Below, piece after piece: positions 1 to 64,000 of a stretch of 64,000 nucleotides of DNA (positions are counted from its first letter, which is position 1; the number at the start of each line of letters is the position of its first letter). Source of the stretch: Pseudofrankia sp. DC12 (GTDB taxonomy: Bacteria; Actinomycetota; Actinomycetes; Frankiales; Frankiaceae); assembly GCF_000966285.1 (NCBI RefSeq), contig NZ_KQ031391.1, forward strand, positions 5,208,430 through 5,272,429, in the 5' to 3' direction. The translations under genes and the position numbers were made by a program. Below the pieces are notes generated by a model. The model made no database searches and was not told the DNA's origin. It worked only from the letters and a program-made list of their open reading frames with translations.

Positions 1-927
1 ATTGGGGTCGCGATCGTCGGTTCCGGCAACATCGGCACCGACCTCATGATCAAAATCCTGGGTCGCGACACCAACCTCCGGGTGGTCGCGATGGTGGGCA
101 TCGACCCGGCCTCCGACGGCCTTGCCCGGGCCCAGCGCCTCGGCGTCGCCACGACCGCCGAGGGCGTGGCCGGGCTGATCAAGATGCCCGAGTTCAGCGA
201 GGTGGAGATCGTCCTGGACGCCACCAGCGCCGGCGCGCACATCGCGAACGCGAAGCTGCTCGAGCCCTACGGCCTGCGCCTGGTCGACCTGACCCCGGCG
301 TCGATCGGCCCGTACGTGATCCCCGCGGTGAACTTCGAGGAGCACCTCGACGCGCCCAACATCAACATGGTCACCTGCGGTGGCCAGGCCACGATCCCGA
401 TCGTGGCCGCGGTGTCCCGGGTGACCGAGGTTCCCTACGCCGAGATCGTCGCAGCCGTCGCGTCGAAGTCGGCCGGGCCGGGGACGCGGGCCAACATCGA
501 CGAGTTCACCGAGACCACCGCGCTGGCCATCGAGAAGGTCGGCAAGGCGAGCCGCGGCAAGGCGATCATCATCCTGAACCCGGCTGAGCCGCCGCTGATC
601 ATGCGGGACACCGTGCTGTGCCTGATCGGCGGCGCCGACCATGACGCGGTGCGGGCCTCGATCGAGGCGATGATCGCCGAGGTGGCGACCTACGTGCCCG
701 GCTACCGGCTGGTGCAGAAGATCCAGTTCACGCCCGTCGACCCGGCCGAGGTCGCGACCCTGCTGCCCGCGGGCGCGGGCCCGGTCGACACCAAGGTCTC
801 GGTCTTCCTGGAGGTCGAGGGCGCAGCCCACTACCTGCCCGCCTACGCGGGAAACCTCGACATCATGACGTCCGCCGCGATGCGGGTGGCGGAGCGGATT
901 GCCCGACGCGCGAAGGCGGTGGCCTGA
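1..927 (+). CDS. Acetaldehyde dehydrogenase (acylating), 5' end outside window
   Basis: Converts acetaldehyde plus CoA and NAD to acetyl-CoA, the last step of meta-cleavage pathways (MhpF/BphJ/HsaG family). The frame is open from base 1 and begins in the Rossmann strand with GSGNIG, so only about 5-10 N-terminal residues are missing; the first internal ATG at 46 would cut into the NAD site and is not the start. The conserved segment VTCGGQAT (about residues 118-125 of the visible frame) carries the catalytic Cys, and the NPAEPP motif follows. The stop overlaps the start of the aldolase by one base (TGATG), as expected because the two enzymes form a substrate-channelling complex. Whether it serves aromatic or steroid ring degradation cannot be told from this window. 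Confidence 0.95.
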
Positions 928-1994
928 TGACCGAAGCCCCGGCGACAGGGACTGCGGCGCCAGACCCGGAGGCCTCCGGGCCGACGGCGCGGCCCTACAT
1001 CCAGGACGTGACCCTGCGCGACGGCATGCACGCACTCCGGCATCGGATCACGCCGGTGCTGGTCGGGCGGATCGTCGAGAACCTGGAGGCCGCCGGCGTC
1101 GGCGCCATCGAGATCGCCCACGGCGACGGCCTGGGCGGATCGAGCCTCAACTACGGCCCCGGCAGCAACACCGACTGGGAGTGGATCGAGGCGGCCGCCT
1201 CGCACGCGAAGAGCGCGGTGCTCACCACGCTGCTGCTGCCCGGTGTCGGCACGATCCACGACCTGCGCCGCGCCTACGAGATGGGCATCCGCTCGGTCCG
1301 GGTAGCGACGCACTGCACCGAGGCCGACGTCGCCGCGCAGCACATCGCCGAGGCCCGCAACCTCGGCATGGACGTCTCCGGCTTCCTCATGATGGCGCAC
1401 ATGATCAGCGCCAAGGAGCTGTCCGAGCAGGCGCTGCTGATGGAGTCCTACGGCGCGCACTGTGTCTACATCACCGACTCCAGCGGGCGGCTGACCGTCG
1501 ACGAGGTCCGCCAGCGGGTCCGCCTCTACCGCGAGGTGCTGAAGCCGGAGACGCAGGTCGGCATCCACGCGCACGAGAACCTCTCGCTGGCGGTCGCCAA
1601 CTCGGTGGCCGCCGTCGAGGAGGGCGCCTACCGGGTCGACGCCTCGCTGACCGGCCTCGGTGCCGGCGCCGGCAACGCGCCGATCGAGGCACTGATCGCG
1701 GTGGCGAACATCCTCGGCTGGGAGACCGGCTGCGACCTGTTCGCGCTGCAGGACGCCGCCGAGGACATCGTGCGCCCGATGCAGGACCGGCCGGTGCGGG
1801 TCGACCGCGAGACGCTGACGATCGGCTACGCCGGGGTGTACGGCAGCTTCCTGCGCCATGCCGAGACCGCGGCGGCGGCCTACGGCGTGGACGCCCGCCA
1901 GATCCTGCTCGAGGCCGGCCGGCGCAAGCTCGTCGGCGGCCAGGAGGACCTGCTCACCGACATCGCGCTGACGCTGCAGGCCCAGGCGTCCTGA
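927..1994 (+). CDS. 4-hydroxy-2-oxovalerate aldolase
   Basis: Cleaves 4-hydroxy-2-oxoacids to pyruvate and an aldehyde (acetaldehyde or propanal); partner of the acylating dehydrogenase just upstream (MhpE/BphI/HsaF family). The 355-residue protein opens with the TIM-barrel start [12 protein letters not shown], which holds the Arg-Asp and His used for metal and substrate, and has the second metal motif [15 protein letters not shown] near residues 212-226. Length is normal for the family. Its ATG overlaps the preceding stop, so translation is probably coupled. No further pathway gene follows; the next sequence is a degraded regulator. Confidence 0.96.
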
Positions 1995-2040
1995 GCCGCG
2001 TGGTGATCATCGTCGCCCCGCTGGTCCTGGAGCCGTCACT

Positions 2041-2327
2041 ATGCTGAGCGATGCGCCGGAGTTGAGCGCGCGCGAGCCGGGCAAGGCGCGCGACGGCAAC
2101 CAGACCTTCGCCCGAGGCCTGCGCGTGATGCTCGCCATCGCCGGCTCCAGGCGGGGGATGTCCGTCCAGCAGGTCAGCGAGCTGCTGGAGGTCCACGGTT
2201 CGATCACGTACCGGATGCTGCAGACGCTGGTCGACTTCGACCTGGCCGCGCGCAGCAGCGCAGCGACGCCTCCCGCTGGACGACCGGGTCGGCGATCGTC
2301 GTCGACGGCGGCTACGCGGCCCCGTAG
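2041..2327 (+). pseudogene. Fusion scar: IclR-type regulator N-terminus joined to SDR C-terminus
   Basis: The first about 72 codons from the ATG at 2041 encode an IclR-family winged-helix start (NQTFARGLRVMLAIAG, then VQQVSELLEVHGSITYRMLQTL). Family resemblance stops at about 2257. From about 2262 a different frame reads SDASRWTTGSAIVVDGGYAAP and stops at 2327, which is the typical last strand and tail of a short-chain dehydrogenase. Neither gene is complete: the IclR effector domain and most of the SDR are gone. The simplest reading is one deletion joining two same-strand genes. The tail overlaps the 3' end of the opposing TetR gene by 16 bases. Confidence 0.75.
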
Positions 2328-3001
2328 CCCCGCTTCTTCGGGCCCGGCTGGGCCGGGGCGACCGGGCTGGTCGGCGGTGTGGCGGCGGCTCCGTCGACCA
2401 GCGGGTTCGAGATGCCTCGGACGAAGATGTCGGCGTACTGCGCGGCGAGATCCTGTACGCCGACGCGCCCGCCGGCGCGCATCCAGAGATACGTGTAGTT
2501 GTGCATCCCGAGCCACGCCTTCGCCGCCATCGGCGGGTCGATCGCGCGGAAGTGGCCCGAGCGCTGGCCTTCCTCGAACAGCTGCTCGACGCGCTGCTCG
2601 TACTCCCGGCGCCGGCGGCGGAACACCTCGGCGTTGGCGCCGGTCAGGGCCGGGAACTCGTGCAGGAAGACCCAGACATGGTCGGGGAAGCTGTGGATGA
2701 CGTCGAGGAGCCCGGCGCCGAGCAGGGCGAGCCGCTCGGGTGGCGTGCCGCCGGTGCTCGCGACCCGGTCCGCGGACAGCAGCACCTCGTCCATCACCCG
2801 GTCGTGGATGGCGACGAGGAGCTGCTCCTTGGAGCCGATGTAGTAGTAGAGCGCGCCCTTGCCGATCTCGTTCGCCTGGCACAGCTCGGCCGTGCTGGTC
2901 GCATGGAAGCCCCGCTGGGCGAAGACGTGGGCGGAGGTGTCGATGATTGCCTGGCGCCTGAGCTCCCACTTGGCGCTGCGCCGAACCTGGACCTCGGTCA
3001 T
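2312..3001 (-). CDS. TetR family transcriptional regulator
   Basis: DNA-binding repressor of about 229 residues. The N-terminal HTH reads RRQAIIDTSAHVFAQRGFHATSTAELCQANEIGKGALYYYIGSKEQLLVAI, the standard TetR fold; the C-terminal half is a helical ligand domain of the KstR2/FadR-like size class. I chose the ATG at 3001 (MTEVQVRRSAKW); an upstream TTG at 3103 would add 34 residues of unlikely sequence. The last residues (PGPKKRGYGAA) lie antisense to the SDR remnant, so the native C-terminus may have been replaced when that scar formed. An imperfect inverted repeat, ACCGTCCGGT, lies about 90 bases upstream of the start and may be an autoregulatory operator. Confidence 0.88.
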   Translation of the reverse strand: MTEVQVRRSAKWELRRQAIIDTSAHVFAQRGFHATSTAELCQANEIGKGALYYYIGSKEQLLVAIHDRVMDEVLLSADRVASTGGTPPERLALLGAGLLDVIHSFPDHVWVFLHEFPALTGANAEVFRRRRREYEQRVEQLFEEGQRSGHFRAIDPPMAAKAWLGMHNYTYLWMRAGGRVGVQDLAAQYADIFVRGISNPLVDGAAATPPTSPVAPAQPGPKKRGYGAA

Positions 3002-3249
3002 GGCCGTCGTCGTCGCTCCGTTCAGCGTGTGCTCGCCTTGTGCTCGCCGCCTGGGGTCCTGCCCGGTCAGGATACGCGGCCCAAAGTTGACCGTCCGGTA
3101 CAAAGCTGACTACGTTCGCTGAGGCAGGCGGCCGGGCCGGTGCTCGACGGTGGCCCTACCATCAGTAGCGTCTCGTGGAAAAAGCTCGTTGCCACAGCAC
3201 GTGGCATGAGGCCAAGGTACTGATCGTCGATCATCGACCAAGGTCGTAG

Positions 3250-4521
3250 TTACCACTCGGTTGACAGCCTCTTCACGCCGTTGATGAAGCTGCTGGCCAG
3301 CCATTCCGGTTCGCCGGAGGCGTGGATGTCAGGGAGCTGGGTGAGCAGCTCGCGCCAGATGACGGAGATCTCGCGGCGGGCCAGGTGGGCGCCGAGGCAG
3401 AAGTGCGGTCCCGCGCCGCCGAAGCCCAGGTGCGGGTTCGGGTCGCGGCGGACGTCGAAACGGTCGGGGCCGGTGAAGACGGCCTCGTCGCGGTTGGCGG
3501 ACGAGTAGAACAGCAGCACCTTGTCGCCGGGGTTCAGCCGCTGGCCGGCGAGCTCGACCTCGCTGGTGACCGTGCGGCGCATCCAGCGCACCGGGCTCGC
3601 CCAGCGCACGATCTCCTCGACGGCTGTCCGGCTCACCCCCGCAAGGTCGTTGCGCCAGATGTCCCGCTGCTCCGGGAACGCCGTCAGCGCCAGCAGCGCG
3701 TGGCTGATCGCGGTCCGGGTCGTCTCGTTGCCGGCGACCAGCAGCAGGATGAAGAACGAGGCGATCTCGGCGTTGTCGAGCTGCTCGCCGTCCACCTCGG
3801 CCAGGGCGAGCGCGGTGGTCAGGTCGTCGGTAGGGCCGGCCCGGCGCTTCGTGGCCATCTCGTGCAGCAGTTCGGCGAGCTCCGCGCCGGCACCCAGCAG
3901 CGCGGCCACGATGTCCGCGCCCTCGGGAACGAAGTCGGGGTCGCCCGAGCCGAGGATGACGTTCGTGCAGTGGAAGACGTCGCCGTAGCGCTCGGGCGGC
4001 AGGCCCATCATCCGGCAGATGACCTCCAACGGCAGCCGCGCCGCGACCCGCGACACGAAGTCGCCTGGCCCCTCGTCGCGCAGCTCGGTCACGATCCCGC
4101 GGGCGAGCGCGGCGATGTCGTCCTCGGTCTGGGCGATGAACCGCGGCGTGAACGCCCGGGAGACGATCCGGCGCAGCCGGTGGTGCCGGGGCGGGTCCAT
4201 GTTGATCATCCCGCCGAAGAACTCGAGGAACTCCGGGGGCAGGTCCGGGACCGAGGTCGCGCCGCGGGCGGAGGAGAAGACCCCCGGCTCCGAGCTGATC
4301 CGGACGATGTCCGCGTGCCGGGTGACCGCGTAGTAGCCGGGCCCCCGCGTGATCATCTCGCTGGCCGTCGCCGGCTCCGGGTAGAAGGGCAGCGGCCGAT
4401 TCGCGCGCAGCAGGGCGAACGCCGCGTCGATCTCGGCCCGCGGCCGGACCCAGAAGGACAGGTCGGACAGGTCGATGTCGTCGACGGCCTGGCCTGGCCC
4501 GGCACCGGCTACGACCGGCAT
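3250..4521 (-). CDS. Cytochrome P450
   Basis: Haem monooxygenase, 423 residues, soluble bacterial class. Key motifs are present: I-helix AGNETTRT (residues 263-270) with the acid/threonine pair, the ExxR of K-helix EEIVR (303-306), PERF-like GPDRFDV, and the haem loop FGGAGPHFCLG with Cys375. Its general sequence, including MINMDPPRHHRLRRIVSRAFTP, resembles the CYP125/CYP142/CYP124 group that hydroxylates sterol or branched alkyl chain ends, but substrate cannot be read from sequence. No ferredoxin gene adjoins it. Upstream on the same strand lies a broken acyl-CoA synthetase, which suggests the pair was once an operon. Confidence 0.95.
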   Translation of the reverse strand: MPVVAGAGPGQAVDDIDLSDLSFWVRPRAEIDAAFALLRANRPLPFYPEPATASEMITRGPGYYAVTRHADIVRISSEPGVFSSARGATSVPDLPPEFLEFFGGMINMDPPRHHRLRRIVSRAFTPRFIAQTEDDIAALARGIVTELRDEGPGDFVSRVAARLPLEVICRMMGLPPERYGDVFHCTNVILGSGDPDFVPEGADIVAALLGAGAELAELLHEMATKRRAGPTDDLTTALALAEVDGEQLDNAEIASFFILLLVAGNETTRTAISHALLALTAFPEQRDIWRNDLAGVSRTAVEEIVRWASPVRWMRRTVTSEVELAGQRLNPGDKVLLFYSSANRDEAVFTGPDRFDVRRDPNPHLGFGGAGPHFCLGAHLARREISVIWRELLTQLPDIHASGEPEWLASSFINGVKRLSTEW

Positions 4522-4584
4522 GGTGGCCTCACGTCCTCCCTGGCGGGGCTGTCGCTGGGAGAGTGGTGGCGGCCGGCCGAAGAG

Positions 4585-4982
4585 TCAAGGTCCGCGGAGG
4601 GCCGGTTGGCTGCTCAGGCCCCGGAGCTCGCGCTTGAGCACCTTGCCCGACGGGTTGCGGGGAGCGCCTCAATGAACGTCACGGCCTTCGGCGCCTTGAA
4701 CTTCGCGAGGCTGCCGCGGCAGTGCTCGACCAGTTCGTCAGCGGTGACCGAGGTTCCCGGCCGCAGCGCGACGGACGCCACCGGCACCTCGCCCCACTTC
4801 TCGTCAGGGCGACCGATCACCGCGGCCTCGAGCACCGCCGCGTGCTCGTAGCGGACACGCTCGGCCTCGGAGCCGGCGATGTTCTCGCCGCCGGAGAGGA
4901 TCACGTCCTTGAGCCGGTCGACGATGAAGACGTAGCCGTCTGGTCCGACGGCCCGCGCACCTTCCTCGGCGTCATGTGCCAC
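4585..4982 (-). pseudogene. Acyl-CoA synthetase (FadD-like), C-terminal remnant with frameshift
   Basis: The reverse strand encodes the hinge and C-terminal lid of an AMP-forming acyl-CoA ligase: DGYVFIVDRLKDVILSGGENI, then HAAVLEAAVIGRPDEKWGEVPVA and LAKFKAPKAVTF. The whole N-terminal adenylation domain is missing upstream of about 4980. Near 4660 a one-base loss shifts the frame: one frame reads EALPATRRARCSS while the next reads RNPSGKVLKRELRGLS, which contains the expected catalytic lysine, ending at a TGA at 4585. Two lesions make this a dead gene. It lies directly upstream of the P450. Confidence 0.8.
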
Positions 4983-5069
4983 CGCCGTCCCCCGCTGGTC
5001 GTCTGGCTGACCGGTCGGTCCAACAGAGACTAGCCCAGCCCCACAGCCGAGAGGAACGGTAGCCAGCCG

Positions 5070-5323
5070 ATGAGCAGGTTGACCTTCGACCGTCGCGTCG
5101 TGGCCGTGACGGGCGCCGGACGTATCTCGCCGGCGGCGGCCGGTTCTCCCGGCTCTTCGTCGGTGTCACCGAGGGCTACCTGAACCCCAGCCCCGCCGAC
5201 GTCGGCTGGCCGCAGTTCGGCTCCGCCGAGGGTGGCCTGGTCCGGCGCTGGGACGTCCCGACCGACGTCGTCGCCGGCCCCGAGGCCGTCTCTCGCCGGA
5301 TCTGGGAGCCGGTCCTCCACTGA
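5070..5323 (+). pseudogene. SDR collapsed by internal deletion
   Basis: The ATG at 5070 starts MSRLTFDRRVVAVTGAG, the exact start of a classical SDR of the HSD17B4-like type with its Rossmann glycine motif. Within about ten bases the sequence jumps to another frame reading TYLAGGGRFSRLFVGVTEGYLNPSPADVG and ending WEPVLH at a stop at 5323, which resembles the C-terminus of the same family. About 200 residues, including the catalytic Ser-Tyr-Lys, are absent. The junction lies near 5118-5123 in a GGCGCCGG-rich stretch. It is divergent from the acyl-CoA synthetase remnant. Confidence 0.75.
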
Positions 5324-5549
5324 GCTGACCCGCGCGGGCGGGCGACGGCCGGCGTCTCGCGGTCCTCGCCCGCCGGTTGTCATGCCCTTCTACTGGTGGC
5401 GCCGTCCACTCCGGAGCGCCGGTCGCGGCCGATCTCTTGAGAGCCGGTCCGTGCGGTGCTAGACACCGAGCAGACGTGCTTGGCGATCGCTCAGCATGAT
5501 CTTGTGGGAGCCGTGCCGGCGGCCCGCGTGACAGAACAGCGAGGCAACG

Positions 5550-6386
5550 ATGGCGGGAAGAGCCGAGGGCAAGGTCGCTTTCATCACCGGTGCCGCGCGC
5601 GGCCAGGGCCGTGCCCACGCCGTCCGGTTAGCCCAGGAGGGCGCAGACATCATCGCGATCGACGTCTGCAAGCAGCTGCCGCGGGTGGCGTTCGCGATGT
5701 CGACGCCGGAGGACCTGGCCGAGACGGTGAGCCTGGTCGAGAAGACCGGCCGGCGGATCCACGCGGTGCAGGCGGACGTCCGCGACCATGACGCGATGAA
5801 GGCCGTCGTCGACGAGGGTGTCGCCCAGTTCGGCCGGCTCGACATCGTCGTCGCGAACGCGGGCATCGGGCCGGACGGCTACCTGATGCACAAGATGGAC
5901 CAGCAGACCTGGCAGGACACGATCGACATCAACCTGACCGGTGTCTGGCTGTCCACGAAGGTCGCTCTCCCGCACATCATCGCGGGCAAGCGGGGCGGCT
6001 CGATCGTGCTGACCAGCTCGGTCGGCGGCCTGTCGGCCAACCAGTTCGTCGGCCACTACGTCACGGCCAAGCACGGGGTGGTCGGCATCATGCGGACGCT
6101 CGCGCTGGAGCTTGGCCGGCACAGCATCCGGGTCAACTCGCTGCATCCCACCCAGGTGAGCACGCCGATGGTGATGCACGACCTCACCTACAAGATGTTC
6201 TGCCCGGAGCTACCGAACCCGACCGTCGACGACTTCGCGGCGCGGTCGCAGGCCCTGCACGTGCTGCCCACGCCATGGGTGGATGCCGAGGACATCGCCA
6301 ACGCGGCGCTGTTCCTGTGCTCAGACGAGGCGCGGTTCATCACCGGGGTGACCCTGCCCGTCGACGCCGGGACGCTGATCAAGTAG
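5550..6386 (+). CDS. Mycofactocin-coupled SDR family oxidoreductase
   Basis: NAD-dependent short-chain dehydrogenase of 278 residues. The N-terminal signature GKVAFITGAARGQGRAHAVR followed by EGADIIAIDVC matches the actinobacterial subfamily whose nicotinamide cofactor is tightly bound and recycled by mycofactocin; this is family knowledge, not shown here. The catalytic Ser and Tyr-x3-Lys are in SSVGGLSANQFVGHYVTAKHG, and the tail ends VTLPVDAGTLIK. The start has an AGCGAGG ribosome site. It probably once led into the CoA-transferase at 8329, since an IS630-type element now fills the gap. Substrate unknown; secondary alcohols or steroids are typical. Confidence 0.9.
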   Translation: MAGRAEGKVAFITGAARGQGRAHAVRLAQEGADIIAIDVCKQLPRVAFAMSTPEDLAETVSLVEKTGRRIHAVQADVRDHDAMKAVVDEGVAQFGRLDIVVANAGIGPDGYLMHKMDQQTWQDTIDINLTGVWLSTKVALPHIIAGKRGGSIVLTSSVGGLSANQFVGHYVTAKHGVVGIMRTLALELGRHSIRVNSLHPTQVSTPMVMHDLTYKMFCPELPNPTVDDFAARSQALHVLPTPWVDAEDIANAALFLCSDEARFITGVTLPVDAGTLIK

Positions 6387-6507
6387 CCGGGCCCGAGGGG
6401 CGCCGGCCGGGCCGAGGGGCGTGGCCGGCACCCCGTCGGGTGCGCGCGACTCCTGGACTGGCTCGTGAATTGACCAACTGTTCGACATTGCCCGGAGCAT
6501 CCGTCTA

Positions 6508-6531
6508 GTGCAGCACCTCAATAGTTCCTTG
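6508..6531 (+). repeat. Left terminal inverted repeat of IS630-type element
   Basis: Begins GTGCAGCACCTCAATAG and continues TTCCTT. It pairs with the right end with two mismatches and is preceded by the duplicated TA at 6506-6507. Confidence 0.88.
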
Positions 6532-6553
6532 CTGTGAGCGTCCGGATTGATCG

Positions 6554-6889
6554 TTACTTCTGGTAGTCGGTGAGGTGGACGAGGGCGGCGGTGTCGTACG
6601 CCTCGGTGGGCGATCCGATCCGGCTGCCGGTGACGAGTACGGCCGGGGTGTAGCTCTCGGTGGCCGGGTCGTAGAGGGCGAACGCCCAGGCGTCGCCGCC
6701 GAGGTACTCGATCCGGCAGAGCCGGATCTGTTCGTCGTGTTCGTCGCCCTCGCCGGCCCAGGCGCTCAGGTACCCGGACCCGCCGCGCCAGCGGATCGTG
6801 ATCTCCTGCAGGGTTGGGTGGGTCTGGGAGGCGTGGTGGTCGACAGTCCCCTCGACGAGGTCCTTGAGGCGTTTGGCCGGTACGGGCAT
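6554..6889 (-). CDS. Passenger protein of IS630-type element, function unknown
   Basis: A 111-residue soluble protein, MPVPAKRLKDLVEGTVDHH through VHLTDYQK, with a central RIEYLGGDAWAFALYDPATE segment that looks like a small alpha/beta domain. It has no helix-turn-helix, transmembrane or signal sequence. It lies inside the TIRs and is divergent from the transposase, with about 150 bases between starts. I recall similar short proteins beside IS630-type transposases in other actinomycetes, but no function is known to me. Its placement suggests an accessory or regulatory role in transposition, or simple cargo. Confidence 0.7.
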   Translation of the reverse strand: MPVPAKRLKDLVEGTVDHHASQTHPTLQEITIRWRGGSGYLSAWAGEGDEHDEQIRLCRIEYLGGDAWAFALYDPATESYTPAVLVTGSRIGSPTEAYDTAALVHLTDYQK

Positions 6890-7035
6890 GCCACCAGTGT
6901 GGGCTGCCTCCGATGCCGTGATGGGATCACGTCCGTGGCCGGTTTGCCAGGGGCCGCTGCCCGCGGCTCACCGCCTGCCCCCGGTGAGCGGCCCGCGGGC
7001 CTGTGATCTGGGGCTTGTGGAGCGGTGAGCAGCTG

Positions 7036-8169
7036 ATGGGCCCTGGTCGGCGGACGGTCGCCGAGGCGATGACCGTCAAACGGCGCAGGAAGATCGACCA
7101 GATCCTCGCGGCGGGTAGCAGCGAGGCGCGCCTCGTGCGGCGGGCGCGGATCGTGCTGCTCGCCGCCGGTGGGGCGGGCCCCGCAGAGATCGCGCGGGTG
7201 TCGGGCTGTTCGCTGCCGACGGCCCGGGTGTGGCCGGCACGGTTCGCCGCGCGCGGGATCCCGGGCCTGTTCGACCGGCCACGGCCGGGCCGCCCGCCGG
7301 TGCATGGCCCGTCGGCCAGGCTCGCGGTCGTGGCGACCGCGACCTCGTTCCCGCCGTCCGGGGCGAGCGTCTGGACGCACCGGACGCTGGCCGGCCATCT
7401 GGCCGGCCGCGGCCTGCGGGTCTCGCCGGCGACCGTCGGGCGGGTCCTGGCCGAGGCCGAGGTCCGCCCGCACCGGGTCCGCGGCTGGCTGCACCGGGCC
7501 GACAACCTCGACTTCTGGCGGCAGGCCGGCGAGGTCTGTCGGCTCTACCTCGACGGGCCCGCCGAGGGCACGCTGCTGCTCTCGGTCGACGAGAAGACCG
7601 GGATCCAGGCCAAAAGCCGCAGGCATCCCGAGATCCCGGCCAGGCTGGGCCGCGACGCGCGCCGCGAGTTCGAGTACGTCCGCCACGGCACCGTCTCGAT
7701 CCTCGCGGCGATGGACGTGTTCACCGGACAGGTCCTCGCGCACCGCATCGGGCGCAACGACTCGCGGACGTTTCTCGACATCCTGGTCACCCTCGACCAG
7801 TGCACCGCCCCTGATCTGCGGATCCACCTGATCCTCGACAACGGGTCCAGTCACACCTCGGCCGCGACCCGGGCCTGGTTCGCCGCGCACCCCCGGTTCA
7901 CGGTGACCTACACGCCCAAGCACGCGAGCTGGTTGAACATGGTGGAGCAGTGGTTCGGGGCACTGACCCGCAGGCTGCTACGCCGCGGCGACTTCACGAG
8001 CCGCGAGGACCTCGAACAGCAGATCATCGACTTCACCCTCGACCACAACACGACCGCCACGCCCTACCAGTGGCGCTACGACGCCGAAGCCGAGCACGCC
8101 CGCTACCTCGACCGCCACCCCGCCCCGCAACCGCAGCCCGCCACCGACGCCCTGCCGACCGCCGCCTGA
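7036..8169 (+). CDS. IS630 family transposase
   Basis: DDE transposase. An N-terminal helix-turn-helix (ARVSGCSLPTARVWPARFA) precedes a winged region, then the RNase H-like catalytic core: first Asp in LLSVDEKTG, second Asp in HLILDNGSSH, and Glu in HASWLNMVEQWF about 36 residues later. That spacing fits IS630. The ATG at 7036 follows GGTGAG; a GTG at 7003 and an ATG at 7069 are alternatives. All three acidic residues are intact, and the TIRs are well preserved, so the element could still be mobile. Confidence 0.93.
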   Translation: MGPGRRTVAEAMTVKRRRKIDQILAAGSSEARLVRRARIVLLAAGGAGPAEIARVSGCSLPTARVWPARFAARGIPGLFDRPRPGRPPVHGPSARLAVVATATSFPPSGASVWTHRTLAGHLAGRGLRVSPATVGRVLAEAEVRPHRVRGWLHRADNLDFWRQAGEVCRLYLDGPAEGTLLLSVDEKTGIQAKSRRHPEIPARLGRDARREFEYVRHGTVSILAAMDVFTGQVLAHRIGRNDSRTFLDILVTLDQCTAPDLRIHLILDNGSSHTSAATRAWFAAHPRFTVTYTPKHASWLNMVEQWFGALTRRLLRRGDFTSREDLEQQIIDFTLDHNTTATPYQWRYDAEAEHARYLDRHPAPQPQPATDALPTAA

Positions 8170-8195
8170 CATCACTTATCGTCACCAGACGCCGG

Positions 8196-8219
8196 AAAGG
8201 AACTACTGAGGCGCTGCAC
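8196..8219 (-). repeat. Right terminal inverted repeat of IS630-type element
   Basis: Read on the minus strand it begins GTGCAGCGCCTCAGTAG, continuing TTCCTT, matching the left end at 22 of 24 positions, and is followed by TA at 8220-8221. Confidence 0.88.
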
Positions 8220-8328
8220 TAGCGTGGCCGGGGCGGCCGCTCAGGTGATCTACCAGCGCCTCCGCGCGGAATCTGGCGCCCGGTGACTGATTTCTGATCC
8301 GTAGCGCCTACAACATGGGAGATGGTCG

Positions 8329-9546
8329 ATGACGGCGATCATGCACGGAGTTCGGATTCTTGAGGTCGCCGAGCACACCTTCGTCCCGGCGGCGTCCGCG
8401 CTGCTGGCGGACTGGGGCGCCGAGGTCATCAAGATCGAGCATGTCGAGCGCGGGGACGCGATGCGCGGCCTCGCGTCCAGCGGCGTGGTCGACCTGCCGT
8501 CCGACGTCCACGCGCTGCTGGAGCACTCCAACCGTGGCAAGCGCAGCCTGGGCCTGGACCTGACCAGCGATGCCGGCCTCGACATCCTGCACCGGCTGAT
8601 CGCCACGTCGGACGTCTTCCTCACCAACAAGCTGCCCCGGGTGCGGGACAAGCTGCGGATCGACCTGGCGTCCGTGCGGGCGCACAACCCACAGATCATC
8701 TACACGAGCGGCACCGGCCAGGGCGAGCGCGGCCCCGACGCCGACCGGGGCTCGTACGACTCGCTGGCCTTCTGGGCCCGCTCCGGCACGGCGGTCGGGC
8801 TCTCCCGGCCCGAGTACGGCCAGGTGGTCTCGCCGCCAGGGCCGGGCTTCGGTGACTCGATCGGCGCGATGACGATCGCCGGCGGCATCATGGGCGCGCT
8901 GTTCCACCGGGAGCGGACCGGTGAGACGACCGAGGTCGACGTCTCGCTGCTGGCGACCGGGATGTGGGCGATGGGCCAGGCGTTCGCGCTCTCGCTCCTG
9001 ATGGGCGTGCCCTGGATGCCGCCGCCGGCGGAGAGGATGCGGACGAACCCGCTGGTCGCCAACTACCGGACGGCGGACGGGCGCTGGCTCGCGCTGTGCT
9101 GCCTGCAGGCAGGCAAGTACTGGCCGGCGCTGTGTGCGGCCGTCGGCCGGCCCGACCTGGTCACCGACCCCCGGTTCGACAGCCACCAGACGCTGATGGC
9201 GAACGGCCTGGAGGCGGGGGACGTCCTGCGCTCGGTCTTCTCCGCGCGGCCGCTGGCCGAGTGGCGGGAGCTGCTCGCGGGCTTCGACGGCCAGTGGACC
9301 GTCGTCCAGGACACCCTCGAGGCGGCGGCCGACCCGCAGTCGGTCGCGAACGGCTACGTCCAGGACTGCGCGACCGCGGCCGGCAAGCCGTTCAAGATGG
9401 TCGCCGCCCCGGTGCAGTTCGGCGGGGCGCCGGCGCCCGCCGGCCGTGCGCCCGAGTTCAACGAGCACGGTGACGAGATCCTCGCCGAGCTCGGCTTCGA
9501 CTGGGACGCCATCGTGGACCTGAAGGTCAACGGCGTCGTGGCCTAG
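8329..9546 (+). CDS. CoA-transferase family III (CaiB/BaiF)
   Basis: Moves CoA between acyl groups. The protein has 405 residues with the usual N-terminal Rossmann-like lobe (GVRILEVAEHTFVPAASALLADWGAEVIKIE) and the catalytic Asp in RGSYDSLAFWARSG, where the family forms an aspartyl-CoA thioester. Length is standard. The start follows GGGAGATGG. It probably activates the carboxylate made by the upstream oxidoreductases. A GC-rich hairpin ends the gene. The specific acid is unknown. Confidence 0.92.
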   Translation: MTAIMHGVRILEVAEHTFVPAASALLADWGAEVIKIEHVERGDAMRGLASSGVVDLPSDVHALLEHSNRGKRSLGLDLTSDAGLDILHRLIATSDVFLTNKLPRVRDKLRIDLASVRAHNPQIIYTSGTGQGERGPDADRGSYDSLAFWARSGTAVGLSRPEYGQVVSPPGPGFGDSIGAMTIAGGIMGALFHRERTGETTEVDVSLLATGMWAMGQAFALSLLMGVPWMPPPAERMRTNPLVANYRTADGRWLALCCLQAGKYWPALCAAVGRPDLVTDPRFDSHQTLMANGLEAGDVLRSVFSARPLAEWRELLAGFDGQWTVVQDTLEAAADPQSVANGYVQDCATAAGKPFKMVAAPVQFGGAPAPAGRAPEFNEHGDEILAELGFDWDAIVDLKVNGVVA

Positions 9547-9565
9547 GGCGGCGGGGAGCGCGGGG

Positions 9566-9594
9566 TGGCCCGGTTCCGGCACGGAGCCGGGCCA
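9566..9594. terminator. Bidirectional GC-rich hairpin
   Basis: Arms TGGCCCGGTTCCG and CGGAGCCGGGCCA pair over 13 positions with one G-U pair around a GCA loop. It lies between the 3' ends of the CoA-transferase and the opposing aldehyde dehydrogenase remnant. There is no U-tract, as usual in high-GC actinobacteria. Confidence 0.6.
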
Positions 9595-9600
9595 CTCAGC

Positions 9601-9890
9601 TCAGCCCTTGGCGCGGTACTGGACCTGGATCTCGGTGAAGCCGGCCAGGCCCCAGGGGCCGTTCTCCACGCCAAGGCCGCTCCACTTGAACCCGCCGAAC
9701 GGCTGGTGCGGGCCGAGGGCGACGTGGGCGTTGACCCAGGCCGTCCCGCAGCCGAGGCGCTCGGCGACCCCGGCGGCCCGGTCGGGGTCGGCGGACCACA
9801 CCGAGCCGGACTGGCCGAACATCGTGGCGTTGGCCCGGGCGACCACCTCGTCGATGTCCCGGTAGGGGATGACGGGCAGCGCCGGGCCGG
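9601..9890 (-). pseudogene. Aldehyde dehydrogenase, C-terminal remnant
   Basis: The minus strand encodes only the last about 95 residues of an NAD(P)-dependent aldehyde dehydrogenase: PALPVIPYRDIDEVVARAN, GQSGSVWSADPDRAAGVAERL, GTAWVNAHVALGPHQPFGG and FKWSGLGVENGPWGL. The cofactor domain and catalytic Cys are missing. Upstream (9893-10066) a different frame encodes an unassigned fragment (REVTREPTVAAQARA, then ALIAGYHETMVHLLADALG), so two deleted genes probably meet near 9893. Confidence 0.75.
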
Positions 9891-10066
9891 TCCGAGGCAG
9901 GTGAAACCGGGTAGGCGGGTCACGCCGAGGGCGTCGGCGAGCAGATGGACCATGGTCTCGTGGTAGCCGGCGATGAGGGCGGCCGTGGACACCGGTTGAG
10001 CTGCGCCGGCGCGGGCCTGGGCGGCGACCGTCGGTTCGCGGGTGACTTCGCGGGTGAAGAGGAGGA

Positions 10067-11791
10067 TCAGGCGGGTCTGGCGCCCGGGCGGCCGTCCTCG
10101 ATGACCCAGGAGGTGTCGGTGGTGGCGGGGGAGTGGCGCTGCGAGATGTCGGCGACGATCCGCAGGTCGGCACGGCACTCCGTCGGCGTCACCCGGAAGC
10201 GGGTGTAGCCGCGCCGGTCACCCCGGAAGTAGCGGACGTGCGGGTTGAGCCGGGTGTTGTTGTCGCGGACGAAGTCGTCGCTGACCAGGAAGAACGCCGA
10301 GCTGATCGAGGTGCAGACGAACTCGGTCGCGACGACCGGCGTCTCGGGCCGGTCGAAGTCGACCCGCAGGTCGTTCACCCAGGCGCAGTGCAGGTCCCCG
10401 GACAGGACGACCGGGTTGCGCGCCCCGCTGTCGCGCACGCCGGCCAGCACACGGGCGCGGTAGGGGCGGTAGCCGTCGTTCTGGTCGAGGTTCGTCAGCG
10501 TCTGGCCGCTTCCGGGCGGCAGCTGGCCGTCGAGCTGGGCCATCATCGTCTGCTGCGCGATGAGGTTCCAGCGGGTGCGGGAGGCGGTCAGCCCGTCCTG
10601 TAGCCACCGCTCCTGGGTGGCGCCGGCCATGGAGCCGGTGGCGTTGGCGGCACCCAGGGCGGCGGGGCCGATGGCCGTCGCGATGCTGCCCGGCGCGGGG
10701 GTGCGGTACTGCCGGGTGTCCATGACGTTCAGCGTCGCCAGGCTGCCGAACGTCAGCCGCCGGTAGATCCGCAGGTCGGGGGAGCCCGGGTGCGGCGTGG
10801 CGCGGATCGGCATGTGCTCGTAGTAGGCCTGGTAGGCGGCGGCGCGCTGGCGGGCGAACGTCGCGGGGTCCTGGTGCTTGGCTCCGGTGTCGCCTGGCTC
10901 GTCGACGAGGCCCGCGTAGTTGTTCTCGACCTCGTGGTCGTCCCAGGTGACGACCCAGGGCCCGGCCCGGTGGGCGGCCTGCAGCGCCGGGTCGGCCTTG
11001 TACTGGCCGTAGCGGTTCCGGTAGTCGGCCAAAGTCTGGAGCTGGTCGAGCCCGGGCGTCTGCGGGGTGGTGTGCCGGCGGTCCGGGAACTTGCTGTCCG
11101 GGTCGTACTCGTAGATGTAGTCGCCGACGTGCACGACGAGGTCGGGCCGGTCCGCGGCGATCGCGTCGAACGCGGGCCAGTAGCCGTTCTGGAAGTCCTG
11201 GCAGGACACGAGCGCGAACGCCAGCGACCCGCCGGCCGCGTCCGGGCCGGCTCCCGGCGCCGCCGCCGTCCGGGTGCGGCCGACCGGGCTCAGCACCGTG
11301 CCGGCGCGGAACCGGTAGTAGTAGTCGCGCCCCGGTTCCAGGCCGCGGACGTCGACGTGGACCGAATGCGCGAACGCCGGCTGCGCGGTCGCCGTGCCGG
11401 CGCGCACGACCGAGCGGAAGCCCGCGTCGGTGGCGACCTGCCAGTCGACGGGGATGTCGCGGGCCGGCATCCCGCCGCCGGTGGTGGGCTTCGGCGCGAG
11501 GCGGGTCCAGAGGATCACGCCGTCGGGCAGCGGGTCGCCGCTCGCCACGCCGAGCCCGAAGACCCCGTCCGCCACGCCGGGAACGGGCGTCGCCGCGCGC
11601 AGGCCCGCCGGGGCGGCGCCACCGGACCCGCCACACGCCGCCGCGGCCAGCGCGGTGGCGCCGAGGCTCAGCCCGCCCCACAGGAGGGAGCGTCGATCGG
11701 GGCCGGTCCGTCCGCCGGTCGGCGAGGCCGCTCCGCGGTCGGTCGCCCCGTGCTTCAGGCCTGCTGGCGTCTCAGCGCCGTCACGCGTCAC
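10067..11791 (-). CDS. phoD: PhoD-like alkaline phosphatase/phosphodiesterase, Tat lipoprotein
   Basis: Secreted metallophosphatase that releases phosphate from phosphodiesters or phosphomonoesters. The 574-residue protein has an N-terminal twin-arginine signal (DRRSLLWGGLSLGATALAA, Arg33-Arg34) ending in a lipobox-like LAAAAC at Cys53, so it is probably exported folded and anchored as a lipoprotein. An N-terminal Ig-like domain (FGLGVASGDPLPDGVILWTRL) precedes the catalytic domain with metal motifs SCQDFQNGYWPAF, VHVGDYIYEY, TWDDHEVENNY and LSGDLHCAWVNDL. All are intact. No Pho box was recognised upstream. Confidence 0.93.
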   Translation of the reverse strand: MTRDGAETPAGLKHGATDRGAASPTGGRTGPDRRSLLWGGLSLGATALAAAACGGSGGAAPAGLRAATPVPGVADGVFGLGVASGDPLPDGVILWTRLAPKPTTGGGMPARDIPVDWQVATDAGFRSVVRAGTATAQPAFAHSVHVDVRGLEPGRDYYYRFRAGTVLSPVGRTRTAAAPGAGPDAAGGSLAFALVSCQDFQNGYWPAFDAIAADRPDLVVHVGDYIYEYDPDSKFPDRRHTTPQTPGLDQLQTLADYRNRYGQYKADPALQAAHRAGPWVVTWDDHEVENNYAGLVDEPGDTGAKHQDPATFARQRAAAYQAYYEHMPIRATPHPGSPDLRIYRRLTFGSLATLNVMDTRQYRTPAPGSIATAIGPAALGAANATGSMAGATQERWLQDGLTASRTRWNLIAQQTMMAQLDGQLPPGSGQTLTNLDQNDGYRPYRARVLAGVRDSGARNPVVLSGDLHCAWVNDLRVDFDRPETPVVATEFVCTSISSAFFLVSDDFVRDNNTRLNPHVRYFRGDRRGYTRFRVTPTECRADLRIVADISQRHSPATTDTSWVIEDGRPGARPA

Positions 11792-11821
11792 AGGTCCCGC
11801 AGAGTAGTGGAAGCCGGTGCC

Positions 11822-12013
11822 TCAGACGTGTTCCTTCGCGATCTGGACGAGGTCGGCGGCGCGAACTTTTCCGACCTCGGTGCGGGGCAGTTCGTCGAGC
11901 CTCACGAAGCGGGCCGGGACATGGTACGGGATGAGTCCGTCCCGGGCCACCGCCGCGAGCCTCTGTCCCACAGTCTGGACATCACCATCTGTGAGACTGG
12001 CGGCGCGGAACAA
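11822..12013 (-). pseudogene. Acyl-CoA ligase, C-terminal remnant
   Basis: The last about 60 residues of an AMP-forming ligase, containing DGLIPYHVPARFVRLDELPRT and EVGKVRAADLVQIAKEHV with the catalytic Lys of the PRTEVGK motif. Everything upstream is missing and the frame begins inside a second fragment near 12013. It ends 30 bases from the phoD start. It is dead or a very short relic. Confidence 0.65.
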
Positions 12014-12113
12014 GAGACTCCATGTCGACGATGTCCGGGATTCTGGCCACGACCGAGGCGTCGATGTCGGCCTCGAGGCCCGGCCTCGCCTGGTCTGTCG
12101 CGAGGTCTGTCAT
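11982..12113 (-). pseudogene. Possible gene-start relic upstream of ligase tail
   Basis: From an ATG at 12113 the minus strand reads MTDLATDQARPGLEADIDAS, then VVARIPDIVDMESLVP, and then runs out of frame into the ligase tail. The first about 34 codons have coding-like composition but I do not recognise the family. It may be the 5' end of a gene fused to the ligase remnant by deletion; it could also be chance. Confidence 0.3.
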
Positions 12114-12280
12114 GGCAATCGCACCGCCGATCCGGCTCGGTCGTCCTCTGTCGCTCTCGTCGCCCGCCCGACCCTGGCTGGCACCGCCCCGGCACTGCCT
12201 GGCCGTGGCCTGCCCACGTGGATAGAACGGGTTCCTGTTCTGGCCGCGCCGCGGCCCGTGGAACCCTGGCTCGACTCCAG

Positions 12281-12302
12281 CGCATAATGTATGCGATCTG
12301 CG
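12281..12302. promoter_or_regulatory. Putative operator upstream of acyl-CoA dehydrogenase operon
   Basis: Contains CGCATAATGTATGCG, a perfect 6-bp inverted repeat with a 3-bp spacer, followed by AT and CTGCG. Seventeen of 22 positions recur with the same spacing at 22362-22383. It lies 81 bases before the first acyl-CoA dehydrogenase start, in a relatively AT-rich patch. The binding regulator is unknown; TetR or GntR types are plausible. Confidence 0.55.
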
Positions 12303-12382
12303 TGGCCAACCGGTCGAGCCGCCGTCCGGTGGCGGGAGACCGGGTGCGTGTCGCCGGCGGCGGGGACGAGACGAGGTGGACG

Positions 12383-13591
12383 ATGCGGCTGCGGGACTCC
12401 GAGTCCGACGCGAGGTTCCGCAAGGAGGTGCGCGCCTGGCTGGCCGAGAACTCGCCGGCCCTCGGGCCGCCGCCCCCCTACAGGGACTGGCCGGCCAAGA
12501 AGGCCTACGACCAGCGCTGGCAGCGGATGCTCTTCGACGCCGGATACGCGGGCATCGACTGGCCCGCGGCCTACGGCGGCCGTGGCGCCACCGCGTCCGA
12601 GCAGCTGATCTTCCTGGCCGAGTCGGCCGCGGCCGGCGCTCCCGACCTTGGCGTGCACTTCGTCGGCCAGCTGCACGCCGGTCCGACGCTGATCGCCGAG
12701 GCGACCGACGCGCAGCGGGCGTTCCACCTGCCCAAGATCCTGCGTGGCGAGTCGATCTGGTGTCAGGGCTTCTCGGAGCCGGGCGCGGGCAGCGACCTGG
12801 CCGCCCTGCGGACCCGCGCGGTCCGCGACGGCGACCACTACGTCGTCAACGGCAGCAAGATCTGGACGTCGTACGGCTTTGCCGCCGACTACTGCGAGCT
12901 GCTGGTCCGGACCGACCCGGACGCCGGCAAGCACCGCGGCATCAGCTGGCTGATCATGCCGATGGACACCCCCGGCATCGACGTCCGCCCGCTGCGCACG
13001 ATCCAGGGCGAGAGCGAGTTCGCCGAGATGTTCCTCGACGACGTGCGCATCCCGGTCGAGAACCTCGTCGGCCGGGAGAACGACGGCTGGCGGGTCGCGA
13101 TGGTGACCTTCAGCTTCGAGCGCGGCACGGCCCTCGTCCGCGAGCTGCTCACCGCGATGACCATGGTCGAGGAGCTGGCGGCGCTGGCGAAGACGCTTGG
13201 GCACGGAGCGCGAGGCACCGCCTGGGACGACGACGCGATCCGCCGGGAGATCGGCCAGGTCGCGGCCGAGCTGGACGCGATGTGGGCGCTGACCCGGCGC
13301 AACGTCACCCGGGCCGCCGGCGGTGGCGGAGTCCCGCCGGCAGGCGGTTCCGCGTTCAAGCTGACCTACTCGGAGGCGCTCCACCACTTCGGCGAGGTCG
13401 CCCTGAAGGTGCTGGAGCGTTACGCGGTCAGCCTCGACGACCTGGCGCTGCCCGGCGGCGCGACGCTGCCGGCCGGGCGGCACCTGCTGGAGCATCTGCA
13501 CGCGTTCGCGATCAGCATCGGCGCCGGCACCTCGCAGATCCAGAAGAACATCCTCGCCGAGCGGGTCCTCGGCCTGCCCCGGGAGCGCTGA
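12383..13591 (+). CDS. Acyl-CoA dehydrogenase, large subunit type
   Basis: FAD enzyme that introduces the alpha-beta double bond in acyl-CoA thioesters. The 402-residue protein starts at MRLRDSESDARFRKEVRAWL after GACGAGGTGG and contains the FAD/substrate segment WCQGFSEPGAGSDLAALRT, the beta-domain VNGSKIWTSYG, and the C-terminal GTSQIQKNILAERVLGLPRE. A long open frame extends upstream but lacks coding character. It is followed after 3 bases by a second, more diverged dehydrogenase, an arrangement typical of the heterotetrameric ChsE-type enzymes of sterol side-chain oxidation, where one subunit holds most of the FAD-site residues. Confidence 0.92.
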   Translation: MRLRDSESDARFRKEVRAWLAENSPALGPPPPYRDWPAKKAYDQRWQRMLFDAGYAGIDWPAAYGGRGATASEQLIFLAESAAAGAPDLGVHFVGQLHAGPTLIAEATDAQRAFHLPKILRGESIWCQGFSEPGAGSDLAALRTRAVRDGDHYVVNGSKIWTSYGFAADYCELLVRTDPDAGKHRGISWLIMPMDTPGIDVRPLRTIQGESEFAEMFLDDVRIPVENLVGRENDGWRVAMVTFSFERGTALVRELLTAMTMVEELAALAKTLGHGARGTAWDDDAIRREIGQVAAELDAMWALTRRNVTRAAGGGGVPPAGGSAFKLTYSEALHHFGEVALKVLERYAVSLDDLALPGGATLPAGRHLLEHLHAFAISIGAGTSQIQKNILAERVLGLPRER

Positions 13592-13594
13592 GCG

Positions 13595-14653
13595 ATGCAG
13601 TTCGATCTTGACGAGGACTCCCTCGCCCTGCGGGCGACCGTCCGCGACCTGTGCGTCGAGTACCTCCCGCTGGAGCGGACCCGGGACTGGACGGACGCCG
13701 CGAGCTTCGGGCGGGACGCCTGGCGCACCCTCGCCGAGCTGGGCGCGTTCACGATGACCCAGCCGGCGCAGCGCGGCGGCCTCGAGCTGGGCGTCGCCGA
13801 GGCCGGCCTGGTCTTCCAGGTGCTCGGCGCCGAGCTGGTACCCGGGCCGCTGGTCGCGGCGGCGCTGGTCGCCGACCTGGACGACCGGGTCGCCACCGGC
13901 GAGGCCCTCGTGACCGTCGTGACCCGGCCACCCGCGGGCTCCGGGCCGACCCGCTCCGGCGGACCCTGGGTGATCCCGCATCTCGACCTCGCAGAGGCGG
14001 TCTACGTCCTCGACGACGAGGGCGTCTCGCGGGTCGAGGCCGCCGCGATCGACGGCCGCCTGGTGCCGAAACCACTCGACCCGGCGACCCCGGTCTGGCT
14101 GGCCGACGACGTCCCCGCCGGGGAGCGGGTCGGCGGCCCGGAGCTCGCGCGGGCGTGGCAGCTGCGCGGCTCGGTGCTCAGCTCGGCGCTGCTCGCCGGC
14201 AACGCCGAGCGGACCGTCGAGCTCGCCACCGCCTACGCCAAGCAGCGCGAGCAGTTCGGCCGGGCGATCGGCGGCTTCCAGGCGGTCAAGCACCTGCTCG
14301 CCGAGGCGTTCACCCGGGCTGAGGTCGCCCGGGTCGCCGTCGACGCGGCGGCTGTAGCCCTCGACGACGCGGCCCTCGGCGACGCGGCCGGCGACCCGGC
14401 CGACGACTTCGCCGACCCGACCGCGAACCCGGTCCGCGCCGTCGCCGGCGCCCGGGTGCTGGCCGCGCGGGCCGCGTCCCAGAACGCGAAGACGGCGATC
14501 CAGGTCCACGGCGGCATGGGCTTCACCTGGGAGACCACCATCCACCTCTTCCTGAAGCGGGCGTGGCTCGTGCAGAACGCGTTCACCACTCCCGAGGAGG
14601 CGGCCGACACGGTCGCGAACTCCCTCGCCCGACCGGACGCGGCGCGGCGGTGA
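13595..14653 (+). CDS. Acyl-CoA dehydrogenase, partner subunit type
   Basis: A 352-residue acyl-CoA dehydrogenase-fold protein beginning MQFDLDEDSLALRATVRDL. It is shorter and more divergent than its neighbour: the middle FAD-contact segment is reduced (VTVVTRPPAGSGPTRSGG), while the C-terminal AYAKQREQFGRAIGGFQAVKH and KTAIQVHGGMGFTWE motifs are kept. This pattern and the 3-base spacing from the preceding gene fit the second subunit of an alpha2beta2 dehydrogenase, so the two probably work as one enzyme. The heteromer is inferred. Confidence 0.9.
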   Translation: MQFDLDEDSLALRATVRDLCVEYLPLERTRDWTDAASFGRDAWRTLAELGAFTMTQPAQRGGLELGVAEAGLVFQVLGAELVPGPLVAAALVADLDDRVATGEALVTVVTRPPAGSGPTRSGGPWVIPHLDLAEAVYVLDDEGVSRVEAAAIDGRLVPKPLDPATPVWLADDVPAGERVGGPELARAWQLRGSVLSSALLAGNAERTVELATAYAKQREQFGRAIGGFQAVKHLLAEAFTRAEVARVAVDAAAVALDDAALGDAAGDPADDFADPTANPVRAVAGARVLAARAASQNAKTAIQVHGGMGFTWETTIHLFLKRAWLVQNAFTTPEEAADTVANSLARPDAARR

Positions 14654-14722
14654 CCTCCCCTCGCCGCCGGGCCGGCCGTTCGTGCCGTAGCGACGTTCGT
14701 GCCGTAGAGAAAGGAACGCCGC

Positions 14723-15577
14723 ATGACCAGCTCGGCCGTCATCGAAGGTGTCGAAGGGGCTGGCGTTCCGCCCCCGGAGGTCACGCTCGACATCTCCGAC
14801 GGGATCGCCACGATCACGCTGAACCGGCCCGACGCCGGGAACGCGCTGACCGGCGACCAGCGCGAGGCGATCATCAGCTGGCTGGACCAGTTCAACGAGG
14901 ACTCGACGGTCCGTTGCGTCGTGCTGACCGCGACCGGTCGGTTCTTCTGCACCGGTGCCGACCTGCGCAACTCGCCGCCGCCGCCGCGTCGGCCGGACGA
15001 CGTTCCGGAAAAGCTTGTCGGCGACGTCCGGCGCAGCATGCTGCGTGGCGCGATCCGGCTGATCCACGCGATTCTCGACTGCGAGAAGCCGGTGATCGCC
15101 GCCGTCAACGGTACCGCCGCCGGCATCGGCGCCCACATCGCCTTCGCCTGCGACCTCGTGATCGCCACCGAGAAGGCGAAGTTCATCGAGGTCTTCGCGC
15201 GCCGTGGCCTGGCCGTCGACGGGCTGGGCACCTGGCTGCTGCCCCGGCTGGTCGGCCTCACCCGGGCGCGTGAACTGGTGCTGCTCGCCGAGGACGTGCC
15301 GGCGGCCCGGGCCGCCGAGATCGGGCTCATCACCCGGTCCGTGCCGGCCGAGGAGTTCGCGTCGACCGTCGCCGACATCGCGAAGCGGCTCGCGGACGGC
15401 CCGACCAGGGCGCATTCCGCCAACAAGTGGCTGCTCAACCGCTCCCTTGACGTCGACCGGCACACCCTCGCGCAGGAGGAGGCCTGGATCGTCGACGTCC
15501 TTTCCAACACCGTCGACGCAGGCGAGGGCGTCGCGAGCTTCGTCGAGCGCCGCCCCACCCGCTTCCGCGGCTTCTGA
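14723..15577 (+). CDS. Crotonase-family enoyl-CoA hydratase/isomerase, PaaG-like
   Basis: Crotonase-fold enzyme of 284 residues. Core motifs are TATGRFFCTGADLRNS for the CoA oxyanion hole and AAVNGTAAGIGAHIAFACDLV for the second half. The usual first catalytic Glu is replaced by His in GIGAHIAF, and the second region reads FARRGLAVDGLGTWLLPRL, with an Asp where PaaG-type isomerases place their acid. It may therefore be an isomerase or a specialised hydratase. The start at 14723 has an AAAGGA site. It is the third gene of the acyl-CoA dehydrogenase operon. Confidence 0.88.
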   Translation: MTSSAVIEGVEGAGVPPPEVTLDISDGIATITLNRPDAGNALTGDQREAIISWLDQFNEDSTVRCVVLTATGRFFCTGADLRNSPPPPRRPDDVPEKLVGDVRRSMLRGAIRLIHAILDCEKPVIAAVNGTAAGIGAHIAFACDLVIATEKAKFIEVFARRGLAVDGLGTWLLPRLVGLTRARELVLLAEDVPAARAAEIGLITRSVPAEEFASTVADIAKRLADGPTRAHSANKWLLNRSLDVDRHTLAQEEAWIVDVLSNTVDAGEGVASFVERRPTRFRGF

Positions 15578-15686
15578 CGACCGGCGAGTCGCCGAGTGCC
15601 GCCCCGAGAACCGACCGGGGCCGCGTTTCTCTCGATGGCCCGGCGACTGATCTCTCGGTGTCCGGCCCCGAAATAGGAGGTTGTTC

Positions 15687-16408
15687 ATGCCCGAGCCGCA
15701 GCGCCCCGAACTGAGGTATGTCGACTGGTCGCGGCTGCTCTCCCCGGAGGTCGTGGCGAACTCGAAGAAGCTGCTCGCCGGCTATGGCATCCCCGTCGCC
15801 GGGGAGCGGGTCGTCGGCTCGGCCGACGAGGCCGCCGCGGCCGCGCGCGAGCTCGGCCTCCCGGTCGTGATGAAGATCGTGTCCGCCGGCATCGGGCACA
15901 AGTCGGACCTCGGCCTCGTCGTGGTCGGTGTCGCGGATGAGGCCGGTGTCCGGGCGACCTATGACCACCTGCTCGCCACCGCCGCGTCCGCCGCGCCTTC
16001 GGCGAGGCCCGACGGGGTGCTCGTCGCGCAGCAGGTCACCGACGCCGTCGCCGAGGTGATCCTGGGCCTGTCCCACCAGCACCCGTTTTCGGCCCGACCA
16101 TCACCTTCGGCCTCGGCGGCGTGTTCACCGAGGTCTTCAAGGACGTCGCCTTCGCGGTCCCGCCGTTCGACGCCGACCGGGCTCGCCAGGTCATCGAGTC
16201 GACCAAGGGCGCGATGCTGCTCCGCGGCACCCGAGGACGCCCGGCCGGCGACCTCGACGCCCTGGTCGACGTCATCCTGCGGCTGCAGTCACTCGCGCAG
16301 GACCTCGGCGACTCGATCGCCGAACTCGACATCAACCCGATCCTGGTCCGCCCCGCCGGCAGGGGAGTGGTAGCCGTCGGCGCGCTCGTGATCCCGCCGG
16401 CGACCTGA
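15687..16408 (+). pseudogene. ATP-grasp acyl-CoA synthetase (ADP-forming) beta-like subunit, frameshifted
   Basis: Encodes an ATP-grasp domain like the beta part of ADP-forming acetyl-CoA synthetases: VVANSKKLLAGYGIPVAGERV, ELGLPVVMKIVSAGIGHKSD, and after the break GVFTEVFKDVAFAVPPFD with AELDINPILVRPAG. ATG 15687 follows a strong AGGAGG. At the four-T run 16086-16089 the frame changes: upstream reads VILGLSHQHPF and the in-phase continuation GPTITFGLGG is in another frame. One added T, or two removed, would restore a roughly 240-residue protein. It is either a recent mutation or a sequencing error. The CoA-binding alpha part is not nearby. Confidence 0.75.
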
Positions 16409-16482
16409 CGGTCGGGGCCGCGCTCGCGGGGCGCACCGGCCTCGCCTTCACCCGGTCCGAGCCGGCGCCCGGCCGCGTGTTC

Positions 16483-17127
16483 TCACGGCCTGGGCGCCGG
16501 GCGGCGGCCGGGGTCTGGCTCGTCGCGGCGTCCTGACCGGGCCGGCCGCGGCACCAGACGGCCGGCTGTGGCCCGGTCGAGGATGTCCGCGGCCAGGAGC
16601 CGGGTGCCGTCGGTCAGGTCCAGGCCCGGCAGGTCATCGGCGGCGACCCAGCGGAACAGCGGTCGCGGTCCCGCTCGGGTGACGGGGCATCCGACGTCGA
16701 TGAGGCCGACGTACAGGAAGTCCACATGAATGTGCGGTCCCGGCTGCCGGTCGCCCGCGACCGGCTCCTGGACGATCCACCAGGGCAGTTGGATCGCCTT
16801 CTGCCTGCCTATCCCGAATCCGGCCGGCACCGGGACCTGATGGGGCGGGGCCACCAGGACGGCCGAATATCCGGTCTCGTCACGAACTGCCCGCAGTACG
16901 GCCTGAGCTGGATTCTCGTCCGGTTTGACGTGCCCGCCGGGAAGGGCCCACCGGGCTTCACCGGGGCGGCGAACCAGCTCCAGCACCCATCGGGCTTCCG
17001 TGGCCGGCCAGCGCAGCAGGAACATGCCCGCCGTGGTGTGACGAATCCTGTTCACGTTTCTAGTTCCCGAATCGCGAGGATCACGCGCCCGCGTGGCCGA
17101 GGCCGGTGTGGCCGCTGACCTCGGCAT
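16483..17127 (-). CDS. Nudix hydrolase
   Basis: Nucleoside-diphosphate-linked pyrophosphatase fold. The Nudix box GGHVKPDENPAQAVLRAVRDETGY (described in parts: GHVKPDE, then RAVRDETGY) keeps the metal-binding Glu pair DE but has Ala where the REUXEE box normally has its first Glu, so specificity or activity may be altered. An ATG at 17127 sits 5 bases after a TACCGT -10 element, consistent with a leaderless start; a GTG at 17055 (VNRIRHTTAG) is a shorter alternative that removes 24 residues of doubtful sequence. Substrate unknown. It converges on the ATP-grasp gene. Confidence 0.8.
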   Translation of the reverse strand: MPRSAATPASATRARDPRDSGTRNVNRIRHTTAGMFLLRWPATEARWVLELVRRPGEARWALPGGHVKPDENPAQAVLRAVRDETGYSAVLVAPPHQVPVPAGFGIGRQKAIQLPWWIVQEPVAGDRQPGPHIHVDFLYVGLIDVGCPVTRAGPRPLFRWVAADDLPGLDLTDGTRLLAADILDRATAGRLVPRPARSGRRDEPDPGRRPAPRP

Positions 17128-17132
17128 CGGTG

Positions 17133-17146
17133 ACGGTAGCTACCGT
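17133..17146. promoter_or_regulatory. Perfect palindrome overlapping Nudix promoter
   Basis: ACGGTAGCTACCGT is a perfect 14-bp palindrome. Its half TACCGT serves as a plausible -10 box on the minus strand just upstream of the Nudix ATG at 17127, so a protein bound here would block the promoter. Confidence 0.5.
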
Positions 17147-17222
17147 TTTGTTCCTGTCAGCCGTTCAGCAAGGACCGTACTGGATCCAGGGCTGACCAAA
17201 CATCAATCGTGACCGGAAGTCG

Positions 17223-17672
17223 TCAGCCCGCCGGTCTGACCCAGCGGCGCCATTCCGGCTGCGACGTGTAGCCCGCGTTTCGCCAGAAGGCGTGGCCGAC
17301 GGCGTTGCCTTCGAGAACCATGGCGTCCAGCCGGATCGCGCCGAGCGCGGTCAGCCTCGTCGCGGCGGCGGCCAGCAGAGCCTGCGCGATGCCGCGCCGG
17401 CGAGCATCGGGGTGCACGGCCAGGCGGTAGAGATGGGCGCGCCAGCCGTCCCAACCGGCGATGAGGGTGCCGAGGATTCTGCCGTTCTCGCGCGCGACCA
17501 GGCAGGCCTCGCGGTCGCGGGCCAGCAACGCCTGGACAGCCTCGCGGGTGTCGGTCGGCCGGGCGTCGTTCTCCGCCGCTACCTCCCACAACCCGAGCAG
17601 CTCGTCCACGTCGGCGGGCGTCGCGTGGCCGATGACGATCGGTGGCGGCTCAACGGCATCCGAGATCTGCAT
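17223..17672 (-). CDS. GNAT family N-acetyltransferase
   Basis: Acetyl-CoA-dependent acetyltransferase, 149 residues. Motif A is LYRLAVHPDARRRGIAQALL, with the R/Q-x-x-G-x-A pyrophosphate loop, followed by LDAMVLEGNAVGHAFWRNAGY as motif B. The minus strand upstream reads TAGGCT, six bases, then the ATG, so the mRNA is probably leaderless. Acceptor substrate unknown. Confidence 0.9.
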   Translation of the reverse strand: MQISDAVEPPPIVIGHATPADVDELLGLWEVAAENDARPTDTREAVQALLARDREACLVARENGRILGTLIAGWDGWRAHLYRLAVHPDARRRGIAQALLAAAATRLTALGAIRLDAMVLEGNAVGHAFWRNAGYTSQPEWRRWVRPAG

Positions 17673-17684
17673 TGCCCGAGCCTA
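17673..17684 (-). promoter_or_regulatory. Leaderless -10 element of GNAT gene
   Basis: On the minus strand TAGGCT is followed by CGGGCA and then the ATG at 17672. This spacing would place the transcription start at the initiation codon, as often seen in actinobacteria. Confidence 0.45.
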
Positions 17685-18506
17685 GGGCTCGGCTGGCGGG
17701 GACAGGAGGGCGCCGGGAGGCGGCTGCCCTGGTTCCGGCTGGGTGCTCGGCCCCAGGTCCTGGGTGGTGAGGGGGCGGCCCGGCAGCGGGGCGGCGGGGT
17801 GGGCGCGCAGGCCGTCGAGGACGATCGCGCGGGCGCGCTCGAAGGCGATCTCGGCGTTCTCGTGGGGGGCGCGGTTCAGGCTGTAGGCGACCAGGGAGAG
17901 CAGGTTCGCGACGTCCCCCGCGCCGACGTCCGGGCGCAGCGAGCCCTCGGCCTGCGCCGCGCGGACCAGGCTGTCGAGCGTCTCGGAGTATTCCCGGCGG
18001 ATCTGTTGGATCGACGGGTCCGCCTGCACCGCCGCGGCTGTCGCCGGTGAGAACAGGCTGGCCAGCCGCATCGTCAGCCGCAGCTCGCGTGGGCTGCTCA
18101 GGCTGTGTACCAGCGTCTCCCACGCTCGCCCTGGGCCTGCGGCGCCCGCCGAGCCGTCACCGGCGCAGTCGCCCACCGATGTGGCGGCTCCCGCGCCGGC
18201 GGAGCCAGTCCGGCCGTCGGCGCGGCCTGGCTCCAGGGTCTCGGCCTCCGCCGCGGCCACCGCGGTCCGGGCTCGGGCCAGCGCGGTCGCCAGGCTGTCG
18301 CGTACCACGGCGAGGACGAGGGCCTCACGGTCGGGGAACCGCCGGTAGAGCGTGCCGACGCCGACGCCGGCCAGCCGGGCGATCTCCTCCATCGGCACGT
18401 CGGGGCCGTCGTCGGCGAACGCCAGCTTCGCGGTGGCGATGATCCGGTCGCGGTTGCGGCGCGCGTCCGCCCGTAACCGGGTCTCGGGTCCCGTCGCCAT
18501 GGCCAT
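17682..18506 (-). CDS. TetR family transcriptional regulator
   Basis: Repressor of about 274 residues. The HTH is ARRNRDRIIATAKLAFADDG, then PMEEIARLAGVGVGTLYRRF. The ligand domain is interrupted by a Gly/Ala-rich insert (about residues 95-125) and ends in a proline-rich tail. The ATG at 18506 follows GGAAGGGAG; a second ATG at 18500 is possible. The region resembles the SCO-type C-terminal TetR domain with RLTMRLASLFSPATAAAV. Its target is unknown; no divergent gene faces it directly. Confidence 0.88.
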   Translation of the reverse strand: MAMATGPETRLRADARRNRDRIIATAKLAFADDGPDVPMEEIARLAGVGVGTLYRRFPDREALVLAVVRDSLATALARARTAVAAAEAETLEPGRADGRTGSAGAGAATSVGDCAGDGSAGAAGPGRAWETLVHSLSSPRELRLTMRLASLFSPATAAAVQADPSIQQIRREYSETLDSLVRAAQAEGSLRPDVGAGDVANLLSLVAYSLNRAPHENAEIAFERARAIVLDGLRAHPAAPLPGRPLTTQDLGPSTQPEPGQPPPGALLSPPAEP

Positions 18507-18729
18507 GCTCCCTTCCAGCACCATCTTGAGCCTCTTCGTGCTCACTCGTGAGCTGTGAAGGGCGGGCTCGTCACCGACCTCGACAGCAAGAGCGAGGCCA
18601 CCACCTACCGCGCCGTCGGCAGCTGATCCGACCCGACCGCTGACCGAGCCCCGGCCGCGCTGTCCCGGCGGCCGGGCCGCTCGTTCCGCGTAGACGGACG
18701 CCGCTACAGCGCGGCCGGAAACCCCATCT

Positions 18730-19074
18730 TCATCCCGGGAAGATGTCCGCCGCGGTGACGACGAGCGTGTCCAGCGGGGCGTTGCGGACCTGCTCGCGGG
18801 CGCAGTAGGAGAGTCGAAGCGGCGTGTCGGCCATTTCCGCCTCCGTGGCTCCAACGGTGGCGACGAGCAGGTCGCGAGCCTTGTCAGTCAGCCTGGGGGC
18901 GAGGCGGCGCGCGTCCACGGACCGGGCCCATTTCGCTTCGCCGAAAAGGATCGGATGGCGCGCTCGCCCGGCGAGAACGACGGCGTCGATCTGGTCGGTG
19001 CCGGCGGAGTTCCAGTATCTACGCGGGGCGTTACATACCAGGGCCGCGGCAAGATAACAGTCCAGATTGATCAA
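18730..19074 (-). pseudogene. DUF234-type ATPase, C-terminal nuclease-like remnant
   Basis: About 110 residues containing RRYWNSAGTDQIDAVVLAG and HPILFGEAKWARSVDARRL. The D...ExK arrangement and context match the DUF234 domain found at the C-terminus of small AAA ATPases, a PD-(D/E)xK-like fold. The ATPase part is absent upstream. The frame opens at an unconvincing ATG, so this is most likely a relic of an imported gene. Confidence 0.55.
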
Positions 19075-19242
19075 ACTACACTTCCAGTCTGGTCGGGCCT
19101 GGAGAAGTGCTTAGAGTTGATCAGGAAACCCAGCAACCACAGGCGGTTCACGTCGCTGCCGGCCTATCCGTGCCGGCCGAATCCGACTACCTTGAGTAGT
19201 CATGCACTGCCGAGAGCGATCTCGCCGCAGCCCTGGTTACAT

Positions 19243-19306
19243 ACGCACCACGTAAGTTACGCACCACGTAAGTTACGCACCACGTAAGTTACGTCCCACG
19301 TAAGCA
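19243..19306. repeat. Tandem 16-bp repeats with internal palindrome
   Basis: Three perfect copies of ACGCACCACGTAAGTT (19243-19258, 19259-19274, 19275-19290) plus a degenerate fourth (19291-19306). Across each junction lies CGTAAGTTACG, an 11-bp palindrome. The array is in a less GC-rich gap between the DUF234 remnant and a CoA-transferase. It resembles an operator array or plasmid iterons. Confidence 0.85.
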
Positions 19307-19323
19307 AGTCGGCGGCCGGTAGG

Positions 19324-20568
19324 TCAGATGACGCCGTCGGCACGGAGGGCGGCCAGGTCGTCGGGGGTGCGGCCGAGCTCGGCGAGGATCGACGTGGTGT
19401 GGGCCCCGAGGGCGGGGATGCCGCCCATCGGGAAGGTCCAGTCCTTGTTCACCGGGGGCGGGAGGACCGCCCGGATCGGGCCCGCGGGGCTGGCGACCTC
19501 GCGCCAGCGGTCCCGGGCCGCCAGGTGCGGGTGGTCGACGACGTCCGGCACGGTGTTCAGCCGGGCGTTGCCGATACCGGCCTTGTCGAGCTGCTCGCGG
19601 GCGTCCGCGAGCGTGACGCTGCGGGCCCAGGCGGCGAGGTGCACGTCGAGCTCGGCCCGGCGGCGGACCCGGCCGTCGTTCTCGGTGAACCGCTTGTCCT
19701 CGGCGAGGCCCGGGCTGCCGAGGATCTCACGGGCCAGCCGCTGCCACTCGCCGTTGTTCGTCGTGCCGAGCACGAGCACCTGGCCGTCCTTGGTGCGGTA
19801 GTTGCCGTAGGGCGAGACCGCGGGGGAGCTGACGCCGTTCGGCTCCTGGACGAGGCCCGAGCCCATGGTGAAGTTCAGCGCGTAGCCCATCCATTCGACC
19901 GCCGCGTCGAACAGGCTCACCTGGATCGCGGCGCCACGGCCCGTCGCGGTGCGGGCGTGCAGCGCGGCGAGCACGGACGTGAGGGTGTACATGCCGCCGC
20001 CGATGTCGGCGAGTGGGATGCCGGCCTTCGCCGGGTGGCCCTCGTGGCCGGTGATCGCGCACGAGCCGGACTCGGACTGGACCAGTAGGTCGTAGGCCCG
20101 CTTGTGCGAGAGCGGGCCGCCGTCACCGTAGCCGGAGATGTCCACGGCGATGATCCGCGGGAAGCGCTCCACCAGCTGCTCGGCGGCCAGGCCCCGGCGG
20201 GCGGCGGCGCCGGGCGCCAGGTTCTGGACGACGACGTCCGCCTTCGTGAGCAGCTCCTCCAGCGCCGCGGCACCGCGTGGGTCGCGCAGGTTGACGGCGA
20301 ACGACTCCTTGCCGCGGTTCAGCCAGGCGAAGTGCGCGCCGAGCTCGCCATGCCAGGCCCCGTCGTAGGAGCGCGCCATGTCGCCGCCGTTGGGGTTCTC
20401 CACCTTGATGACCCGGGCGCCGAAGTCGGCCAGGTGCCGCGTCGCCAGTGGTGCGGCGACGGCCTGCTCGAAGCCGACGACGAGCAGCCCGGCGAGCGGC
20501 AGCGTGCCCGGCCCGCCCTGGGCAGCGGCGGGGAAGGCGGACTCGGTCGTCGAGGCGGAAGTCGTCAC
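19324..20568 (-). CDS. CoA-transferase family III (CaiB/BaiF)
   Basis: A 414-residue acyl-CoA transferase. The N-terminal lobe reads LAGLLVVGFEQAVAAPLATRH, then FGARVIKVENPNGGDMARSYD, and the catalytic Asp lies in KRAYDLLVQSESGSCAITG. The linker and C-terminal lobe are normal. I chose the GTG at 20568 (VTTSASTTESAF); the open frame upstream has no coding character. It follows the MaoC/DUF35 genes on the same strand after about 275 bases and probably supplies the CoA ester for that pathway. Confidence 0.9.
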   Translation of the reverse strand: MTTSASTTESAFPAAAQGGPGTLPLAGLLVVGFEQAVAAPLATRHLADFGARVIKVENPNGGDMARSYDGAWHGELGAHFAWLNRGKESFAVNLRDPRGAAALEELLTKADVVVQNLAPGAAARRGLAAEQLVERFPRIIAVDISGYGDGGPLSHKRAYDLLVQSESGSCAITGHEGHPAKAGIPLADIGGGMYTLTSVLAALHARTATGRGAAIQVSLFDAAVEWMGYALNFTMGSGLVQEPNGVSSPAVSPYGNYRTKDGQVLVLGTTNNGEWQRLAREILGSPGLAEDKRFTENDGRVRRRAELDVHLAAWARSVTLADAREQLDKAGIGNARLNTVPDVVDHPHLAARDRWREVASPAGPIRAVLPPPVNKDWTFPMGGIPALGAHTTSILAELGRTPDDLAALRADGVI

Positions 20569-20659
20569 GTTCGCATGATTTCGTGACCTGCCCTCTCCCG
20601 CATTCCGCCCGGGTGCTCCCCGGCCAAATGCGACCACCACCACGGCGATCGTCCGGAAC

Positions 20660-20754
20660 CGGGCGCTGAGCGCCCTTCGCGGACCTCCCAGATCGACTCC
20701 GTCGATCCGGCAGGAAGCCCGGCTCCGCCTGTCGGGCGCTGAGCGACCTTCGCG
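20660..20754. repeat. Two 22-base direct repeats in leader region
   Basis: CGGGCGCTGAGCGCCCTTCG (20660, continuing CG) and the same sequence with one change at 20733-20754. They lie 73 bases apart between the CoA-transferase and the FAS1-like dehydratase. The gap 20569-20843 holds no other feature I can name. Confidence 0.5.
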
Positions 20755-20843
20755 CCCCTGATCTCCTGGAGCCGGAAATCCGAGGCCGATCTCGATCCAC
20801 GGGAACACCGCGATCTGGCGCCGCGAACGGCCGGAGCCAGCCG

Positions 20844-21332
20844 TCAGGCCCGATGGAGCAGGGTCATGGCCTCGGTGACGAGGAGCTCGCCCGCCTCGTC
20901 GTGGGTGTCGGTGCGGATCCGGATGAAAGTCAGCTGCTTGCCACGGCTGTTGGTGGTGACGCGGACGTCCTCGATGCGGCCGGTGAGCCGGACGGTCGAG
21001 CCGGCCAGCACTGGGCGGTGGTAGGTGAACTCCTGCTCGGCATGCAGGATCAGCCCGCCGTCCGCGCGCAGCGAGGCGATGACCTCGGCGACGTCGAGGG
21101 CGCCCGCGGGCCGGCCGGGCTGGAGGTCCTCGAAGGCGCCGAGCAGCCGCGCGGCGAAGGTGAACGTCGGCGGGGCGGGGATGGCATCGAAGCCCGCGGC
21201 GGCGGCGGCGTCGGCGCGGCGGTAGACCGGCGAGGTGTCGGTGACGGCCGCGGCGAAGTCGGTGACGGCGCCGCGCTCCACGACGACGGTCGCCGCCGGC
21301 AGCTCGGCGCCGATGAGGCCGGTGACGGTCAC
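20844..21332 (-). CDS. FAS1-like/MaoC-type dehydratase domain protein
   Basis: A hot-dog-fold protein of 162 residues, VTVTGLIGAELPAATVV to EAMTLLHRA, of the MaoC N-terminal-like group. The usual D-x4-H catalytic pair is degenerate (TDTSPVYRR, Tyr in the His place), as in the non-catalytic half of heteromeric enoyl-CoA hydratases such as ChsH2. GTG 21332 follows GAGG, 8 bases after the DUF35 stop. It probably pairs with the MaoC protein at 21751-22242, which keeps the catalytic residues. Confidence 0.85.
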   Translation of the reverse strand: MTVTGLIGAELPAATVVVERGAVTDFAAAVTDTSPVYRRADAAAAAGFDAIPAPPTFTFAARLLGAFEDLQPGRPAGALDVAEVIASLRADGGLILHAEQEFTYHRPVLAGSTVRLTGRIEDVRVTTNSRGKQLTFIRIRTDTHDEAGELLVTEAMTLLHRA

Positions 21333-21340
21333 GATGATCC

Positions 21341-21754
21341 TCAGCCGGGGATGCGGAAGACAGGGATGGTCAGGCCGGCCTCGTCGTCGTGCTGGAAGTC
21401 GACCGTCAGCCGCATGCCGATGGCGAGGCCCGCCTCGGCCGCGTCGACGATCGTGCTCTCCAGCCGAGGGCCCTCGTCGAGGTCCACGATCGCCGCGAGG
21501 TACGGCACCCTTGCCTTGAACGGAGGCAGGTCGTTCGACCGGACCTCGGACCAGGTGTACAGGGTGCCGGTGCCGGCCGCCTTCTCCCAGCTGACGTTCT
21601 CGCTCCAGCACGCTGGGCAGAACGGCCGCGGGTACAGGTGCGCCTTCCCGCAGTCGCCGCAGCGGCGGATCAGCAGCTCGCCCTTGCGGGCCGCCTCCCA
21701 CCAGGGAGCGGTCTCCTCCTCGATCGTCGGCAGGTCGAACCGGGGGCCGCTCAT
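21341..21754 (-). CDS. DUF35 (Zn-ribbon/OB-fold) acyl-CoA-binding protein
   Basis: A 137-residue protein with a zinc ribbon, Cys32, Cys35, Cys46 and Cys49 (CGDCGKAHLYPRPFCPAC), followed by an OB fold (GTLYTWSEVRSNDLPPFKA). DUF35 proteins bind SCP2-type thiolases and are needed for their activity, as shown for ChsH2-Ltp2 aldolases. Here it is a separate gene between two MaoC-type genes, overlapping the upstream one by 4 bases, and faces an SCP2-type thiolase. A complex with all three is the likely role. Confidence 0.9.
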   Translation of the reverse strand: MSGPRFDLPTIEEETAPWWEAARKGELLIRRCGDCGKAHLYPRPFCPACWSENVSWEKAAGTGTLYTWSEVRSNDLPPFKARVPYLAAIVDLDEGPRLESTIVDAAEAGLAIGMRLTVDFQHDDEAGLTIPVFRIPG

Positions 21755-22242
21755 GCCCGACTCCTGGTCTGGGGTGCGCTCGCCGTCGGCGCGTCGGCGG
21801 GCCGGCGGGCCGGGGACGCCACGGCGGAGCCGGCGACGACGGTGGCCCCGTCCGCGTTGACGACCTGGCAGTCCAGCTCGACCAGGCCGGTCGCCTCCTC
21901 CCTGCCGGTGACCGTGATATCGGTCGACAGGACGTCGTCCGGCCAGGCCTGGGTGGTGAAGCGGACCTTGTAGTTACGCAGGTTGCCGATGCCGACGAGA
22001 TCGGTCAGCGCCGTCGCGAGCAGGCCAGCGCTGAACATGCCGTGGCCGAAGACGCTCTTCATCCCGGCGGCGCGGGCCCGCTTGTCGTCGTGGTGCATCG
22101 GGTTGAAGTCGTGGGACGCGCCCGCGTAACGGACCAGGTCCGTGCGGGTCAGCCGCAGCGTGCGGACCGGTGCCTTGCCGCCGGCCTCGAGGTCCTCGAA
22201 GAAGACGGCCTCCTTGGAGGCAGCCGGAATGCCGTCGCTCAT
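21751..22242 (-). CDS. MaoC-like enoyl-CoA hydratase
   Basis: Hot-dog-fold hydratase of 163 residues. It keeps the hydratase motif with Asp45 and His50 in ASHDFNPMHHDD, and FGHGMFSAGLLATAL. The ATG at 22242 follows GGGAGAGC. First gene of the minus-strand operon MaoC, DUF35, FAS1-like, CoA-transferase. Probably the catalytic subunit of a ChsH1/ChsH2-like heteromer adding water to a bulky enoyl-CoA. Confidence 0.9.
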   Translation of the reverse strand: MSDGIPAASKEAVFFEDLEAGGKAPVRTLRLTRTDLVRYAGASHDFNPMHHDDKRARAAGMKSVFGHGMFSAGLLATALTDLVGIGNLRNYKVRFTTQAWPDDVLSTDITVTGREEATGLVELDCQVVNADGATVVAGSAVASPARRPADAPTASAPQTRSRA

Positions 22243-22361
22243 GCGCTCTCCCGCCGGATGCCGCGGCCCGTTCGTGCTCGGCCCGCTCGTTCTGGACCCG
22301 GTTGTTCTGGACCGGGCTGCTCCGAACCCGGTCGCGCTGGAGGGGTGCCCGATCCCATAAT

Positions 22362-22383
22362 CGCATAGTATATACAAACTGCG
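22362..22383. promoter_or_regulatory. Putative operator in MaoC/thiolase divergent promoter
   Basis: CGCATAGTATATAC followed by CTGCG, matching the element at 12281-12302 at 17 of 22 positions. It contains the palindrome GTATATAC. It is 120 bases from the MaoC start and 102 from the thiolase start, so one regulator could control both. Confidence 0.55.
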
Positions 22384-22484
22384 GCGCGGGTGCGGCCGAG
22401 CGGCTGACCAGGGCGGCCGCGGTCGGAGTGATGACCTGGGCTGCGAAACGGGCAGCCGGAGCTGGAAGAGCCGCGGGAGGGCGT

Positions 22485-23630
22485 ATGCCGGGCGAGGTGG
22501 CTGTCGTCGGGGCGGCCCTGTCGGACTGCGGGCGGGTCGACACTATGACGCCGTTCGCGCTGCATCACCAGGCGGCGGCGCGCGCGCTGGCCGACGCGGG
22601 GCTCAGTCACGCCGACGTCGACGGCTTCGGCTCGACCGGGCTGGGCGTGCTCCAGCCGGTCGAGCTCGCCGAGTACCTGGGGCTGCGGCCGACGTGGGTC
22701 GACTCGACAGGCGTCGGCGGGTCGACCTGGGAGGTCATGGTCGAGCACGCCGTCGATGCGATCAGGGCCGGCACCGCGAAGACCGTGCTGCTGGTCTACG
22801 GCTCGACGGCCCGCGCCGACATCAAGAAGCGGCTGCGTACGGCGAACCTGTCGCTGTCCAGCCGCGGCCCGAGCCAGTTCGAGGCGCCGTGGGGCCACAC
22901 GCTGATCGCCAAGTACGCGATGACGGCGCGGCGCCACATGCACGAGTTCGGCACGACGATCGAGCAGCTCGCGAACATCGCCGTGGACACCCGCTACAAC
23001 GCCGGGCTGAATCCCGACGCGATGTACCGGGATCCGATGACCGTGGACGACGTCCTGTCGGCGCAGATGGTCGCGACGCCGTTCACGAAGCTGCACTGCT
23101 GCATTCGCAGCGACGGCGGCGGGGCGGTGGTGCTGACGGCGGCGGACCGGGCCGCGGACCTGCCGCACCCGGTCGTGCGGGTGCTCGGCACTGGCACGGC
23201 CAGCAACGTCACGACGATGTCCGAGTGGACCGACTTCACGATCTCGCCGGCGGCCGTGTCCGGGAAGCTCGCGTTCGAGCGGGCCGGTCTGACCGCGCGA
23301 GACGTGGACGTCTGCGAGTTCTACGACTCGTTCACCTCGACCGTGCTGCTCACCTTCGAGGCGCTCGGCTTCTGCGAACGGGGTGAGGGCGGGGCCTACC
23401 TCGAGGGCGGGACCATGCGGGTCGGCGGTCGGATGCCGACCAACACCGACGGCGGCGGGCTGTCCTCCTGCCAACCGGGCATGCGCGGCATCTTCCTTCT
23501 GGTGGAGGCCGTGAAGCAGCTGCGCGGCGAGGCCACCGGCCGGCAGGTGCCGGAGGCCCGGGTGGCGTGCGTGAACGGCACCGGCGGCTGGTTCTCCTCG
23601 GCGTCGACGGTGCTTCTCGGCGTCGACTAG
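22485..23630 (+). CDS. SCP2-type thiolase/aldolase (Ltp2-like)
   Basis: Lipid-transfer-protein thiolase of 381 residues. It starts MPGEVAVVGAALSDCGRVD after GGGAGG. The usual thiolase nucleophile loop is replaced by STGVGGSTWEVMVEH, without Cys, and the C-terminal part reads VCEFYDSFTSTVLL and CVNGTGGWFSSAS. Loss of the nucleophile Cys and retention of Tyr fits the retro-aldol Ltp2/DitF group rather than true thiolases. These require a DUF35 partner, which is encoded divergently at 21341-21754. Predicted to cleave a beta-hydroxyacyl-CoA; substrate unknown. Confidence 0.9.
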   Translation: MPGEVAVVGAALSDCGRVDTMTPFALHHQAAARALADAGLSHADVDGFGSTGLGVLQPVELAEYLGLRPTWVDSTGVGGSTWEVMVEHAVDAIRAGTAKTVLLVYGSTARADIKKRLRTANLSLSSRGPSQFEAPWGHTLIAKYAMTARRHMHEFGTTIEQLANIAVDTRYNAGLNPDAMYRDPMTVDDVLSAQMVATPFTKLHCCIRSDGGGAVVLTAADRAADLPHPVVRVLGTGTASNVTTMSEWTDFTISPAAVSGKLAFERAGLTARDVDVCEFYDSFTSTVLLTFEALGFCERGEGGAYLEGGTMRVGGRMPTNTDGGGLSSCQPGMRGIFLLVEAVKQLRGEATGRQVPEARVACVNGTGGWFSSASTVLLGVD

Positions 23631-24086
23631 TCGCCCGACTGATACTTGTTGCTGCCGTAAGATTGGATATAGTATTCACGATCATTATCCGGTCTGGCGC
23701 GACAGATCCCGCGTGGCCCGGTGACCCACCCACGGGGAGCCGATCCAGTCGCTGGCGACCTCTGGTGCACCGGGACGGGACGGGGACGACTGAGTCGGTT
23801 CGTTTCCGGGCAGCTTTCGTGCGCGACGGGCGATGCCTGGCGGCGAACGCCCGCGGGGCCGACAACCGGCCTTTGCGGCGTCTCGCTCGATCAGTGTGAA
23901 GCGTCACAGGACTACCTGGACGTGATGGATCTAATGCGCGCCCCGAACACGGAGGTCGGCGTCGTAGGCGGGGTACGGTCGTATACTTCCTGCAACTTCG
24001 CGGTCCGCTGCTCGCGACTTGGCTCGACCACAGGTGAACGGGCGCGCACAACGGACGCTCTCGCCATCAGTTGAAGGAGCACGGTC
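23631..24086. other. 456-base gap with no recognised gene
   Basis: Between the Ltp2-like gene and the GntR regulator. It starts AT-rich, with GGATATAGTATTCACG near 23665, which shares ATAGTAT with the operator at 22362 and could be a promoter. The rest is GC-rich with no ORF of convincing codon use. Confidence 0.4.
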
Positions 24087-24812
24087 ATACCTCCCAACCG
24101 TCGGACGGCGACCGCCGTAAGCCCGCTTTCGCATCATGCCCCGGGCAAACGGTCCGTCGTCGACCGCAGGAGCAGCGGAAGCCAGGTCGCCGACCATATC
24201 CGGAGCCTGATCTTCGCCGGCACGCTCCGCCAGGGTGACCACGTCCGCCAGGACGAGATCGCGGAGGAGCTGGGCGTCAGCCGTATCCCCGTGCGCGAGG
24301 CGATGATCGCGCTGGAGAGTGAGGGCTGGATCTCGATCGAGCCGCACCGCGGCGCGTTCGTGCACGGCCTGGACCTGAACTCGGTTCGCGATCACTACGC
24401 GCTGCTCGGCCAGCTCTATGGGCTGGCCGCCGAACGGGCGACCGAGCGTGGTGACGAGGAAGGGATCGAGGCCCTGTCCGCGGCCGAGCGCGCGCTGCGC
24501 GCCGCCGAGGATCCGGAAGACATCCTGCACGCGAACGAGGCGTATATCCGGCAGATTTTCACGATGGCCCACTCGCCGCGGCTGTCGTCGTTCGGCCGGC
24601 TGATGACCGGGGTCATTCCGGGAAACTTCTTCGCGCTCGTCCCCGGCACGATCCAGCCGCAGAAGCGGGGCATTACCGCCGTCAACCGGGCCATCAAGGC
24701 CGGCAATGGGGTGAAGGCGTCCCAGGAGTTCGTGCGGATGCTGCGCGGCCACGGCGACCTCGTCGTCGACCTGCTCCAGTCCCGGAACATCCTCTGGGCG
24801 CCGGAGAAATAG
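24087..24812 (+). CDS. GntR/FadR (FCD) family regulator, apparently AUA start
   Basis: Ligand-responsive repressor with an N-terminal winged HTH (QVADHIRSLIFAGTLRQGD, then DEIAEELGVSRIPVREAM and GWISIEPHRGAFV) and a C-terminal FCD helical domain. The frame opens after a TGA at 24072. Between there and ATG 24291, which lies inside the HTH, there is no ATG, GTG or TTG. A strong AAGGAG (24074-24079) sits 7 bases before an in-frame ATA at 24087, giving a 241-residue protein of normal length. So either AUA is used, or a start ATG has mutated. It lies among catabolic genes and may control them. Confidence 0.8.
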   Translation: MPPNRRTATAVSPLSHHAPGKRSVVDRRSSGSQVADHIRSLIFAGTLRQGDHVRQDEIAEELGVSRIPVREAMIALESEGWISIEPHRGAFVHGLDLNSVRDHYALLGQLYGLAAERATERGDEEGIEALSAAERALRAAEDPEDILHANEAYIRQIFTMAHSPRLSSFGRLMTGVIPGNFFALVPGTIQPQKRGITAVNRAIKAGNGVKASQEFVRMLRGHGDLVVDLLQSRNILWAPEK

Positions 24813-24831
24813 GCCCGCCCGACGGCCCTCG

Positions 24832-24863
24832 CCTCGCCCGTCCCGGCACCGGGACGGGCGAGG
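24832..24863 (+). terminator. Perfect 15-bp hairpin terminator
   Basis: CCTCGCCCGTCCCGG and its exact complement are separated by CA, 20 bases after the GntR stop. A short T-containing stretch (CGGTTCTGGTTGG) follows. Confidence 0.7.
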
Positions 24864-25167
24864 CGGTTCTGGTTGGTGCCCCCAGTTCGTTGGTGCCCTG
24901 GCTCAGCGCTTGTCGTAGGCGATACCCGCCGCCTCGGCATCCCATGTGGCCGGTCGGTGGCAGGCCAGCACGCTGTCGCCGCTCGCGCACGGCGCGGCCC
25001 GCCGTCGGAGCGCATTCCGGGGCAGAGCGTCGGCACGGATACCGGGCGGCAAGCCGATCGGGAGCCTGCCGTCGCCCCACCCGGCTAACGTGCGGGCGGG
25101 GGCCGGATGCCCGTGGCGGGCGAGACCGCCCGGGTGGCCCGAGTCGGTCTGGTGGTGGAGGGACCTC
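24864..25167. other. 304-base gap before thiolase
   Basis: The minus strand near 24904 reads SVLACHRPATWDAEAAGIAYDKR and stops, which could be a C-terminal relic of an unidentified gene. The plus strand ends with the GGTGGAGGG ribosome site of the thiolase. Nothing else is recognised. Confidence 0.3.
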
Positions 25168-26379
25168 ATGCGTGACGCCGTGATCTGTAGCCCGGTGCGG
25201 ACGCCGGTCGGTGGGTATGGCGGTGCGCTGCGGCCGCTCGCCGCCCACGAGCTGGGCGCGGCCGTGCTGCGCGGCCTGGTCGAGCGGACGGGCCTGGGCC
25301 CCGCGGACATCGACGACGTGCTGTTCGGCTGCTGCTACCCGTCGATGGAGGCCCCCGCGCTCGGCCGGGTGGTCGGGCTCGACGCCGGCCTGGGCGTCGA
25401 GGTCCCAGGCCTGCAGCTCGACCGGCGCTGCGGGTCCGGCGTGCAGGCGATGACGCTGGGCGCGATGCAGGTACAGACCGGCGTGGCGGACCTGGTCGTC
25501 GCCGGCGGCGCCGAGAGCATGAGCAACGCGCCGTTCTTCTCCCACGAGGGCCGCTGGGGCATCCGCGGCGCGGGTCTGACCTTTCACGACGCGCTCGCCC
25601 GGGGCCGCGTCACCGCGGGCGGCCGCGACTTCCCGGTCCCCGGCGGCATGATCGAGACGGCGGAGAACCTGCGCCGCGAGTACGGCATCTCCCGCGCCGA
25701 GCAGGACGAGCTGGCGCTTCGCTCGCACCAGCGCGCCGTCGCCGCGCAGCGGTCCGGCCTGTTCGACGACGAGATCATCGCGGTGACCGTCCCGGGCAAG
25801 AAGCAGGATGTCGTCGTCACCGCCGACGAGCACCCCCGCCCGGACAGCTCGCTGGAGACCCTGGGCCGACTCAAGCCGATCATGGGTAAGACGGACCCCG
25901 AGGCCACCGTCACCGCCGGAAACGCCAGCGGCCAGAACGACGGCGCCTCGGCCTGCGTCGTCACCCACCCGGCCGAGGCCGAGCGGCTCGGGCTGCGCCC
26001 GCTGGCCCGGCTCGTCTCCTGGGCCGTGGCCGGCGTGCCGCCCCGGACGATGGGCATCGGCCCGGTCCCGGCGACCGCCAAGGCGCTGGAGCGTGCCGGC
26101 CTGAAGCTCGCGGACATGGACCTGATCGAGCTCAACGAGGCCTTCGCCGCCCAGGTGCTGGCCTGCACCCGTGAGTGGGGTTTCACCGAGCGCGACTGGG
26201 ACAGGTTCAACGTCAACGGCTCGGGCATCTCGCTCGGCCACCCGGTCGCCGCCACCGGCGGCCGGATCCTCGCCACCCTGCTGCACGAGATGCACCGCAG
26301 GGACGCTCGCTACGCCCTGGAGACGCTGTGCATCGGCGGCGGCCAGGGCATCGCCGCTATCTTCGAGAAGATCGACTGA
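25168..26379 (+). CDS. Acetyl-CoA C-acyltransferase (thiolase)
   Basis: Beta-ketothiolase of 403 residues releasing acetyl- or propionyl-CoA. All catalytic motifs are present: nucleophile Cys88 in DRRCGSGVQAM, NEAFAAQ, GHPVAATG with the His base, and CIGGGQG with the second Cys. The ATG at 25168 follows GGTGGAGGG. It is 24 bases upstream of an SDR with which it forms an operon. Unlike the SCP2-type neighbour this is a conventional thiolase and fits the last step of beta-oxidation. Confidence 0.95.
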   Translation: MRDAVICSPVRTPVGGYGGALRPLAAHELGAAVLRGLVERTGLGPADIDDVLFGCCYPSMEAPALGRVVGLDAGLGVEVPGLQLDRRCGSGVQAMTLGAMQVQTGVADLVVAGGAESMSNAPFFSHEGRWGIRGAGLTFHDALARGRVTAGGRDFPVPGGMIETAENLRREYGISRAEQDELALRSHQRAVAAQRSGLFDDEIIAVTVPGKKQDVVVTADEHPRPDSSLETLGRLKPIMGKTDPEATVTAGNASGQNDGASACVVTHPAEAERLGLRPLARLVSWAVAGVPPRTMGIGPVPATAKALERAGLKLADMDLIELNEAFAAQVLACTREWGFTERDWDRFNVNGSGISLGHPVAATGGRILATLLHEMHRRDARYALETLCIGGGQGIAAIFEKID

Positions 26380-26403
26380 CCGCGTTCGCGGGGAGGAACA
26401 GGA

Positions 26404-27213
26404 ATGGATCTGGGTCTGGGCGGCGCGGCCGTCGTCGTCAGCGGTGGCTCGAAGGGGATGGGCCGGGCCGCGGTCGAGTGCTTCGCCCGGGAGGGCGCCC
26501 GGGTGGCGATCCTCGCCCGCGGCAGAGCGGCGCTCGACGAGACCGCCGAGCGCGCGCTCGCGCTCGGCGCGGCCGAGGCGTTCGGCGTCGGCACCGACCT
26601 CACCGACAGCGCCGCGGTGACGGCGGCCCTCGACGAGGTCGGTGCCCGGTGGGGCGCGCTGAACGTGCTGGTCAACGCGGCCGGCCCAGTCGAGGCCGGC
26701 GTCAAGGGCTTCGAGGGCTCGGACGACGCCGAGTGGATCGCCACGCTGGAGATCGGCACCCTCTCGGCGGTGCGCACCGTCCGCGCCGCCCTCCCGCTGC
26801 TGCGCGCCGCCGAGTGGGCCCGCATCGTGAACGTCTCGGCACACTCGACCCGGCGCCAGTCGCCCAGACTGATCGCGTACACGGCGTCGAAGGCGGCGCT
26901 GACCAGCCTCAGCAAGAACCTGGCGCAGACCCTCGCGCCCGAGGGGATCCTGGTCAACACGGTCTCGCCCGGGTCGTTCCTGTCCGAGGGGATGAAGCGC
27001 TACCTGCGGAGGCTGCCGGCCGAGCGCGGCATCGACCCGGACAGCCTCGCCGACACGATGCGCGTGATCAAGGAGGACTTCGGTCACCCGGCGTTCCTGC
27101 CGCGGGCCGGCGACCCGGCCGAGATCGGCCCGGTCATCGCGTTCGCCGGCTCCCGCGTCAACTCCTACATGACCGGCGCCGACATCAACGTCGACGGCGG
27201 CAGCGACTTCTGA
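26404..27213 (+). CDS. SDR family oxidoreductase
   Basis: A 269-residue short-chain dehydrogenase. The cofactor loop is VVVSGGSKGMGRAAVECF and the catalytic set is NVSAHST with YTASK. The C-terminus is GADINVDGGSDF. Its position 24 bases after the thiolase suggests 3-hydroxyacyl-CoA dehydrogenase or ketoreductase activity on the same substrate, but this is inference. The start has GGGGAGGAACAGG upstream. Confidence 0.92.
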   Translation: MDLGLGGAAVVVSGGSKGMGRAAVECFAREGARVAILARGRAALDETAERALALGAAEAFGVGTDLTDSAAVTAALDEVGARWGALNVLVNAAGPVEAGVKGFEGSDDAEWIATLEIGTLSAVRTVRAALPLLRAAEWARIVNVSAHSTRRQSPRLIAYTASKAALTSLSKNLAQTLAPEGILVNTVSPGSFLSEGMKRYLRRLPAERGIDPDSLADTMRVIKEDFGHPAFLPRAGDPAEIGPVIAFAGSRVNSYMTGADINVDGGSDF

Positions 27214-27303
27214 TCCGAGCCGCGACTGGTTTGGGTGGCCGCAGGGGAAGCTGACCGGGTAGCTCAAGGATCCGAGAACGCGGCGCGGATCCAGCGGGCC
27301 GGC

Positions 27304-28233
27304 CTACAGGGCCGGGCTGATGCCCCAGCTGCCGCCGAAGCTCTCGCCTGGTTCGAGGATACGCAGGCCGTGGCCGCTGTTGAAGGCGTCGGCGGGGCAG
27401 GTCTGCGGCTCGACGGCGATGCTGCGCCGCCGCTGGTCCACGCTGAGCGTGTCGCCGGTGAACACCTGGATGTACTCCCAGGCCTGGTCCATCCAGACGG
27501 TGACCGAGCCGCCGTCGCCCGCCAGAATGACCCTGGCCCGGCCGTCCGGGCCGCGGCGCAGCTCCGAGAAGCAGTGGTCGATGACGAGGTCGCCGACCTG
27601 GCGGGCGGAGCGGAAGTCGTACGGCCCGTCGGCGATCTTCTCGTCGCCGGTCGGGATCAGGGCGTCGTCCACCAGCAGCCGCCGCTCGGCCGGGACTGTG
27701 AGCAGGGTGTCGTCCGCGCGCGCCGGCGTGCCGTGCGGCCCGGGGACGAAGAGGTAGGGGTGCGCGCCCATGCCGACCGGGGCGGGGCGGCCGCTCAGGT
27801 TGGTCGCCGTCATCGTCACGGTCAGGCCGTCGTCCGCGAGGACGTAGGCCGCCCGGAACGCGACGGTGAACGGGTAGCCGCTCTGCGCCCGGACGGTGAA
27901 GGACGCGGCGGCCGCGGCTGGGCCGGCCCGCTCCAGCTCCCAGGCCGACCAGCGGCCCAGGCCGTGGATGGCGTTGCCGGTCTTCGCCTCGCTGATCGCC
28001 AGCTGCTGGGCCGCGCCGTCCCAGCGGTAACGGCCCCCGGCGATCCGGTTCGGCCACGGCACGAGCAGCTGGCCGCGCCCGTGGCTGGCCATGGCGTTGA
28101 CGGGATAACCGTCGAGCACGGCGACGCCGCCGACCCGGTAGGCACGCGGGCCGCCGCCGACCTCGACGATCGTGACCGAGGCGTCCGCGTGCACGAGCTC
28201 CAGCTGACGCCCCGACGGCGCGATCGGATCCAT
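27304..28233 (-). CDS. Aldose 1-epimerase family protein
   Basis: Mutarotase-fold protein of 309 residues converting sugar anomers. Motifs include LLVPWPNRIAGGRYRWDG, NAIHGLGRW with a conserved His, GMGAHPYLF with the catalytic His, and AVEPQTCPADAFN with the catalytic Glu. Length is normal. It is on the minus strand, facing the SDR, with no sugar-metabolism neighbour; probably independent of the catabolic cluster. Confidence 0.93.
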   Translation of the reverse strand: MDPIAPSGRQLELVHADASVTIVEVGGGPRAYRVGGVAVLDGYPVNAMASHGRGQLLVPWPNRIAGGRYRWDGAAQQLAISEAKTGNAIHGLGRWSAWELERAGPAAAAASFTVRAQSGYPFTVAFRAAYVLADDGLTVTMTATNLSGRPAPVGMGAHPYLFVPGPHGTPARADDTLLTVPAERRLLVDDALIPTGDEKIADGPYDFRSARQVGDLVIDHCFSELRRGPDGRARVILAGDGGSVTVWMDQAWEYIQVFTGDTLSVDQRRRSIAVEPQTCPADAFNSGHGLRILEPGESFGGSWGISPAL

Positions 28234-28319
28234 CGGGCCAGTATCGCGGCCTCGTCGCGGAGCGTCCGCCGGACGACCCGACGTTCTTGGTTATGTCGCG
28301 CGGTCCGTATGGGCCGGGC

Positions 28320-28356
28320 CTCCCCGAGCCCGGGCCGGTGGCCCGGGCTCGGGGAG
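28320..28356 (-). terminator. Perfect 17-bp hairpin
   Basis: CTCCCCGAGCCCGGGCC and its exact complement around a GGT loop, 12 bases after the stop of the enoyl-CoA hydratase on the minus strand and before the epimerase promoter. Confidence 0.7.
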
Positions 28357-28367
28357 CGCGGGGAAGG

Positions 28368-29117
28368 TCAGTGGCCGACCCAGTTCGGCTTGCGCTTCTG
28401 GGCGAACGCGGTCGCGCCCTCCTTGGCGTCGTCGCTGGCGAAGACGGGGGCGATGGCCTTGTTGATGGCGTCCCAGTCGGCGGCCGGGACCTCGCCGAGC
28501 ATCAGCGCCTTGGTGCACTCGACGGCGAGCGGCCCGTTGTCGGCGATGGCCTCGGCGACCTCCAGCGCGGCCGAGAGCACCTCGGCGGCGGGGACGACCC
28601 GGCTCAGCAGGCCCACCTCGTAGAGCCGGGAGGCGGTGACCGGCTTGCCGGTGAGGCCCAGCTCGAGCGCGAAGGCGAGCGGGACCCGGGTGGGCAGCCG
28701 GGTACCGCCGCCGCCGGCGACGAGGCCGCGGCTCACCTCGGGCAGGCCGAACTTCGCGGTCTCGGCCGCGACGATGATGTCGCAGAACATCGCCAGCTCG
28801 AAGCCGCCGCCGAGCGCGGTCCCGTTGACGGCCGCGACGACCGGCTTGGGGAAGGCCTGGCGTCTGAGAACGCCCAGGCCGGGGCCCTGCACCTTCATGG
28901 CGCCCGGGGTCATGAACGCCTTGAGGTCCATGCCGGCACAGAAGATCTTCTCGCCGGCGGCGGTGAGAACCACCACCCGGACCTCGGAGTCCTTCGCCGC
29001 CTCCTCGAAGGCGTAGCCGATCCCGGTCATCGTGGCGCCGTCGAGCGAGTTGCCGGCCTGCGGCCGGTTGATCGTGACGACGGTGATCGGGCCGCGCCGT
29101 TCGACGTCGACGGACAT
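28368..29117 (-). CDS. Enoyl-CoA hydratase
   Basis: Crotonase of 249 residues with both catalytic glutamates: GTALGGGFELAMFCD and FGLPEVSRGLVAGGGGTRL. The oxyanion loop is KIFCAGMDLKAF. The ATG at 29117 follows AAGGAGCTG. It is monocistronic and ended by a strong hairpin. A hydratase function is more likely than isomerase because both acids are present. Confidence 0.93.
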   Translation of the reverse strand: MSVDVERRGPITVVTINRPQAGNSLDGATMTGIGYAFEEAAKDSEVRVVVLTAAGEKIFCAGMDLKAFMTPGAMKVQGPGLGVLRRQAFPKPVVAAVNGTALGGGFELAMFCDIIVAAETAKFGLPEVSRGLVAGGGGTRLPTRVPLAFALELGLTGKPVTASRLYEVGLLSRVVPAAEVLSAALEVAEAIADNGPLAVECTKALMLGEVPAADWDAINKAIAPVFASDDAKEGATAFAQKRKPNWVGH

Positions 29118-29786
29118 GGGCAGCTCCTTCGCGGGACGCCCGCCGGGATTCTCGCGAGGCCGGCGGGGCGCGGAATGTCGGGGTGACGTGGTCGCGCCTG
29201 AGGGCACTGGCCGCCGTGGGGGAGGCCTTCCGCGACCCCAGCGGTCATAGAATCACATTCTCGCTTGGCGGAAAAGTGATACCGCCTGGCGATAGTGATA
29301 GCTTGCTAGTCCGGCGGCCAACCAGCGGGCCGTGGCGGCCCTGGTGGGGTTGATAGCCGGACAATCTGAAACTGGATTCTATCGCTGGCCGGTTGACCGT
29401 TCCAGCTAGCCGTCGGGTGCCCTGGCTGGCTGTTCCCTGTCGTCCGGGCTGGTCCCGGCCATCTGCCGGGCTGGTCGGCGCGGCCTCCGCGTAGCACCAT
29501 AGAACGGAAATTCGGCGCGCTCACCGCCGGTTTGATGTGATTGGCAATCGTTTTGGCGAGCACCTGATGATCGCGTCCACGCGCCGGCCGGCGGCCGGCG
29601 GCTCAGGTCCGATTGGCCGGGCTGTGACGATCGCTTCGAACGGTTGCGCGGGTAGACCGGGGGGTGCAAGCGTCTAACCACCGACTGCCCTGAGCTGGGC
29701 ATGGGTCCCCGACACCGCGCCCGAGGGCGCCCGCTGGGGACGCTCGGTTCGGATGTTCCGGTGACCCTTAAGGAGCGGGAGTACGG
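29118..29786. other. 669-base divergent intergenic region
   Basis: Lies between the enoyl-CoA hydratase and the acyl-CoA synthetase, transcribed away from each other. It contains the inverted repeat AGAAT-CAC-ATTCT at 29249-29261 and the octamer ATAGAATC in opposite orientation near 29248 and 29372, both in a comparatively AT-rich stretch. The right part ends with the TAAGGAG ribosome site of the synthetase. No gene recognised. Confidence 0.5.
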
Positions 29787-31325
29787 ATGACGATCGCGAT
29801 GCTGCTGGACATGGCCCGCGGCGCCTACGGCGACCGAGTCGCCCTGGGCTCGCGCTCCGGCGGCGGGCTGTCGTATGAGGAGGTCGGCTCCCGGGCCGCC
29901 GCCGGCGCCGCCGCGATCAGGGAGTCGGGCGCCGAGCGGGTGGTGTTCGTCGGCGTGAACGGGCCGGCGTTCCCGGTCCTGCTGTTCGCCGCCGCGTCGG
30001 CCGGGGTGCCGATCGCCCCGCTGAACTACCGGCTGTCCGCCGACCAGTTGCGCGGCCAGATCGGCCAGCTCGGCCGGGCTCTCGTCGTCGCCGACACTGC
30101 CTACCTGGACACCTTCAGCGGTATCGAGGGCGTGGCGGGCCTCGTCAGCACCGAGGACTGGTTCGCCGCCTCCGCGACCCCGGCCGAGGGTGCCGACCCG
30201 TTCGCGGACCTCGACCCGCCGGACGTCGACCCGGACGCGACCGCGGTGCTGCTGTTCACCAGCGGCACCACGTCCGCGCCCAAGCGGGTCATCCTGCGGC
30301 ACTCGAACCTGGTCTCCTACGTGCTCGGCACGGTCGACTTCGCCTCGGCCGAGGAGGACGACGCCATCCTGGTGAGCGTCCCGCCCTACCACGTCGCCGG
30401 CATCGGCACCGTGCTGACGAACCTCTACTCCGGCCGGCGGATCTGCTACCTGCCGAACTTCGAGGCGCAGACCTGGCTGGGCCTGGTGCGGTCCGAGCAG
30501 ATCACCAACGTGATGCTGGTGCCGACGATGCTGGTGCGCGTCGTCGAGACGCTCGGTGGCAAGCCGGCCGAGACCCCGCACCTGCGCTCGATCGCCTACG
30601 GCGGCGCCCGGATGCCCGGCAAGGTGCTCGAGGCGGCTCTCGGCGCCTTCCCGGAGACCGGCTTCGTCAACGCCTACGGCCTCACCGAGACCTCGTCGAC
30701 GATCGCGGTCCTCGGCCCGGACGACCACCGCGAGGCGTTCGTGAGCGACGACCCGGCGGTCCGCGCCCGGCTCGGCTCGGCCGGGCGCCCGGTGCCCGGC
30801 GTCGAGTTCGAGATCCGCGACGAGGCCGGCACCCCGGTCGGCGTCGGCGAGCCCGGCCTGCTGTGGGTCCGCGGTGAGCAGGTCTCCGGCGAATACGAGG
30901 GCCTCGGCTCGGTGCTGGACGCCGAGGGCTGGTTCCCGACCAAGGACGGCGCCTACGTCGACGCCGATGGCTACGTCTTCATCACCGGCCGTAGCGACGA
31001 CACCATCATCCGGGGGGGCGAGAACATCGCCCCGGCCGAGATCGAGGACGTCCTGGGCCGGCACGAGAAGCTGCGCGACGTCGCCGTCTACGGCGCTCCC
31101 GACGACACCTGGGGCCAGCGGATCGTGGCCGCGGTCGTGCTGCACGACGGCGAGACCGCGACGGCCGAGGAGATGCGCGGCTACGTCCGCGGCAAGCTGC
31201 GTAGCTCCAGGACCCCGGACGAGGTCGTCTTCCTCGGGGAGCTTCCCTACACGCCCACCGGGAAGCTGCTGCGCAACCAGGTCGCCGCGCTCGTCGCGGA
31301 CCAGGCGGAGTCCGTCGGGTCCTGA
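29787..31325 (+). CDS. AMP-forming acyl-CoA synthetase (FadD-like)
   Basis: Activates a carboxylic acid to its CoA thioester via an acyl-adenylate. The 512-residue protein has the P-loop LLFTSGTTSAPKRV, the adenine motif NAYGLTETSST, the hinge GYVFITGRSDDTIIRGGENI and catalytic Lys in YTPTGKLLRNQ. All core motifs are intact. The start follows AAGGAG. Family placement among fatty acid, sterol acid and aryl acid ligases cannot be settled here. A GC hairpin follows the stop. Confidence 0.94.
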   Translation: MTIAMLLDMARGAYGDRVALGSRSGGGLSYEEVGSRAAAGAAAIRESGAERVVFVGVNGPAFPVLLFAAASAGVPIAPLNYRLSADQLRGQIGQLGRALVVADTAYLDTFSGIEGVAGLVSTEDWFAASATPAEGADPFADLDPPDVDPDATAVLLFTSGTTSAPKRVILRHSNLVSYVLGTVDFASAEEDDAILVSVPPYHVAGIGTVLTNLYSGRRICYLPNFEAQTWLGLVRSEQITNVMLVPTMLVRVVETLGGKPAETPHLRSIAYGGARMPGKVLEAALGAFPETGFVNAYGLTETSSTIAVLGPDDHREAFVSDDPAVRARLGSAGRPVPGVEFEIRDEAGTPVGVGEPGLLWVRGEQVSGEYEGLGSVLDAEGWFPTKDGAYVDADGYVFITGRSDDTIIRGGENIAPAEIEDVLGRHEKLRDVAVYGAPDDTWGQRIVAAVVLHDGETATAEEMRGYVRGKLRSSRTPDEVVFLGELPYTPTGKLLRNQVAALVADQAESVGS

Positions 31326-31333
31326 GGCCGTCG

Positions 31334-31361
31334 CCCCGGTCCGCCGCGGTGGACCGGGGCC
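31334..31361 (+). terminator. Hairpin after acyl-CoA synthetase
   Basis: GCCCCGGTCC pairs exactly with GGACCGGGGC around GCCGCGGT, 9 bases after the stop. Confidence 0.6.
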
Positions 31362-31415
31362 CGCCCGGTGGACCGGGGCTGTGCGGGGCGGCCGCGCGGC
31401 GGCCGTCGCCGAGTA

Positions 31416-31700
31416 GGCGCGGTGTAGATTTCCTTCATGGCCTGCACGACGGCTTTCCGGTCGCTGTAGGAGACGAAACGCATCGCGTTGCGGGTCACGT
31501 GTACTACTACGCATGTCTGGACCACGGTCTCGGGAAACCCCGCGACGGCGGCCTCGGGCAGCCCGGTGAGCCCGTCGCAGCAGACGATCAGCAGGTCGCG
31601 CACGCCACGGTTACGCAGGTCGGCCAGGACCTTCTGCCAGAACTTCGCGCCCTCGGTGTCCTGGATCCAGCAGCCCAGGGCGTGCTTGCGCCATTTCTGG
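31416..31700 (-). pseudogene. IS256-type (mutator) transposase fragment
   Basis: The minus strand reads RKHALGCWIQDTEGAKFWQK, VLADLRNRGVRDLLIVCCDG, LTGLPEAAVAGFPETVVQTC and VTRNAMRFVSYSDRKAVVQ, typical of the central catalytic region of IS256 transposases including the second Asp (CCDGL). Both the N-terminal DNA-binding part and the C-terminal Glu are lost, and no TIRs are evident. It is a dead relic beside a toxin-antitoxin pair. Confidence 0.8.
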
Positions 31701-31783
31701 TGATTTCCGGTGATTTGCCGGTGGTTGACCGGCGGCCGGATGCCCCTGCCAGCCGTTGCCGGGACTGTCCGGAGTCGACGTCA

Positions 31784-32074
31784 TCAGCGCGGTCGGTAGA
31801 GGTCGAGGCGATGATCAACTTCAAGAACATGCACGGTTCGGGCATCGTCGTCGATGCGGTAGACGATGCGGTATGTGCCGCGTCGGGCGCCGTGGCACCC
31901 TTTGAGCGGGCCGAACAGCGGCTTGCCGACGCGGTACGGGTTCGTGGCCAGGGCGGCGTCGCAGAACTCGAGGACGGCGGCGGCGACCGGTTCGGGCAGC
32001 CGTTCGGCCAAGGCTCGCCGGGCGGCCGGTTGGAAACGTATGGCGTAGGGTTCGGGGCTCCCGCCGGAGTTCAT
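31784..32074 (-). CDS. RelE/ParE family toxin
   Basis: A 96-residue ribosome-dependent mRNA interferase-like protein. It reads YAIRFQPAARRALAERLPEP through KGCHGARRGTYRIVYRIDDD and VHVLEVDHRLDLY, the normal RelE beta-sheet pattern with the basic RRGTYR segment. It overlaps the antitoxin gene by 4 bases (ATGA) in the usual antitoxin-toxin order. Confidence 0.9.
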   Translation of the reverse strand: MNSGGSPEPYAIRFQPAARRALAERLPEPVAAAVLEFCDAALATNPYRVGKPLFGPLKGCHGARRGTYRIVYRIDDDARTVHVLEVDHRLDLYRPR

Positions 32075-32370
32075 GCTCCGGTGACTCGGCGGCGGGCCAC
32101 CTCGGCGCGCATGGTAGCGAGATTCACACCCTGCTCGCCGCGGCCGAGTGCCGCCAGGCTCTCGGTGATCCGTCCGACGGCCTCGGTGTCGCTGAGGATC
32201 TCGAGTGTCATCTCGAGACCCTCGAGGTCGTCGACGGAGACGATGACGGCCTCGGCTTCGCCGTTGCGGGTCAGCGTGATCCGTTCGTGCTGGTGGCGTA
32301 CGCGACGGGCCAGGGCGGACAGGTGGGTCTTGGCTTCGGACAACGGGACGGATGTCGCGTCGATCGTCAT
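32071..32370 (-). CDS. Phd/YefM family antitoxin
   Basis: A 99-residue antitoxin. The N-terminal MTIDATSVPLSEAKTHLSAL and RITLTRNGEAEAVIVSVDDL match the Phd/YefM DNA-binding fold; the C-terminal helix neutralises the toxin encoded next. It is likely autorepressed with the toxin as corepressor, as in the family. Confidence 0.9.
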   Translation of the reverse strand: MTIDATSVPLSEAKTHLSALARRVRHQHERITLTRNGEAEAVIVSVDDLEGLEMTLEILSDTEAVGRITESLAALGRGEQGVNLATMRAEVARRRVTGA

Positions 32371-32380
32371 GGCTCGAAGT

Positions 32381-32575
32381 CTAGTCCGGATTGGTCAGAA
32401 TTTCGACCAGCAGCGTGCGACCGGTCGCGTCACCGGTAAGAGTGCGGCGGTCCGGACGGGCGGGTGAGTACCGCGCGCGCATGTCTTCGGGGAGGGATGC
32501 GAAGAGGTCCGTCGCGGGTGCGCCGCCCTGTAGCGTGCGAGACGACGAGAGGCGAAGGTGCCTGGTAGGCGGCAT
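32381..32575 (-). CDS. Small hypothetical protein
   Basis: A 64-residue frame starting MPPTRHLRLSSSRTLQGGAP with a GGAG site 5 bases before the ATG, ending VEILTNPD 10 bases before the antitoxin start. The family is not recognised. It may be a leader cistron of the toxin-antitoxin operon or a relic. Confidence 0.35.
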   Translation of the reverse strand: MPPTRHLRLSSSRTLQGGAPATDLFASLPEDMRARYSPARPDRRTLTGDATGRTLLVEILTNPD

Positions 32576-32690
32576 GATCGCTCCGCCGTGGCAGGCCACG
32601 GAACTGGGCCACCTGTTTCCGTCGATCTGGCCACCATCAGAGGGCGCCTCGCCGGACAGCCGTCGCTGAGCGCAGGGAAGGACAGCTGGC

Positions 32691-33806
32691 ATGGTCAGCA
32701 CGCGGGCGGCGCTGCTGTTCGGCATCGGTCAGGATTACAAGATCGAGACGGTCGAGGTCGACGAGCCCCGGGCGGGCGAGGTCCTCATCGAGCTGCACGC
32801 GACCGGGCTGTGCCACTCCGACGAGCATGCGCGCACCGGCGACGTGCCGATGCCGCACTATCCGGTGATCTGCGGCCATGAGGGGGCCGGCGAGGTGGTC
32901 GAGGTCGGCCCGGGTGTCTCCTCGGTCGCGCCCGGCGACCACGTGGCGATGTCGTTCATCCCGTCCTGCGGGAGGTGCCGGTCCTGCCGGTCCGGCCGCG
33001 GGTACCTCTGCGACGACGGCATGAAGCTGTTCGACCTCGGGATGATCACCGACGGCCGGGTCGCGCACCGGATCGGCGCCGAGCCGGTGGCCCGGTTCAC
33101 CCAGCTGGGCGCGTTCGCGGAGCACCAGCTGCTCGCCGAGTCGAGCGTCGTGAAGATCGACCGGGATATCCCGTGGACCGCCGCGGCGCTGGTGTCCTGC
33201 GGCGTGGCGACCGGGTTCGGCTCGGCCGTCAACCGGGCCGAGGTGCGTCCCGGCGACACCGTCGCGGTGCTGGGTGTCGGTGGCGTCGGCATCAACGCCG
33301 TGCAGGGCGCGAAGATCGCCGGCGCTCGCGAGATCATCGCCGTCGACCCCGTCGCGTTCAAGCGGGAGCAGGCCGAGCGGTTCGGCGCGACGCACGTCTA
33401 CGCCTCGCTTGAGGAGGCGATCGCCGGCGTCAGGGCCCTCACCCGGGGCCAGATGTGCGACGCGGTGATCTGCACGTTCGGCGTCATGCTCGGCAGCCTG
33501 CTGGAGCCCGCGCTGACGTTGACCGCCAAGGGCGGCATCTGCGTGGTGACGTCGGTGGCCCCGATGGCCCAGAGGCAGGCCGACGTCAACCTGTTCACGA
33601 TGGCGATGATGAACAAGGAGATCCGCGGCTGCCTGTTTGGCTCCAGCAGCCCGCGGGCGCAGATCCCGAAGCTGCTCGACCTCTACCGCGCCGGCATCCT
33701 CAAGATCGACGAGCTGGTCACGAAGACCTACAGCCTCGACCAGGTCAACGAGGGCTACGCCGACCTCGACGCCGGCCGCATCCTGCGCGGGGCGCTCGTC
33801 TTCTAG
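32691..33806 (+). CDS. NDMA-dependent-type zinc alcohol dehydrogenase (mycofactocin-associated)
   Basis: Zn-dependent medium-chain alcohol dehydrogenase of 371 residues. Catalytic zinc ligands are Cys41 and His63 plus the Cys in LVSCGVATGFG; structural zinc ligands are Cys93, Cys96, Cys99 and Cys107. The NAD loop is LGVGGVGINAVQGAKIAGA. The overall sequence resembles the Rxyl_3153-type family that keeps its nicotinamide bound and is recycled by mycofactocin or the dye NDMA. Substrates are alcohols or aldehydes from the nearby catabolism. Confidence 0.92.
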   Translation: MVSTRAALLFGIGQDYKIETVEVDEPRAGEVLIELHATGLCHSDEHARTGDVPMPHYPVICGHEGAGEVVEVGPGVSSVAPGDHVAMSFIPSCGRCRSCRSGRGYLCDDGMKLFDLGMITDGRVAHRIGAEPVARFTQLGAFAEHQLLAESSVVKIDRDIPWTAAALVSCGVATGFGSAVNRAEVRPGDTVAVLGVGGVGINAVQGAKIAGAREIIAVDPVAFKREQAERFGATHVYASLEEAIAGVRALTRGQMCDAVICTFGVMLGSLLEPALTLTAKGGICVVTSVAPMAQRQADVNLFTMAMMNKEIRGCLFGSSSPRAQIPKLLDLYRAGILKIDELVTKTYSLDQVNEGYADLDAGRILRGALVF

Positions 33807-33934
33807 GCTGCCGGCCGTGGCGCGTCGCGACCCGGCTTGTCCAGCGCGGCCTGGCAGGTCGTGATTCGGCCCGCGCGCCCTGTCCGTACTGCCGTTGAGT
33901 CGGGCGCAGAATGGTATTTCCGTCTTGGGGGAAC

Positions 33935-33947
33935 TATATTTCCCGGT
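33935..33947 (+). promoter_or_regulatory. Leaderless promoter of TetR gene
   Basis: TATATT ends 7 bases before the GTG at 33948, so transcription would start at or next to the initiation codon. The surrounding GGAACTATATTTCC is an imperfect inverted repeat that could be the autoregulatory operator. Confidence 0.5.
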
Positions 33948-34625
33948 GTGACGACCACCGGCGCGGCCCGCGCGCGGCCCGCGCGGGACACTCGCGCGGT
34001 GGACTGGGAGCAGCTGCCTGACACCGTACGGGCCGCGGTGGACCGGGCGCTCGGGCGCGCGCAGCAGGACGCGCTCGAGGAGATCGAGCAGATCCTCGAC
34101 GCCGCGATGCGGGTGGTCGAGCGGATCGCGCCGGCCGAGCCCCGCGTGGCCGACATCGTCGCCGAGGCGGGCACGTCCAACCAGACCTTCTACCGGTACT
34201 TCGCCGGGAAGAACGAGCTGCTGCACGCCGTGATGGAGCGTGGCGTGCAGCGCACCCGTTCCTACCTGCGCCACCAGATGTCGAAGCAGACCGAGCCCGC
34301 CGGCCAGATCGCCGCCTGGGTCGAGGGCCTGCTCGCGCCGCTGGCCCGGCCGGACCAGGCCCGGCCGGACGCGGCGCTCAGCCGGCTGTCGGTCAGCGGG
34401 AACCCGGCGGGCCGGGCGGTGCTCGACGACCAGCTCGGCGAGCTGCTGATCGCCCCGTTCGCCGCGGCCGGCCGCCCGCATCCCGAGCTCGACGCCCGGG
34501 TCATCCAGCGCGCGGCGATCGGCACCCTGGCCCGCCACGTCGGCGCCGGCACCGTCCCCGACGAGCAGGAGTGCCGCCACCTCATCGACTTCTGTTCGGC
34601 GATCGGCCGGAAGCCGGGCGCTTAG
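33948..34625 (+). CDS. TetR family transcriptional regulator
   Basis: A 225-residue repressor. The HTH region reads ILDAAMRVVERIAPAEPRVA, DIVAEAGTSNQTFYRYFAGK and NELLHAVMERG. The GTG at 33948 is preceded by a -10 box and no ribosome site, supporting a leaderless start over longer frames. It follows the alcohol dehydrogenase and may regulate it; ligand unknown. Confidence 0.88.
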   Translation: MTTTGAARARPARDTRAVDWEQLPDTVRAAVDRALGRAQQDALEEIEQILDAAMRVVERIAPAEPRVADIVAEAGTSNQTFYRYFAGKNELLHAVMERGVQRTRSYLRHQMSKQTEPAGQIAAWVEGLLAPLARPDQARPDAALSRLSVSGNPAGRAVLDDQLGELLIAPFAAAGRPHPELDARVIQRAAIGTLARHVGAGTVPDEQECRHLIDFCSAIGRKPGA

Positions 34626-34685
34626 CGCCCTCCCGGCCGGTGGCCGGGTTCGGGGTTGCCTGGCGCTGCCGGATTCGGGGTTGCG

Positions 34686-34904
34686 TTACTCGGGGTCGTC
34701 GTCTGGGGCCGCCTCCTCGTCGGGGAGGGCGTCGGGGCGGTGGGCGGTCAGCCAGCCGTCGACGTCGGACTTCCGCCAGATCCGCATGTGGTCGGCGAAA
34801 CCGGCCGGAACCGGGAAGGACGGGCGACGGGTGAGCTGGTAGGCCCGCGTACGCGACACCTTCAGCCGCCTCATCAGGTAACCGATGGTCACGAAGCGCT
34901 CCAC
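34686..34904 (-). CDS. AlpA/excisionase-like helix-turn-helix protein
   Basis: A 72-residue DNA-binding protein. RFVTIGYLMRRLKVSRTRAYQ is the first helix-turn-helix of the MerR-like HTH_17 fold and MRIWRKSDVDGWLTAHRP is the wing/second half. The acidic tail is EEAAPDDDPE. Such proteins act as excisionases or small regulators; no integrase is in this window. Confidence 0.8.
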   Translation of the reverse strand: MERFVTIGYLMRRLKVSRTRAYQLTRRPSFPVPAGFADHMRIWRKSDVDGWLTAHRPDALPDEEAAPDDDPE

Positions 34905-34974
34905 GGCGCGGACGCTAGAACCGACGGGTGCGACACTGTCAGCTACGGCAGTGCCAGGAGCGTCAGGAGAGGCG

Positions 34975-35388
34975 ATGCGTAACCCGAATCAGGCCGGCAA
35001 CGAGGAACAGACGGGAGCGGTCGACGCCAATCCACCGACCGCGCCGCATGACACCCGAGGACCCAGGACGAAGCGCTCCGCGCTGGCATCCAGGCTCGGC
35101 CCGCGGGGAGCCCGGTCATGGCCGGGCGAGCCGCCCTGGGCGCAGGAGGTCGCGGAGGCGGTCCTCGCGGCTACCCCGACGGACGACCCTGTGTCGAGCG
35201 GGCCGGCCGGGCGCGTCGAGGCCGCCGAACCCGAGGCAGAGCCCGCCGGGCCGGCCGACGCGGACGCCCCGGCCGTGCCTGACCTGGCCGAGGACGAGGA
35301 CGAGGACGAGGACTTCGCGGCGTCCTTCTTCTGGCCGTCCGCCACGGGCGACGGGCCGGCCCGGCCCTGGCGCTCGCTGTTCCGCTGA
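34975..35388 (+). CDS. Hypothetical acidic, proline-rich protein
   Basis: A 137-residue protein of unknown function starting MRNPNQAGNEEQTG after a strong GGAGAGG site. It is mostly disordered in appearance, with Pro/Ala-rich stretches and an acidic run (EDEDEDED near residue 112) followed by FAASFFWPSA and an aromatic-basic C-terminus PWRSLFR. No signal peptide or membrane helix. It ends 9 bases before the next gene, so they are probably an operon. Confidence 0.6.
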   Translation: MRNPNQAGNEEQTGAVDANPPTAPHDTRGPRTKRSALASRLGPRGARSWPGEPPWAQEVAEAVLAATPTDDPVSSGPAGRVEAAEPEAEPAGPADADAPAVPDLAEDEDEDEDFAASFFWPSATGDGPARPWRSLFR

Positions 35389-35397
35389 CCACCACCG

Positions 35398-35955
35398 ATG
35401 AACAGGGGGATGAACGAGATGGTCACCAGGGTGCGGCTGGACGTCGCGCGGATCGACGTGCCCGGCGTCGGGGCGGCCGGGGGTGCCCGGCGGACCGAGC
35501 TGGTGAGCCTCGCGCTGCCGGACCGGGCGGGGCTGCTGCTGCAGCGCCGCGCCGCCGAGGCGGACCGGTCGGACAAGCTGCTGGCGAAGCGCTCGCGTGA
35601 CGTCGTCGGCGAGCTGCGGGCCGACCTGCACTTCATCGAGCTGCGCGGCGGCGAGCTGGCCCGGGTGGCGCTGAGCATGGCGCGGCTGGGGCACGTCGGC
35701 GCGGTCGTCGTGTGCCCTGCGGGCGTGTCGCCGGGGCGGACGGCGCTCGCGCTCGCGGTCGCCGACCTGCTGCGCGACCGGCGGGCCGCGCGGGCTCCGG
35801 TGGTGACCTGCGCGGTCTGCCCGCCCCTGGGCATGGGCCGCACGGCCGTTCCGCACGAGGTCCGCGTCGAGGTGGACGGGCGGGCACAGTACCGGGTCGT
35901 CTGGGAGCTGCTCACGTGGGAACAGGTCCCGACGTGGCTCGCGGGTCTGCGCTAG
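35398..35955 (+). CDS. Conserved-looking hypothetical protein
   Basis: A 185-residue protein not recognised. It shows alternating hydrophobic strands and helices (VRLDVARIDVPGVGAAGGA, LVSLALPDRAGLLLQRRAAE, GHVGAVVVCPAGVSPGRTAL) and a CAVCPP segment. Alternative starts are internal ATGs at residues 5 and 8. It follows the acidic protein by 9 bases. The codon pattern is coherent throughout, so it is very likely expressed, but no function can be given. Confidence 0.7.
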   Translation: MNRGMNEMVTRVRLDVARIDVPGVGAAGGARRTELVSLALPDRAGLLLQRRAAEADRSDKLLAKRSRDVVGELRADLHFIELRGGELARVALSMARLGHVGAVVVCPAGVSPGRTALALAVADLLRDRRAARAPVVTCAVCPPLGMGRTAVPHEVRVEVDGRAQYRVVWELLTWEQVPTWLAGLR

Positions 35956-36096
35956 TGAGGGCCGATGGGCGGTGCCGGGTCCGGCGGCAGTTCGGGCGTC
36001 GGGGCGGTGGGGCGCACTAAAGTCGCAGGCGGGGACGGGCCAACCCGGATGCCGACAGACCCAGAGGTTCCGGGCCAGCGACGAAGGGCGGCGAGG

Positions 36097-36597
36097 ATGA
36101 GTCTCGAGACCGCGACGGACGGCCAGGCCGCGCCGCGCCCGCAACGGCGCGGCCGGCGGATCGCGATGACACCGGCGGAGATCGACGCGTTCCTCGCCGA
36201 CGAGCGGACGTGCCGGGTGTCTACCGTGGGTGCCGACGGGGCTCCCCACACCTCGGCGCTGTGGTTCGTGTGGGATGGCTCGGCGTTCTGGCTCAACAGC
36301 ATCGTGAAGAGCCAGCGCTGGACCGACCTGAACCGCGATCCGCGGGTCTCGGTCATCATCGACACCGGCCACGGCTTCGGGGAGCTGCGCGGCGTCGAGC
36401 TGATCGGCAAGGTCGCACAGGTGGGCGAGGTGCCGCGGACGGGCGAGGCGGCCAACACCGAGCTGCTCGCCGAGCCGGAGCGGCTCTTCGGCGAGAAGTA
36501 CGGCAACGGCAAGTTCCACATCGACGGCCGGCACGCCTGGCTGAAGCTCGTCCCGGAGAAGATCGTCAGCTGGGACTTCCGCAAGACCGGGTTCTAG
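36097..36597 (+). CDS. Pyridoxamine 5'-phosphate oxidase/PPOX-fold flavin or F420-type protein
   Basis: Split beta-barrel flavin reductase-like protein of 166 residues. Core motifs are TCRVSTVGADGAPHTSALW and FWLNSIVKSQRWTDLNRDPR, then VSVIIDTGHGFGELRGVEL. Small actinobacterial members often use F420 rather than FMN, which cannot be decided here. The start at MSLETATDG follows GGCGAGG; a longer frame upstream is unlikely. Confidence 0.85.
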   Translation: MSLETATDGQAAPRPQRRGRRIAMTPAEIDAFLADERTCRVSTVGADGAPHTSALWFVWDGSAFWLNSIVKSQRWTDLNRDPRVSVIIDTGHGFGELRGVELIGKVAQVGEVPRTGEAANTELLAEPERLFGEKYGNGKFHIDGRHAWLKLVPEKIVSWDFRKTGF

Positions 36598-36608
36598 GCG
36601 CCACTCAC

Positions 36609-36632
36609 GGCCGGCGGTGAGGCCCGCCGGCC
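36609..36632. terminator. Bidirectional hairpin between PPOX and hydroxylase genes
   Basis: GGCCGGCGG pairs with CCGCCGGCC around TGAGGC, between the two convergent stop codons. Confidence 0.6.
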
Positions 36633-36639
36633 TGAGGCG

Positions 36640-37536
36640 TCACGCGGGGCGGGGTGACCCGGCCGCTGGCCGCGCCGCGGCACCGGCGACGTCCGCGTCG
36701 GCCGGCCGCTGGACCGGGCGGATCTCCGGATGGGCGGCGGCCGGCGAGACGGGCACGTCCTCGCGCGCTGGGCTGGTGCGCAGCACCAGGTCGGCGAGCG
36801 GGGACGTGACGCCGAGCCAGTAGCGCTCGTTGCGGTAGTGGTGCAGCCGGTGGCTGCGCCAGATCCGCCGGTACAGCTCCGACCTGGGCTGGTAACGAGT
36901 GTGGATCAAGAAATGGGTCCAGTCGTAGGCCAGCACCGCGACGCCCAGGCACAGCATCCCGGTCGAGACCCGCGGTGAGCCGACTGCCCCGGCGGCCAGC
37001 GCCAGGGCGCCCGCGCCGAGCACGTCCTGGCCGCGCATGAACATCGAGTTCAGGTTCGCCGGGTCCTGGTGATGCTGCGCATGGCCCCAGCCGGCGCTCT
37101 GGTAGGCGGCGCGGCCGAACCGGCCGGTCGGCGTCGCGTGCAGCACGTAGCGGTGGATGCCCCACTCGACGAACGGCTGCGCGGCGGCGAAACCCAGGGC
37201 GACCGCGGCGTCGGAGCGGCGGAAGTCCCCGCGTGCCAGCCGCGTCGCCGCCAGCGTGCCGACGACGCCGAGCAGCACCGGCGGGCGCGGGTGGGCCAGG
37301 AACCGGCGGGCGGCGCCGGGAAGCGTGCTGATCTCGGTGGCCCGGCCGTGCGGTCCGGGCGGGTCGATCCGCTGGAGAAGCTGGCGGTGGCGCAGCCGCG
37401 CGGCCGCGCGCAGCCCGCGCGCGCGGGTGATGACGGGACCGTCGTCGGCCCGGGCGTGCCTGACCGTGCCGACCAGCAGGGAACCAGCGGGGCCCAGCCG
37501 CCGTGCGACCGACCGCGGGCCGAAGCCGTTAACCAT
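36640..37536 (-). CDS. Fatty acid hydroxylase/sterol desaturase-like membrane protein
   Basis: A 298-residue di-iron membrane oxygenase. The histidine boxes are HRYVLH, HAQHHQD, HFLIHTRY and HRLHHYRNERYW, spread between hydrophobic helices (PRPPVLLGVVGTLAATRLA, MLCLGVAVLAYDWTHF). The basic N-terminal about 60 residues have no known role. It could hydroxylate or desaturate a lipid or carotenoid; substrate unknown. Confidence 0.9.
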   Translation of the reverse strand: MVNGFGPRSVARRLGPAGSLLVGTVRHARADDGPVITRARGLRAAARLRHRQLLQRIDPPGPHGRATEISTLPGAARRFLAHPRPPVLLGVVGTLAATRLARGDFRRSDAAVALGFAAAQPFVEWGIHRYVLHATPTGRFGRAAYQSAGWGHAQHHQDPANLNSMFMRGQDVLGAGALALAAGAVGSPRVSTGMLCLGVAVLAYDWTHFLIHTRYQPRSELYRRIWRSHRLHHYRNERYWLGVTSPLADLVLRTSPAREDVPVSPAAAHPEIRPVQRPADADVAGAAARPAAGSPRPA

Positions 37537-37731
37537 ACAGTGGACTGTACGTGGCCGTCAGGTGTCGAGCTGGGGACTGTCCCGCGACGGGAAGAATGGC
37601 ACGTATACGCGGAATGCTCCTGCTCTGACCGTCGCCCTGTGTCTGACCTGCGGTGTCGCCCGCCGCGCCCGGCCGGGACTCGACCCGTCGGCCGGCGCGA
37701 GCCGGTCAGGCCGGGCGCTCGGTCGCGAGCC

Positions 37732-39156
37732 TCACCGGCCGTGGTGCACGACCGCGCCGGCGACCATCGTCAGCACGGCGGGCCCGGGGTCGAGGCCCGC
37801 GAGGACGGCGTGGCGGGGCTCGGCCAGCAGGCACAGGTCGGCCGGGGCGCCCGCGACGATGCGGCGCGGTGCTCCACCGGGATCGGCGGGGTCACCGAGG
37901 TAGAGGTCGAGGGCCCGGGCCGCGGTGAGCCGTTCGGCCGGGCCGAGCACCCGGCCGGACGGGGCCTGGCGGTGGACCGCCGCGCGCATCGACGCCCACG
38001 GGTCGTCCCCGCCGAACGGGGCGTCGGTGCCTGCGGCGAGGGGAACGCCGGCGGCGATCGGGCCGGCGCACCGGTAGAGCCAGGGCACGTCGTCCGGGTC
38101 GACGTCGGCGAGGTAGGCGTCACCGCGTTCGGCCAGGAAGTGCGGCTGGGTGACGACGGTGAGCCCGGCCGCGGCGACCGCGTCGAGCAGGTCGGGCGAC
38201 AGCACGGCGGCGTGCTCGATCCGGTCCCCGGGCAGTGCCCCACCGGCCGCGTCGAACCCGGCGAGGGCGAGCGCCAGCTGGAGCCGGGTCACACAGTGCA
38301 CCGCGACCCGCCGGTCGTGCCCCCGCGCCGCCCGCACGGTCTGCGCCAGCTCGTCGAGGTCGACCGGCTGCCCATCATCCAGCACGATCTTCACAGGTCC
38401 CAGCAGCAGCCGGGCCGGGACGGCGCCGGCGAGATCGAGGCCGGGCGGCCCTGTCAGCAGCAGGCGCTGTGGGAGAGCGCCGGCCTCGACCGCCCCGCGC
38501 AGGGTCGTGACCTGTGCGGGGCCGGTGGTCGCCGTCGCGTCGGTGAGCCCGGTGACGCCGTAGCCGGCCAGCCGGGCGCCGACGGAGGCCAGCTCGGCCA
38601 GCTCCACGGCGCCACCGGCGCCGACGAGGCCCAACAGCCGGCCGAGCCGCTCGTCCGACCGGAACAGCCTCCCGTCCGCGGGCAGCGCACCGCCCCCGCT
38701 GTCCCGGTCACCGGCCGCGCGCAGCGCCGCGAGCGCGGGCGAGTTGACGATCCACATGGCCCCGGACCGGTGCTGCACGCGCACCGGGACGTCGCCGACC
38801 ATCGCGTCGAGCGCCGCCCGGTCGAGGTCGCCCGCCACGGACTCGTGGTAGCCGACGGCCCGCACCCAGCCGCCCGGACGCGCCGCGGCCCGCAAGGTGG
38901 TGGCGAGCTCGGCCGCGGTCCGCACGGCCGGGGGGCCGGCCGGCACCGACGAGGCGAGTGCCGCGAGCGCCAGCAGGTGCACGTGGTGGTCGTGCAGGCC
39001 AGGCAGCAGCATCCCGCCGCGGGCGTCGACGACGTCCTCTCCCGGGCGCGGCCGAGGGACGTCACCCGCCCCGGCACCGACCGCGACGACCCCGCCGTTC
39101 TCGACCCGCACGGCCCGGCCGGCCACACCGTCGATCTCCGCGTTGACGATCAGCAT
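37732..39156 (-). CDS. YtcJ-like amidohydrolase family protein
   Basis: Metal-dependent hydrolase of 474 residues with the amidohydrolase beta-sandwich plus TIM barrel. The metal site HDHHVH appears near residues 55-60, then HCVTRL, RIEHAAVLSPD and the final Asp in GTDAPFGG. Proteins of this group act on N-acyl or carbamate-like amides; specificity is unknown. It lies 34 bases after the CoA-transferase on the same strand, so cotranscription is likely. Confidence 0.9.
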   Translation of the reverse strand: MLIVNAEIDGVAGRAVRVENGGVVAVGAGAGDVPRPRPGEDVVDARGGMLLPGLHDHHVHLLALAALASSVPAGPPAVRTAAELATTLRAAARPGGWVRAVGYHESVAGDLDRAALDAMVGDVPVRVQHRSGAMWIVNSPALAALRAAGDRDSGGGALPADGRLFRSDERLGRLLGLVGAGGAVELAELASVGARLAGYGVTGLTDATATTGPAQVTTLRGAVEAGALPQRLLLTGPPGLDLAGAVPARLLLGPVKIVLDDGQPVDLDELAQTVRAARGHDRRVAVHCVTRLQLALALAGFDAAGGALPGDRIEHAAVLSPDLLDAVAAAGLTVVTQPHFLAERGDAYLADVDPDDVPWLYRCAGPIAAGVPLAAGTDAPFGGDDPWASMRAAVHRQAPSGRVLGPAERLTAARALDLYLGDPADPGGAPRRIVAGAPADLCLLAEPRHAVLAGLDPGPAVLTMVAGAVVHHGR

Positions 39157-39190
39157 GTTGGCCGCCTTGGCCCGCGGCCGGCGCCCGTCG

Positions 39191-40687
39191 TCACGGCTGC
39201 CCCGTGGCGACGGCGTTGGAAGGCCCCGCTCCCGTGAGTGGGCCGGGCATCAGCCGGGCATTGTCCTGGCCCGCGGCGGCCGCCCGTCCCCGCGGCGCGC
39301 GCAGGCGCGGCGGCGCGACCCGGACCGGCCCGCTCGCGGCCGGGTCGTGGTCGGGCAGCGTCGGCCGGTCGGCGAGCAGGGACCCGACCGCCTCGCGCAG
39401 CGCGACGTCCAGGTGGTGGCCACCGCCGGCGGCGACGCTGGCGAGCGCGCCCGCCGCGGCGAGCACGCCGGTCACCGGGTCGGCGATCGCGTCGCCGAGG
39501 AAGACCGGGCCGCCGGCCGCGTCGACGGCGACCCCGCCGGCCGCGACCGCCGCGTCGTCACCGAAGGCCGGCCGCTGCCGCCACGGCCCAGTCCGGCCGT
39601 AGCCGGTGATGCTGACCCAGGTCAGCGTGGGGTTACGGGCGATCATGGCGGCCGGGTGGATGCCGAGCGCCTCGAACGCCCGGGGCCGGGAGGCCTCCAG
39701 CACGACGTCCGCCTGCTCGATCAGGCGGACCAGCGCCGCCCGGCCGGCCGGCGTCCGCAGCTCCACGGTCACGCTGGCGTGTCCGGCGTGCAGCAGGTCG
39801 TAGAAGTCGCGCGGCCCCTCCCGGGCTCCGTCGAGCCGGCCCGCTCCCTCGACCTTGACGACCTGGCCACCGGCGAGCCCCAGCAGGTGCGCACACAACG
39901 GTCCGGCCCACAGCGACGAGAGGTCCACGACGGTGAAGCCGCCGTCACGCCGGACCGGCTGGCGCGCCGCGGTCCCTGCGGCGGCTTCAGGAGGCAGGCC
40001 GTCGACGAGGAACGGCGCGAACGGGAACCGTTGGCCGCGGGCCTTCGCCTGGTCGTCGGCTGCCGCCGCGGCCGGGTCGACGGCGAGCGAGACCGCGAGC
40101 CCGAGCAGCTCGGCCCGTTCCAGCAGCGGCGCCGCCTGGCGGGTGGCGACGAGGGCGGCCAGGTTCGTCCAGGGCCGGGCGGTTGTCGGCGGCGCGGTCC
40201 GCTCCGCCACCGGGCGGACGTCGTCGGCCCGGTCAGCGGCGGTTGGCTCCACCTCCGCCTCCAGCCAGGCAGGCAGCAGATCGACGTCGTCGGGACGGGC
40301 CAGGTTCACCGCCAGCCAGCCGTCGGCGGCCCGGACCAGCCGCGCCGCACGGCCGGCGGAGCGGATCCCGCCGCGGGTCAGCCCGAGGGCGGCGGCCCGC
40401 TCGCCCAGCAGCGGGCCGGCGCTCGACGGGACGGCGCCGGCCGGCGGGAACGGGCTGCCCAGGTCGGCGGCCAGCGTCCGCAGCACCGTCAGCGCCGCGT
40501 CCAGCCGGGCGACGAACGGCACGGTGAGCCCGAGCGGCGGGCCGTCGGGCTGCCCCGTCAGCGCCATCGCGCCGCTGGCCGCCCAGCCGGGCTCGGTACC
40601 GCCAGCCCGTCCGGCGGCGCCGATCCGGCCGGCCCGCAGATCGGCGGCCCAGTCGGTCAGCACCGCGTCCAGCCGGGCCCCCGCCAT
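39191..40687 (-). CDS. CoA-transferase family III, rearranged two-half form
   Basis: A 498-residue CaiB/BaiF-type protein with unusual order. A C-lobe-like region comes first (about residues 40-200, ALTGQPDGPPLGLTVPFVAR, then RAADGWLAVNLARPDDVD). The N-terminal Rossmann lobe (FTVVDLSSLWAGPLCAHLLG) begins only near residue 250 and contains the Asp candidate in PAFGDDAAVAAGG. It ends in a disordered tail. It therefore looks like a duplicated, degenerate first half fused to an intact second half, as seen in some actinobacterial members. Substrate unknown. Confidence 0.85.
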   Translation of the reverse strand: MAGARLDAVLTDWAADLRAGRIGAAGRAGGTEPGWAASGAMALTGQPDGPPLGLTVPFVARLDAALTVLRTLAADLGSPFPPAGAVPSSAGPLLGERAAALGLTRGGIRSAGRAARLVRAADGWLAVNLARPDDVDLLPAWLEAEVEPTAADRADDVRPVAERTAPPTTARPWTNLAALVATRQAAPLLERAELLGLAVSLAVDPAAAAADDQAKARGQRFPFAPFLVDGLPPEAAAGTAARQPVRRDGGFTVVDLSSLWAGPLCAHLLGLAGGQVVKVEGAGRLDGAREGPRDFYDLLHAGHASVTVELRTPAGRAALVRLIEQADVVLEASRPRAFEALGIHPAAMIARNPTLTWVSITGYGRTGPWRQRPAFGDDAAVAAGGVAVDAAGGPVFLGDAIADPVTGVLAAAGALASVAAGGGHHLDVALREAVGSLLADRPTLPDHDPAASGPVRVAPPRLRAPRGRAAAAGQDNARLMPGPLTGAGPSNAVATGQP

Positions 40688-40818
40688 GATTCACCCCTGC
40701 TCATGAGCCGCTACCGAGCCACGCCCGGGCCGGCGTGACAGACCTGGCCGCCAGACGACTGGTGGCCCGCGGACGGCCAAGGGCGAGCCGGTCGTCGGCC
40801 CGCCGAACCGTGCAGGCC

Positions 40819-40830
40819 TACGGTAGAGCC
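40819..40830 (+). promoter_or_regulatory. Leaderless -10 element of crotonase gene
   Basis: TACGGT followed by AGAGCC and the GTG at 40831, placing the transcription start at the initiation codon. Confidence 0.45.
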
Positions 40831-41943
40831 GTGACCGCGACCTTGGGTGCCCACCCGCTGCCGGCGGCGGCCGCGCTCGACCTGGTCAGGTCGCTCCAGC
40901 CGGCGGACCTCGCCGACCTCTTCCCCGCGCCGATCCTGTGCGTCGACCTCGCTGACGCCGCCCCGGCGGACCTGACGGCGCTCGCCGCCCGCCGCCCGCC
41001 GCTGGTGCTCGTCGGGGTCGGCCCCGGCGGCGGCGCCGGTCCGGCCGGTGTGCTCGGTGGTCCGGGCGAACCGGGTCGTCCCGGCGCCGGCGTCGCGGCG
41101 GAGGCGCTGGACGTGCTGCTTCCCGAGGTGCTCCAGCCTGGCGATGACGTGCCCACGGCCGTGGCCGCGCTCGAGCGGGCCGTCACCGACCATCCAGCGG
41201 CCGCGGTCGCCCTGGTGGGCCTGCTGCGGATGGTGCCCCGGCTCGAACCGTTGGACGGGCTGGTGGCCGAGTCGCTGGCCTACTCGACGCTGCTGGCCGG
41301 CGGGGACTTCGCCGGCTGGCTGGCCGCCCGCGGTCCGCGCCGCCACCGGGACGCGGACCGGCCGCTGCTGCGCCGGCGCGACGGCGACCGGCTTGTCCTG
41401 ACGTTCAACCGCCCCGAGGCGCGCAACGCCTTCGACACGTTCACCCGCGACGCGCTCGTCGCGGCGCTGCGCGCTGCCTCCGCCGACGCGACGCTGACCG
41501 AGGTCGTGCTGACGGCGACCGGGCCGTCTTTCGGCGCCGGCGGTGACCTCAGCCAGTTCGGCACCGCGGGCGACCTGGCCCGCGCGCACCTGGTCCGGAC
41601 CGGCGTGAGCGCCGGCGCGGAGATCGTCCGCTGCCCGCGCCGGGTCGTCGCGTACCTCCACGGCGCCTGCGTCGGGGCCGGCATCGAGATCCCGGCGTTC
41701 GCCGACCGGGTCGTCGCGGCGCCGGACGTCGCCATCCAGCTGCCCGAGCTGGCGCTCGGTCTGGTTCCGGGCGCGGGCGGCACGGTGAGCGTGACCCGCC
41801 GGATCGGCCGGCGCCGCACCGCCTGGCTCGTGCTGACCCGTACCTTTCTCGACGCGCCGACGGCGTTGCGCTGGGGCCTCGTCGACGCCGTCGAGGACCA
41901 TCGCCGGGCGAGTCCACGCGGCCCTGAGCCGGTACGGCCCTGA
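40831..41943 (+). CDS. Enoyl-CoA hydratase with extra N-terminal domain
   Basis: A 370-residue protein. The C-terminal about 190 residues are a crotonase with both glutamates (GACVGAGIEIPAFAD, LPELALGLVPGAGGT) and oxyanion region TGPSFGAGGDLSQFG. The N-terminal about 170 residues (LPAAAALDLVRSLQPADLAD to VAESLAYSTLLAGGDFAGWL) form a separate domain that I cannot name. The GTG at 40831 has a leaderless-type promoter; an ATG at 40735 would add 32 doubtful residues. It is divergent from the CoA-transferase and probably serves the same pathway. Confidence 0.85.
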   Translation: MTATLGAHPLPAAAALDLVRSLQPADLADLFPAPILCVDLADAAPADLTALAARRPPLVLVGVGPGGGAGPAGVLGGPGEPGRPGAGVAAEALDVLLPEVLQPGDDVPTAVAALERAVTDHPAAAVALVGLLRMVPRLEPLDGLVAESLAYSTLLAGGDFAGWLAARGPRRHRDADRPLLRRRDGDRLVLTFNRPEARNAFDTFTRDALVAALRAASADATLTEVVLTATGPSFGAGGDLSQFGTAGDLARAHLVRTGVSAGAEIVRCPRRVVAYLHGACVGAGIEIPAFADRVVAAPDVAIQLPELALGLVPGAGGTVSVTRRIGRRRTAWLVLTRTFLDAPTALRWGLVDAVEDHRRASPRGPEPVRP

Positions 41944-41951
41944 GCCGGTAC
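41920..41951. repeat. Two perfect 16-bp tandem repeats
   Basis: GGCCCTGAGCCGGTAC occurs twice in a row, followed by a partial third copy (GGCCTGATCTGG). The repeat crosses the stop codon of the crotonase gene, so its last residues are probably recent. Confidence 0.75.
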
Positions 41952-42127
41952 GGCCTGATCTGGCGAGGTCCTGTGCCGGCGCTGGGCCTGGCCCAGAGCG
42001 GCCGTGCGTCACCGCGGATCTGATCTGGTAAAGCCTGATCCGACCTGGGTCCCCGAGCTGGTCCGGGCCTGTGCTGGTATGCGCCTTGGCCGACACCGAC
42101 ACGGCCGAGCGCCACCGCGGATCCGGG

Positions 42128-42766
42128 CTAGCGGTGCTGGGCCGCCGCTACCCGGATGCCGAGCCCGATCAGCACGGTGCCGGTCGCGCGTTCCATCCAG
42201 GCGCGGATCCGCCCGCGTGCGAAGAAGGCCCGCGCCTGGCCCACGAGCAGCGCTACGGCGAGGTACCAGCACGCGTCGATGACGACCTGGCCGAGCGCCA
42301 GCAGCAGGGTGGTGCGCACGACGTCCGTGCCCGCCGGCACGAACTGCGGGTAGAACGCGAACGCGAACGTCGCCGCCTTCGGGTTCGCCAGGTTGGTGAC
42401 GGCTCCGGTGCCCACGGCCCGCCAGCCACCCGGCGTCGCTCCGGCCCGGCCATCCGCTCCGTCGTCCAGGCCGGGGAGGTCCCGCGCCGACCGCCAGGCC
42501 CGGATCCCGAGGACGACGAGGACCGCCGCGCCGACGACCTTGAGCAGCACGAAGGCGGTGACGCTCGCCGTGACCAGCGCGGCCGCCCCGAACGCCGCCG
42601 CGAGGGCCCAGCAGTACAGACCGATCTCGATGCCCGCGATGAGCGGCGCGGCGGCCCGTGGCCCGTGCAGGATGCTGCGCCGAACGACGAGTGCCGTCGC
42701 CGGCCCCGGGACCATGGCCAGCAGCGTCACAGCCACGGCGAATCCGGCGACAGATGATCCACTCAT
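42128..42766 (-). CDS. LysE family exporter
   Basis: Inner-membrane amino-acid or metabolite exporter of 212 residues. The N-terminal helix with the family signature MVPGPATALVV and the loop NPKAATFAFAFYPQFV are present, with about six membrane segments. The start at MSGSSVAGF (42766) is the first reasonable ATG. Substrate unknown. The 290 bases upstream are repetitive GC-rich sequence with no gene. Confidence 0.9.
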   Translation of the reverse strand: MSGSSVAGFAVAVTLLAMVPGPATALVVRRSILHGPRAAAPLIAGIEIGLYCWALAAAFGAAALVTASVTAFVLLKVVGAAVLVVLGIRAWRSARDLPGLDDGADGRAGATPGGWRAVGTGAVTNLANPKAATFAFAFYPQFVPAGTDVVRTTLLLALGQVVIDACWYLAVALLVGQARAFFARGRIRAWMERATGTVLIGLGIRVAAAQHR

Positions 42767-43058
42767 GGCCCGACAGTCTGGCCCGGCCGTAGCGGGCCAG
42801 CCAGTGAGTTTCTGCGCTGCCCGCGCTGCCCGCGCCGTTCTGCCTGCCGGCCAGCGCCGCGGCTTGCGGTCGGCCGCCGGGCTGGTGCCGCTCCGGCTGG
42901 GTTGGCCTCGCTCGGCCGGTTGCCTTGGCCGAGCTGCGGTTGTCTGCGCCGAGATTGATCGCCGTCTCGACCTTCCCGGGGTCGTGTCCACAGCCGCTTC
43001 GCAGCCATCGGAGGGCCAAAGCAACGATCAAGTCAGCTCGCCGGCCTTGGCGGCCGTG

Positions 43059-43616
43059 CTAGCTGCCGGTGGCGTCGGCGCTGGTTCGGGGATAGAGGGC
43101 GGCGCGGGCGACGTCGAGCCGGAGCTCGTCGAGCGAGTCGGCCTGCCTGCGGGCGCGGTGGACCAGGGCATCGAGGCGGCCCGGGTCGAGGCGGTAGTCC
43201 TGCTCGGCGAGCGCCCGCAGCGTCGTCCAGGCCGTCCACCTGCGCTCGACCGAGAGTCGCAGCGTCTCCAGCTCGAGCGCCGGGCGCAGCGGCGAACGGG
43301 CGATCCGCTGACCGGTGGGCGTGCACCGGGACGCGGCGTCGACGAGCAGGCCCACGGCCGCCTGGTAGTAGCTGGCCGCGATACCGAGCCGTTCCATCAG
43401 GGCGCGCACCGACGCCTGGTCCTGCGCGAGCTCGATGCCGATCCCGGTGAGAGCCACGCCCATGGCCGAGTCTCGGTGCGCCTCGGCCATCCGTCGTGCC
43501 AGCCGCAGCGCCGCCGCCGCGTCGACGAGCTGATGGTTGAGGTAGCCGGTCAGCAGCCGGTGCCCGTCCTCACCCGCCAGCCACCCCGGCGGCGCGGCCC
43601 GGCGCGGTTCCGTCAT
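43059..43616 (-). CDS. Hypothetical helical protein
   Basis: A 185-residue all-helical, soluble protein (WLAGEDGHRLLTGYLNHQLV, MGVALTGIGIELAQDQASVR, YYQAAVGLLVDAASRC). The pattern resembles ferritin-like or four-helix proteins, and no family is recognised with certainty. The ATG at 43616 is preferred over a TTG at 43649. It follows the crotonase at 43704-44459 on the same strand after about 90 bases. Confidence 0.65.
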   Translation of the reverse strand: MTEPRRAAPPGWLAGEDGHRLLTGYLNHQLVDAAAALRLARRMAEAHRDSAMGVALTGIGIELAQDQASVRALMERLGIAASYYQAAVGLLVDAASRCTPTGQRIARSPLRPALELETLRLSVERRWTAWTTLRALAEQDYRLDPGRLDALVHRARRQADSLDELRLDVARAALYPRTSADATGS

Positions 43617-43703
43617 CCCCCAAGGCTCACCCTCCACGCCCGGCCGCAAACCCAGCCGTCCAGCCGTCCGCCACCAGGGGTGGTGCCCGGCCGGGCTACC
43701 CCC

Positions 43704-44459
43704 TCAAGCCAGGTGAGCCGTCTGTGGCTCGGCTTTGCGGCGCATGGACCACATCTGGGGGGAGCGTTCGACTTCGACGCCGACGTCCCAGGTGACGCCT
43801 GGATTGCCGGTCTCGCGGCGGAACGAGGCGACGGCCCGCCGGGAGAGGTCCGGGTCGGCGGCGGCGCGGGCGGCCAGCTCGAAGGCGGTCGCGTCGACGT
43901 CGGCGTCCTCGACGGCGGTCCACGCCAGGCCGAGCTCGACCGCGCGCGTCCCGGACAGCTGCGCGTCGAACAGGCCCATGGCGGCCGCGGTCTCCCGGCC
44001 GGCCGCGCGGTCGAGCAACGCGAAGTGGCCGCCGCCGGGGTGCAGCCCGATCCGCAGGAACCCGGAGATCAGCCGGGCGTCGTGGGCGACGACCCGCAGG
44101 TCGGGGGCGAGCGCCAGGTTCATCCCGGCGCCGACGGCCGCGCCGCGGATCGCCGCGATGGTCGGCGTCTTCACCTGGCCGACCCGCAGGAAGGCCTGGT
44201 AGATCGCCTCGATGGCCGTGAAGTGGACGTCCGCGGCGGGATCCGTTCCGGCCGCGCCGAGCACCGCGCGGTCCGCGCCGGCGCAGAACGACGTGCCGCC
44301 GCCGATGACGACCGCGCCGACCCCTCGGTCCGCGTCCGCCTCGTCGAGGGCCGCGACCAGCTCCGCCGCCATCGCCAGCGTGAGGGCGTTGCGCCGGGCG
44401 GGCGCGTCCAGCGTCACGACGGCCACACCGTCGCTGACCTCGTAACGGATCTCGCTCAT
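43704..44459 (-). CDS. Enoyl-CoA hydratase/isomerase family protein
   Basis: A 251-residue crotonase. Motifs are GGGTSFCAGADRAVLG and RGAAVGAGMNLALAPDLRVV, then SGFLRIGLHPGGGHFALLDR. The position of the first glutamate holds Asn and the second region lacks PE, so a hydratase mechanism is doubtful; isomerase or other crotonase chemistry is more likely. Length is normal and the ATG at 44459 is unambiguous. Confidence 0.88.
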   Translation of the reverse strand: MSEIRYEVSDGVAVVTLDAPARRNALTLAMAAELVAALDEADADRGVGAVVIGGGTSFCAGADRAVLGAAGTDPAADVHFTAIEAIYQAFLRVGQVKTPTIAAIRGAAVGAGMNLALAPDLRVVAHDARLISGFLRIGLHPGGGHFALLDRAAGRETAAAMGLFDAQLSGTRAVELGLAWTAVEDADVDATAFELAARAAADPDLSRRAVASFRRETGNPGVTWDVGVEVERSPQMWSMRRKAEPQTAHLA

Positions 44460-44589
44460 GGTCCGTCCCTGTGCGGTGAGGCGGGTGGGGAACGCGGGAA
44501 CGGGCGCCGGGTTGGCCGTCGGCCCGTTCCGTCGAAGGCAAGCTACTAGTGCGGAACGCGCGCTGCCTGCGGCTGTGCCCTAGCCCGCG

Positions 44590-44686
44590 TCAGTCCGTGG
44601 CCCGGCGGCGGTAGAGGCTGACGGCGAGCGGGGCGAAGACCGCGAGGATCGCCACCGACCAGAGGACCGCCGCCTCGCTGCGTGAG
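44590..44686 (-). pseudogene. ABC-2 type permease, C-terminal remnant
   Basis: The last 32 residues, FSRSEAAVLWSVAILAVFAP then LAVSLYRRRATD and stop, resemble the final membrane helix and basic tail of drug-efflux ABC permeases. The rest is missing at about 44686, where a TetR gene on the other strand begins in mid-domain. This marks a deletion junction between divergent genes. Confidence 0.6.
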
Positions 44687-45199
44687 AACGCCGAGCGGAC
44701 GGGCTTCTCGAAGGCGGCCCTCTACTACCACTTCGCCAGCAAGGACGACATCCTGCTGGCGCTGCACCTGCGGCTGCACGAGCTGGGGCGGGCCACCATC
44801 GAGCAGATCGGCTGGGACCGGGTCGCCCCGAGCGACTGGGTGGGCATGCTGGACGACTTCATCGACCAGCTGTTCGAGAACCGGAAGCTGTTCCTCCTGC
44901 ACATGCGCAACCACGGCTCGCTCGAGCGGATCGCGCACAGCCACGACGACGAGAACCTGGACATCGAGGAGCGGTTCCGCGCACTGCTGAGCGACGCACG
45001 GGTGCCGCGGGTGCCGCGGCTGCGGCTGTCGTTCGCCTTCGGCGCGGTGGCCCCGGGGATGGCGATGTCCAGCGAGATGTTCGAGGACGTCCCGATCGAC
45101 GAGCTGCGGACGGAGCTGCGCGCGGCGGTCCAAGACGTGCTGGGCCCCATGGCCGTGCCCGGTGTCCCGGGCTCGGCTGGGACGCCGGCCACCTCTTGA
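44681..45199 (+). pseudogene. TetR regulator lacking its N-terminus
   Basis: The frame reads RENAERTGFSKAALYYHFAS and KDDILLALHLRLHELGRATI, the second half of a TetR HTH, then a normal ligand domain (MLDDFIDQLFENRKLFLLHM to VQDVLGP). The first about 35 residues and start are lost into the ABC-permease remnant. ATG 44840 could start a headless ligand domain. It therefore cannot bind DNA. Confidence 0.75.
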
Positions 45200-45351
45200 A
45201 GGGCAGCCTCGCCGGGGGCGCCGGCCCGGAACGGCCGCAGCCGGTCACGGCCTGGCCGCCTGCGGGAGCCGGCCTCTGCCGGCCGTGCGCCGGATGGCCG
45301 CGCCGGACCGCGTCGACAGGTGCCCTGGCCGGCTTTAGCACGCGGTTTCGC

Positions 45352-45367
45352 TGTCTGTCAACAGACA
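45352..45367. promoter_or_regulatory. Perfect palindromic operator
   Basis: TGTCTGTCAACAGACA is a perfect 7-bp inverted repeat with a 2-bp spacer, typical of TetR operators. It lies about 150 bases upstream of the GH140-like gene and 150 bases after the broken TetR gene, whose former target it may be. Confidence 0.6.
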
Positions 45368-45524
45368 CGTGCTGCCGGGGTCTCAGGCTGCCCGGGTACA
45401 GTTCGGGCTGCCCACGATCGTTGCCTTATGTCCCGGCCGTGGTGATCCGTCTGGCCTCGCTCGTCGACCACGGTCCGCGCCTCGTGCGACGCGAGTGACT
45501 GGTTTCTGGAGTGCCTTGAGGTCC

Positions 45525-46832
45525 ATGCCGTCGTCAGGAGTGCCGGACGCGTCCCGCTGGGGCCTCCCATGCTTCCTGGCTGACACATGGTGGTTCGCGC
45601 TCACCGGACGGCTCTCCGACGACCGGTTCGCCGAGCTGGCCCGGCTCCGCGCCGGCCAGGGCTTCACCGCCGTGCAGCTCGTCGTGGGCATACCGCCCGA
45701 GGTCGGCCCCGGCAACCGCAACGCCTGGAGCGCGGCCGGCCCGGCCTGGTTCCTGGACGGCCGGCCCAACCCCGGCTATCTCGACCGGGCCAGGGAGAAG
45801 ATCCAGACTCTCAACGCCGCCGGGCTCACGGCCGTCGTCTACGGCTGCTGGGGCCACCAGCTCGCGTGGCTCGGGGTGTCCGGCGCGCGGCGCTGGTGGG
45901 ACAGCCTCGTCGAACGGCTTGACGACCTGGACGTCGTCTACTGCGTGAGCGGCGAGACCAATCTGTGGATCGGCGCCGAGTCCATGCTTCTCCCGGACCG
46001 GACGACCGACGACCTGATTCCCGCCGCCGTCAGGAGCCAGCTGTCCAGCCGGGTGCTGACCAGCCGCGGGTCCCCGGCGGCTCGCGCCGTGCTGCGCCGG
46101 CTTCGGCGCTCCTACGTCCGTAACCGGCACGCCAGCGCCCTTGGGGCCCGCCGCACGGGCTGGGACACCGTCCTGGCCGGCCTCGCCGCGGCGACCGGCC
46201 GGCCGCTGCTCGCGCATGTCGTCTCGGGTGAGACCAGCGCCGACGCCCTCGACCGTGACGACCTGCTTGCCGCCGTGACCGTGCAGACCGGGCACGACCA
46301 GGCCAGCCGGCGGCTGCTGTGGGAGTGGCCCGCGCGGGTCGCCGAGCGGTTCCCGGGCCGGCCATTCGTCAACCTGGAGCCCTGGTACGAGGGAATCCTC
46401 GACGACTTCGGCACCGACGACCAGCTTTTCGCGTACTGGGTGTCGATGCTGTCCGGCGCTGCGGCCTACTGCTACGGCGCCCACGGGATGTGGAACGTCG
46501 GCGACGGCGCGTTCCTCGCCCACTGGGGCAAGCAGAGCCTCGATGACGCCGCCGCGCTGACCACCCCGGCGCTGCTCGGCGCGAGCCACCGGGTGCTGCG
46601 CGCGGCGGGCTGGCCGGACGCCGCCGGCACGACCACCGTCGACGCCCCTGGGGGCGCGCTGCGGTCCATCAACCGGTCCAGGCACGGCGGGGTGGGCGCG
46701 GTGACGTTCTTCCCCGACGGCTCGCGCGCCGTCCGGGCGCCGGGCGCCGCCGGTGCCCGCTACTTCGCCCCTGACCTGGGTGAGTTCGTCGCGCACGGGG
46801 CACGGGAGGGCCCACTCGTGGTGCTGACCTGA
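45525..46832 (+). CDS. DUF4038/GH140-like glycoside hydrolase
   Basis: A 435-residue TIM-barrel hydrolase. The N-terminal LPCFLADTWWFALTGRLSDD and LARLRAGQGFTAVQLVVG match the DUF4038 apiosidase-like fold; NAWSAAGPAWFLDGRPNPGY and YCVSGETNLW carry likely acidic residues. It has no signal peptide, so it acts inside the cell on imported oligosaccharides. The start is uncertain: ATG 45525 after GAGG, or GTG 45495. It begins a sugar locus with the dehydrogenase and GH3 genes. Confidence 0.85.
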   Translation: MPSSGVPDASRWGLPCFLADTWWFALTGRLSDDRFAELARLRAGQGFTAVQLVVGIPPEVGPGNRNAWSAAGPAWFLDGRPNPGYLDRAREKIQTLNAAGLTAVVYGCWGHQLAWLGVSGARRWWDSLVERLDDLDVVYCVSGETNLWIGAESMLLPDRTTDDLIPAAVRSQLSSRVLTSRGSPAARAVLRRLRRSYVRNRHASALGARRTGWDTVLAGLAAATGRPLLAHVVSGETSADALDRDDLLAAVTVQTGHDQASRRLLWEWPARVAERFPGRPFVNLEPWYEGILDDFGTDDQLFAYWVSMLSGAAAYCYGAHGMWNVGDGAFLAHWGKQSLDDAAALTTPALLGASHRVLRAAGWPDAAGTTTVDAPGGALRSINRSRHGGVGAVTFFPDGSRAVRAPGAAGARYFAPDLGEFVAHGAREGPLVVLT

Positions 46833-47005
46833 CCTGGCCCGGAGCTGGTGCGACGGCGGGAGCTGCGGGCGTGACGAGCCCACGGCCAACTGTGGGGAAC
46901 GGTAAGTGAGGGAGGTCACTGATGCCCGGTAGGTGGTGGCGTGTCCTCTTCAGCCCGAATGGCGGCGGCATGCGCGCCGGCACTCTGACGACTAGTGAGC
47001 GCTGA

Positions 47006-48301
47006 ATGACTACAAGAACCGTGCGGTCCGCCTCCCACGTCGTGTGGCCGACCGCCGCCGCCGCGGCGGCGCCGATGCTGCTGCCGACCGACGTGAGGGT
47101 CGGGATCGTCGGCACCGGCTACACCGCGCGCGGCCTCGCGCACGTGCTGAGCCGGACCCCGCGGCTGACCGTGTCCAGCGTCCTGACCCGGCGCCCGCTC
47201 GACGAGGTCGACGGGCCGTGGGCCGGGCTGCTGACCCACTCGACCGACCGGCTCGTCGCGCAGTCGGACCTCGTCATCATCACCACCGGAGACCCGGTCC
47301 ACGGGACCGAGGTCGCCGTCGAGGCCCTGGCGGCCAGGCTGCCGGTCATCACGATGGACGCCGAGCTGCAGGTGACCGCCGGCTCCTACCTGGCGAGTCT
47401 CGGCGTGGTCGTCGAGGCCCAGGGCGACCAGCCGGGCAGCCTCGCCCTGCTCGCGCACGAGGTCAGGCAGATGGGCCTGACCCCGCTGGTCTACGGCAAC
47501 ATCAAGGGGTTCCTGAACCACGACCCGAAACCGGCCGAGATGGCCTACTGGGCCGAGCGCCAGGGGATCTCGCTGACCCAGGTCACGTCGTTCACGGACG
47601 GCACGAAGCTGCAGATCGAGCAGGCTCTGGTCGCCAACGGCCTGGGGGCGACGATCGCCCGCCGCGGCCTGCTCGGGCCGCGCACGGACTCCGTCCCGAC
47701 CGGTGCCCTGCCGCTCGCCGAGGCGGCGACCACCCTCGGCACTGCGATCGCCGACTACGTGCTCCCAGAGCGGGGTAGCCCTGGCGTGTTCGTCGTCGCG
47801 ACGTTCGAGGAGGAGCTCGGCGAGTTCCTCCGGTACTACAAGGTCCGGCTCGGCGACTCGCCGTATGTGCTGCTGGAGCGGCCGTTCCACCTCTGCAACC
47901 TGGAGGTCCCGCTCACGGTCGACCGGCTGCTGCGCGGCGACCCGGTCGCTTTCAACAACGGCCAGCGCCCGCGGGTGGGTGTCGCGGCCGTCGCCAAGCG
48001 CCCGCTCGCGGCGGGTGAGCGGATCGAGACCGCGATCGGCGGGTTCGCGGTGCGCGGCGAGGCGGTGCTGATCGCCGACGAGCCCGACCACGTGCCGATC
48101 GGCCTGCTGGCCGGCGCGACCGTCGAGCGCCCGGTCGCCCCCGGCGAGACGCTGCGGTTCGCCGACGTGTCCGTGCCGGAGAGCCTGGCCCTGCGGGCCT
48201 GGCGCTGGACGCTCGAGGCGGCTCGCTCGACGCTGGGGGTCGCCGGCCAGGGCCGGCCCGCGTCCCTGCCCCTGCAGGCTCAGCCCGGCGCCCGCCCGTA
48301 G
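47006..48301 (+). CDS. SAF-domain homoserine-dehydrogenase-like oxidoreductase
   Basis: A 431-residue NAD(P)-dependent enzyme. The Rossmann loop is VRVGIVGTGYTARGLAHVL, the central region LVYGNIKGFLNHDPKPAEMA and SFTDGTKLQIEQALVANGLG, and a C-terminal SAF-like domain reads VAKRPLAAGERIETAIGGFA with FADVSVPESLALRAW. Such fusions are seen in sugar and branched-chain polyol metabolism, but substrate is unknown. It lies between two glycosidases, so oxidation or isomerisation of the released sugar is likely. Confidence 0.88.
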   Translation: MTTRTVRSASHVVWPTAAAAAAPMLLPTDVRVGIVGTGYTARGLAHVLSRTPRLTVSSVLTRRPLDEVDGPWAGLLTHSTDRLVAQSDLVIITTGDPVHGTEVAVEALAARLPVITMDAELQVTAGSYLASLGVVVEAQGDQPGSLALLAHEVRQMGLTPLVYGNIKGFLNHDPKPAEMAYWAERQGISLTQVTSFTDGTKLQIEQALVANGLGATIARRGLLGPRTDSVPTGALPLAEAATTLGTAIADYVLPERGSPGVFVVATFEEELGEFLRYYKVRLGDSPYVLLERPFHLCNLEVPLTVDRLLRGDPVAFNNGQRPRVGVAAVAKRPLAAGERIETAIGGFAVRGEAVLIADEPDHVPIGLLAGATVERPVAPGETLRFADVSVPESLALRAWRWTLEAARSTLGVAGQGRPASLPLQAQPGARP

Positions 48302-48571
48302 CTCGCCGCGGCGGTCGCCCGCTCGCCCCGGCCGGGTCACGTACCCGGCGCCCGGAACGAGCGCGCACCGAATCCGCGGGTGGGTGGCCGCGGGTGGGTA
48401 CGCACGACGTCCTAAGGGTCGGTTCGGTACAACTCTCCAGCTACTGGAACTTACTACTATTTCATTGTGGAAGTTGGGCCCGCTCCCGGCGACGCCGACC
48501 ACACGCGGTGGCCAGCCCCGCCGGGGCCAGCCGGCCACCCCGCTGGATGAGAGACGGCCGGGGCCTGCCGG

Positions 48572-51196
48572 GTGGACGATGAGCGCGTGACGGACACAGC
48601 CGAGAAGCTCGTCGTCGAGGCGCTCGCCGGGCTGGACCTGGCGGCCCGGGTCCGGCTGCTGACCGGGGCCACGTTCTGGCGGACCCACCCGGCACCCGAG
48701 GTCGGGCTGGCGGCGATGGTGCTGTCCGACGGGCCGGCCGGTGTGCGCGGCGAGCGGGCCGACGAGCGGGAACCGTCAGCGAGCCTGCCCTGCCCGTCCG
48801 CGCTCGCGGCCAGCTGGGACGAGGCCCTGCTGCGCCGGGTCGGGCGTCTCGTCGCCGCGCAGGCCCGGGCGAAGGGCGTGCACGTCGTGCTCGGGCCGAC
48901 CGTCAACCTGCACCGCAGCCCGCTCGGCGGCCGTCATTTCGAGTGCCTCTCGGAGGACCCCCTACTCACCGCGCGGGCCGGCGGGGCGCTGGTCCGCGGC
49001 ATCCAGGAGGGCGGGGTCGCCGCGACGGTGAAGCACTACGTCGCGAACGAGTCCGAGACCGACCGGTTCACCGTCGACGCCCGCGTGGACGAGCGCGCGC
49101 TGCGTGAGGTCTACCTCGCGCCCTTCGAGTCGCTCGTCACCGAGGCCGGCGCCTGGGCGGTGATGGCCGCCTACAACAGCGTCGCCGGCGTGACGATGAC
49201 CGAGAACCCGCTGCTGCGCGACCCGCTGAAGGACCTCTGGGGCTTCGACGGCGTCGTCGTCTCGGACTGGTTCGCGAGTCGGTCGGCGGTCCCGGCCGCG
49301 CTGTCAGGCCTCGACCTCGTGATGCCCGGCCCGTTCGGCCCGTGGGGGCCGGCGCTGGTAGCCGCCGTCGAGTCCGGCGAGGTCCCGGCGGAGCTCGTCG
49401 AGGACAAGGTTCGCCGGCTGCTGCGCCTCGCCGCCCGGGTCGGCGCCCTGCCCGGACCCGCTCCGGACGACTCGGCGGTCGGGCGTACCGCCGGTTCCGG
49501 ACCGTCGGCGGACGCGCGGCCGGTGGACCCGCGGCCGGTGGATGAGGGCGCCGACCCGGCCGGGCCGCGGGCGCGGGCCCTGCTGCGGGAGGCCGCCGCG
49601 GCCGGCATGGTGCTGCTGCGCAACGAGGGCGCGCTGCTTCCGTGGAATGATTTCGGGCCGCCCGGCCCGGGGCGGCCCCAGGCCGCCGGCCGGCGGCGGA
49701 TCGCCGTCATCGGGCCGAACGCCACGCTGCCGCGCGGCCAGGGCGGTGGCAGCGCCACCGTCTTCCCGCCGCACCTGGTCGGTCCGGCGGCCGGGCTGCG
49801 CGCCGCGCTTGGCGACGACGTCGAGGTGGTGACCGCGACCGGCGTGCGCGCCGAGCCCTGGCCGGCGCCGCTGACGACGGACAACGCCCGGGACCCGGTC
49901 TCCGGGCAGCCCGGGCTGCGGCTGCGCTTCCTCGGCACGCGTGGCCAGGAGCTGCGCGCCGAGCGCCGCCTGGCCGGCCGGCTGCTGTTCATGGACGACC
50001 CGGTACTGACGGACTGCGCGCGGATCGAGGCGACCGCACTCATCCGGGCGCAGGCCACCGGACGTCACTCGTTCGGCCTGGCCGGCACCGGCGGATTCAC
50101 GCTGACCGTCACGGTCGACGGCGTCGAGACCGTTCTGTTCGACGGTGTCATGGAGCCACCGGACGGGGACATCGTCGCCGGCTTCCTGCGGCCCGCGGTC
50201 TGGTGGGACGGCCTGGACGTGACAGCCGGCCAGGATGTGCTGGTCACGCTGCGCCACGAGCTGCTCGCCGGGATGCCGGTCGCCTCGTTCGGGCTGCTCG
50301 CCGAGGAGCCGTCGGCGCCGCCCGAGGTGGAGCTGGAGTCGGCCGTCGCGCTGGCGGCGTCGGCCGACGCGGTGGTGGTCGTCGTCGGGACCAGCGAGCG
50401 GGCCGAGAGCGAGGGCGTCGACCGCGCCGGGCTGGCGCTGCCGGACGGGCAGGACGAACTGGTCCGCCGGGTCGCCGCGGTGAACCCGCGCACGGTGGCG
50501 GTCGTGAACGCGGGCGCGCCGGTGGCGCTGCCCTGGCGCGACGAGGTGGCGGCCGTGCTGCTGTCCTGGTTCCCGGGCCAGGAGTTCGGCGCGGCGCTCG
50601 CCGATGTGCTGCTCGGCCGGGCTGAGCCGGGCGGCCGGCTGCCGACCACCTGGCCAGACCGCGCCGAGGACTGCCCGGTCCTGTCGGTCACACCCGTCGA
50701 GGGGGCGCTCGACTACGCCGAGGGCGTCCACGTCGGTTACCGCGGGTGGGCCCGGCGTACCGGCCCGGCACCCGCCTACCCGTTCGGGCATGGGCTGGGG
50801 TACACCACCTGGTCGTACGAGTCGCTCGACGCTCCGGCCGTCGTCCAGTCGGGTGAGTCCACCCAGGCGATCGTCACCGTTCGCAACACCGGCGCCCGTC
50901 CGGGCCGGACCGTCGTCCAGGCCTATCTGAGCCGGCCCAGCACGGAGGTGGAACGCCCGGCGCTCTGGCTGGCCGGGTTCGCCACCGTCGACGCCGAACC
51001 CGGCCAGGACGTGACGGTCCCCGTCCGGCTCACCGGCCGGGTCCTCGAGCACTGGCGGCCCGCCGTGGCCGGTGCCGAGGCCGGCTGGGTGAGCGAGCCT
51101 GGCGCGTTCGAGCTGCGCGTCGGCCCGTCCAGCGCCAGCCTTCCGCTCGGTACGACGGTCCTGGTGACCGCCGACGGAGCGAAGCGGGTGCTCTGA
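48572..51196 (+). CDS. Glycoside hydrolase family 3 beta-glycosidase
   Basis: An 874-residue retaining exo-glycosidase with the full GH3 layout: N-terminal TIM barrel (LGPTVNLHRSPLGGRHFECL, VKHYVANESETDRFTVDAR) with nucleophile Asp232 in VVSDWFASRS, then the alpha/beta sandwich (AAAAGMVLLRNEGALLPW), an inserted PA14-like module (LLFMDDPVLTDCARIEATAL) and a C-terminal FnIII-like domain (YPFGHGLGYTTW to LPLGTTVLVTADG). There is no signal peptide. The GTG at 48572 is used; a GTG at 48587 is possible. It completes the sugar locus. Confidence 0.93.
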   Translation: MDDERVTDTAEKLVVEALAGLDLAARVRLLTGATFWRTHPAPEVGLAAMVLSDGPAGVRGERADEREPSASLPCPSALAASWDEALLRRVGRLVAAQARAKGVHVVLGPTVNLHRSPLGGRHFECLSEDPLLTARAGGALVRGIQEGGVAATVKHYVANESETDRFTVDARVDERALREVYLAPFESLVTEAGAWAVMAAYNSVAGVTMTENPLLRDPLKDLWGFDGVVVSDWFASRSAVPAALSGLDLVMPGPFGPWGPALVAAVESGEVPAELVEDKVRRLLRLAARVGALPGPAPDDSAVGRTAGSGPSADARPVDPRPVDEGADPAGPRARALLREAAAAGMVLLRNEGALLPWNDFGPPGPGRPQAAGRRRIAVIGPNATLPRGQGGGSATVFPPHLVGPAAGLRAALGDDVEVVTATGVRAEPWPAPLTTDNARDPVSGQPGLRLRFLGTRGQELRAERRLAGRLLFMDDPVLTDCARIEATALIRAQATGRHSFGLAGTGGFTLTVTVDGVETVLFDGVMEPPDGDIVAGFLRPAVWWDGLDVTAGQDVLVTLRHELLAGMPVASFGLLAEEPSAPPEVELESAVALAASADAVVVVVGTSERAESEGVDRAGLALPDGQDELVRRVAAVNPRTVAVVNAGAPVALPWRDEVAAVLLSWFPGQEFGAALADVLLGRAEPGGRLPTTWPDRAEDCPVLSVTPVEGALDYAEGVHVGYRGWARRTGPAPAYPFGHGLGYTTWSYESLDAPAVVQSGESTQAIVTVRNTGARPGRTVVQAYLSRPSTEVERPALWLAGFATVDAEPGQDVTVPVRLTGRVLEHWRPAVAGAEAGWVSEPGAFELRVGPSSASLPLGTTVLVTADGAKRVL

Positions 51197-51475
51197 GCGG
51201 CCCCTGCCGCGCCGCTCCCGCGCGCGGCCAGGCAGCGTGCGCACCCCGCGCCGGGGGACGAGCCCCGGTAGCGGGACGGTGTGCCGGGGGATCGTCCATG
51301 ACTGCCCCGACCTCCGCGGCCGTCCGGGGATCGGCCTGACTGTCATGGGGGCCCCTCTGGGGTTCGCCGCCGCTCTGGCCGGGTACGCCCGCAGCGCACG
51401 GCAAAGTCCTGAAGGACCTCAAGAGCGGCGGAGAACTGTTTTGCGCGCTTTCTCCAGCCGTCCGCCGAGCAGGGG

Positions 51476-52630
51476 ATGCGAGTGGCCGACCTGAACACGA
51501 GCGCGCACAGCGTGGTCCCCGAAGGAGAGACAGCCGCCGGGGGCGACCGGCCCGACGGCGAGGTCCTCGTCCAGTTACGGGTCGATGCCTCCCCTGACGC
51601 GGTGCCGCGGGCCAGGCGGGCGCTGGGCGTCGGTCTCGCGAGCAGGTCGGCGCAGGTGCAAGACCTGATCGGGGACGTCAAGCTGCTGGCCGGCGAGCTC
51701 CTGACGAACGCGGTGCTGCACGGAAGGCCGCCGGTCGACCTGCGGGTCGTCACCCAGCCCGGCTGCCTGCGCCTGGAAGTGGCCGACACCAGCCCGGTGC
51801 CACCGCTGCGGGCCCGCGGCGGCGCCGACACGATGACCGGCCGCGGGATCGCGCTGGTCGCCGCCCTCGCCGCCCGCTGGGGCACCCTGACCAACGGTCA
51901 CGGCAAGGTCGTCTGGGCGGAGCTGGACCTCTCCGAACCGCAGATGTCATCGGCAGCCGGGCCACCGCCAGGGGTGTCAGAGCCGGCGGCGCCACAGCCG
52001 GCGCCACAGCCAGTGCGGCCGGCCACCGGACCAGGGCTACCAGGACCGCCCGCGGCGGTCGAGCAGCGGCCGCCCAGCTGGCTCGAACCGGCGGCCGAGC
52101 CGCGCTATCGCGTCTGCCTCGGCGATGTCCCGACGGAGCTGCTGCTCGCGGCGAAGAGCCACGTCGACAACATCGTGCGTGAGTTCGCCCTGGCCGCGTC
52201 GGGCGCGACCAGTGGCGAGAGCTCGGCCGTGCCACCCGGGCTGGCCGAGCTGATCAGAGAGGTGACCACCGGGTTCGCCGAGGCCAGGCGGGTGATCCGT
52301 GAGCAGGCGATCGAGGCCGCCGCCGCCGGGCAGGAGGCCAGCCGCCTCGAGCTGTTCCTGCCCGCGAGCGCCGCGGAGGCCGGCGAGCGGTACCTGGCCG
52401 CGCTCGACCAGGCGGACGAGTACGCCCGGCAGGACCGGCTGCTGACTCTGGAGGCGCCGGCGCGGCACTGGGCCTTCCGGCGTTGGTACGTCTCGTCGCT
52501 GGTGGACCAGCTGCGCGCCGCGGCCAGCGGCGAGCCGCCGCCGGACCCGCTCAGCTTCGAGGACTTCCTGCGCCAGCGCGACAGCTCCCAGCCGCGCCCG
52601 CGGCCCGCCATCGACGCCGAGCCCACCTGA
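51476..52630 (+). CDS. RsbW/SpoIIAB-like anti-sigma kinase with C-terminal helical domain
   Basis: A 384-residue ATP-binding regulator. The HATPase part has the N box LLAGELLTNAVLHGRPPVDL, G1 RLEVADTSP and G2 GRGIALVAALAARWG. A Pro/Ala-rich linker follows (residues about 165-205), then a helical domain (PTELLLAAKSHVDNIVREFA, YARQDRLLTLEAPARHWAFR) that is not recognised. Such proteins phosphorylate STAS antagonists or sequester sigma factors; no STAS gene is adjacent. Confidence 0.88.
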   Translation: MRVADLNTSAHSVVPEGETAAGGDRPDGEVLVQLRVDASPDAVPRARRALGVGLASRSAQVQDLIGDVKLLAGELLTNAVLHGRPPVDLRVVTQPGCLRLEVADTSPVPPLRARGGADTMTGRGIALVAALAARWGTLTNGHGKVVWAELDLSEPQMSSAAGPPPGVSEPAAPQPAPQPVRPATGPGLPGPPAAVEQRPPSWLEPAAEPRYRVCLGDVPTELLLAAKSHVDNIVREFALAASGATSGESSAVPPGLAELIREVTTGFAEARRVIREQAIEAAAAGQEASRLELFLPASAAEAGERYLAALDQADEYARQDRLLTLEAPARHWAFRRWYVSSLVDQLRAAASGEPPPDPLSFEDFLRQRDSSQPRPRPAIDAEPT

Positions 52631-52758
52631 CCTCCTCGTCGCGACGGCCGCGTCGCGATTGGCGTTCGCCGCGGGCTACCCGACGGGCCCCTTGGTCCCC
52701 TACCGTCGCCTTCGGGTTGACTTGCCCTGACAGCGCAGGTCAGGGGACGGGGGCGGCA

Positions 52759-54378
52759 ATGGCAGAGCGACCGGTCGAGCATCTGGACGTACTGATCATC
52801 GGGGCTGGCCTGTCCGGCATCGGGATCGCCGTCCACCTCAAGGCCCACCACCCGCGCCGGGCCGTCGCCCTGCTGGAGGCCCGCGGCGCGCTGGGCGGAA
52901 CCTGGGACCTGTTCCGCTACCCGGGCGTCCGCTCGGACTCGGACATGAGCAGCCTCGGCTACGGGTTCCGGCCGTGGACCGAACCGCGCCTGATCGCCGA
53001 GGGCTCGGCCATCCTGCGCTACCTGGCCGACACCGCCCGCGAGCACGGCATCGACGAGCGGATCCGTTACGGGCACCGGGTCGCCGCGGCCAGCTGGTCG
53101 AGCGCGCAGGCCCGCTGGACCGTCGACGTGGAGCTCGCTCCCGACGCGGCAGGTCCGGCGGGCGTCGTCGCGGAGGCCGCCGCGTCGTCGGTGCCGTCCG
53201 GCGAGCGGCCGCGCCGGATCCAGCTCACCTGCGACGTGCTCGTCGCGGCGACGGGCTACTACCACTACGACCGCGGGTACGAGCCGGACTTCCCCGGCCG
53301 TGCCGCGTTCACCGGGCGCGTGGTGCACCCGCAGCACTGGCCCGACGACCTGGACCACAGCGGCGCCCGGGTCGTGGTGATCGGCAGCGGCGCGACCGCG
53401 ATGACGCTGGTGCCCGCGCTCGCCGAGCGAGCCGCCCAGGTCACGATGCTGCAACGGTCGCCGACCTACGTGGTCTCGGTGCCGGCGGTCGACCCGGCGA
53501 CGACCCGGTTGCGTCGCGTCCTGCCTGACCGCTGGGCCGGCTGGCTGGTCCGTTGGCGCAACATCGTGCGCCAGCAGCTGCTGTTCCGGCTGAGCCGCCG
53601 GCGCCCCGAGCTGGTCCGCCGGGCGCTGCTGGCTCGAGTCACCCGGGCGCTGCCGCCGGGCTACGACGTGGCCAGGCACTTCACGCCCCGCTACGACCCG
53701 TGGGACCAGCGGCTGTGCCTCGTGCCGGACGGCGACCTGTTCGCCGCCATCCGGGGCGGACGCGTCGACGTGGTCACCGACGAGATCGACACCTTCGTCG
53801 AGCGGGGCATCCGGCTGCGCTCCGGCCGGGAGCTGGCCGCCGATCTCGTCGTCACCGCGACCGGGCTGCGGCTGAAGATGTTCGACGGCATCCCGCTCAC
53901 CGTCGACGGCGTCCTCGTCCGTGTCCCGGACCGGCGGATGTACAAGGGCCTGATGCTGGAGGGCGTCCCGAACTTCGTCTTCGCCTTCGGCTACACGAAC
54001 GCGTCCTGGACCCTGAAGGTTGACCTCGTCGGCGAGCACCTCGCCCGCCTGCTGCGCCACCTGGACCGCCACGGGCTGGGCGCCTTCGTCCCGGAGCCGG
54101 CCGACCCGCCCGGCGAGCCGGCCGAGCCGGGGGAGGGGACCTTCTTCGACTTCAGCTCTGGCTACGTGCTGCGGTCGGCGGGGGAACTGCCCAGGCAGGG
54201 CACCCGCGGGCCGTGGCGGACCCGGATGAGCTACCTGACCGACGTGCGGGCGCTGCGGTTCGGCCGGGTCGGCGGCCCGGAGCTGCGCCTCGAACCGTTG
54301 CCGGCCCAGCGCCGGTCAGCCGGCGTCGCGGAAGAGGCACTCCTGGGCGATCGTGGCGACGAGCCGGCCGTCGCCTGA
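52759..54378 (+). CDS. Flavin-containing monooxygenase/Baeyer-Villiger-type
   Basis: A 539-residue FAD/NADPH monooxygenase of the EtaA/MymA kind. FAD loop: VLIIGAGLSGIGIAVHL. The BVMO-like fingerprint FTGRVVHPQHWPDD and the second nucleotide loop VVVIGSGATAMTLVPALAE are present. It may oxidise ketones to esters or act as an alkyl-side-chain hydroxylase. The end overlaps the opposing thioesterase by 63 bases. ATG 52759 begins MAERPVEHLDV after a GGGG-rich site. Confidence 0.92.
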   Translation: MAERPVEHLDVLIIGAGLSGIGIAVHLKAHHPRRAVALLEARGALGGTWDLFRYPGVRSDSDMSSLGYGFRPWTEPRLIAEGSAILRYLADTAREHGIDERIRYGHRVAAASWSSAQARWTVDVELAPDAAGPAGVVAEAAASSVPSGERPRRIQLTCDVLVAATGYYHYDRGYEPDFPGRAAFTGRVVHPQHWPDDLDHSGARVVVIGSGATAMTLVPALAERAAQVTMLQRSPTYVVSVPAVDPATTRLRRVLPDRWAGWLVRWRNIVRQQLLFRLSRRRPELVRRALLARVTRALPPGYDVARHFTPRYDPWDQRLCLVPDGDLFAAIRGGRVDVVTDEIDTFVERGIRLRSGRELAADLVVTATGLRLKMFDGIPLTVDGVLVRVPDRRMYKGLMLEGVPNFVFAFGYTNASWTLKVDLVGEHLARLLRHLDRHGLGAFVPEPADPPGEPAEPGEGTFFDFSSGYVLRSAGELPRQGTRGPWRTRMSYLTDVRALRFGRVGGPELRLEPLPAQRRSAGVAEEALLGDRGDEPAVA

Positions 54379-55191
54379 GTGGATGGTGCCGTTGTAGAGG
54401 CCACGGCCGCCGGCGGCCGACAGCGGCGTGACGTTCATCAGGACCCAGTCGTCCAACCGGGCCGGGCGGTGGAACCAGACGGCGTGGTCGAGGCTCGCGC
54501 CTGAGCGGGAGCGCCCGTCGTGCCAGGCGGCGAGCCCGCCGGACACGTCGGACAGGTACGTCAGCACGCTCGCGTGCAGCAGCGGGTCCTCGGTGAGCGG
54601 CACGGTCGCGCGGGCCCAGAACCGGGTCTCCCAGTCGGCGTCCGGGTACGGCTGAGCCGGGCGCCGGCATTCCACGTCGAACAGCCGGGGGAGCTGCATC
54701 CGCGGCAGCGTCGCCGGCGCCCCCGCCGCGGGCAGCGGGCCGGCCTGCCGGTCGAGGCCGGTCTGTGGCCGGTGAAACGAGCAGGACATGTTGAAGATCA
54801 CCTGTCCGCTCTGGATCGCGACCACCCGGCGCGCGGAGAACGACCGGCCGTCCCGGTCCCGCTCCACCCGGAAGATCGCCGGCCGGGAGGCGTTGCCGCG
54901 GCTGAGGTAGTAGCCGTGCATCGAGTGCGGCAGCCGGTCGGGCGGGACCGTCCGGCCGGCCGCCAGCAGCGCCTGCGCCGCGACCTGGCCGCCGAACAGG
55001 GAGTACGGCTCGTCGAAGACGGCGGTGGTGCGGTAGAGGTCCTGGTCGAGCTCCTCCAGGTCCAGCAGGTCCAGCAGGGTGACGCCCGCCTGGCCCGGCG
55101 GCACGGTCCCGTCGTCGAACGACCTGCCCGTGCCGGCTGCCGTTGCCAGGCTGGCCGCCTCGGTCCCGTTCGGCCCGTCCGCCATGCTCAT
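54316..55191 (-). CDS. Acyl-CoA thioesterase II (TesB-like)
   Basis: A double hot-dog thioesterase of 291 residues hydrolysing acyl-CoA. Motifs are EPYSLFGGQVAAQALLAAGR and LPHSMHGYYLSRGNA in the first domain, and LDHAVWFHRPARLDDWVLMN in the second, containing the catalytic Asp/Gln/Thr region. ATG 55191 starts MSMADGPNG. It converges with the flavin monooxygenase and their coding 3' ends overlap by 63 bases. Confidence 0.92.
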   Translation of the reverse strand: MSMADGPNGTEAASLATAAGTGRSFDDGTVPPGQAGVTLLDLLDLEELDQDLYRTTAVFDEPYSLFGGQVAAQALLAAGRTVPPDRLPHSMHGYYLSRGNASRPAIFRVERDRDGRSFSARRVVAIQSGQVIFNMSCSFHRPQTGLDRQAGPLPAAGAPATLPRMQLPRLFDVECRRPAQPYPDADWETRFWARATVPLTEDPLLHASVLTYLSDVSGGLAAWHDGRSRSGASLDHAVWFHRPARLDDWVLMNVTPLSAAGGRGLYNGTIHSGDGRLVATIAQECLFRDAG

Positions 55192-55425
55192 CGCTCGCCC
55201 ACCGCTCTCGCCGCCAGCCCCAGGTTCACCGTCGCCGGGCCGTGCGCCCGCCGGCGGAGGCGCGCCGCATTCGCGCGCGGGACAGGACCGGACGTGCCAG
55301 GCGACGTTCGTCGAACGTTCTCCGTGACCGTATCGGTCGACCAAGGCCGGACCCGGTCTCGCGTGACCGCCGCTACCCCGTCGGGCGCGGGGTGAGTTCC
55401 GGGCCGGGCATCGCCGAAGCGCTGG

Positions 55426-55635
55426 TCAGACGGCGTCGGAGGCCGGGCGGGCGGCCCGGTGCCAGTGGCCCGCGTGGTCCGGGGAGTCGCGTGGCGCGGG
55501 CAGCCGGCCGACGGGGTGCCATCGGCGTGCGGCCCGGTTGTCGGCCGGGTCCTCGTCGCCGCGCAGGCGCAGCAGGTCCTCGTCGTTGGCTGCCGCGATG
55601 GCCGCGGCTGCCCGCCGCAGCTGATGGCGCAACAC
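55426..55635 (-). CDS. Small hypothetical protein
   Basis: A 69-residue frame, VLRHQLRRAAAAIAAANDED then LLRLRGDEDPADNRAARRWH, with a strong GGGAGGT site before the GTG at 55635. It is acidic/basic with no recognised domain. The codon pattern is plausible. Confidence 0.45.
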   Translation of the reverse strand: MLRHQLRRAAAAIAAANDEDLLRLRGDEDPADNRAARRWHPVGRLPAPRDSPDHAGHWHRAARPASDAV

Positions 55636-56228
55636 CCGACCTCCCGTCGCGTCGGGGCCGCGACACCGCGGCTCGCCCGGTCCAGCGGTTCGAACTTCTA
55701 CCTGAGAGTAAAGGATTGATGACGCTGAGGCACGGCTCACCGTGTTGTCCTCGGATGGCCCTCGGCCACGACCGGGGCGCGGCCTGCCTGAATGGGTCGA
55801 CGGCACTCGCGGTCACGCTCGGTGGCGCAGTGCTGCCGGGTGGGCCGGCACCGGGCGGCCCCGACGCACCCGGCCGGGCGGCCGCCCCGGGGCCGCGCTG
55901 CGGTGCCCGCCGCGACCGCGCGGCGCGCGCCGCGGGCCCGGCGATGACCTGCGCGAAGACCTCGGGCGGGCGGACTGGCGGCGGCCAATCCAAAGGAATG
56001 TGCGGAGTACTGAGTGAATAGGAATGGCTGTGACCGGCGCCACTGAAATGGCGGGCATTCCCTCATGATTGTGGCCCGGGACACGTGCGGCCGATGGCGT
56101 TCTGCGCACGCTTCTGGTATGCGTTCCAGCTCACGCCGTGGAAGCTCGAAAAACTTGAAAAGGAGGTTCAGAATAAAGGTGCGGCAACCGGAAAGCGGTC
56201 GCCGTCACACCTGTCCCAGGAGCCAGAC
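55636..56228. other. 593-base region, at most one doubtful small gene
   Basis: A 100-codon plus-strand frame from ATG 55719 (MTLRHGSPCCPRMALGHD) has AAAGGA upstream but no recognisable homology and poor codon periodicity. The right part is AT-richer and holds a possible small-protein leader with AAAAGGAGG near 56158. I cannot assign a gene. Confidence 0.35.
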
Positions 56229-56399
56229 ATGCGTAACGAGACTTCCCCCATCGAGCGCCTGCTCACCACCGCCAGCGCCCGCCGCGCCGCCCGTCGCGAG
56301 CGCCGGGCCCTCGAGACCTACCTGTCCCAGGACGCGCTCTCCCCGAACGCCCGGCAGGAGATCGAGGTCATCCTCTTCCGCCAGGGCGCTGCCTGGTAG
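56229..56399 (+). CDS. Small basic/acidic helical protein
   Basis: A 56-residue protein MRNETSPIERLLTTASARRA through EIEVILFRQGAAW, predicted as two helices with an Arg-rich first half (RRAARRERRALE). The ATG follows CAGGAGCC. The preceding 5' leader has its own strong ribosome site (AAGGAGG) and start-like GTG, which may be a regulatory leader. No function known. Confidence 0.65.
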   Translation: MRNETSPIERLLTTASARRAARRERRALETYLSQDALSPNARQEIEVILFRQGAAW

Positions 56400-56411
56400 G
56401 AACGCCCTCGC

Positions 56412-56436
56412 GGCCGCGGGCGGTCCGCCCGCGGCC
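56412..56436 (+). terminator. Perfect 12-bp hairpin
   Basis: GGCCGCGGGCGG and CCGCCCGCGGCC flank a single T, directly after the 56-residue gene. It has no U-tract. Confidence 0.65.
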
Positions 56437-57011
56437 GGGCAGTGGTCCGTGTCACCTTTCCTGGCCCGCGCGTGGGCCGCATTACCCCGGGTACCCCGAT
56501 CGCCGTTTTCGGACGGAGGGTCATTGGGCCTGAATGCGGCGGGCGAGAGGGCGGGTAGCAGCCATACAGACCGGCCTGCGGATGTCGGTCGGCTGGCCTG
56601 AGTAAAACCGCCGGCAGACGCCGGTGGCCGCGCACCTTTCAGAGCCGGTCGGGATTCCCCGGCCGGCTCCGGGTGTTTTACGCCACGGCCCGTGCGCTGC
56701 GCCACTGCATTCAGGTCCGCTACGCGACACCAGCCGGCTCGCCCACCCTGGCCGCCCGGTGTCGATCGCCGTCAGCCGGCCCGCGGTGCTCCTCGCGCAG
56801 TCTCGGGACGCCACTGCGCTGGGAGCCGGATCAACCCGCCGGCCGGCGGGGTTGTGGCGTGCTGATGCGCTGGGGCACAGCGGGCCAGCAGAAGCCCGGA
56901 GACCGGACCCTCGGCGCGGGGCCCCGACCCTTCGACAGAAGGCAGTCGATCGACTACCGTGCGCTACGAATCGGTGCTGACCGACTGCCGCAGCGAAGGG
57001 GCCGAGGCCGC
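56437..57011. other. 575-base leader region upstream of GMC oxidoreductase
   Basis: No gene recognised. It contains a distant inverted pair GTAAAAC/GTTTTAC (near 56601 and 56677) and TCGATCGA near 56947 with TACCGT as a possible -10 box before the oxidoreductase start. Confidence 0.4.
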
Positions 57012-59654
57012 ATGGTCCGCAAGTCCGCGCCCGAACAGGTCGAGACCGTCGTCGTTGGGTCGGGCTTCGGTGGATCGGTCACCGCGTTCCGGCTCGCCGA
57101 GGCCGGGCGAGACGTGCTGGTGCTTGAACGTGGCCGGGCGTACCCGCCGGGCTCCTTTCCCCGTACCCCCGGCGACCTGGCGGGGGCCTTCTGGGACCCG
57201 GACGCCGGCCGGCACGGGCTGTTCGACGTCTGGTCCCTCGGCGGGACCGACGCCGTGGTGTCCGCCGGCCTCGGCGGCGGCTCGCTGATCTTCGCGAACG
57301 CGCTGGAGCGGGCCGATGAGAGCTGGTTCACCCGGGTGGGCCCGCCGGCCGGCGGAGCGTCTCGCGGCGGCGGTGGCGCCGGCTCGCGGGCGAGCGGCGC
57401 GGGCCGTGGCTCCGGGCGCCGCCGGACGGCCGGCGCCCAGCCCTGGCTGATCGGCCGCGCAGATCTGGAGCCGCACTACGACGCCGTCGAGAAGATGCTC
57501 GGCGCCACGCCGTTCCCGGCCGGCCGGGCGGGCTTCGAGACCGCCGGGCGCGCCGGTGCCGTCCGCGCCGCGGCGCAGCGCGCCGGGATGGACTGGCGGG
57601 CGCCCGCGCTCGCCGTCAGCTTCGGCGCGCGGGGGGTCACGGCCCCAGGGCTCGCGCTGCCGGAAGCCGTGTACGGCAACGTGCACGGCCGGGCGCGCAC
57701 CACCTGCCAGCTCGCCGGCGACTGCGTGCTCGGCTGCAACCACGGCGCCAAGAACAGCCTCGACCACACCTACCTCTCGGCGGCCGCCTACCACGGCGCC
57801 GAGATCAGAACCCGCTGTGAGGTGCGCGGGATCGCGCCCGACGGCGAGGGCGGCTGGGTCGTCAGCTACGTGGAGCACCACCGTGCGGTCGACGGCAGGC
57901 CGCTCGACACGGTCGCGCTGCCGATGCGGGCCGTGCGCTGCTCCCGGGTGGTGCTGGCGGCCGGGGCGCTCGGCTCGACCTATCTGCTCCTGCGCGCCCG
58001 ACCGAGCCTGCCGGCCGTCAGCCCGCTGCTCGGTCAGGAGTTCACCGGCGACGGTGACGTTCTCGGGCTGGTCGTCGGCGCCCGGCGGGACGGCGAGCCA
58101 GCCTGGCCGGCCGGCGGTGCGCCGACCATCACCGGCACGGTCCAGCTCCCGAGGACGCCCCAGGGCGGCGACCCCGGCTTCGTCCTGCATGACGCGGGCG
58201 TCCCGGCCTTCCTTTCCTGGCTGCTCGCCGCTCGTGAGCTGGCGGTGGCCGGCTCCGGTGGCCTCGGCGTGCCCGGTCTGCCGGCCGGCCTGGGACTGCC
58301 CGGCGTCGGGCGCTCGCTGCGGCTGGCGCGGGACGCGCGGGAGTGGGTGGCCGCGCGGCTGTTCGGCGGCGCGGGTGGCGACCTGCGGGGACGGCTCGCC
58401 CGGCTGGCCGACGCGGGCGCCGGCCCCGAGCCGCTGCTCGCGCTGCTCGCCGTCGGCAGGGCTGGGACGGACGGGGTGCTGCGCCTCGACGGTGACCGGC
58501 TCGCTGTCGAGCGCGCCGGGGCCCGGCACGAGGAGTACACCGATCGGGTCCACGCGATGATGGCCGAGCTTGCCGCCGAGCTCGCCGGCCGCTTCGAGCC
58601 GGGCGCGGGGGCGGCGAACCGGGGGACGACCGCGCACCCGCTCGGCGGCGCGCCGATGGGAGACAACGCCCAGGACGGCGTCGTCGACGAGTTCGGCCAG
58701 GCGTTCGGGCACCCCGGCCTCTACGTCGTCGACGGCGCGGTGTTCCCCGGCCCCGTCGGGGCGGCACCGGCACTCACGATCGCGGCGTTCGCCGACCGGG
58801 CCGCCCAGCGGATGGTCGCCGACGGCCGCCGCCGTGCGCGGACGGTGCCCCGGCCGCGGACCTCGCCGGGCACCCGTGCCCTGGTAGCGCCGTCCGGGGC
58901 CGCCGGCGCGAGGACGGCCCGGTCGCTGACGTCCGCCGGCGCCGCGGGCGCGCCCACCTCCGCCGGTGGCACGGCGTCCAGCGCGGCGAACACGAGCCGC
59001 CTGTCGTCCGCCACTGGAGCCGGCAGCGGGACGAAGGGAACCACGGCGATGAAGTCCACGACGGCCCCCACCGGGAGCCGGGCGGCGGGCACGAGGACCG
59101 CCACGACCCAGGCGCGTAAGACCACCGGGACCGGTACGCCGAAGGCGGCGGCCGACCGGAGCGCGCCCAGGGCCGCAGCCGAGGCACCGGCGTCGAAGGC
59201 CTCCGGCCGAGCAGACGCGGCGCGGGCCGCTGGCCCTGCGAGCACGGCGAAGGCCGCTGGCCCTGCGAGCACGGCGAAGGCCGCTGGCCCTGCGACCACG
59301 ACGAAGGCAGCGGGCAGCGCGATCACGCCGAAGGTGGCTGGCCGTGCCAGCGCGGCGAAGGCCGGCGAGCGGGTGAGCGCGCCGGAGGCCGCGCGCCGCG
59401 TGAGTACGGCGAAGCCCGGCGGCGCGCGCGCCAAGGCGTCGGCGGGTGGCGGCCGGGCCGTGACCGGCCGCCCTGCGGCCGTCCGCGCGGCCGGCAGCGG
59501 TCCGGTTGACCAGAGCAGGCCGAGGTCCGGTCGCGCCGCAGGGGTTGACGTGCCTCTGCAGGCCGCTGGACCGGCCCGCTCGGCGGTGCAGGGTGCCGGG
59601 CCGAGCACGCCAGGTGGCGGCGCCGGTGCGCGCCGGACGGCGGTGACCCGATGA
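57012..59654 (+). CDS. GMC/cholesterol-oxidase-like oxidoreductase with histone H1-like tail
   Basis: An 880-residue protein. Residues 1-about 607 are a ChoD-like GMC flavoenzyme: FAD loop VVVGSGFGGSVTAFRLAEAG, GLGGGSLIFANALE, the CVLGCNHGAKNSLDHTYL segment, and catalytic-site GTTAHPLGGAPMGDNAQD, then YVVDGAVFPGPVGAAPALT. From about 58835 the remaining about 270 residues are low-complexity Ala/Lys/Pro/Thr/Arg (for example SKASGRADAARAAGPASTAK) with a 9-residue repeat, like eukaryotic or bacterial H1 tails. Normal family members end at about 570-610 residues. The start MVRKSAPEQ is at 57012. It overlaps the next gene by ATGA. Confidence 0.9.
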   Translation: MVRKSAPEQVETVVVGSGFGGSVTAFRLAEAGRDVLVLERGRAYPPGSFPRTPGDLAGAFWDPDAGRHGLFDVWSLGGTDAVVSAGLGGGSLIFANALERADESWFTRVGPPAGGASRGGGGAGSRASGAGRGSGRRRTAGAQPWLIGRADLEPHYDAVEKMLGATPFPAGRAGFETAGRAGAVRAAAQRAGMDWRAPALAVSFGARGVTAPGLALPEAVYGNVHGRARTTCQLAGDCVLGCNHGAKNSLDHTYLSAAAYHGAEIRTRCEVRGIAPDGEGGWVVSYVEHHRAVDGRPLDTVALPMRAVRCSRVVLAAGALGSTYLLLRARPSLPAVSPLLGQEFTGDGDVLGLVVGARRDGEPAWPAGGAPTITGTVQLPRTPQGGDPGFVLHDAGVPAFLSWLLAARELAVAGSGGLGVPGLPAGLGLPGVGRSLRLARDAREWVAARLFGGAGGDLRGRLARLADAGAGPEPLLALLAVGRAGTDGVLRLDGDRLAVERAGARHEEYTDRVHAMMAELAAELAGRFEPGAGAANRGTTAHPLGGAPMGDNAQDGVVDEFGQAFGHPGLYVVDGAVFPGPVGAAPALTIAAFADRAAQRMVADGRRRARTVPRPRTSPGTRALVAPSGAAGARTARSLTSAGAAGAPTSAGGTASSAANTSRLSSATGAGSGTKGTTAMKSTTAPTGSRAAGTRTATTQARKTTGTGTPKAAADRSAPRAAAEAPASKASGRADAARAAGPASTAKAAGPASTAKAAGPATTTKAAGSAITPKVAGRASAAKAGERVSAPEAARRVSTAKPGGARAKASAGGGRAVTGRPAAVRAAGSGPVDQSRPRSGRAAGVDVPLQAAGPARSAVQGAGPSTPGGGAGARRTAVTR
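59225..59305. repeat. Three 27-bp tandem repeats in H1-like tail
   Basis: A 27-base unit beginning GGCCGCTGGCCCTGCGAGCA at 59225, 59252 and 59279 (third copy with two changes) encodes the 9-residue repeat KAAGPASTA. Confidence 0.8.
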
Positions 59655-61144
59655 CGGCCACCCCGCGGATCGCCGTGACGCTGATTCACGGCGTGGAGAC
59701 GGCCGACGCCGGCTACGCCGACCGGGCCGTCGAACTGCTGCGCCGGGCGTTCGCGAAGCATTCCGGCGCCGACCCGGACGAGGCGCTCGTCGTGCGGCCG
59801 ACGTTCTGGGCGCCGGTGCTCCAGCCGGCCGAGGACGAGCTGTTCCAGCGCTGCTTCGGCCCGGGCCAGGCGCGCTACGTGCGCTGGCTGAAGCGCCAGA
59901 CGAAACGGGTCGACCACGGGTCGCGGCTGGCGATGCTCGCGCTGTCGTCGTCCGCGCTGTTGCCGCGAGTCCCGTTCGCCGGCCCGCTGCCGTGGCCGAC
60001 GCTGCGCTGGGTCACCACCGAGTTCGCCGGGGACGCGATCGCCTACCAGATCGCCGGCGAGCGGGACCACACCGTCTACGACGCGATCCACGCCCGTGTC
60101 GCGGTGGCACTGCGGGAGCTCGCCGTGGCGGCCGGACGGGAGGCGCCGCTGTGCGTGCTCGGGCACAGCCTCGGCTCGGTGATCGCGAGCAACTACTTCT
60201 ACGACCTCCAGGTCGAGCACGGTCACTACCCGCGCGGCGGGCCGCTCGCCGACGGCGGAATCCCGACCGGTCCTGGCCGGGTGCCGCCGCAGCTGCGCGG
60301 CGCCCCCGGCGAACAGCCGACCGCGCGCCGGCTGGTACCGGCGGCGACGCGGCTGGCGATCGGCCCGGCGCCGTCCGCGCTGGAACGAGGCGAGACCCTC
60401 ACCGACCTGATCACCCTCGGCAGCCCGCTGGGGCTCTACTCGCTGCGTTCGCGCGGCTTCCACCGACCGCTGCTCGTACCGGCGCCGACCGCGGCGGGCG
60501 GCCTCGCGGGGCCCGGGCGCGCGGCCACCGGCGACGCCGAGGCCCAGCTGACGAGCCCGCGACGGCGTGATGCGGCCGGCGGGACGCGGGCCGGTGGCTG
60601 GATCAACGTCTACTCGCCTTACGACCTGGTGAGCCAGCCGCTGCGGCCGTTGTCGGAGGAGTACCGGCTCGCGGTCCGCGAGGATCTCCGGATGACGGTC
60701 GGCCCCTGGTGGGCGGCCCGCGGTCCGCTGTCGCACGTCTGGTACTGGAACGACCCGAGGGTCGCGGATCTGGCCGGCCGCGCGCTGGCCCGCACCTGGC
60801 GCGCACACGCCGGCATCCCCGACGGCGCGCCAGCCCAACGCACCCCCCGGCGTCCTGCCGCGCGCCCGGCTGGTATCGGCGGGACGGCTGCCGATCGCGC
60901 GAGGAGCCGCGCGGTGACCCCGGCCGCGACCGGGATCGGCCCCGCGAAGCCTGGGACGACCAAGCCCGGGATCTCGAAGGCGCCGGTGTCGAAGGCCGCG
61001 GCGACGAAGCCCGGGACCTCGAAGGCGGTGACCTCGCAGGCGACGGCCGCCAAGCCGGCGGCGATGAAGTCCGGCCCGGTGAAGGCGACGGCCGCCAGGG
61101 CGGCGGACGCCGGGAAGGTGGCAGTGCCAGACCGGCGGTGGTGA
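59651..61144 (+). CDS. Alpha/beta hydrolase with H1-like tail
   Basis: A 497-residue protein whose start overlaps the preceding stop (ATGA). The hydrolase core has VTLIHGVETADAGYADRAVE, the nucleophile elbow LCVLGHSLGSVIASNY, an Asp candidate in INVYSPYDLVSQPL and His in LSHVWYWND. From about residue 395 it becomes an Ala/Lys/Pro/Thr-rich tail (TKPGISKAPVSKAAATKPGT). The tail continues in another frame after the stop at 61144 (see next entry). Substrate unknown; lipase or peptidase activity is possible. Coupled expression with the GMC enzyme and similar tails suggest a joint function. Confidence 0.88.
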   Translation: MTATPRIAVTLIHGVETADAGYADRAVELLRRAFAKHSGADPDEALVVRPTFWAPVLQPAEDELFQRCFGPGQARYVRWLKRQTKRVDHGSRLAMLALSSSALLPRVPFAGPLPWPTLRWVTTEFAGDAIAYQIAGERDHTVYDAIHARVAVALRELAVAAGREAPLCVLGHSLGSVIASNYFYDLQVEHGHYPRGGPLADGGIPTGPGRVPPQLRGAPGEQPTARRLVPAATRLAIGPAPSALERGETLTDLITLGSPLGLYSLRSRGFHRPLLVPAPTAAGGLAGPGRAATGDAEAQLTSPRRRDAAGGTRAGGWINVYSPYDLVSQPLRPLSEEYRLAVREDLRMTVGPWWAARGPLSHVWYWNDPRVADLAGRALARTWRAHAGIPDGAPAQRTPRRPAARPAGIGGTAADRARSRAVTPAATGIGPAKPGTTKPGISKAPVSKAAATKPGTSKAVTSQATAAKPAAMKSGPVKATAARAADAGKVAVPDRRW

Positions 61145-61566
61145 AGGCCGGTCCTGCCAAGGCGGCGGGCACCAGGGCTGGGACGGCGAAGGCTGGGAGG
61201 CCGGTGACCGGGACGGCGAAAGCCACGACCGTGCAGCCCGGGACCGGCGGCGCCGCCGCTGGAGCCCGACGGGACGGCCCAGGCCCGCGGCCGGCCGGCC
61301 CCCGGGCGGCGAGGCCGGCGACCGTACGGGCCACGAGCCCGCGGGCGACCGCGCGTGCCACGGTCGGCACGGCAGCCCGGGTTACCGCCGCGAGGCCGGC
61401 GCCCGCCAGGGCGACAGCGGCCGGGGTTCCGAAGGCGGCTGCTTCCGCCGGCACCGGCTCGACGCGTGCCGTGGCGAAGGCGGAGACACCGCGCCGGACC
61501 GCCACACGCGGGAGCGGCGAGGACCGGCCGGCGAAACCACGCAGGACCATCACCGACGCCAGCTGA
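61115..61566 (+). pseudogene. Out-of-frame continuation of the H1-like tail
   Basis: From about 61115 the next frame reads VVKAGPAKAAGTRAGTAKAG, then RPVTGTAKATTVQPGT and ends KPRRTITDAS at 61566. Its composition matches the tail of the preceding protein, while upstream of 61115 this frame loses that composition. One indel near 61085-61135 would join them into a protein of about 640 residues. It may be a true frameshift or a sequence error in GC-rich repeats. Confidence 0.6.
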
Positions 61567-61664
61567 CCGCGCGCCCAGGACCTGGAGCGAGGCCCGGACG
61601 TGCGACGCGCGCAGGCCCGGATCGGGCCTGCGCGCGACGCACGTCCGGCGGGCTGTGCGGCGGG

Positions 61665-62777
61665 CTACTCCTCGCCAGCGGTCTTGTCGGTGACGCCGGC
61701 ACCGTCGAACGTGGCGACCTCGGCGAGGACGCGGGCCGCGGCCTGGATGACCGGCACGGCGAGCACGCCGCCGGACCCCTCACCCAGCCGCATGCCCAGG
61801 TCGAGTAGCGGCACCAGGTCGAGCGCGGCCAGCGCCGCGGACGCTCCGGGCTCGACCGACCGATGTCCGGCGAACATCGCCGCGCGGGCCGCCGGGGCGA
61901 GCCGCGCGGCCACCAGCGCGGACGAGCAGGCGATCACCCCGTCGAGCACGACCGGCACCCGGGCGGCGGCAGCGGCGAGCACGTACCCGACTGTCGCCGC
62001 GTGTTCCACCCCGCCGAGGGCCGCCAGCACTCCCAGTGGGTCGTCCGCGGTGACTCCGTCGGCCGCGGCGCGGCCGACCGCCCGGCTCACGACCTCGACC
62101 TTGTGCGCGAGGGCCGCGTCGTCGATGCCGGTGCCGCGGCCGGTCACCGCGGCCGGGTCCGCGCCCAGCAGGGCCGCGACAAGCGCGGCCGACGGTGTGG
62201 TGTTGGCGATGCCCATGTCGCCGGTCACCAGCAGGTCGTGCCCGTCGGCCAGCAGGCCTTCGGCCACCGCGGCACCGGCGGCGATCGCCCGGAGCGCCTC
62301 GGCCCGGCTCATCGCCGGCTCGACCGTGATGTCGGCGGTACCGGCGCGCACGCTGCGGCGGTCCAGCCCGGGCAGCTCGGCGACGACGGCCGCGGCCTCC
62401 GGCGACATGCCGACGTCGACCACGCGCACGGTCACGCCGACCTGGCGGGCGAGCGCGTTGACGACCGCTCCGCCGGCGAGGAAGTTCGCCACCATCTGCC
62501 CGGTGACCTCGCGCGGCCACGGGGACACGCCCTGGGCATGCACCCCGTGGTCGCCGACGAACACGGCGACGGCGGGGGCAGCCGGGACGGGCGCGGGCAC
62601 TGCCGCGGCCAGCGCGGCGAGCCGGACCGAGACGTCCTCCAGCTGGCCAAGCGATCCACGCGGCTTGGTGAGCCTGTCCTGGTGTTCGCGCGCGGCCTGC
62701 GCGACGGTCGGGTCGGTCGCCTCGATCCGCGCGGTCAACGCGTCGAGCACGGCCGTGTCCGGCGGTTCGGGACTCAT
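61665..62777 (-). CDS. cobT: Nicotinate-nucleotide-dimethylbenzimidazole phosphoribosyltransferase
   Basis: Makes alpha-ribazole phosphate for the lower ligand of cobalamin. The 370-residue protein shows the family pattern: DRLTKPRGSLGQLEDVSVRL, VAVFVGDHGVHAQGVSPWP, LLVTGDMGIANTTPSAALV and DLGMRLGEGSGGVLAV with the catalytic Glu. The ATG at 62777 gives the normal length. It lies downstream of cobS on the same strand and the two form an operon. No cobalamin riboswitch was seen in the 148-base gap. Confidence 0.96.
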   Translation of the reverse strand: MSPEPPDTAVLDALTARIEATDPTVAQAAREHQDRLTKPRGSLGQLEDVSVRLAALAAAVPAPVPAAPAVAVFVGDHGVHAQGVSPWPREVTGQMVANFLAGGAVVNALARQVGVTVRVVDVGMSPEAAAVVAELPGLDRRSVRAGTADITVEPAMSRAEALRAIAAGAAVAEGLLADGHDLLVTGDMGIANTTPSAALVAALLGADPAAVTGRGTGIDDAALAHKVEVVSRAVGRAAADGVTADDPLGVLAALGGVEHAATVGYVLAAAAARVPVVLDGVIACSSALVAARLAPAARAAMFAGHRSVEPGASAALAALDLVPLLDLGMRLGEGSGGVLAVPVIQAAARVLAEVATFDGAGVTDKTAGEE

Positions 62778-62924
62778 CTGGCGCCTCCCTCGGTTCGGCC
62801 CGGACGCTACCGAAGGTCCACGGCCCGCGGCGGCCGAACGTGACCGACCAGCCGCGCTCCCCGAGCGCGGAGCGGTCCCGCCTCGCCGGTCGCGACGGGT
62901 CCGGCCGCCGCGGGCCACCGCGGG

Positions 62925-63980
62925 CTAGATGCCGCCCCAGGCGATGATCGCCCCGACCGCCAGCAGGGTGACGGTGGTGGTGATCTCGATGACGGCGCCG
63001 AAGACGTCGCCGGTGATGCCGTCGAGCCGGCGGACGGCGTGCCAGGTCACCAGCCGGCCGGCGGCGAGTCCGACGAGAACGGCGAACGGCAGCCACAACG
63101 CCCGCGCGAGGCTTGTCTGGGTCAAGGCCAGGAGCAGCCACCCGAGCACCAGCGTGGCTCCCGCGGCGGTCGCCCGGACGGCCGCCGGGGCGGTCCCGGC
63201 GACGAGGCCGCCGAAGCCGCCGGGACGCGCAGGCGGGACGGCGGGACGCGCCGCGTCGAGCGCGGCCAGCCGGCCGGCGACCGCGGCGACCACCAGGACC
63301 ACCAGCCCCTGCGCCCGGCTCGCCGACGCCAGCACCGTCAGCACGCCGCCCAGCTGCAGCAGCAGGACGGCGATCAGCGCGGTCACCCCGAACGGCCCGA
63401 TGTCCGAGCGCCGCATGATCGCCAGCGCCTCCTCGGCGGGCCGGCGGCTACCGAGCCCGTCGGCGACGTCGGCCAGCCCGTCGAGGTGCAGCCCACGGGT
63501 GAGCAGCGCCATCACGCCGACCCAGGCCGCCGCTCCGAGGAAGCCGGCGCCGGAGCCGTAGCCACGCCAGAAGATCAGCGAGACGGCCCAGCCGGCCACC
63601 GCGAGCAGCCCGCCCAGCACAGGCAGCCAGCGCAGCGCCCAGCCGGCGAGACCGGCGTCGACGGCGTCCCGGCCGGCCCGGCGGGCCGGCACGGGAATCA
63701 CGGTGAACATGCCCACGGCGAGCGGGAGCGCGCGCAGCGCCGCCGGCTCGCCTCCCGGAGCGCGGCGCCGGCTCGCCGCCGGCGTCTCGGCCCGGCGGCT
63801 GCGCAGCGCCGTCACGCCGCCGGCGGCCCGGTCGCGCACCCAGCCGACGCCGTCGCCGACCCGACGGCCGAGAGCCGCCGTCGCCTGGGTCGGCGGGCGC
63901 TGCCCCGAGGCTGGGCGGGTCGAGGGGGCGTCGTCGGGATAGCCGTCGACGCGTGGCCGGGCCCGGTCACGGCCGGTCAT
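62925..63980 (-). CDS. cobS: Adenosylcobinamide-GDP ribazoletransferase
   Basis: Integral membrane enzyme joining GDP-cobinamide to alpha-ribazole. The 351-residue protein has hydrophobic helices with the CobS motifs FTVIPVPARRAG and LLTRGLHLDGLADVADGLGS, then MRRSDIGPFGVTALI. It carries an extra basic, disordered N-terminus of about 80 residues before the family start, similar to other high-GC actinobacteria; a shorter start may be used. Its ATG overlaps the stop of a further minus-strand gene at the window edge. Confidence 0.94.
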   Translation of the reverse strand: MTGRDRARPRVDGYPDDAPSTRPASGQRPPTQATAALGRRVGDGVGWVRDRAAGGVTALRSRRAETPAASRRRAPGGEPAALRALPLAVGMFTVIPVPARRAGRDAVDAGLAGWALRWLPVLGGLLAVAGWAVSLIFWRGYGSGAGFLGAAAWVGVMALLTRGLHLDGLADVADGLGSRRPAEEALAIMRRSDIGPFGVTALIAVLLLQLGGVLTVLASASRAQGLVVLVVAAVAGRLAALDAARPAVPPARPGGFGGLVAGTAPAAVRATAAGATLVLGWLLLALTQTSLARALWLPFAVLVGLAAGRLVTWHAVRRLDGITGDVFGAVIEITTTVTLLAVGAIIAWGGI

Positions 63981-64000
63981 CGGGGCCTTCCAGCCCCGCC
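63977..64000 (-). CDS. 3' end of a gene continuing beyond the window
   Basis: Seven codons and a TGA (GGAGRPR*) overlap the cobS ATG by 4 bases (ATGA), which is typical of translational coupling. It is probably another cobalamin gene such as cobU, but the visible part is too short to identify. Confidence 0.35.
   Translation of the reverse strand, partial: GGAGRPR

What the first reader, a model, noticed from the sequence alone, without database searches (positions are those of the whole stretch)
57012..61566. Two coupled enzymes with matching histone H1-like tails
A ChoD-like GMC flavoenzyme (57012-59654) and an alpha/beta hydrolase (59651-61144, possibly to 61566) overlap by ATGA and both carry long Ala/Lys/Pro/Thr tails with regularly spaced Lys. 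Such tails are known on bacterial nucleoid proteins and a few nucleic-acid enzymes, not normally on these enzymes. They may anchor both proteins to one polyanion (DNA, polyphosphate, teichoic or nucleic acid in the envelope) so that an oxidation product passes to the hydrolase.
Basis: partly seen in the sequence, partly recalled or inferred. Interest (0 to 1): 0.72.

Follow-up and report, generated by a model that had tools for sequence, protein, structure and literature searches.

The report
Two enzymes with lysine-spaced repeat tails
Two neighbouring enzyme genes in a Frankia-like soil bacterium each carry a long, flexible-looking, positively charged repeat tail like those that tether storage granules to DNA in other bacteria; the tails are real and peculiar to this lineage, but what they bind is untested.

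Summary
A GMC flavoenzyme (57012-59654) and an alpha/beta hydrolase (59651-61144) overlap by ATGA and both end in Ala/Lys/Thr-rich tails. Lys counts beat 500 of 500 shuffles in each of nine tails; an 800-kb sample of the genome gave only two short-frame windows of this kind. The window's hydrolase tail is cut by a frameshift near 61110-61135; in two relatives it is 245-254 aa and ends at the place equivalent to 61566.

The interpretation needs change. The GMC tail is on 6 of 6 readable orthologues of the genus, but only 3 of these genomes have the hydrolase. The two tails share composition, not sequence. The tailed GMC lacks the Asn kept by 14 of 14 readable untailed homologues, so an oxidation product handed to the hydrolase is doubtful. 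The hydrolase fold is closest to DDHD phospholipase domains, by a small margin.

Best reading: polybasic tethers working like those of AlgP, PhaF and MLDS. Near-neutral repeat growth is the main rival.

The parts
57012..58814 (+). GMC flavoenzyme core (residues 1-601)
   Evidence: Pfam GMC_oxred_N and GMC_oxred_C over cut-off; PDB cholesterol oxidases best by sequence; core dN/dS 0.17-0.30 (core taken as residues 1-613)
57345..57431 (+). Low-complexity insert inside the GMC core (about residues 112-140), absent from the untailed homologues aligned
   Evidence: alignment of 11 GMC proteins, 5 of them untailed
58764..58766 (+). Codon of Ala585, where untailed homologues and cholesterol oxidase have the catalytic Asn
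   Evidence: alignments; position; role of the Asn recalled
58815..59651 (+). GMC C-terminal tail (residues 602-880), rich in Ala, Thr, Ser, Gly with spaced Lys
   Evidence: on 6 of 6 readable orthologues of the genus
59194..59430 (+). 27-bp tandem repeat array in the GMC tail (Lys often every 9 residues)
   Evidence: TRF
59651..59654 (+). ATGA start/stop overlap of the two genes
   Evidence: same overlap in both relatives
59651..60829 (+). Alpha/beta hydrolase core (residues 1-393), lipase fold, nearest to DDHD domains
60167..60169 (+). Ser173 of GHSLGS, presumed nucleophile; Asp325 (60623-60625) and His362 (60734-60736) presumed rest of the triad
   Evidence: invariant in 8 of 8 homologues; roles inferred
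60830..61141 (+). Hydrolase tail as encoded in the window, with 15-bp units (Lys mostly every 5 residues)
61126..61566 (+). Rest of the hydrolase tail in another forward frame, ending where the relatives' proteins end
   Evidence: relatives' hydrolases of 638 and 630 aa
52759..54378 (+). Upstream flavin monooxygenase-like gene, also upstream of the tailed GMC in the five relatives read

Best explanation
The pair is a presumably cytosolic, lipid-acting enzyme locus of one Frankia-like genus: a GMC flavoprotein with an altered active site and, in part of the genus, a DDHD-like lipase with a presumed intact catalytic triad. Each ends in a polybasic, probably disordered tail. The tails most likely act as non-specific electrostatic tethers that hold the enzymes at an anionic surface, either the nucleoid or the phospholipid surface of membranes or neutral-lipid droplets, working like the H1-like tails of AlgP, PhaF and MLDS. 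Shown: tails frame-specific, peculiar to the lineage among genes read, composition kept while sequence turns over. Inferred: disorder, tethering, which surface, lipid substrate.
For: Lys count exceeds 500 of 500 shuffles in 9 of 9 tails and D+E is low. The two tails of one genome share no sequence above codon shuffles yet have the same kind of composition; the eight tails not cut by the frameshift have net charges of +34 to +44 although lengths run from 245 to 423 aa (one of them, G004, ends at a contig edge). The tail is on 6 of 6 readable GMC orthologues of the genus and 3 of 3 hydrolases and scarce in an 800-kb sample. The one HU-family match of the genome has no such tail. The hydrolase models match DDHD domains first: VIA Z 15.6 and 14.9, 242 residues aligned each. 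The untailed Streptomyces relative lies beside a patatin-like phospholipase gene. The genome has two WS/DGAT matches over cut-off, so neutral-lipid droplets are possible, and no PhaC_N match. Precedents, passages read: AlgP (PMC9239181), PhaF (PMC5658603), MLDS (PMC5504291).
Against: No binding or localisation data. Net charge alone does not exceed shuffles. Tail dN/dS is high, 0.50-0.59 for the GMC and 0.71-0.91 for the hydrolase, against 0.17-0.30 in the cores, with alignments uncertain in repeats. The window's own hydrolase tail is truncated by a frameshift. Units are not KPAA or PAKKA, and no doubled Lys is seen in the printed tails of the window and its two pair-holding relatives (by eye). 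The DDHD match is close to that of other lipases and cutinases.
Confidence: 0.45

Rival explanations
1. Near-neutral low-complexity growth. In a GC-rich genome, slippage and tandem duplication lengthen protein ends and loops that tolerate it. The tails have no binding role beyond solubility; composition follows from duplicated units that happen to contain AAG codons.
For: Tails are tandem repeats, with units mostly of a multiple of 3 bp; dN/dS 0.50-0.91; low-complexity inserts inside both cores; the window's hydrolase tail is broken; GMC tails of the two sublineages hardly align: the score against G001 is reached by 134, 30 and 1 of 200 codon shuffles for G004, G005 and G006.
Against: The same low-acid, Lys-spaced composition arose in two unrelated tails by different repeat units, is kept in nine of nine tails and is scarce in an 800-kb sample, which drift would not predict for two adjacent genes.
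Confidence: 0.33
2. One reading: both tails sit on one polyanion so that the GMC product is handed to the hydrolase.
For: Overlapping genes, both tailed in 3 of 3 pair-holding genomes; a GMC of this class also lies two genes upstream of this hydrolase in Streptomyces.
Against: The tailed GMC occurs without the hydrolase in G004, G005 and G006; in 5 of 6 hydrolase loci outside the genus no GMC gene was found in the DNA held, one of these (L043) starting only 224 bases before the match; the Streptomyces genes lack tails; the GMC lacks the catalytic Asn.
Confidence: 0.1
3. The tail replaces a lost accessory domain. Untailed homologues carry a domain of about 200 aa ('FDETDP' type) fused to or just behind the GMC; in the tailed group it is gone and its linker has expanded into a tail that does the same docking less specifically.
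For: Domain fused in Streptomyces and G023 and adjacent in G018, G027 and the G004 paralogue; no match in G000-G003 and G005-G007.
Against: The domain's function is unknown; it does not explain the hydrolase tail, since the Streptomyces hydrolase has neither domain nor tail.
Confidence: 0.12

Closest known systems
AlgP of Pseudomonas aeruginosa (PMC9239181, abstract and passages seen)
   Same: Long C-terminal Lys/Ala tail of tandem repeats, predicted disordered; the paper reports it as a hot spot of rearrangement and as needed for polyphosphate granule spacing
   Different: KPAA units; small helical N-terminal domain, not an enzyme
PhaF phasin of Pseudomonas (PMC5658603, passages seen)
   Same: H1-like tail on a protein that acts at a storage-granule surface
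   Different: AAKP-like units; polyhydroxyalkanoate-binding domain; no PhaC_N match in this genome
MLDS of Rhodococcus jostii (PMC5504291, passages seen)
   Same: Actinobacterial lipid-droplet protein whose Lys-rich C-terminus binds DNA
   Different: PAKKA motifs; a droplet protein, not an enzyme
Cholesterol oxidase-like GMC flavoenzymes
   Same: GMC domains over Pfam cut-offs; His542 and the C-terminal block align with cholesterol oxidase
   Different: Ala585 in place of the catalytic Asn; equivalog cut-off not reached; tail added
DDHD-domain lipases (Nir1/Nir2 structures)
   Same: First fold match of two models, 233-243 residues aligned
   Different: No Pfam DDHD match listed; 13-16% identity in the VIA alignments; bacterial and tailed

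Membership tests
GMC oxidoreductase family | GMC_oxred_N and GMC_oxred_C domains | tested here: met
   33.7 bits (cut-off 23) and 64.4 bits (cut-off 24.6)
GMC oxidoreductase family | Catalytic His in the C-terminal block | tested here: met
   His542 aligned with the HPLGG block of cholesterol oxidase; its role is recalled
GMC oxidoreductase family | Second catalytic residue (Asn or His) | tested here: not met
   Ala in G000-G002 and Gly in G004-G006; Asn in 5 of 5 untailed homologues and in 9 of 9 close homologues (own left out) with a readable motif. Relative by descent; catalysis as an ordinary GMC enzyme doubtful
Cholesterol oxidase (NF058674 equivalog) | Score over the curated cut-off | tested here: not met
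   167.1 bits against 850
DDHD-domain lipases | DDHD fold | tested here: inconclusive
   First in all four structure look-ups, but Foldseek E only 0.0047 and 0.005 with cutinases from 0.0084 in the second, VIA Z 15.6 and 14.9 against 14.4 and 13.2 for the next other folds; models of mean pLDDT 66 and 74
DDHD-domain lipases | Match to the Pfam DDHD model | tested here: inconclusive
   None listed at E up to 10 for 8 members, but HMMER filters drop weak matches
Serine alpha/beta hydrolases | Nucleophile elbow GxSxG | tested here: met
   GHSLG in the window protein; HSLG in 8 of 8, the first Gly in 3 of 8 (this genus), Ala or Ser in the other 5
Serine alpha/beta hydrolases | Conserved Asp and His for the triad | tested here: met
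   Asp325 and His362 invariant in 8 of 8; assignment to the triad inferred, no activity shown
H1-like-tailed proteins (AlgP, PhaF, MLDS) | Lys/Ala-rich, acid-poor C-terminal tail with few hydrophobics | tested here: met
   nine tails
H1-like-tailed proteins (AlgP, PhaF, MLDS) | Tandem KPAA/AAKP or PAKKA motifs | tested here: not met
   units are TAKAAGPAS-like (9 residues) and KAVTS/KPGTS-like (5 residues), by eye and by TRF. It may work like them but is not filed as one of them
H1-like-tailed proteins (AlgP, PhaF, MLDS) | Binding to DNA or another polyanion | not testable with these tools
   needs a binding assay

The most novel reading that the evidence does not exclude
A metabolic flavoenzyme has been turned, by loss of its catalytic Asn and growth of an H1-like tail, into a (near-)pseudoenzyme tether that brings a redox cofactor and, in one sublineage, a separately tailed DDHD-like lipase to the nucleoid-facing surface of lipid droplets or membrane: an enzyme-based counterpart to the granule-to-DNA tethering of PhaF, AlgP and MLDS.
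Probability: 0.12. Interest if true: 0.75.

Novelty: new variant of a known kind. Interest (0 to 1): 0.42.

Why it matters
H1-like tails in bacteria are known on granule and nucleoid proteins. Here two unrelated enzymes of one locus seem to have acquired such tails separately, with different repeat units but the same kind of composition, while one of them lost a catalytic residue. If the tails tether, this is a natural test of whether bulk charge and spacing, not sequence, is what selection keeps, and it would link lipid hydrolysis to the nucleoid or membrane surface in a soil actinobacterium.

Tried and rejected
Rejected: tails as non-coding read-through. For the GMC tail the differences between species fall in excess at third positions (34/32/52, 69/52/91, 56/44/90) and Lys and D/E are frame-specific. 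The hydrolase tail shows no codon-position signal between G001 and G002 (33/39/42) nor between the window and either; there the Lys placement is the evidence.

Rejected, as far as sampled: tails as a genome-wide habit (11.6% of the genome, thresholds set after seeing the tails). Searches with the tails themselves: the GMC tail in 3 genomes hit only its own locus and that of G001, and not even the tailed orthologue of G006. The hydrolase tail of G001 in 8 genomes hit itself, G002, the window's own locus weakly, and five other places at E 0.037-0.43, three of them with stops inside; the two without stops (both in G002) were not looked at. The first look scored at most 150 candidates per genome.

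Rejected: one tail split off or copied from the other. Local alignment of GMC and hydrolase tail DNA was reached by 32, 55 and 157 of 200 codon shuffles and by 19, 10 and 107 of 200 dinucleotide shuffles.

Rejected: the genome's HU as a model for the tails; the one match found is tailless.

Led nowhere: phylum search for the hydrolase, 1 of 396 genomes, own only, with few candidates scored per genome; sequence search of PDB with the hydrolase, none at E up to 10; a look for Fe-S-bearing dehydrogenases with the Cys stretch of the GMC (one search listed only cholesterol oxidases and one sarcosine oxidase); literature on such tails on GMC enzymes or in Frankia: two papers, one AlgP; two papers, one on phasins, neither on GMC tails; none; 314 papers, 8 listed, only MLDS pertinent; on Frankia lipid droplets, nothing pertinent among 8 listed of 2,373; on bacterial DDHD domains, nothing used.

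Rows dropped: of 30 loci, 4 had no full frame by my motif filter (L126, L135, L136, L137). Of the 26 left, the own locus L132 was positive and 25 had no Lys-tail window; two of these 25 (L130, L131) were partial frames, and L138-L150 are distant GMC proteins. The filter is crude.
Full report
SETTING. The window lies in a single-contig genome of 6,884,336 bases (G000). The size fits Frankia sp. DC12 (6.88 Mbp; PMC4541282, passages), but no tool names G000, so this is inference. G002 matches Frankia sp. AgB1.9 by a contig of the same length, 37,510 bases. G001 (8,815,781 bases) I recall as strain EuI1c; no call names it. The DC12 paper reports an Illumina assembly of 12 contigs in one scaffold with later finishing by PCR, Sanger and/or PacBio, which matters for the frameshift below.

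OBSERVATION. Both ORFs and the ATGA overlap are as described. Core and tail split near residue 601 (GMC) and 393 (hydrolase); searches used nearby cuts (613; 395 or 400). Third-position G+C is 0.861 in the GMC tail and 0.902 in the hydrolase tail, against 0.922 and 0.927 in the cores. In nine tails (six GMC, three hydrolase) none of 500 dinucleotide shuffles reached the Lys count; D+E as low was reached by 3, 0, 0, 0, 0, 0 (GMC) and 7, 0, 0 (hydrolase) of 500; net charge was reached by 86 to 499 of 500, so positive charge as such is not the signal. A six-frame scan of 40 spaced stretches (800 kb) with thresholds set after seeing the tails gave two windows in short frames; the window gave two, the genes in question.

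FRAMESHIFT. The relatives' hydrolases run to 638 aa (G001) and 630 aa (G002) in one frame. In the window the first frame stops at 61144, but the same kind of Lys-spaced text continues in another frame to 61566, where the final PRRTAT-like block and the stop align with both relatives. The stretch 61126-61563 holds 7 Lys in that frame, reached by 0 of 1000 shuffles. So the window's tail is broken between about 61110 and 61135, by a real indel in repeats or by an assembly fault; I cannot tell which.

DISTRIBUTION. The GMC core was searched in 58 genomes, own included: close orthologues (70-88% identity) in G001, G002, G004, G005 and G006, a piece at a contig edge in G007, nothing close in G003. 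The tail is present in all six genomes with sequence beyond the core, own included; in G004 it runs to the contig end. The hydrolase core is in 3 of the 58 (G000, G001, G002) and in 1 of 396 genomes drawn from the phylum, own only. A genome-contig scan gave 7 loci: AgB1.9, one Streptomyces, two myxobacteria, two Thalassobacillus and a record labelled Comamonas. Five of the six outside the genus have a readable frame and none of these has a tail; the sixth (L047) has a broken frame. Only the Streptomyces locus also held a GMC gene. There the order is GMC with a C-terminal accessory domain, a patatin-like protein with a second copy of that domain, then the hydrolase. A wider GMC search hit 40 of 396 genomes; of the 30 loci fetched, 26 could be read and only the own one had a Lys-tail window.

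ACTIVE SITES. The alignment of 11 GMC proteins shows Ala (G000-G002) or Gly (G004-G006) where five of five untailed homologues have Asn; nine of nine further close homologues with a readable motif keep Asn; the PDB alignment places this column at the Asn of cholesterol oxidase (3cnj chain; its catalytic role is recalled). The tailed six also lack the second Cys of the CxxCxxCxxxC stretch kept by the five untailed ones. The cores are under purifying selection (dN/dS 0.17-0.30), so the gene is not decaying. The hydrolase family keeps Ser173, Asp325 and His362 in 8 of 8.

FOLD. Two models of the hydrolase core (window protein, mean pLDDT 66; Streptomyces protein, mean pLDDT 74) both find the DDHD domains of Nir1/Nir2 first: Foldseek E 0.0047 and 0.005, with cutinases from 0.0084 in the second search; VIA Z 15.6 and 14.9 with 242 residues aligned at 3.5 and 4.0 A, the next other folds at 14.4 and 13.2 with 170 and 199 residues. 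I take this as 'lipase fold, probably DDHD-like', not as proven membership; Pfam DDHD was not listed.

TAIL EVOLUTION. GMC tails are 279-423 aa (G004 322 aa at the contig edge), the unbroken hydrolase tails 254 and 245 aa; net charge is +34 to +44 in these eight, +17 in the window's truncated hydrolase tail. Repeat units are mainly 27 bp in the GMC tails of G000-G002 and 15 bp in the hydrolase tails; G004-G006 show 15-, 18- and 27-bp units among others; most but not all periods are multiples of 3. GMC and hydrolase tails of one genome do not align better than codon shuffles. dN/dS is 0.50-0.59 in the GMC tail and 0.71 in the hydrolase tail (G001-G002); 0.89-0.91 with the window's truncated tail, on 97 codons. 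So sequence turns over quickly while composition is kept. A charge-and-spacing tether predicts that, but loosely constrained repeat growth predicts much of it too.

MECHANISM. Such tails are reported or proposed to hold granule proteins on the nucleoid: AlgP and polyphosphate, PhaF and polyhydroxyalkanoate, MLDS and lipid droplets in an actinobacterium; passages only were read. This genome has two WS/DGAT matches and no PhaC_N match, so of storage lipids triacylglycerol or wax droplets are the possible partner. A lipase with a polybasic tail could equally sit on acidic phospholipid. A flavin monooxygenase-like gene lies upstream in the five relatives read. I favour a lipid-surface or nucleoid tether (0.45), with neutral repeat growth as main rival (0.33), and give the substrate hand-over little weight (0.1), because half of the tailed GMC genes found have no hydrolase partner and the GMC lacks its Asn.

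VERDICT. Real, scarce in the sample, confined to this genus among the genes read; interpretation partly right; a new variant of a known kind of tail on unexpected carriers. No paper on such tails on these enzymes turned up in the searches named.

Noticed in passing
L042:2717-3472 and 4315-4989; also L053, L054:7788-8462, L055, L056: An accessory domain of about 200 aa ('FDETDP' type) without a Pfam match is fused to both a GMC enzyme and a patatin-like protein in one Streptomyces gene cluster (32% identity between the two copies) and sits fused to or behind GMC genes in other Frankiaceae.
   Followed up: partly
57345-57431, and about 60250-60330 and 60490-60590: Both enzyme cores carry extra low-complexity inserts that the untailed homologues aligned lack.
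   Followed up: partly
GMC residues 232, 238, 242 (57705-57737): A C-x5-C-x3-C spacing remains after loss of one of four Cys in a CxxCxxCxxxC stretch; it recalls an iron-sulphur ligand pattern (recalled, not shown; one search listed no such enzyme).
   Followed up: partly
L110 (G000:C1:1884680-1884946): The one HU-family match of the genome is a short tailless HU, unlike the tailed HU recalled from mycobacteria.
   Followed up: yes
54316-55344, minus strand: A frame that reads like an acyl-CoA thioesterase overlaps the end of the monooxygenase gene; a similar gene stands convergent in G006 (named by eye).
   Followed up: no
61665-63980, minus strand: Two genes that read like cobalamin genes cobT and cobS follow the locus (named by eye).
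   Followed up: no
G004:C151 (L053): One genome of the genus also holds untailed GMC paralogues with the accessory domain and, by eye, an alpha/beta hydrolase-like gene beside them.
   Followed up: no
G002:C215:6987-7319 and G002:C122:98826-99272: Two weak matches to the hydrolase tail in open frames of 515 and 770 codons (E 0.28 and 0.43): possible further tailed proteins in the genus.
   Followed up: no
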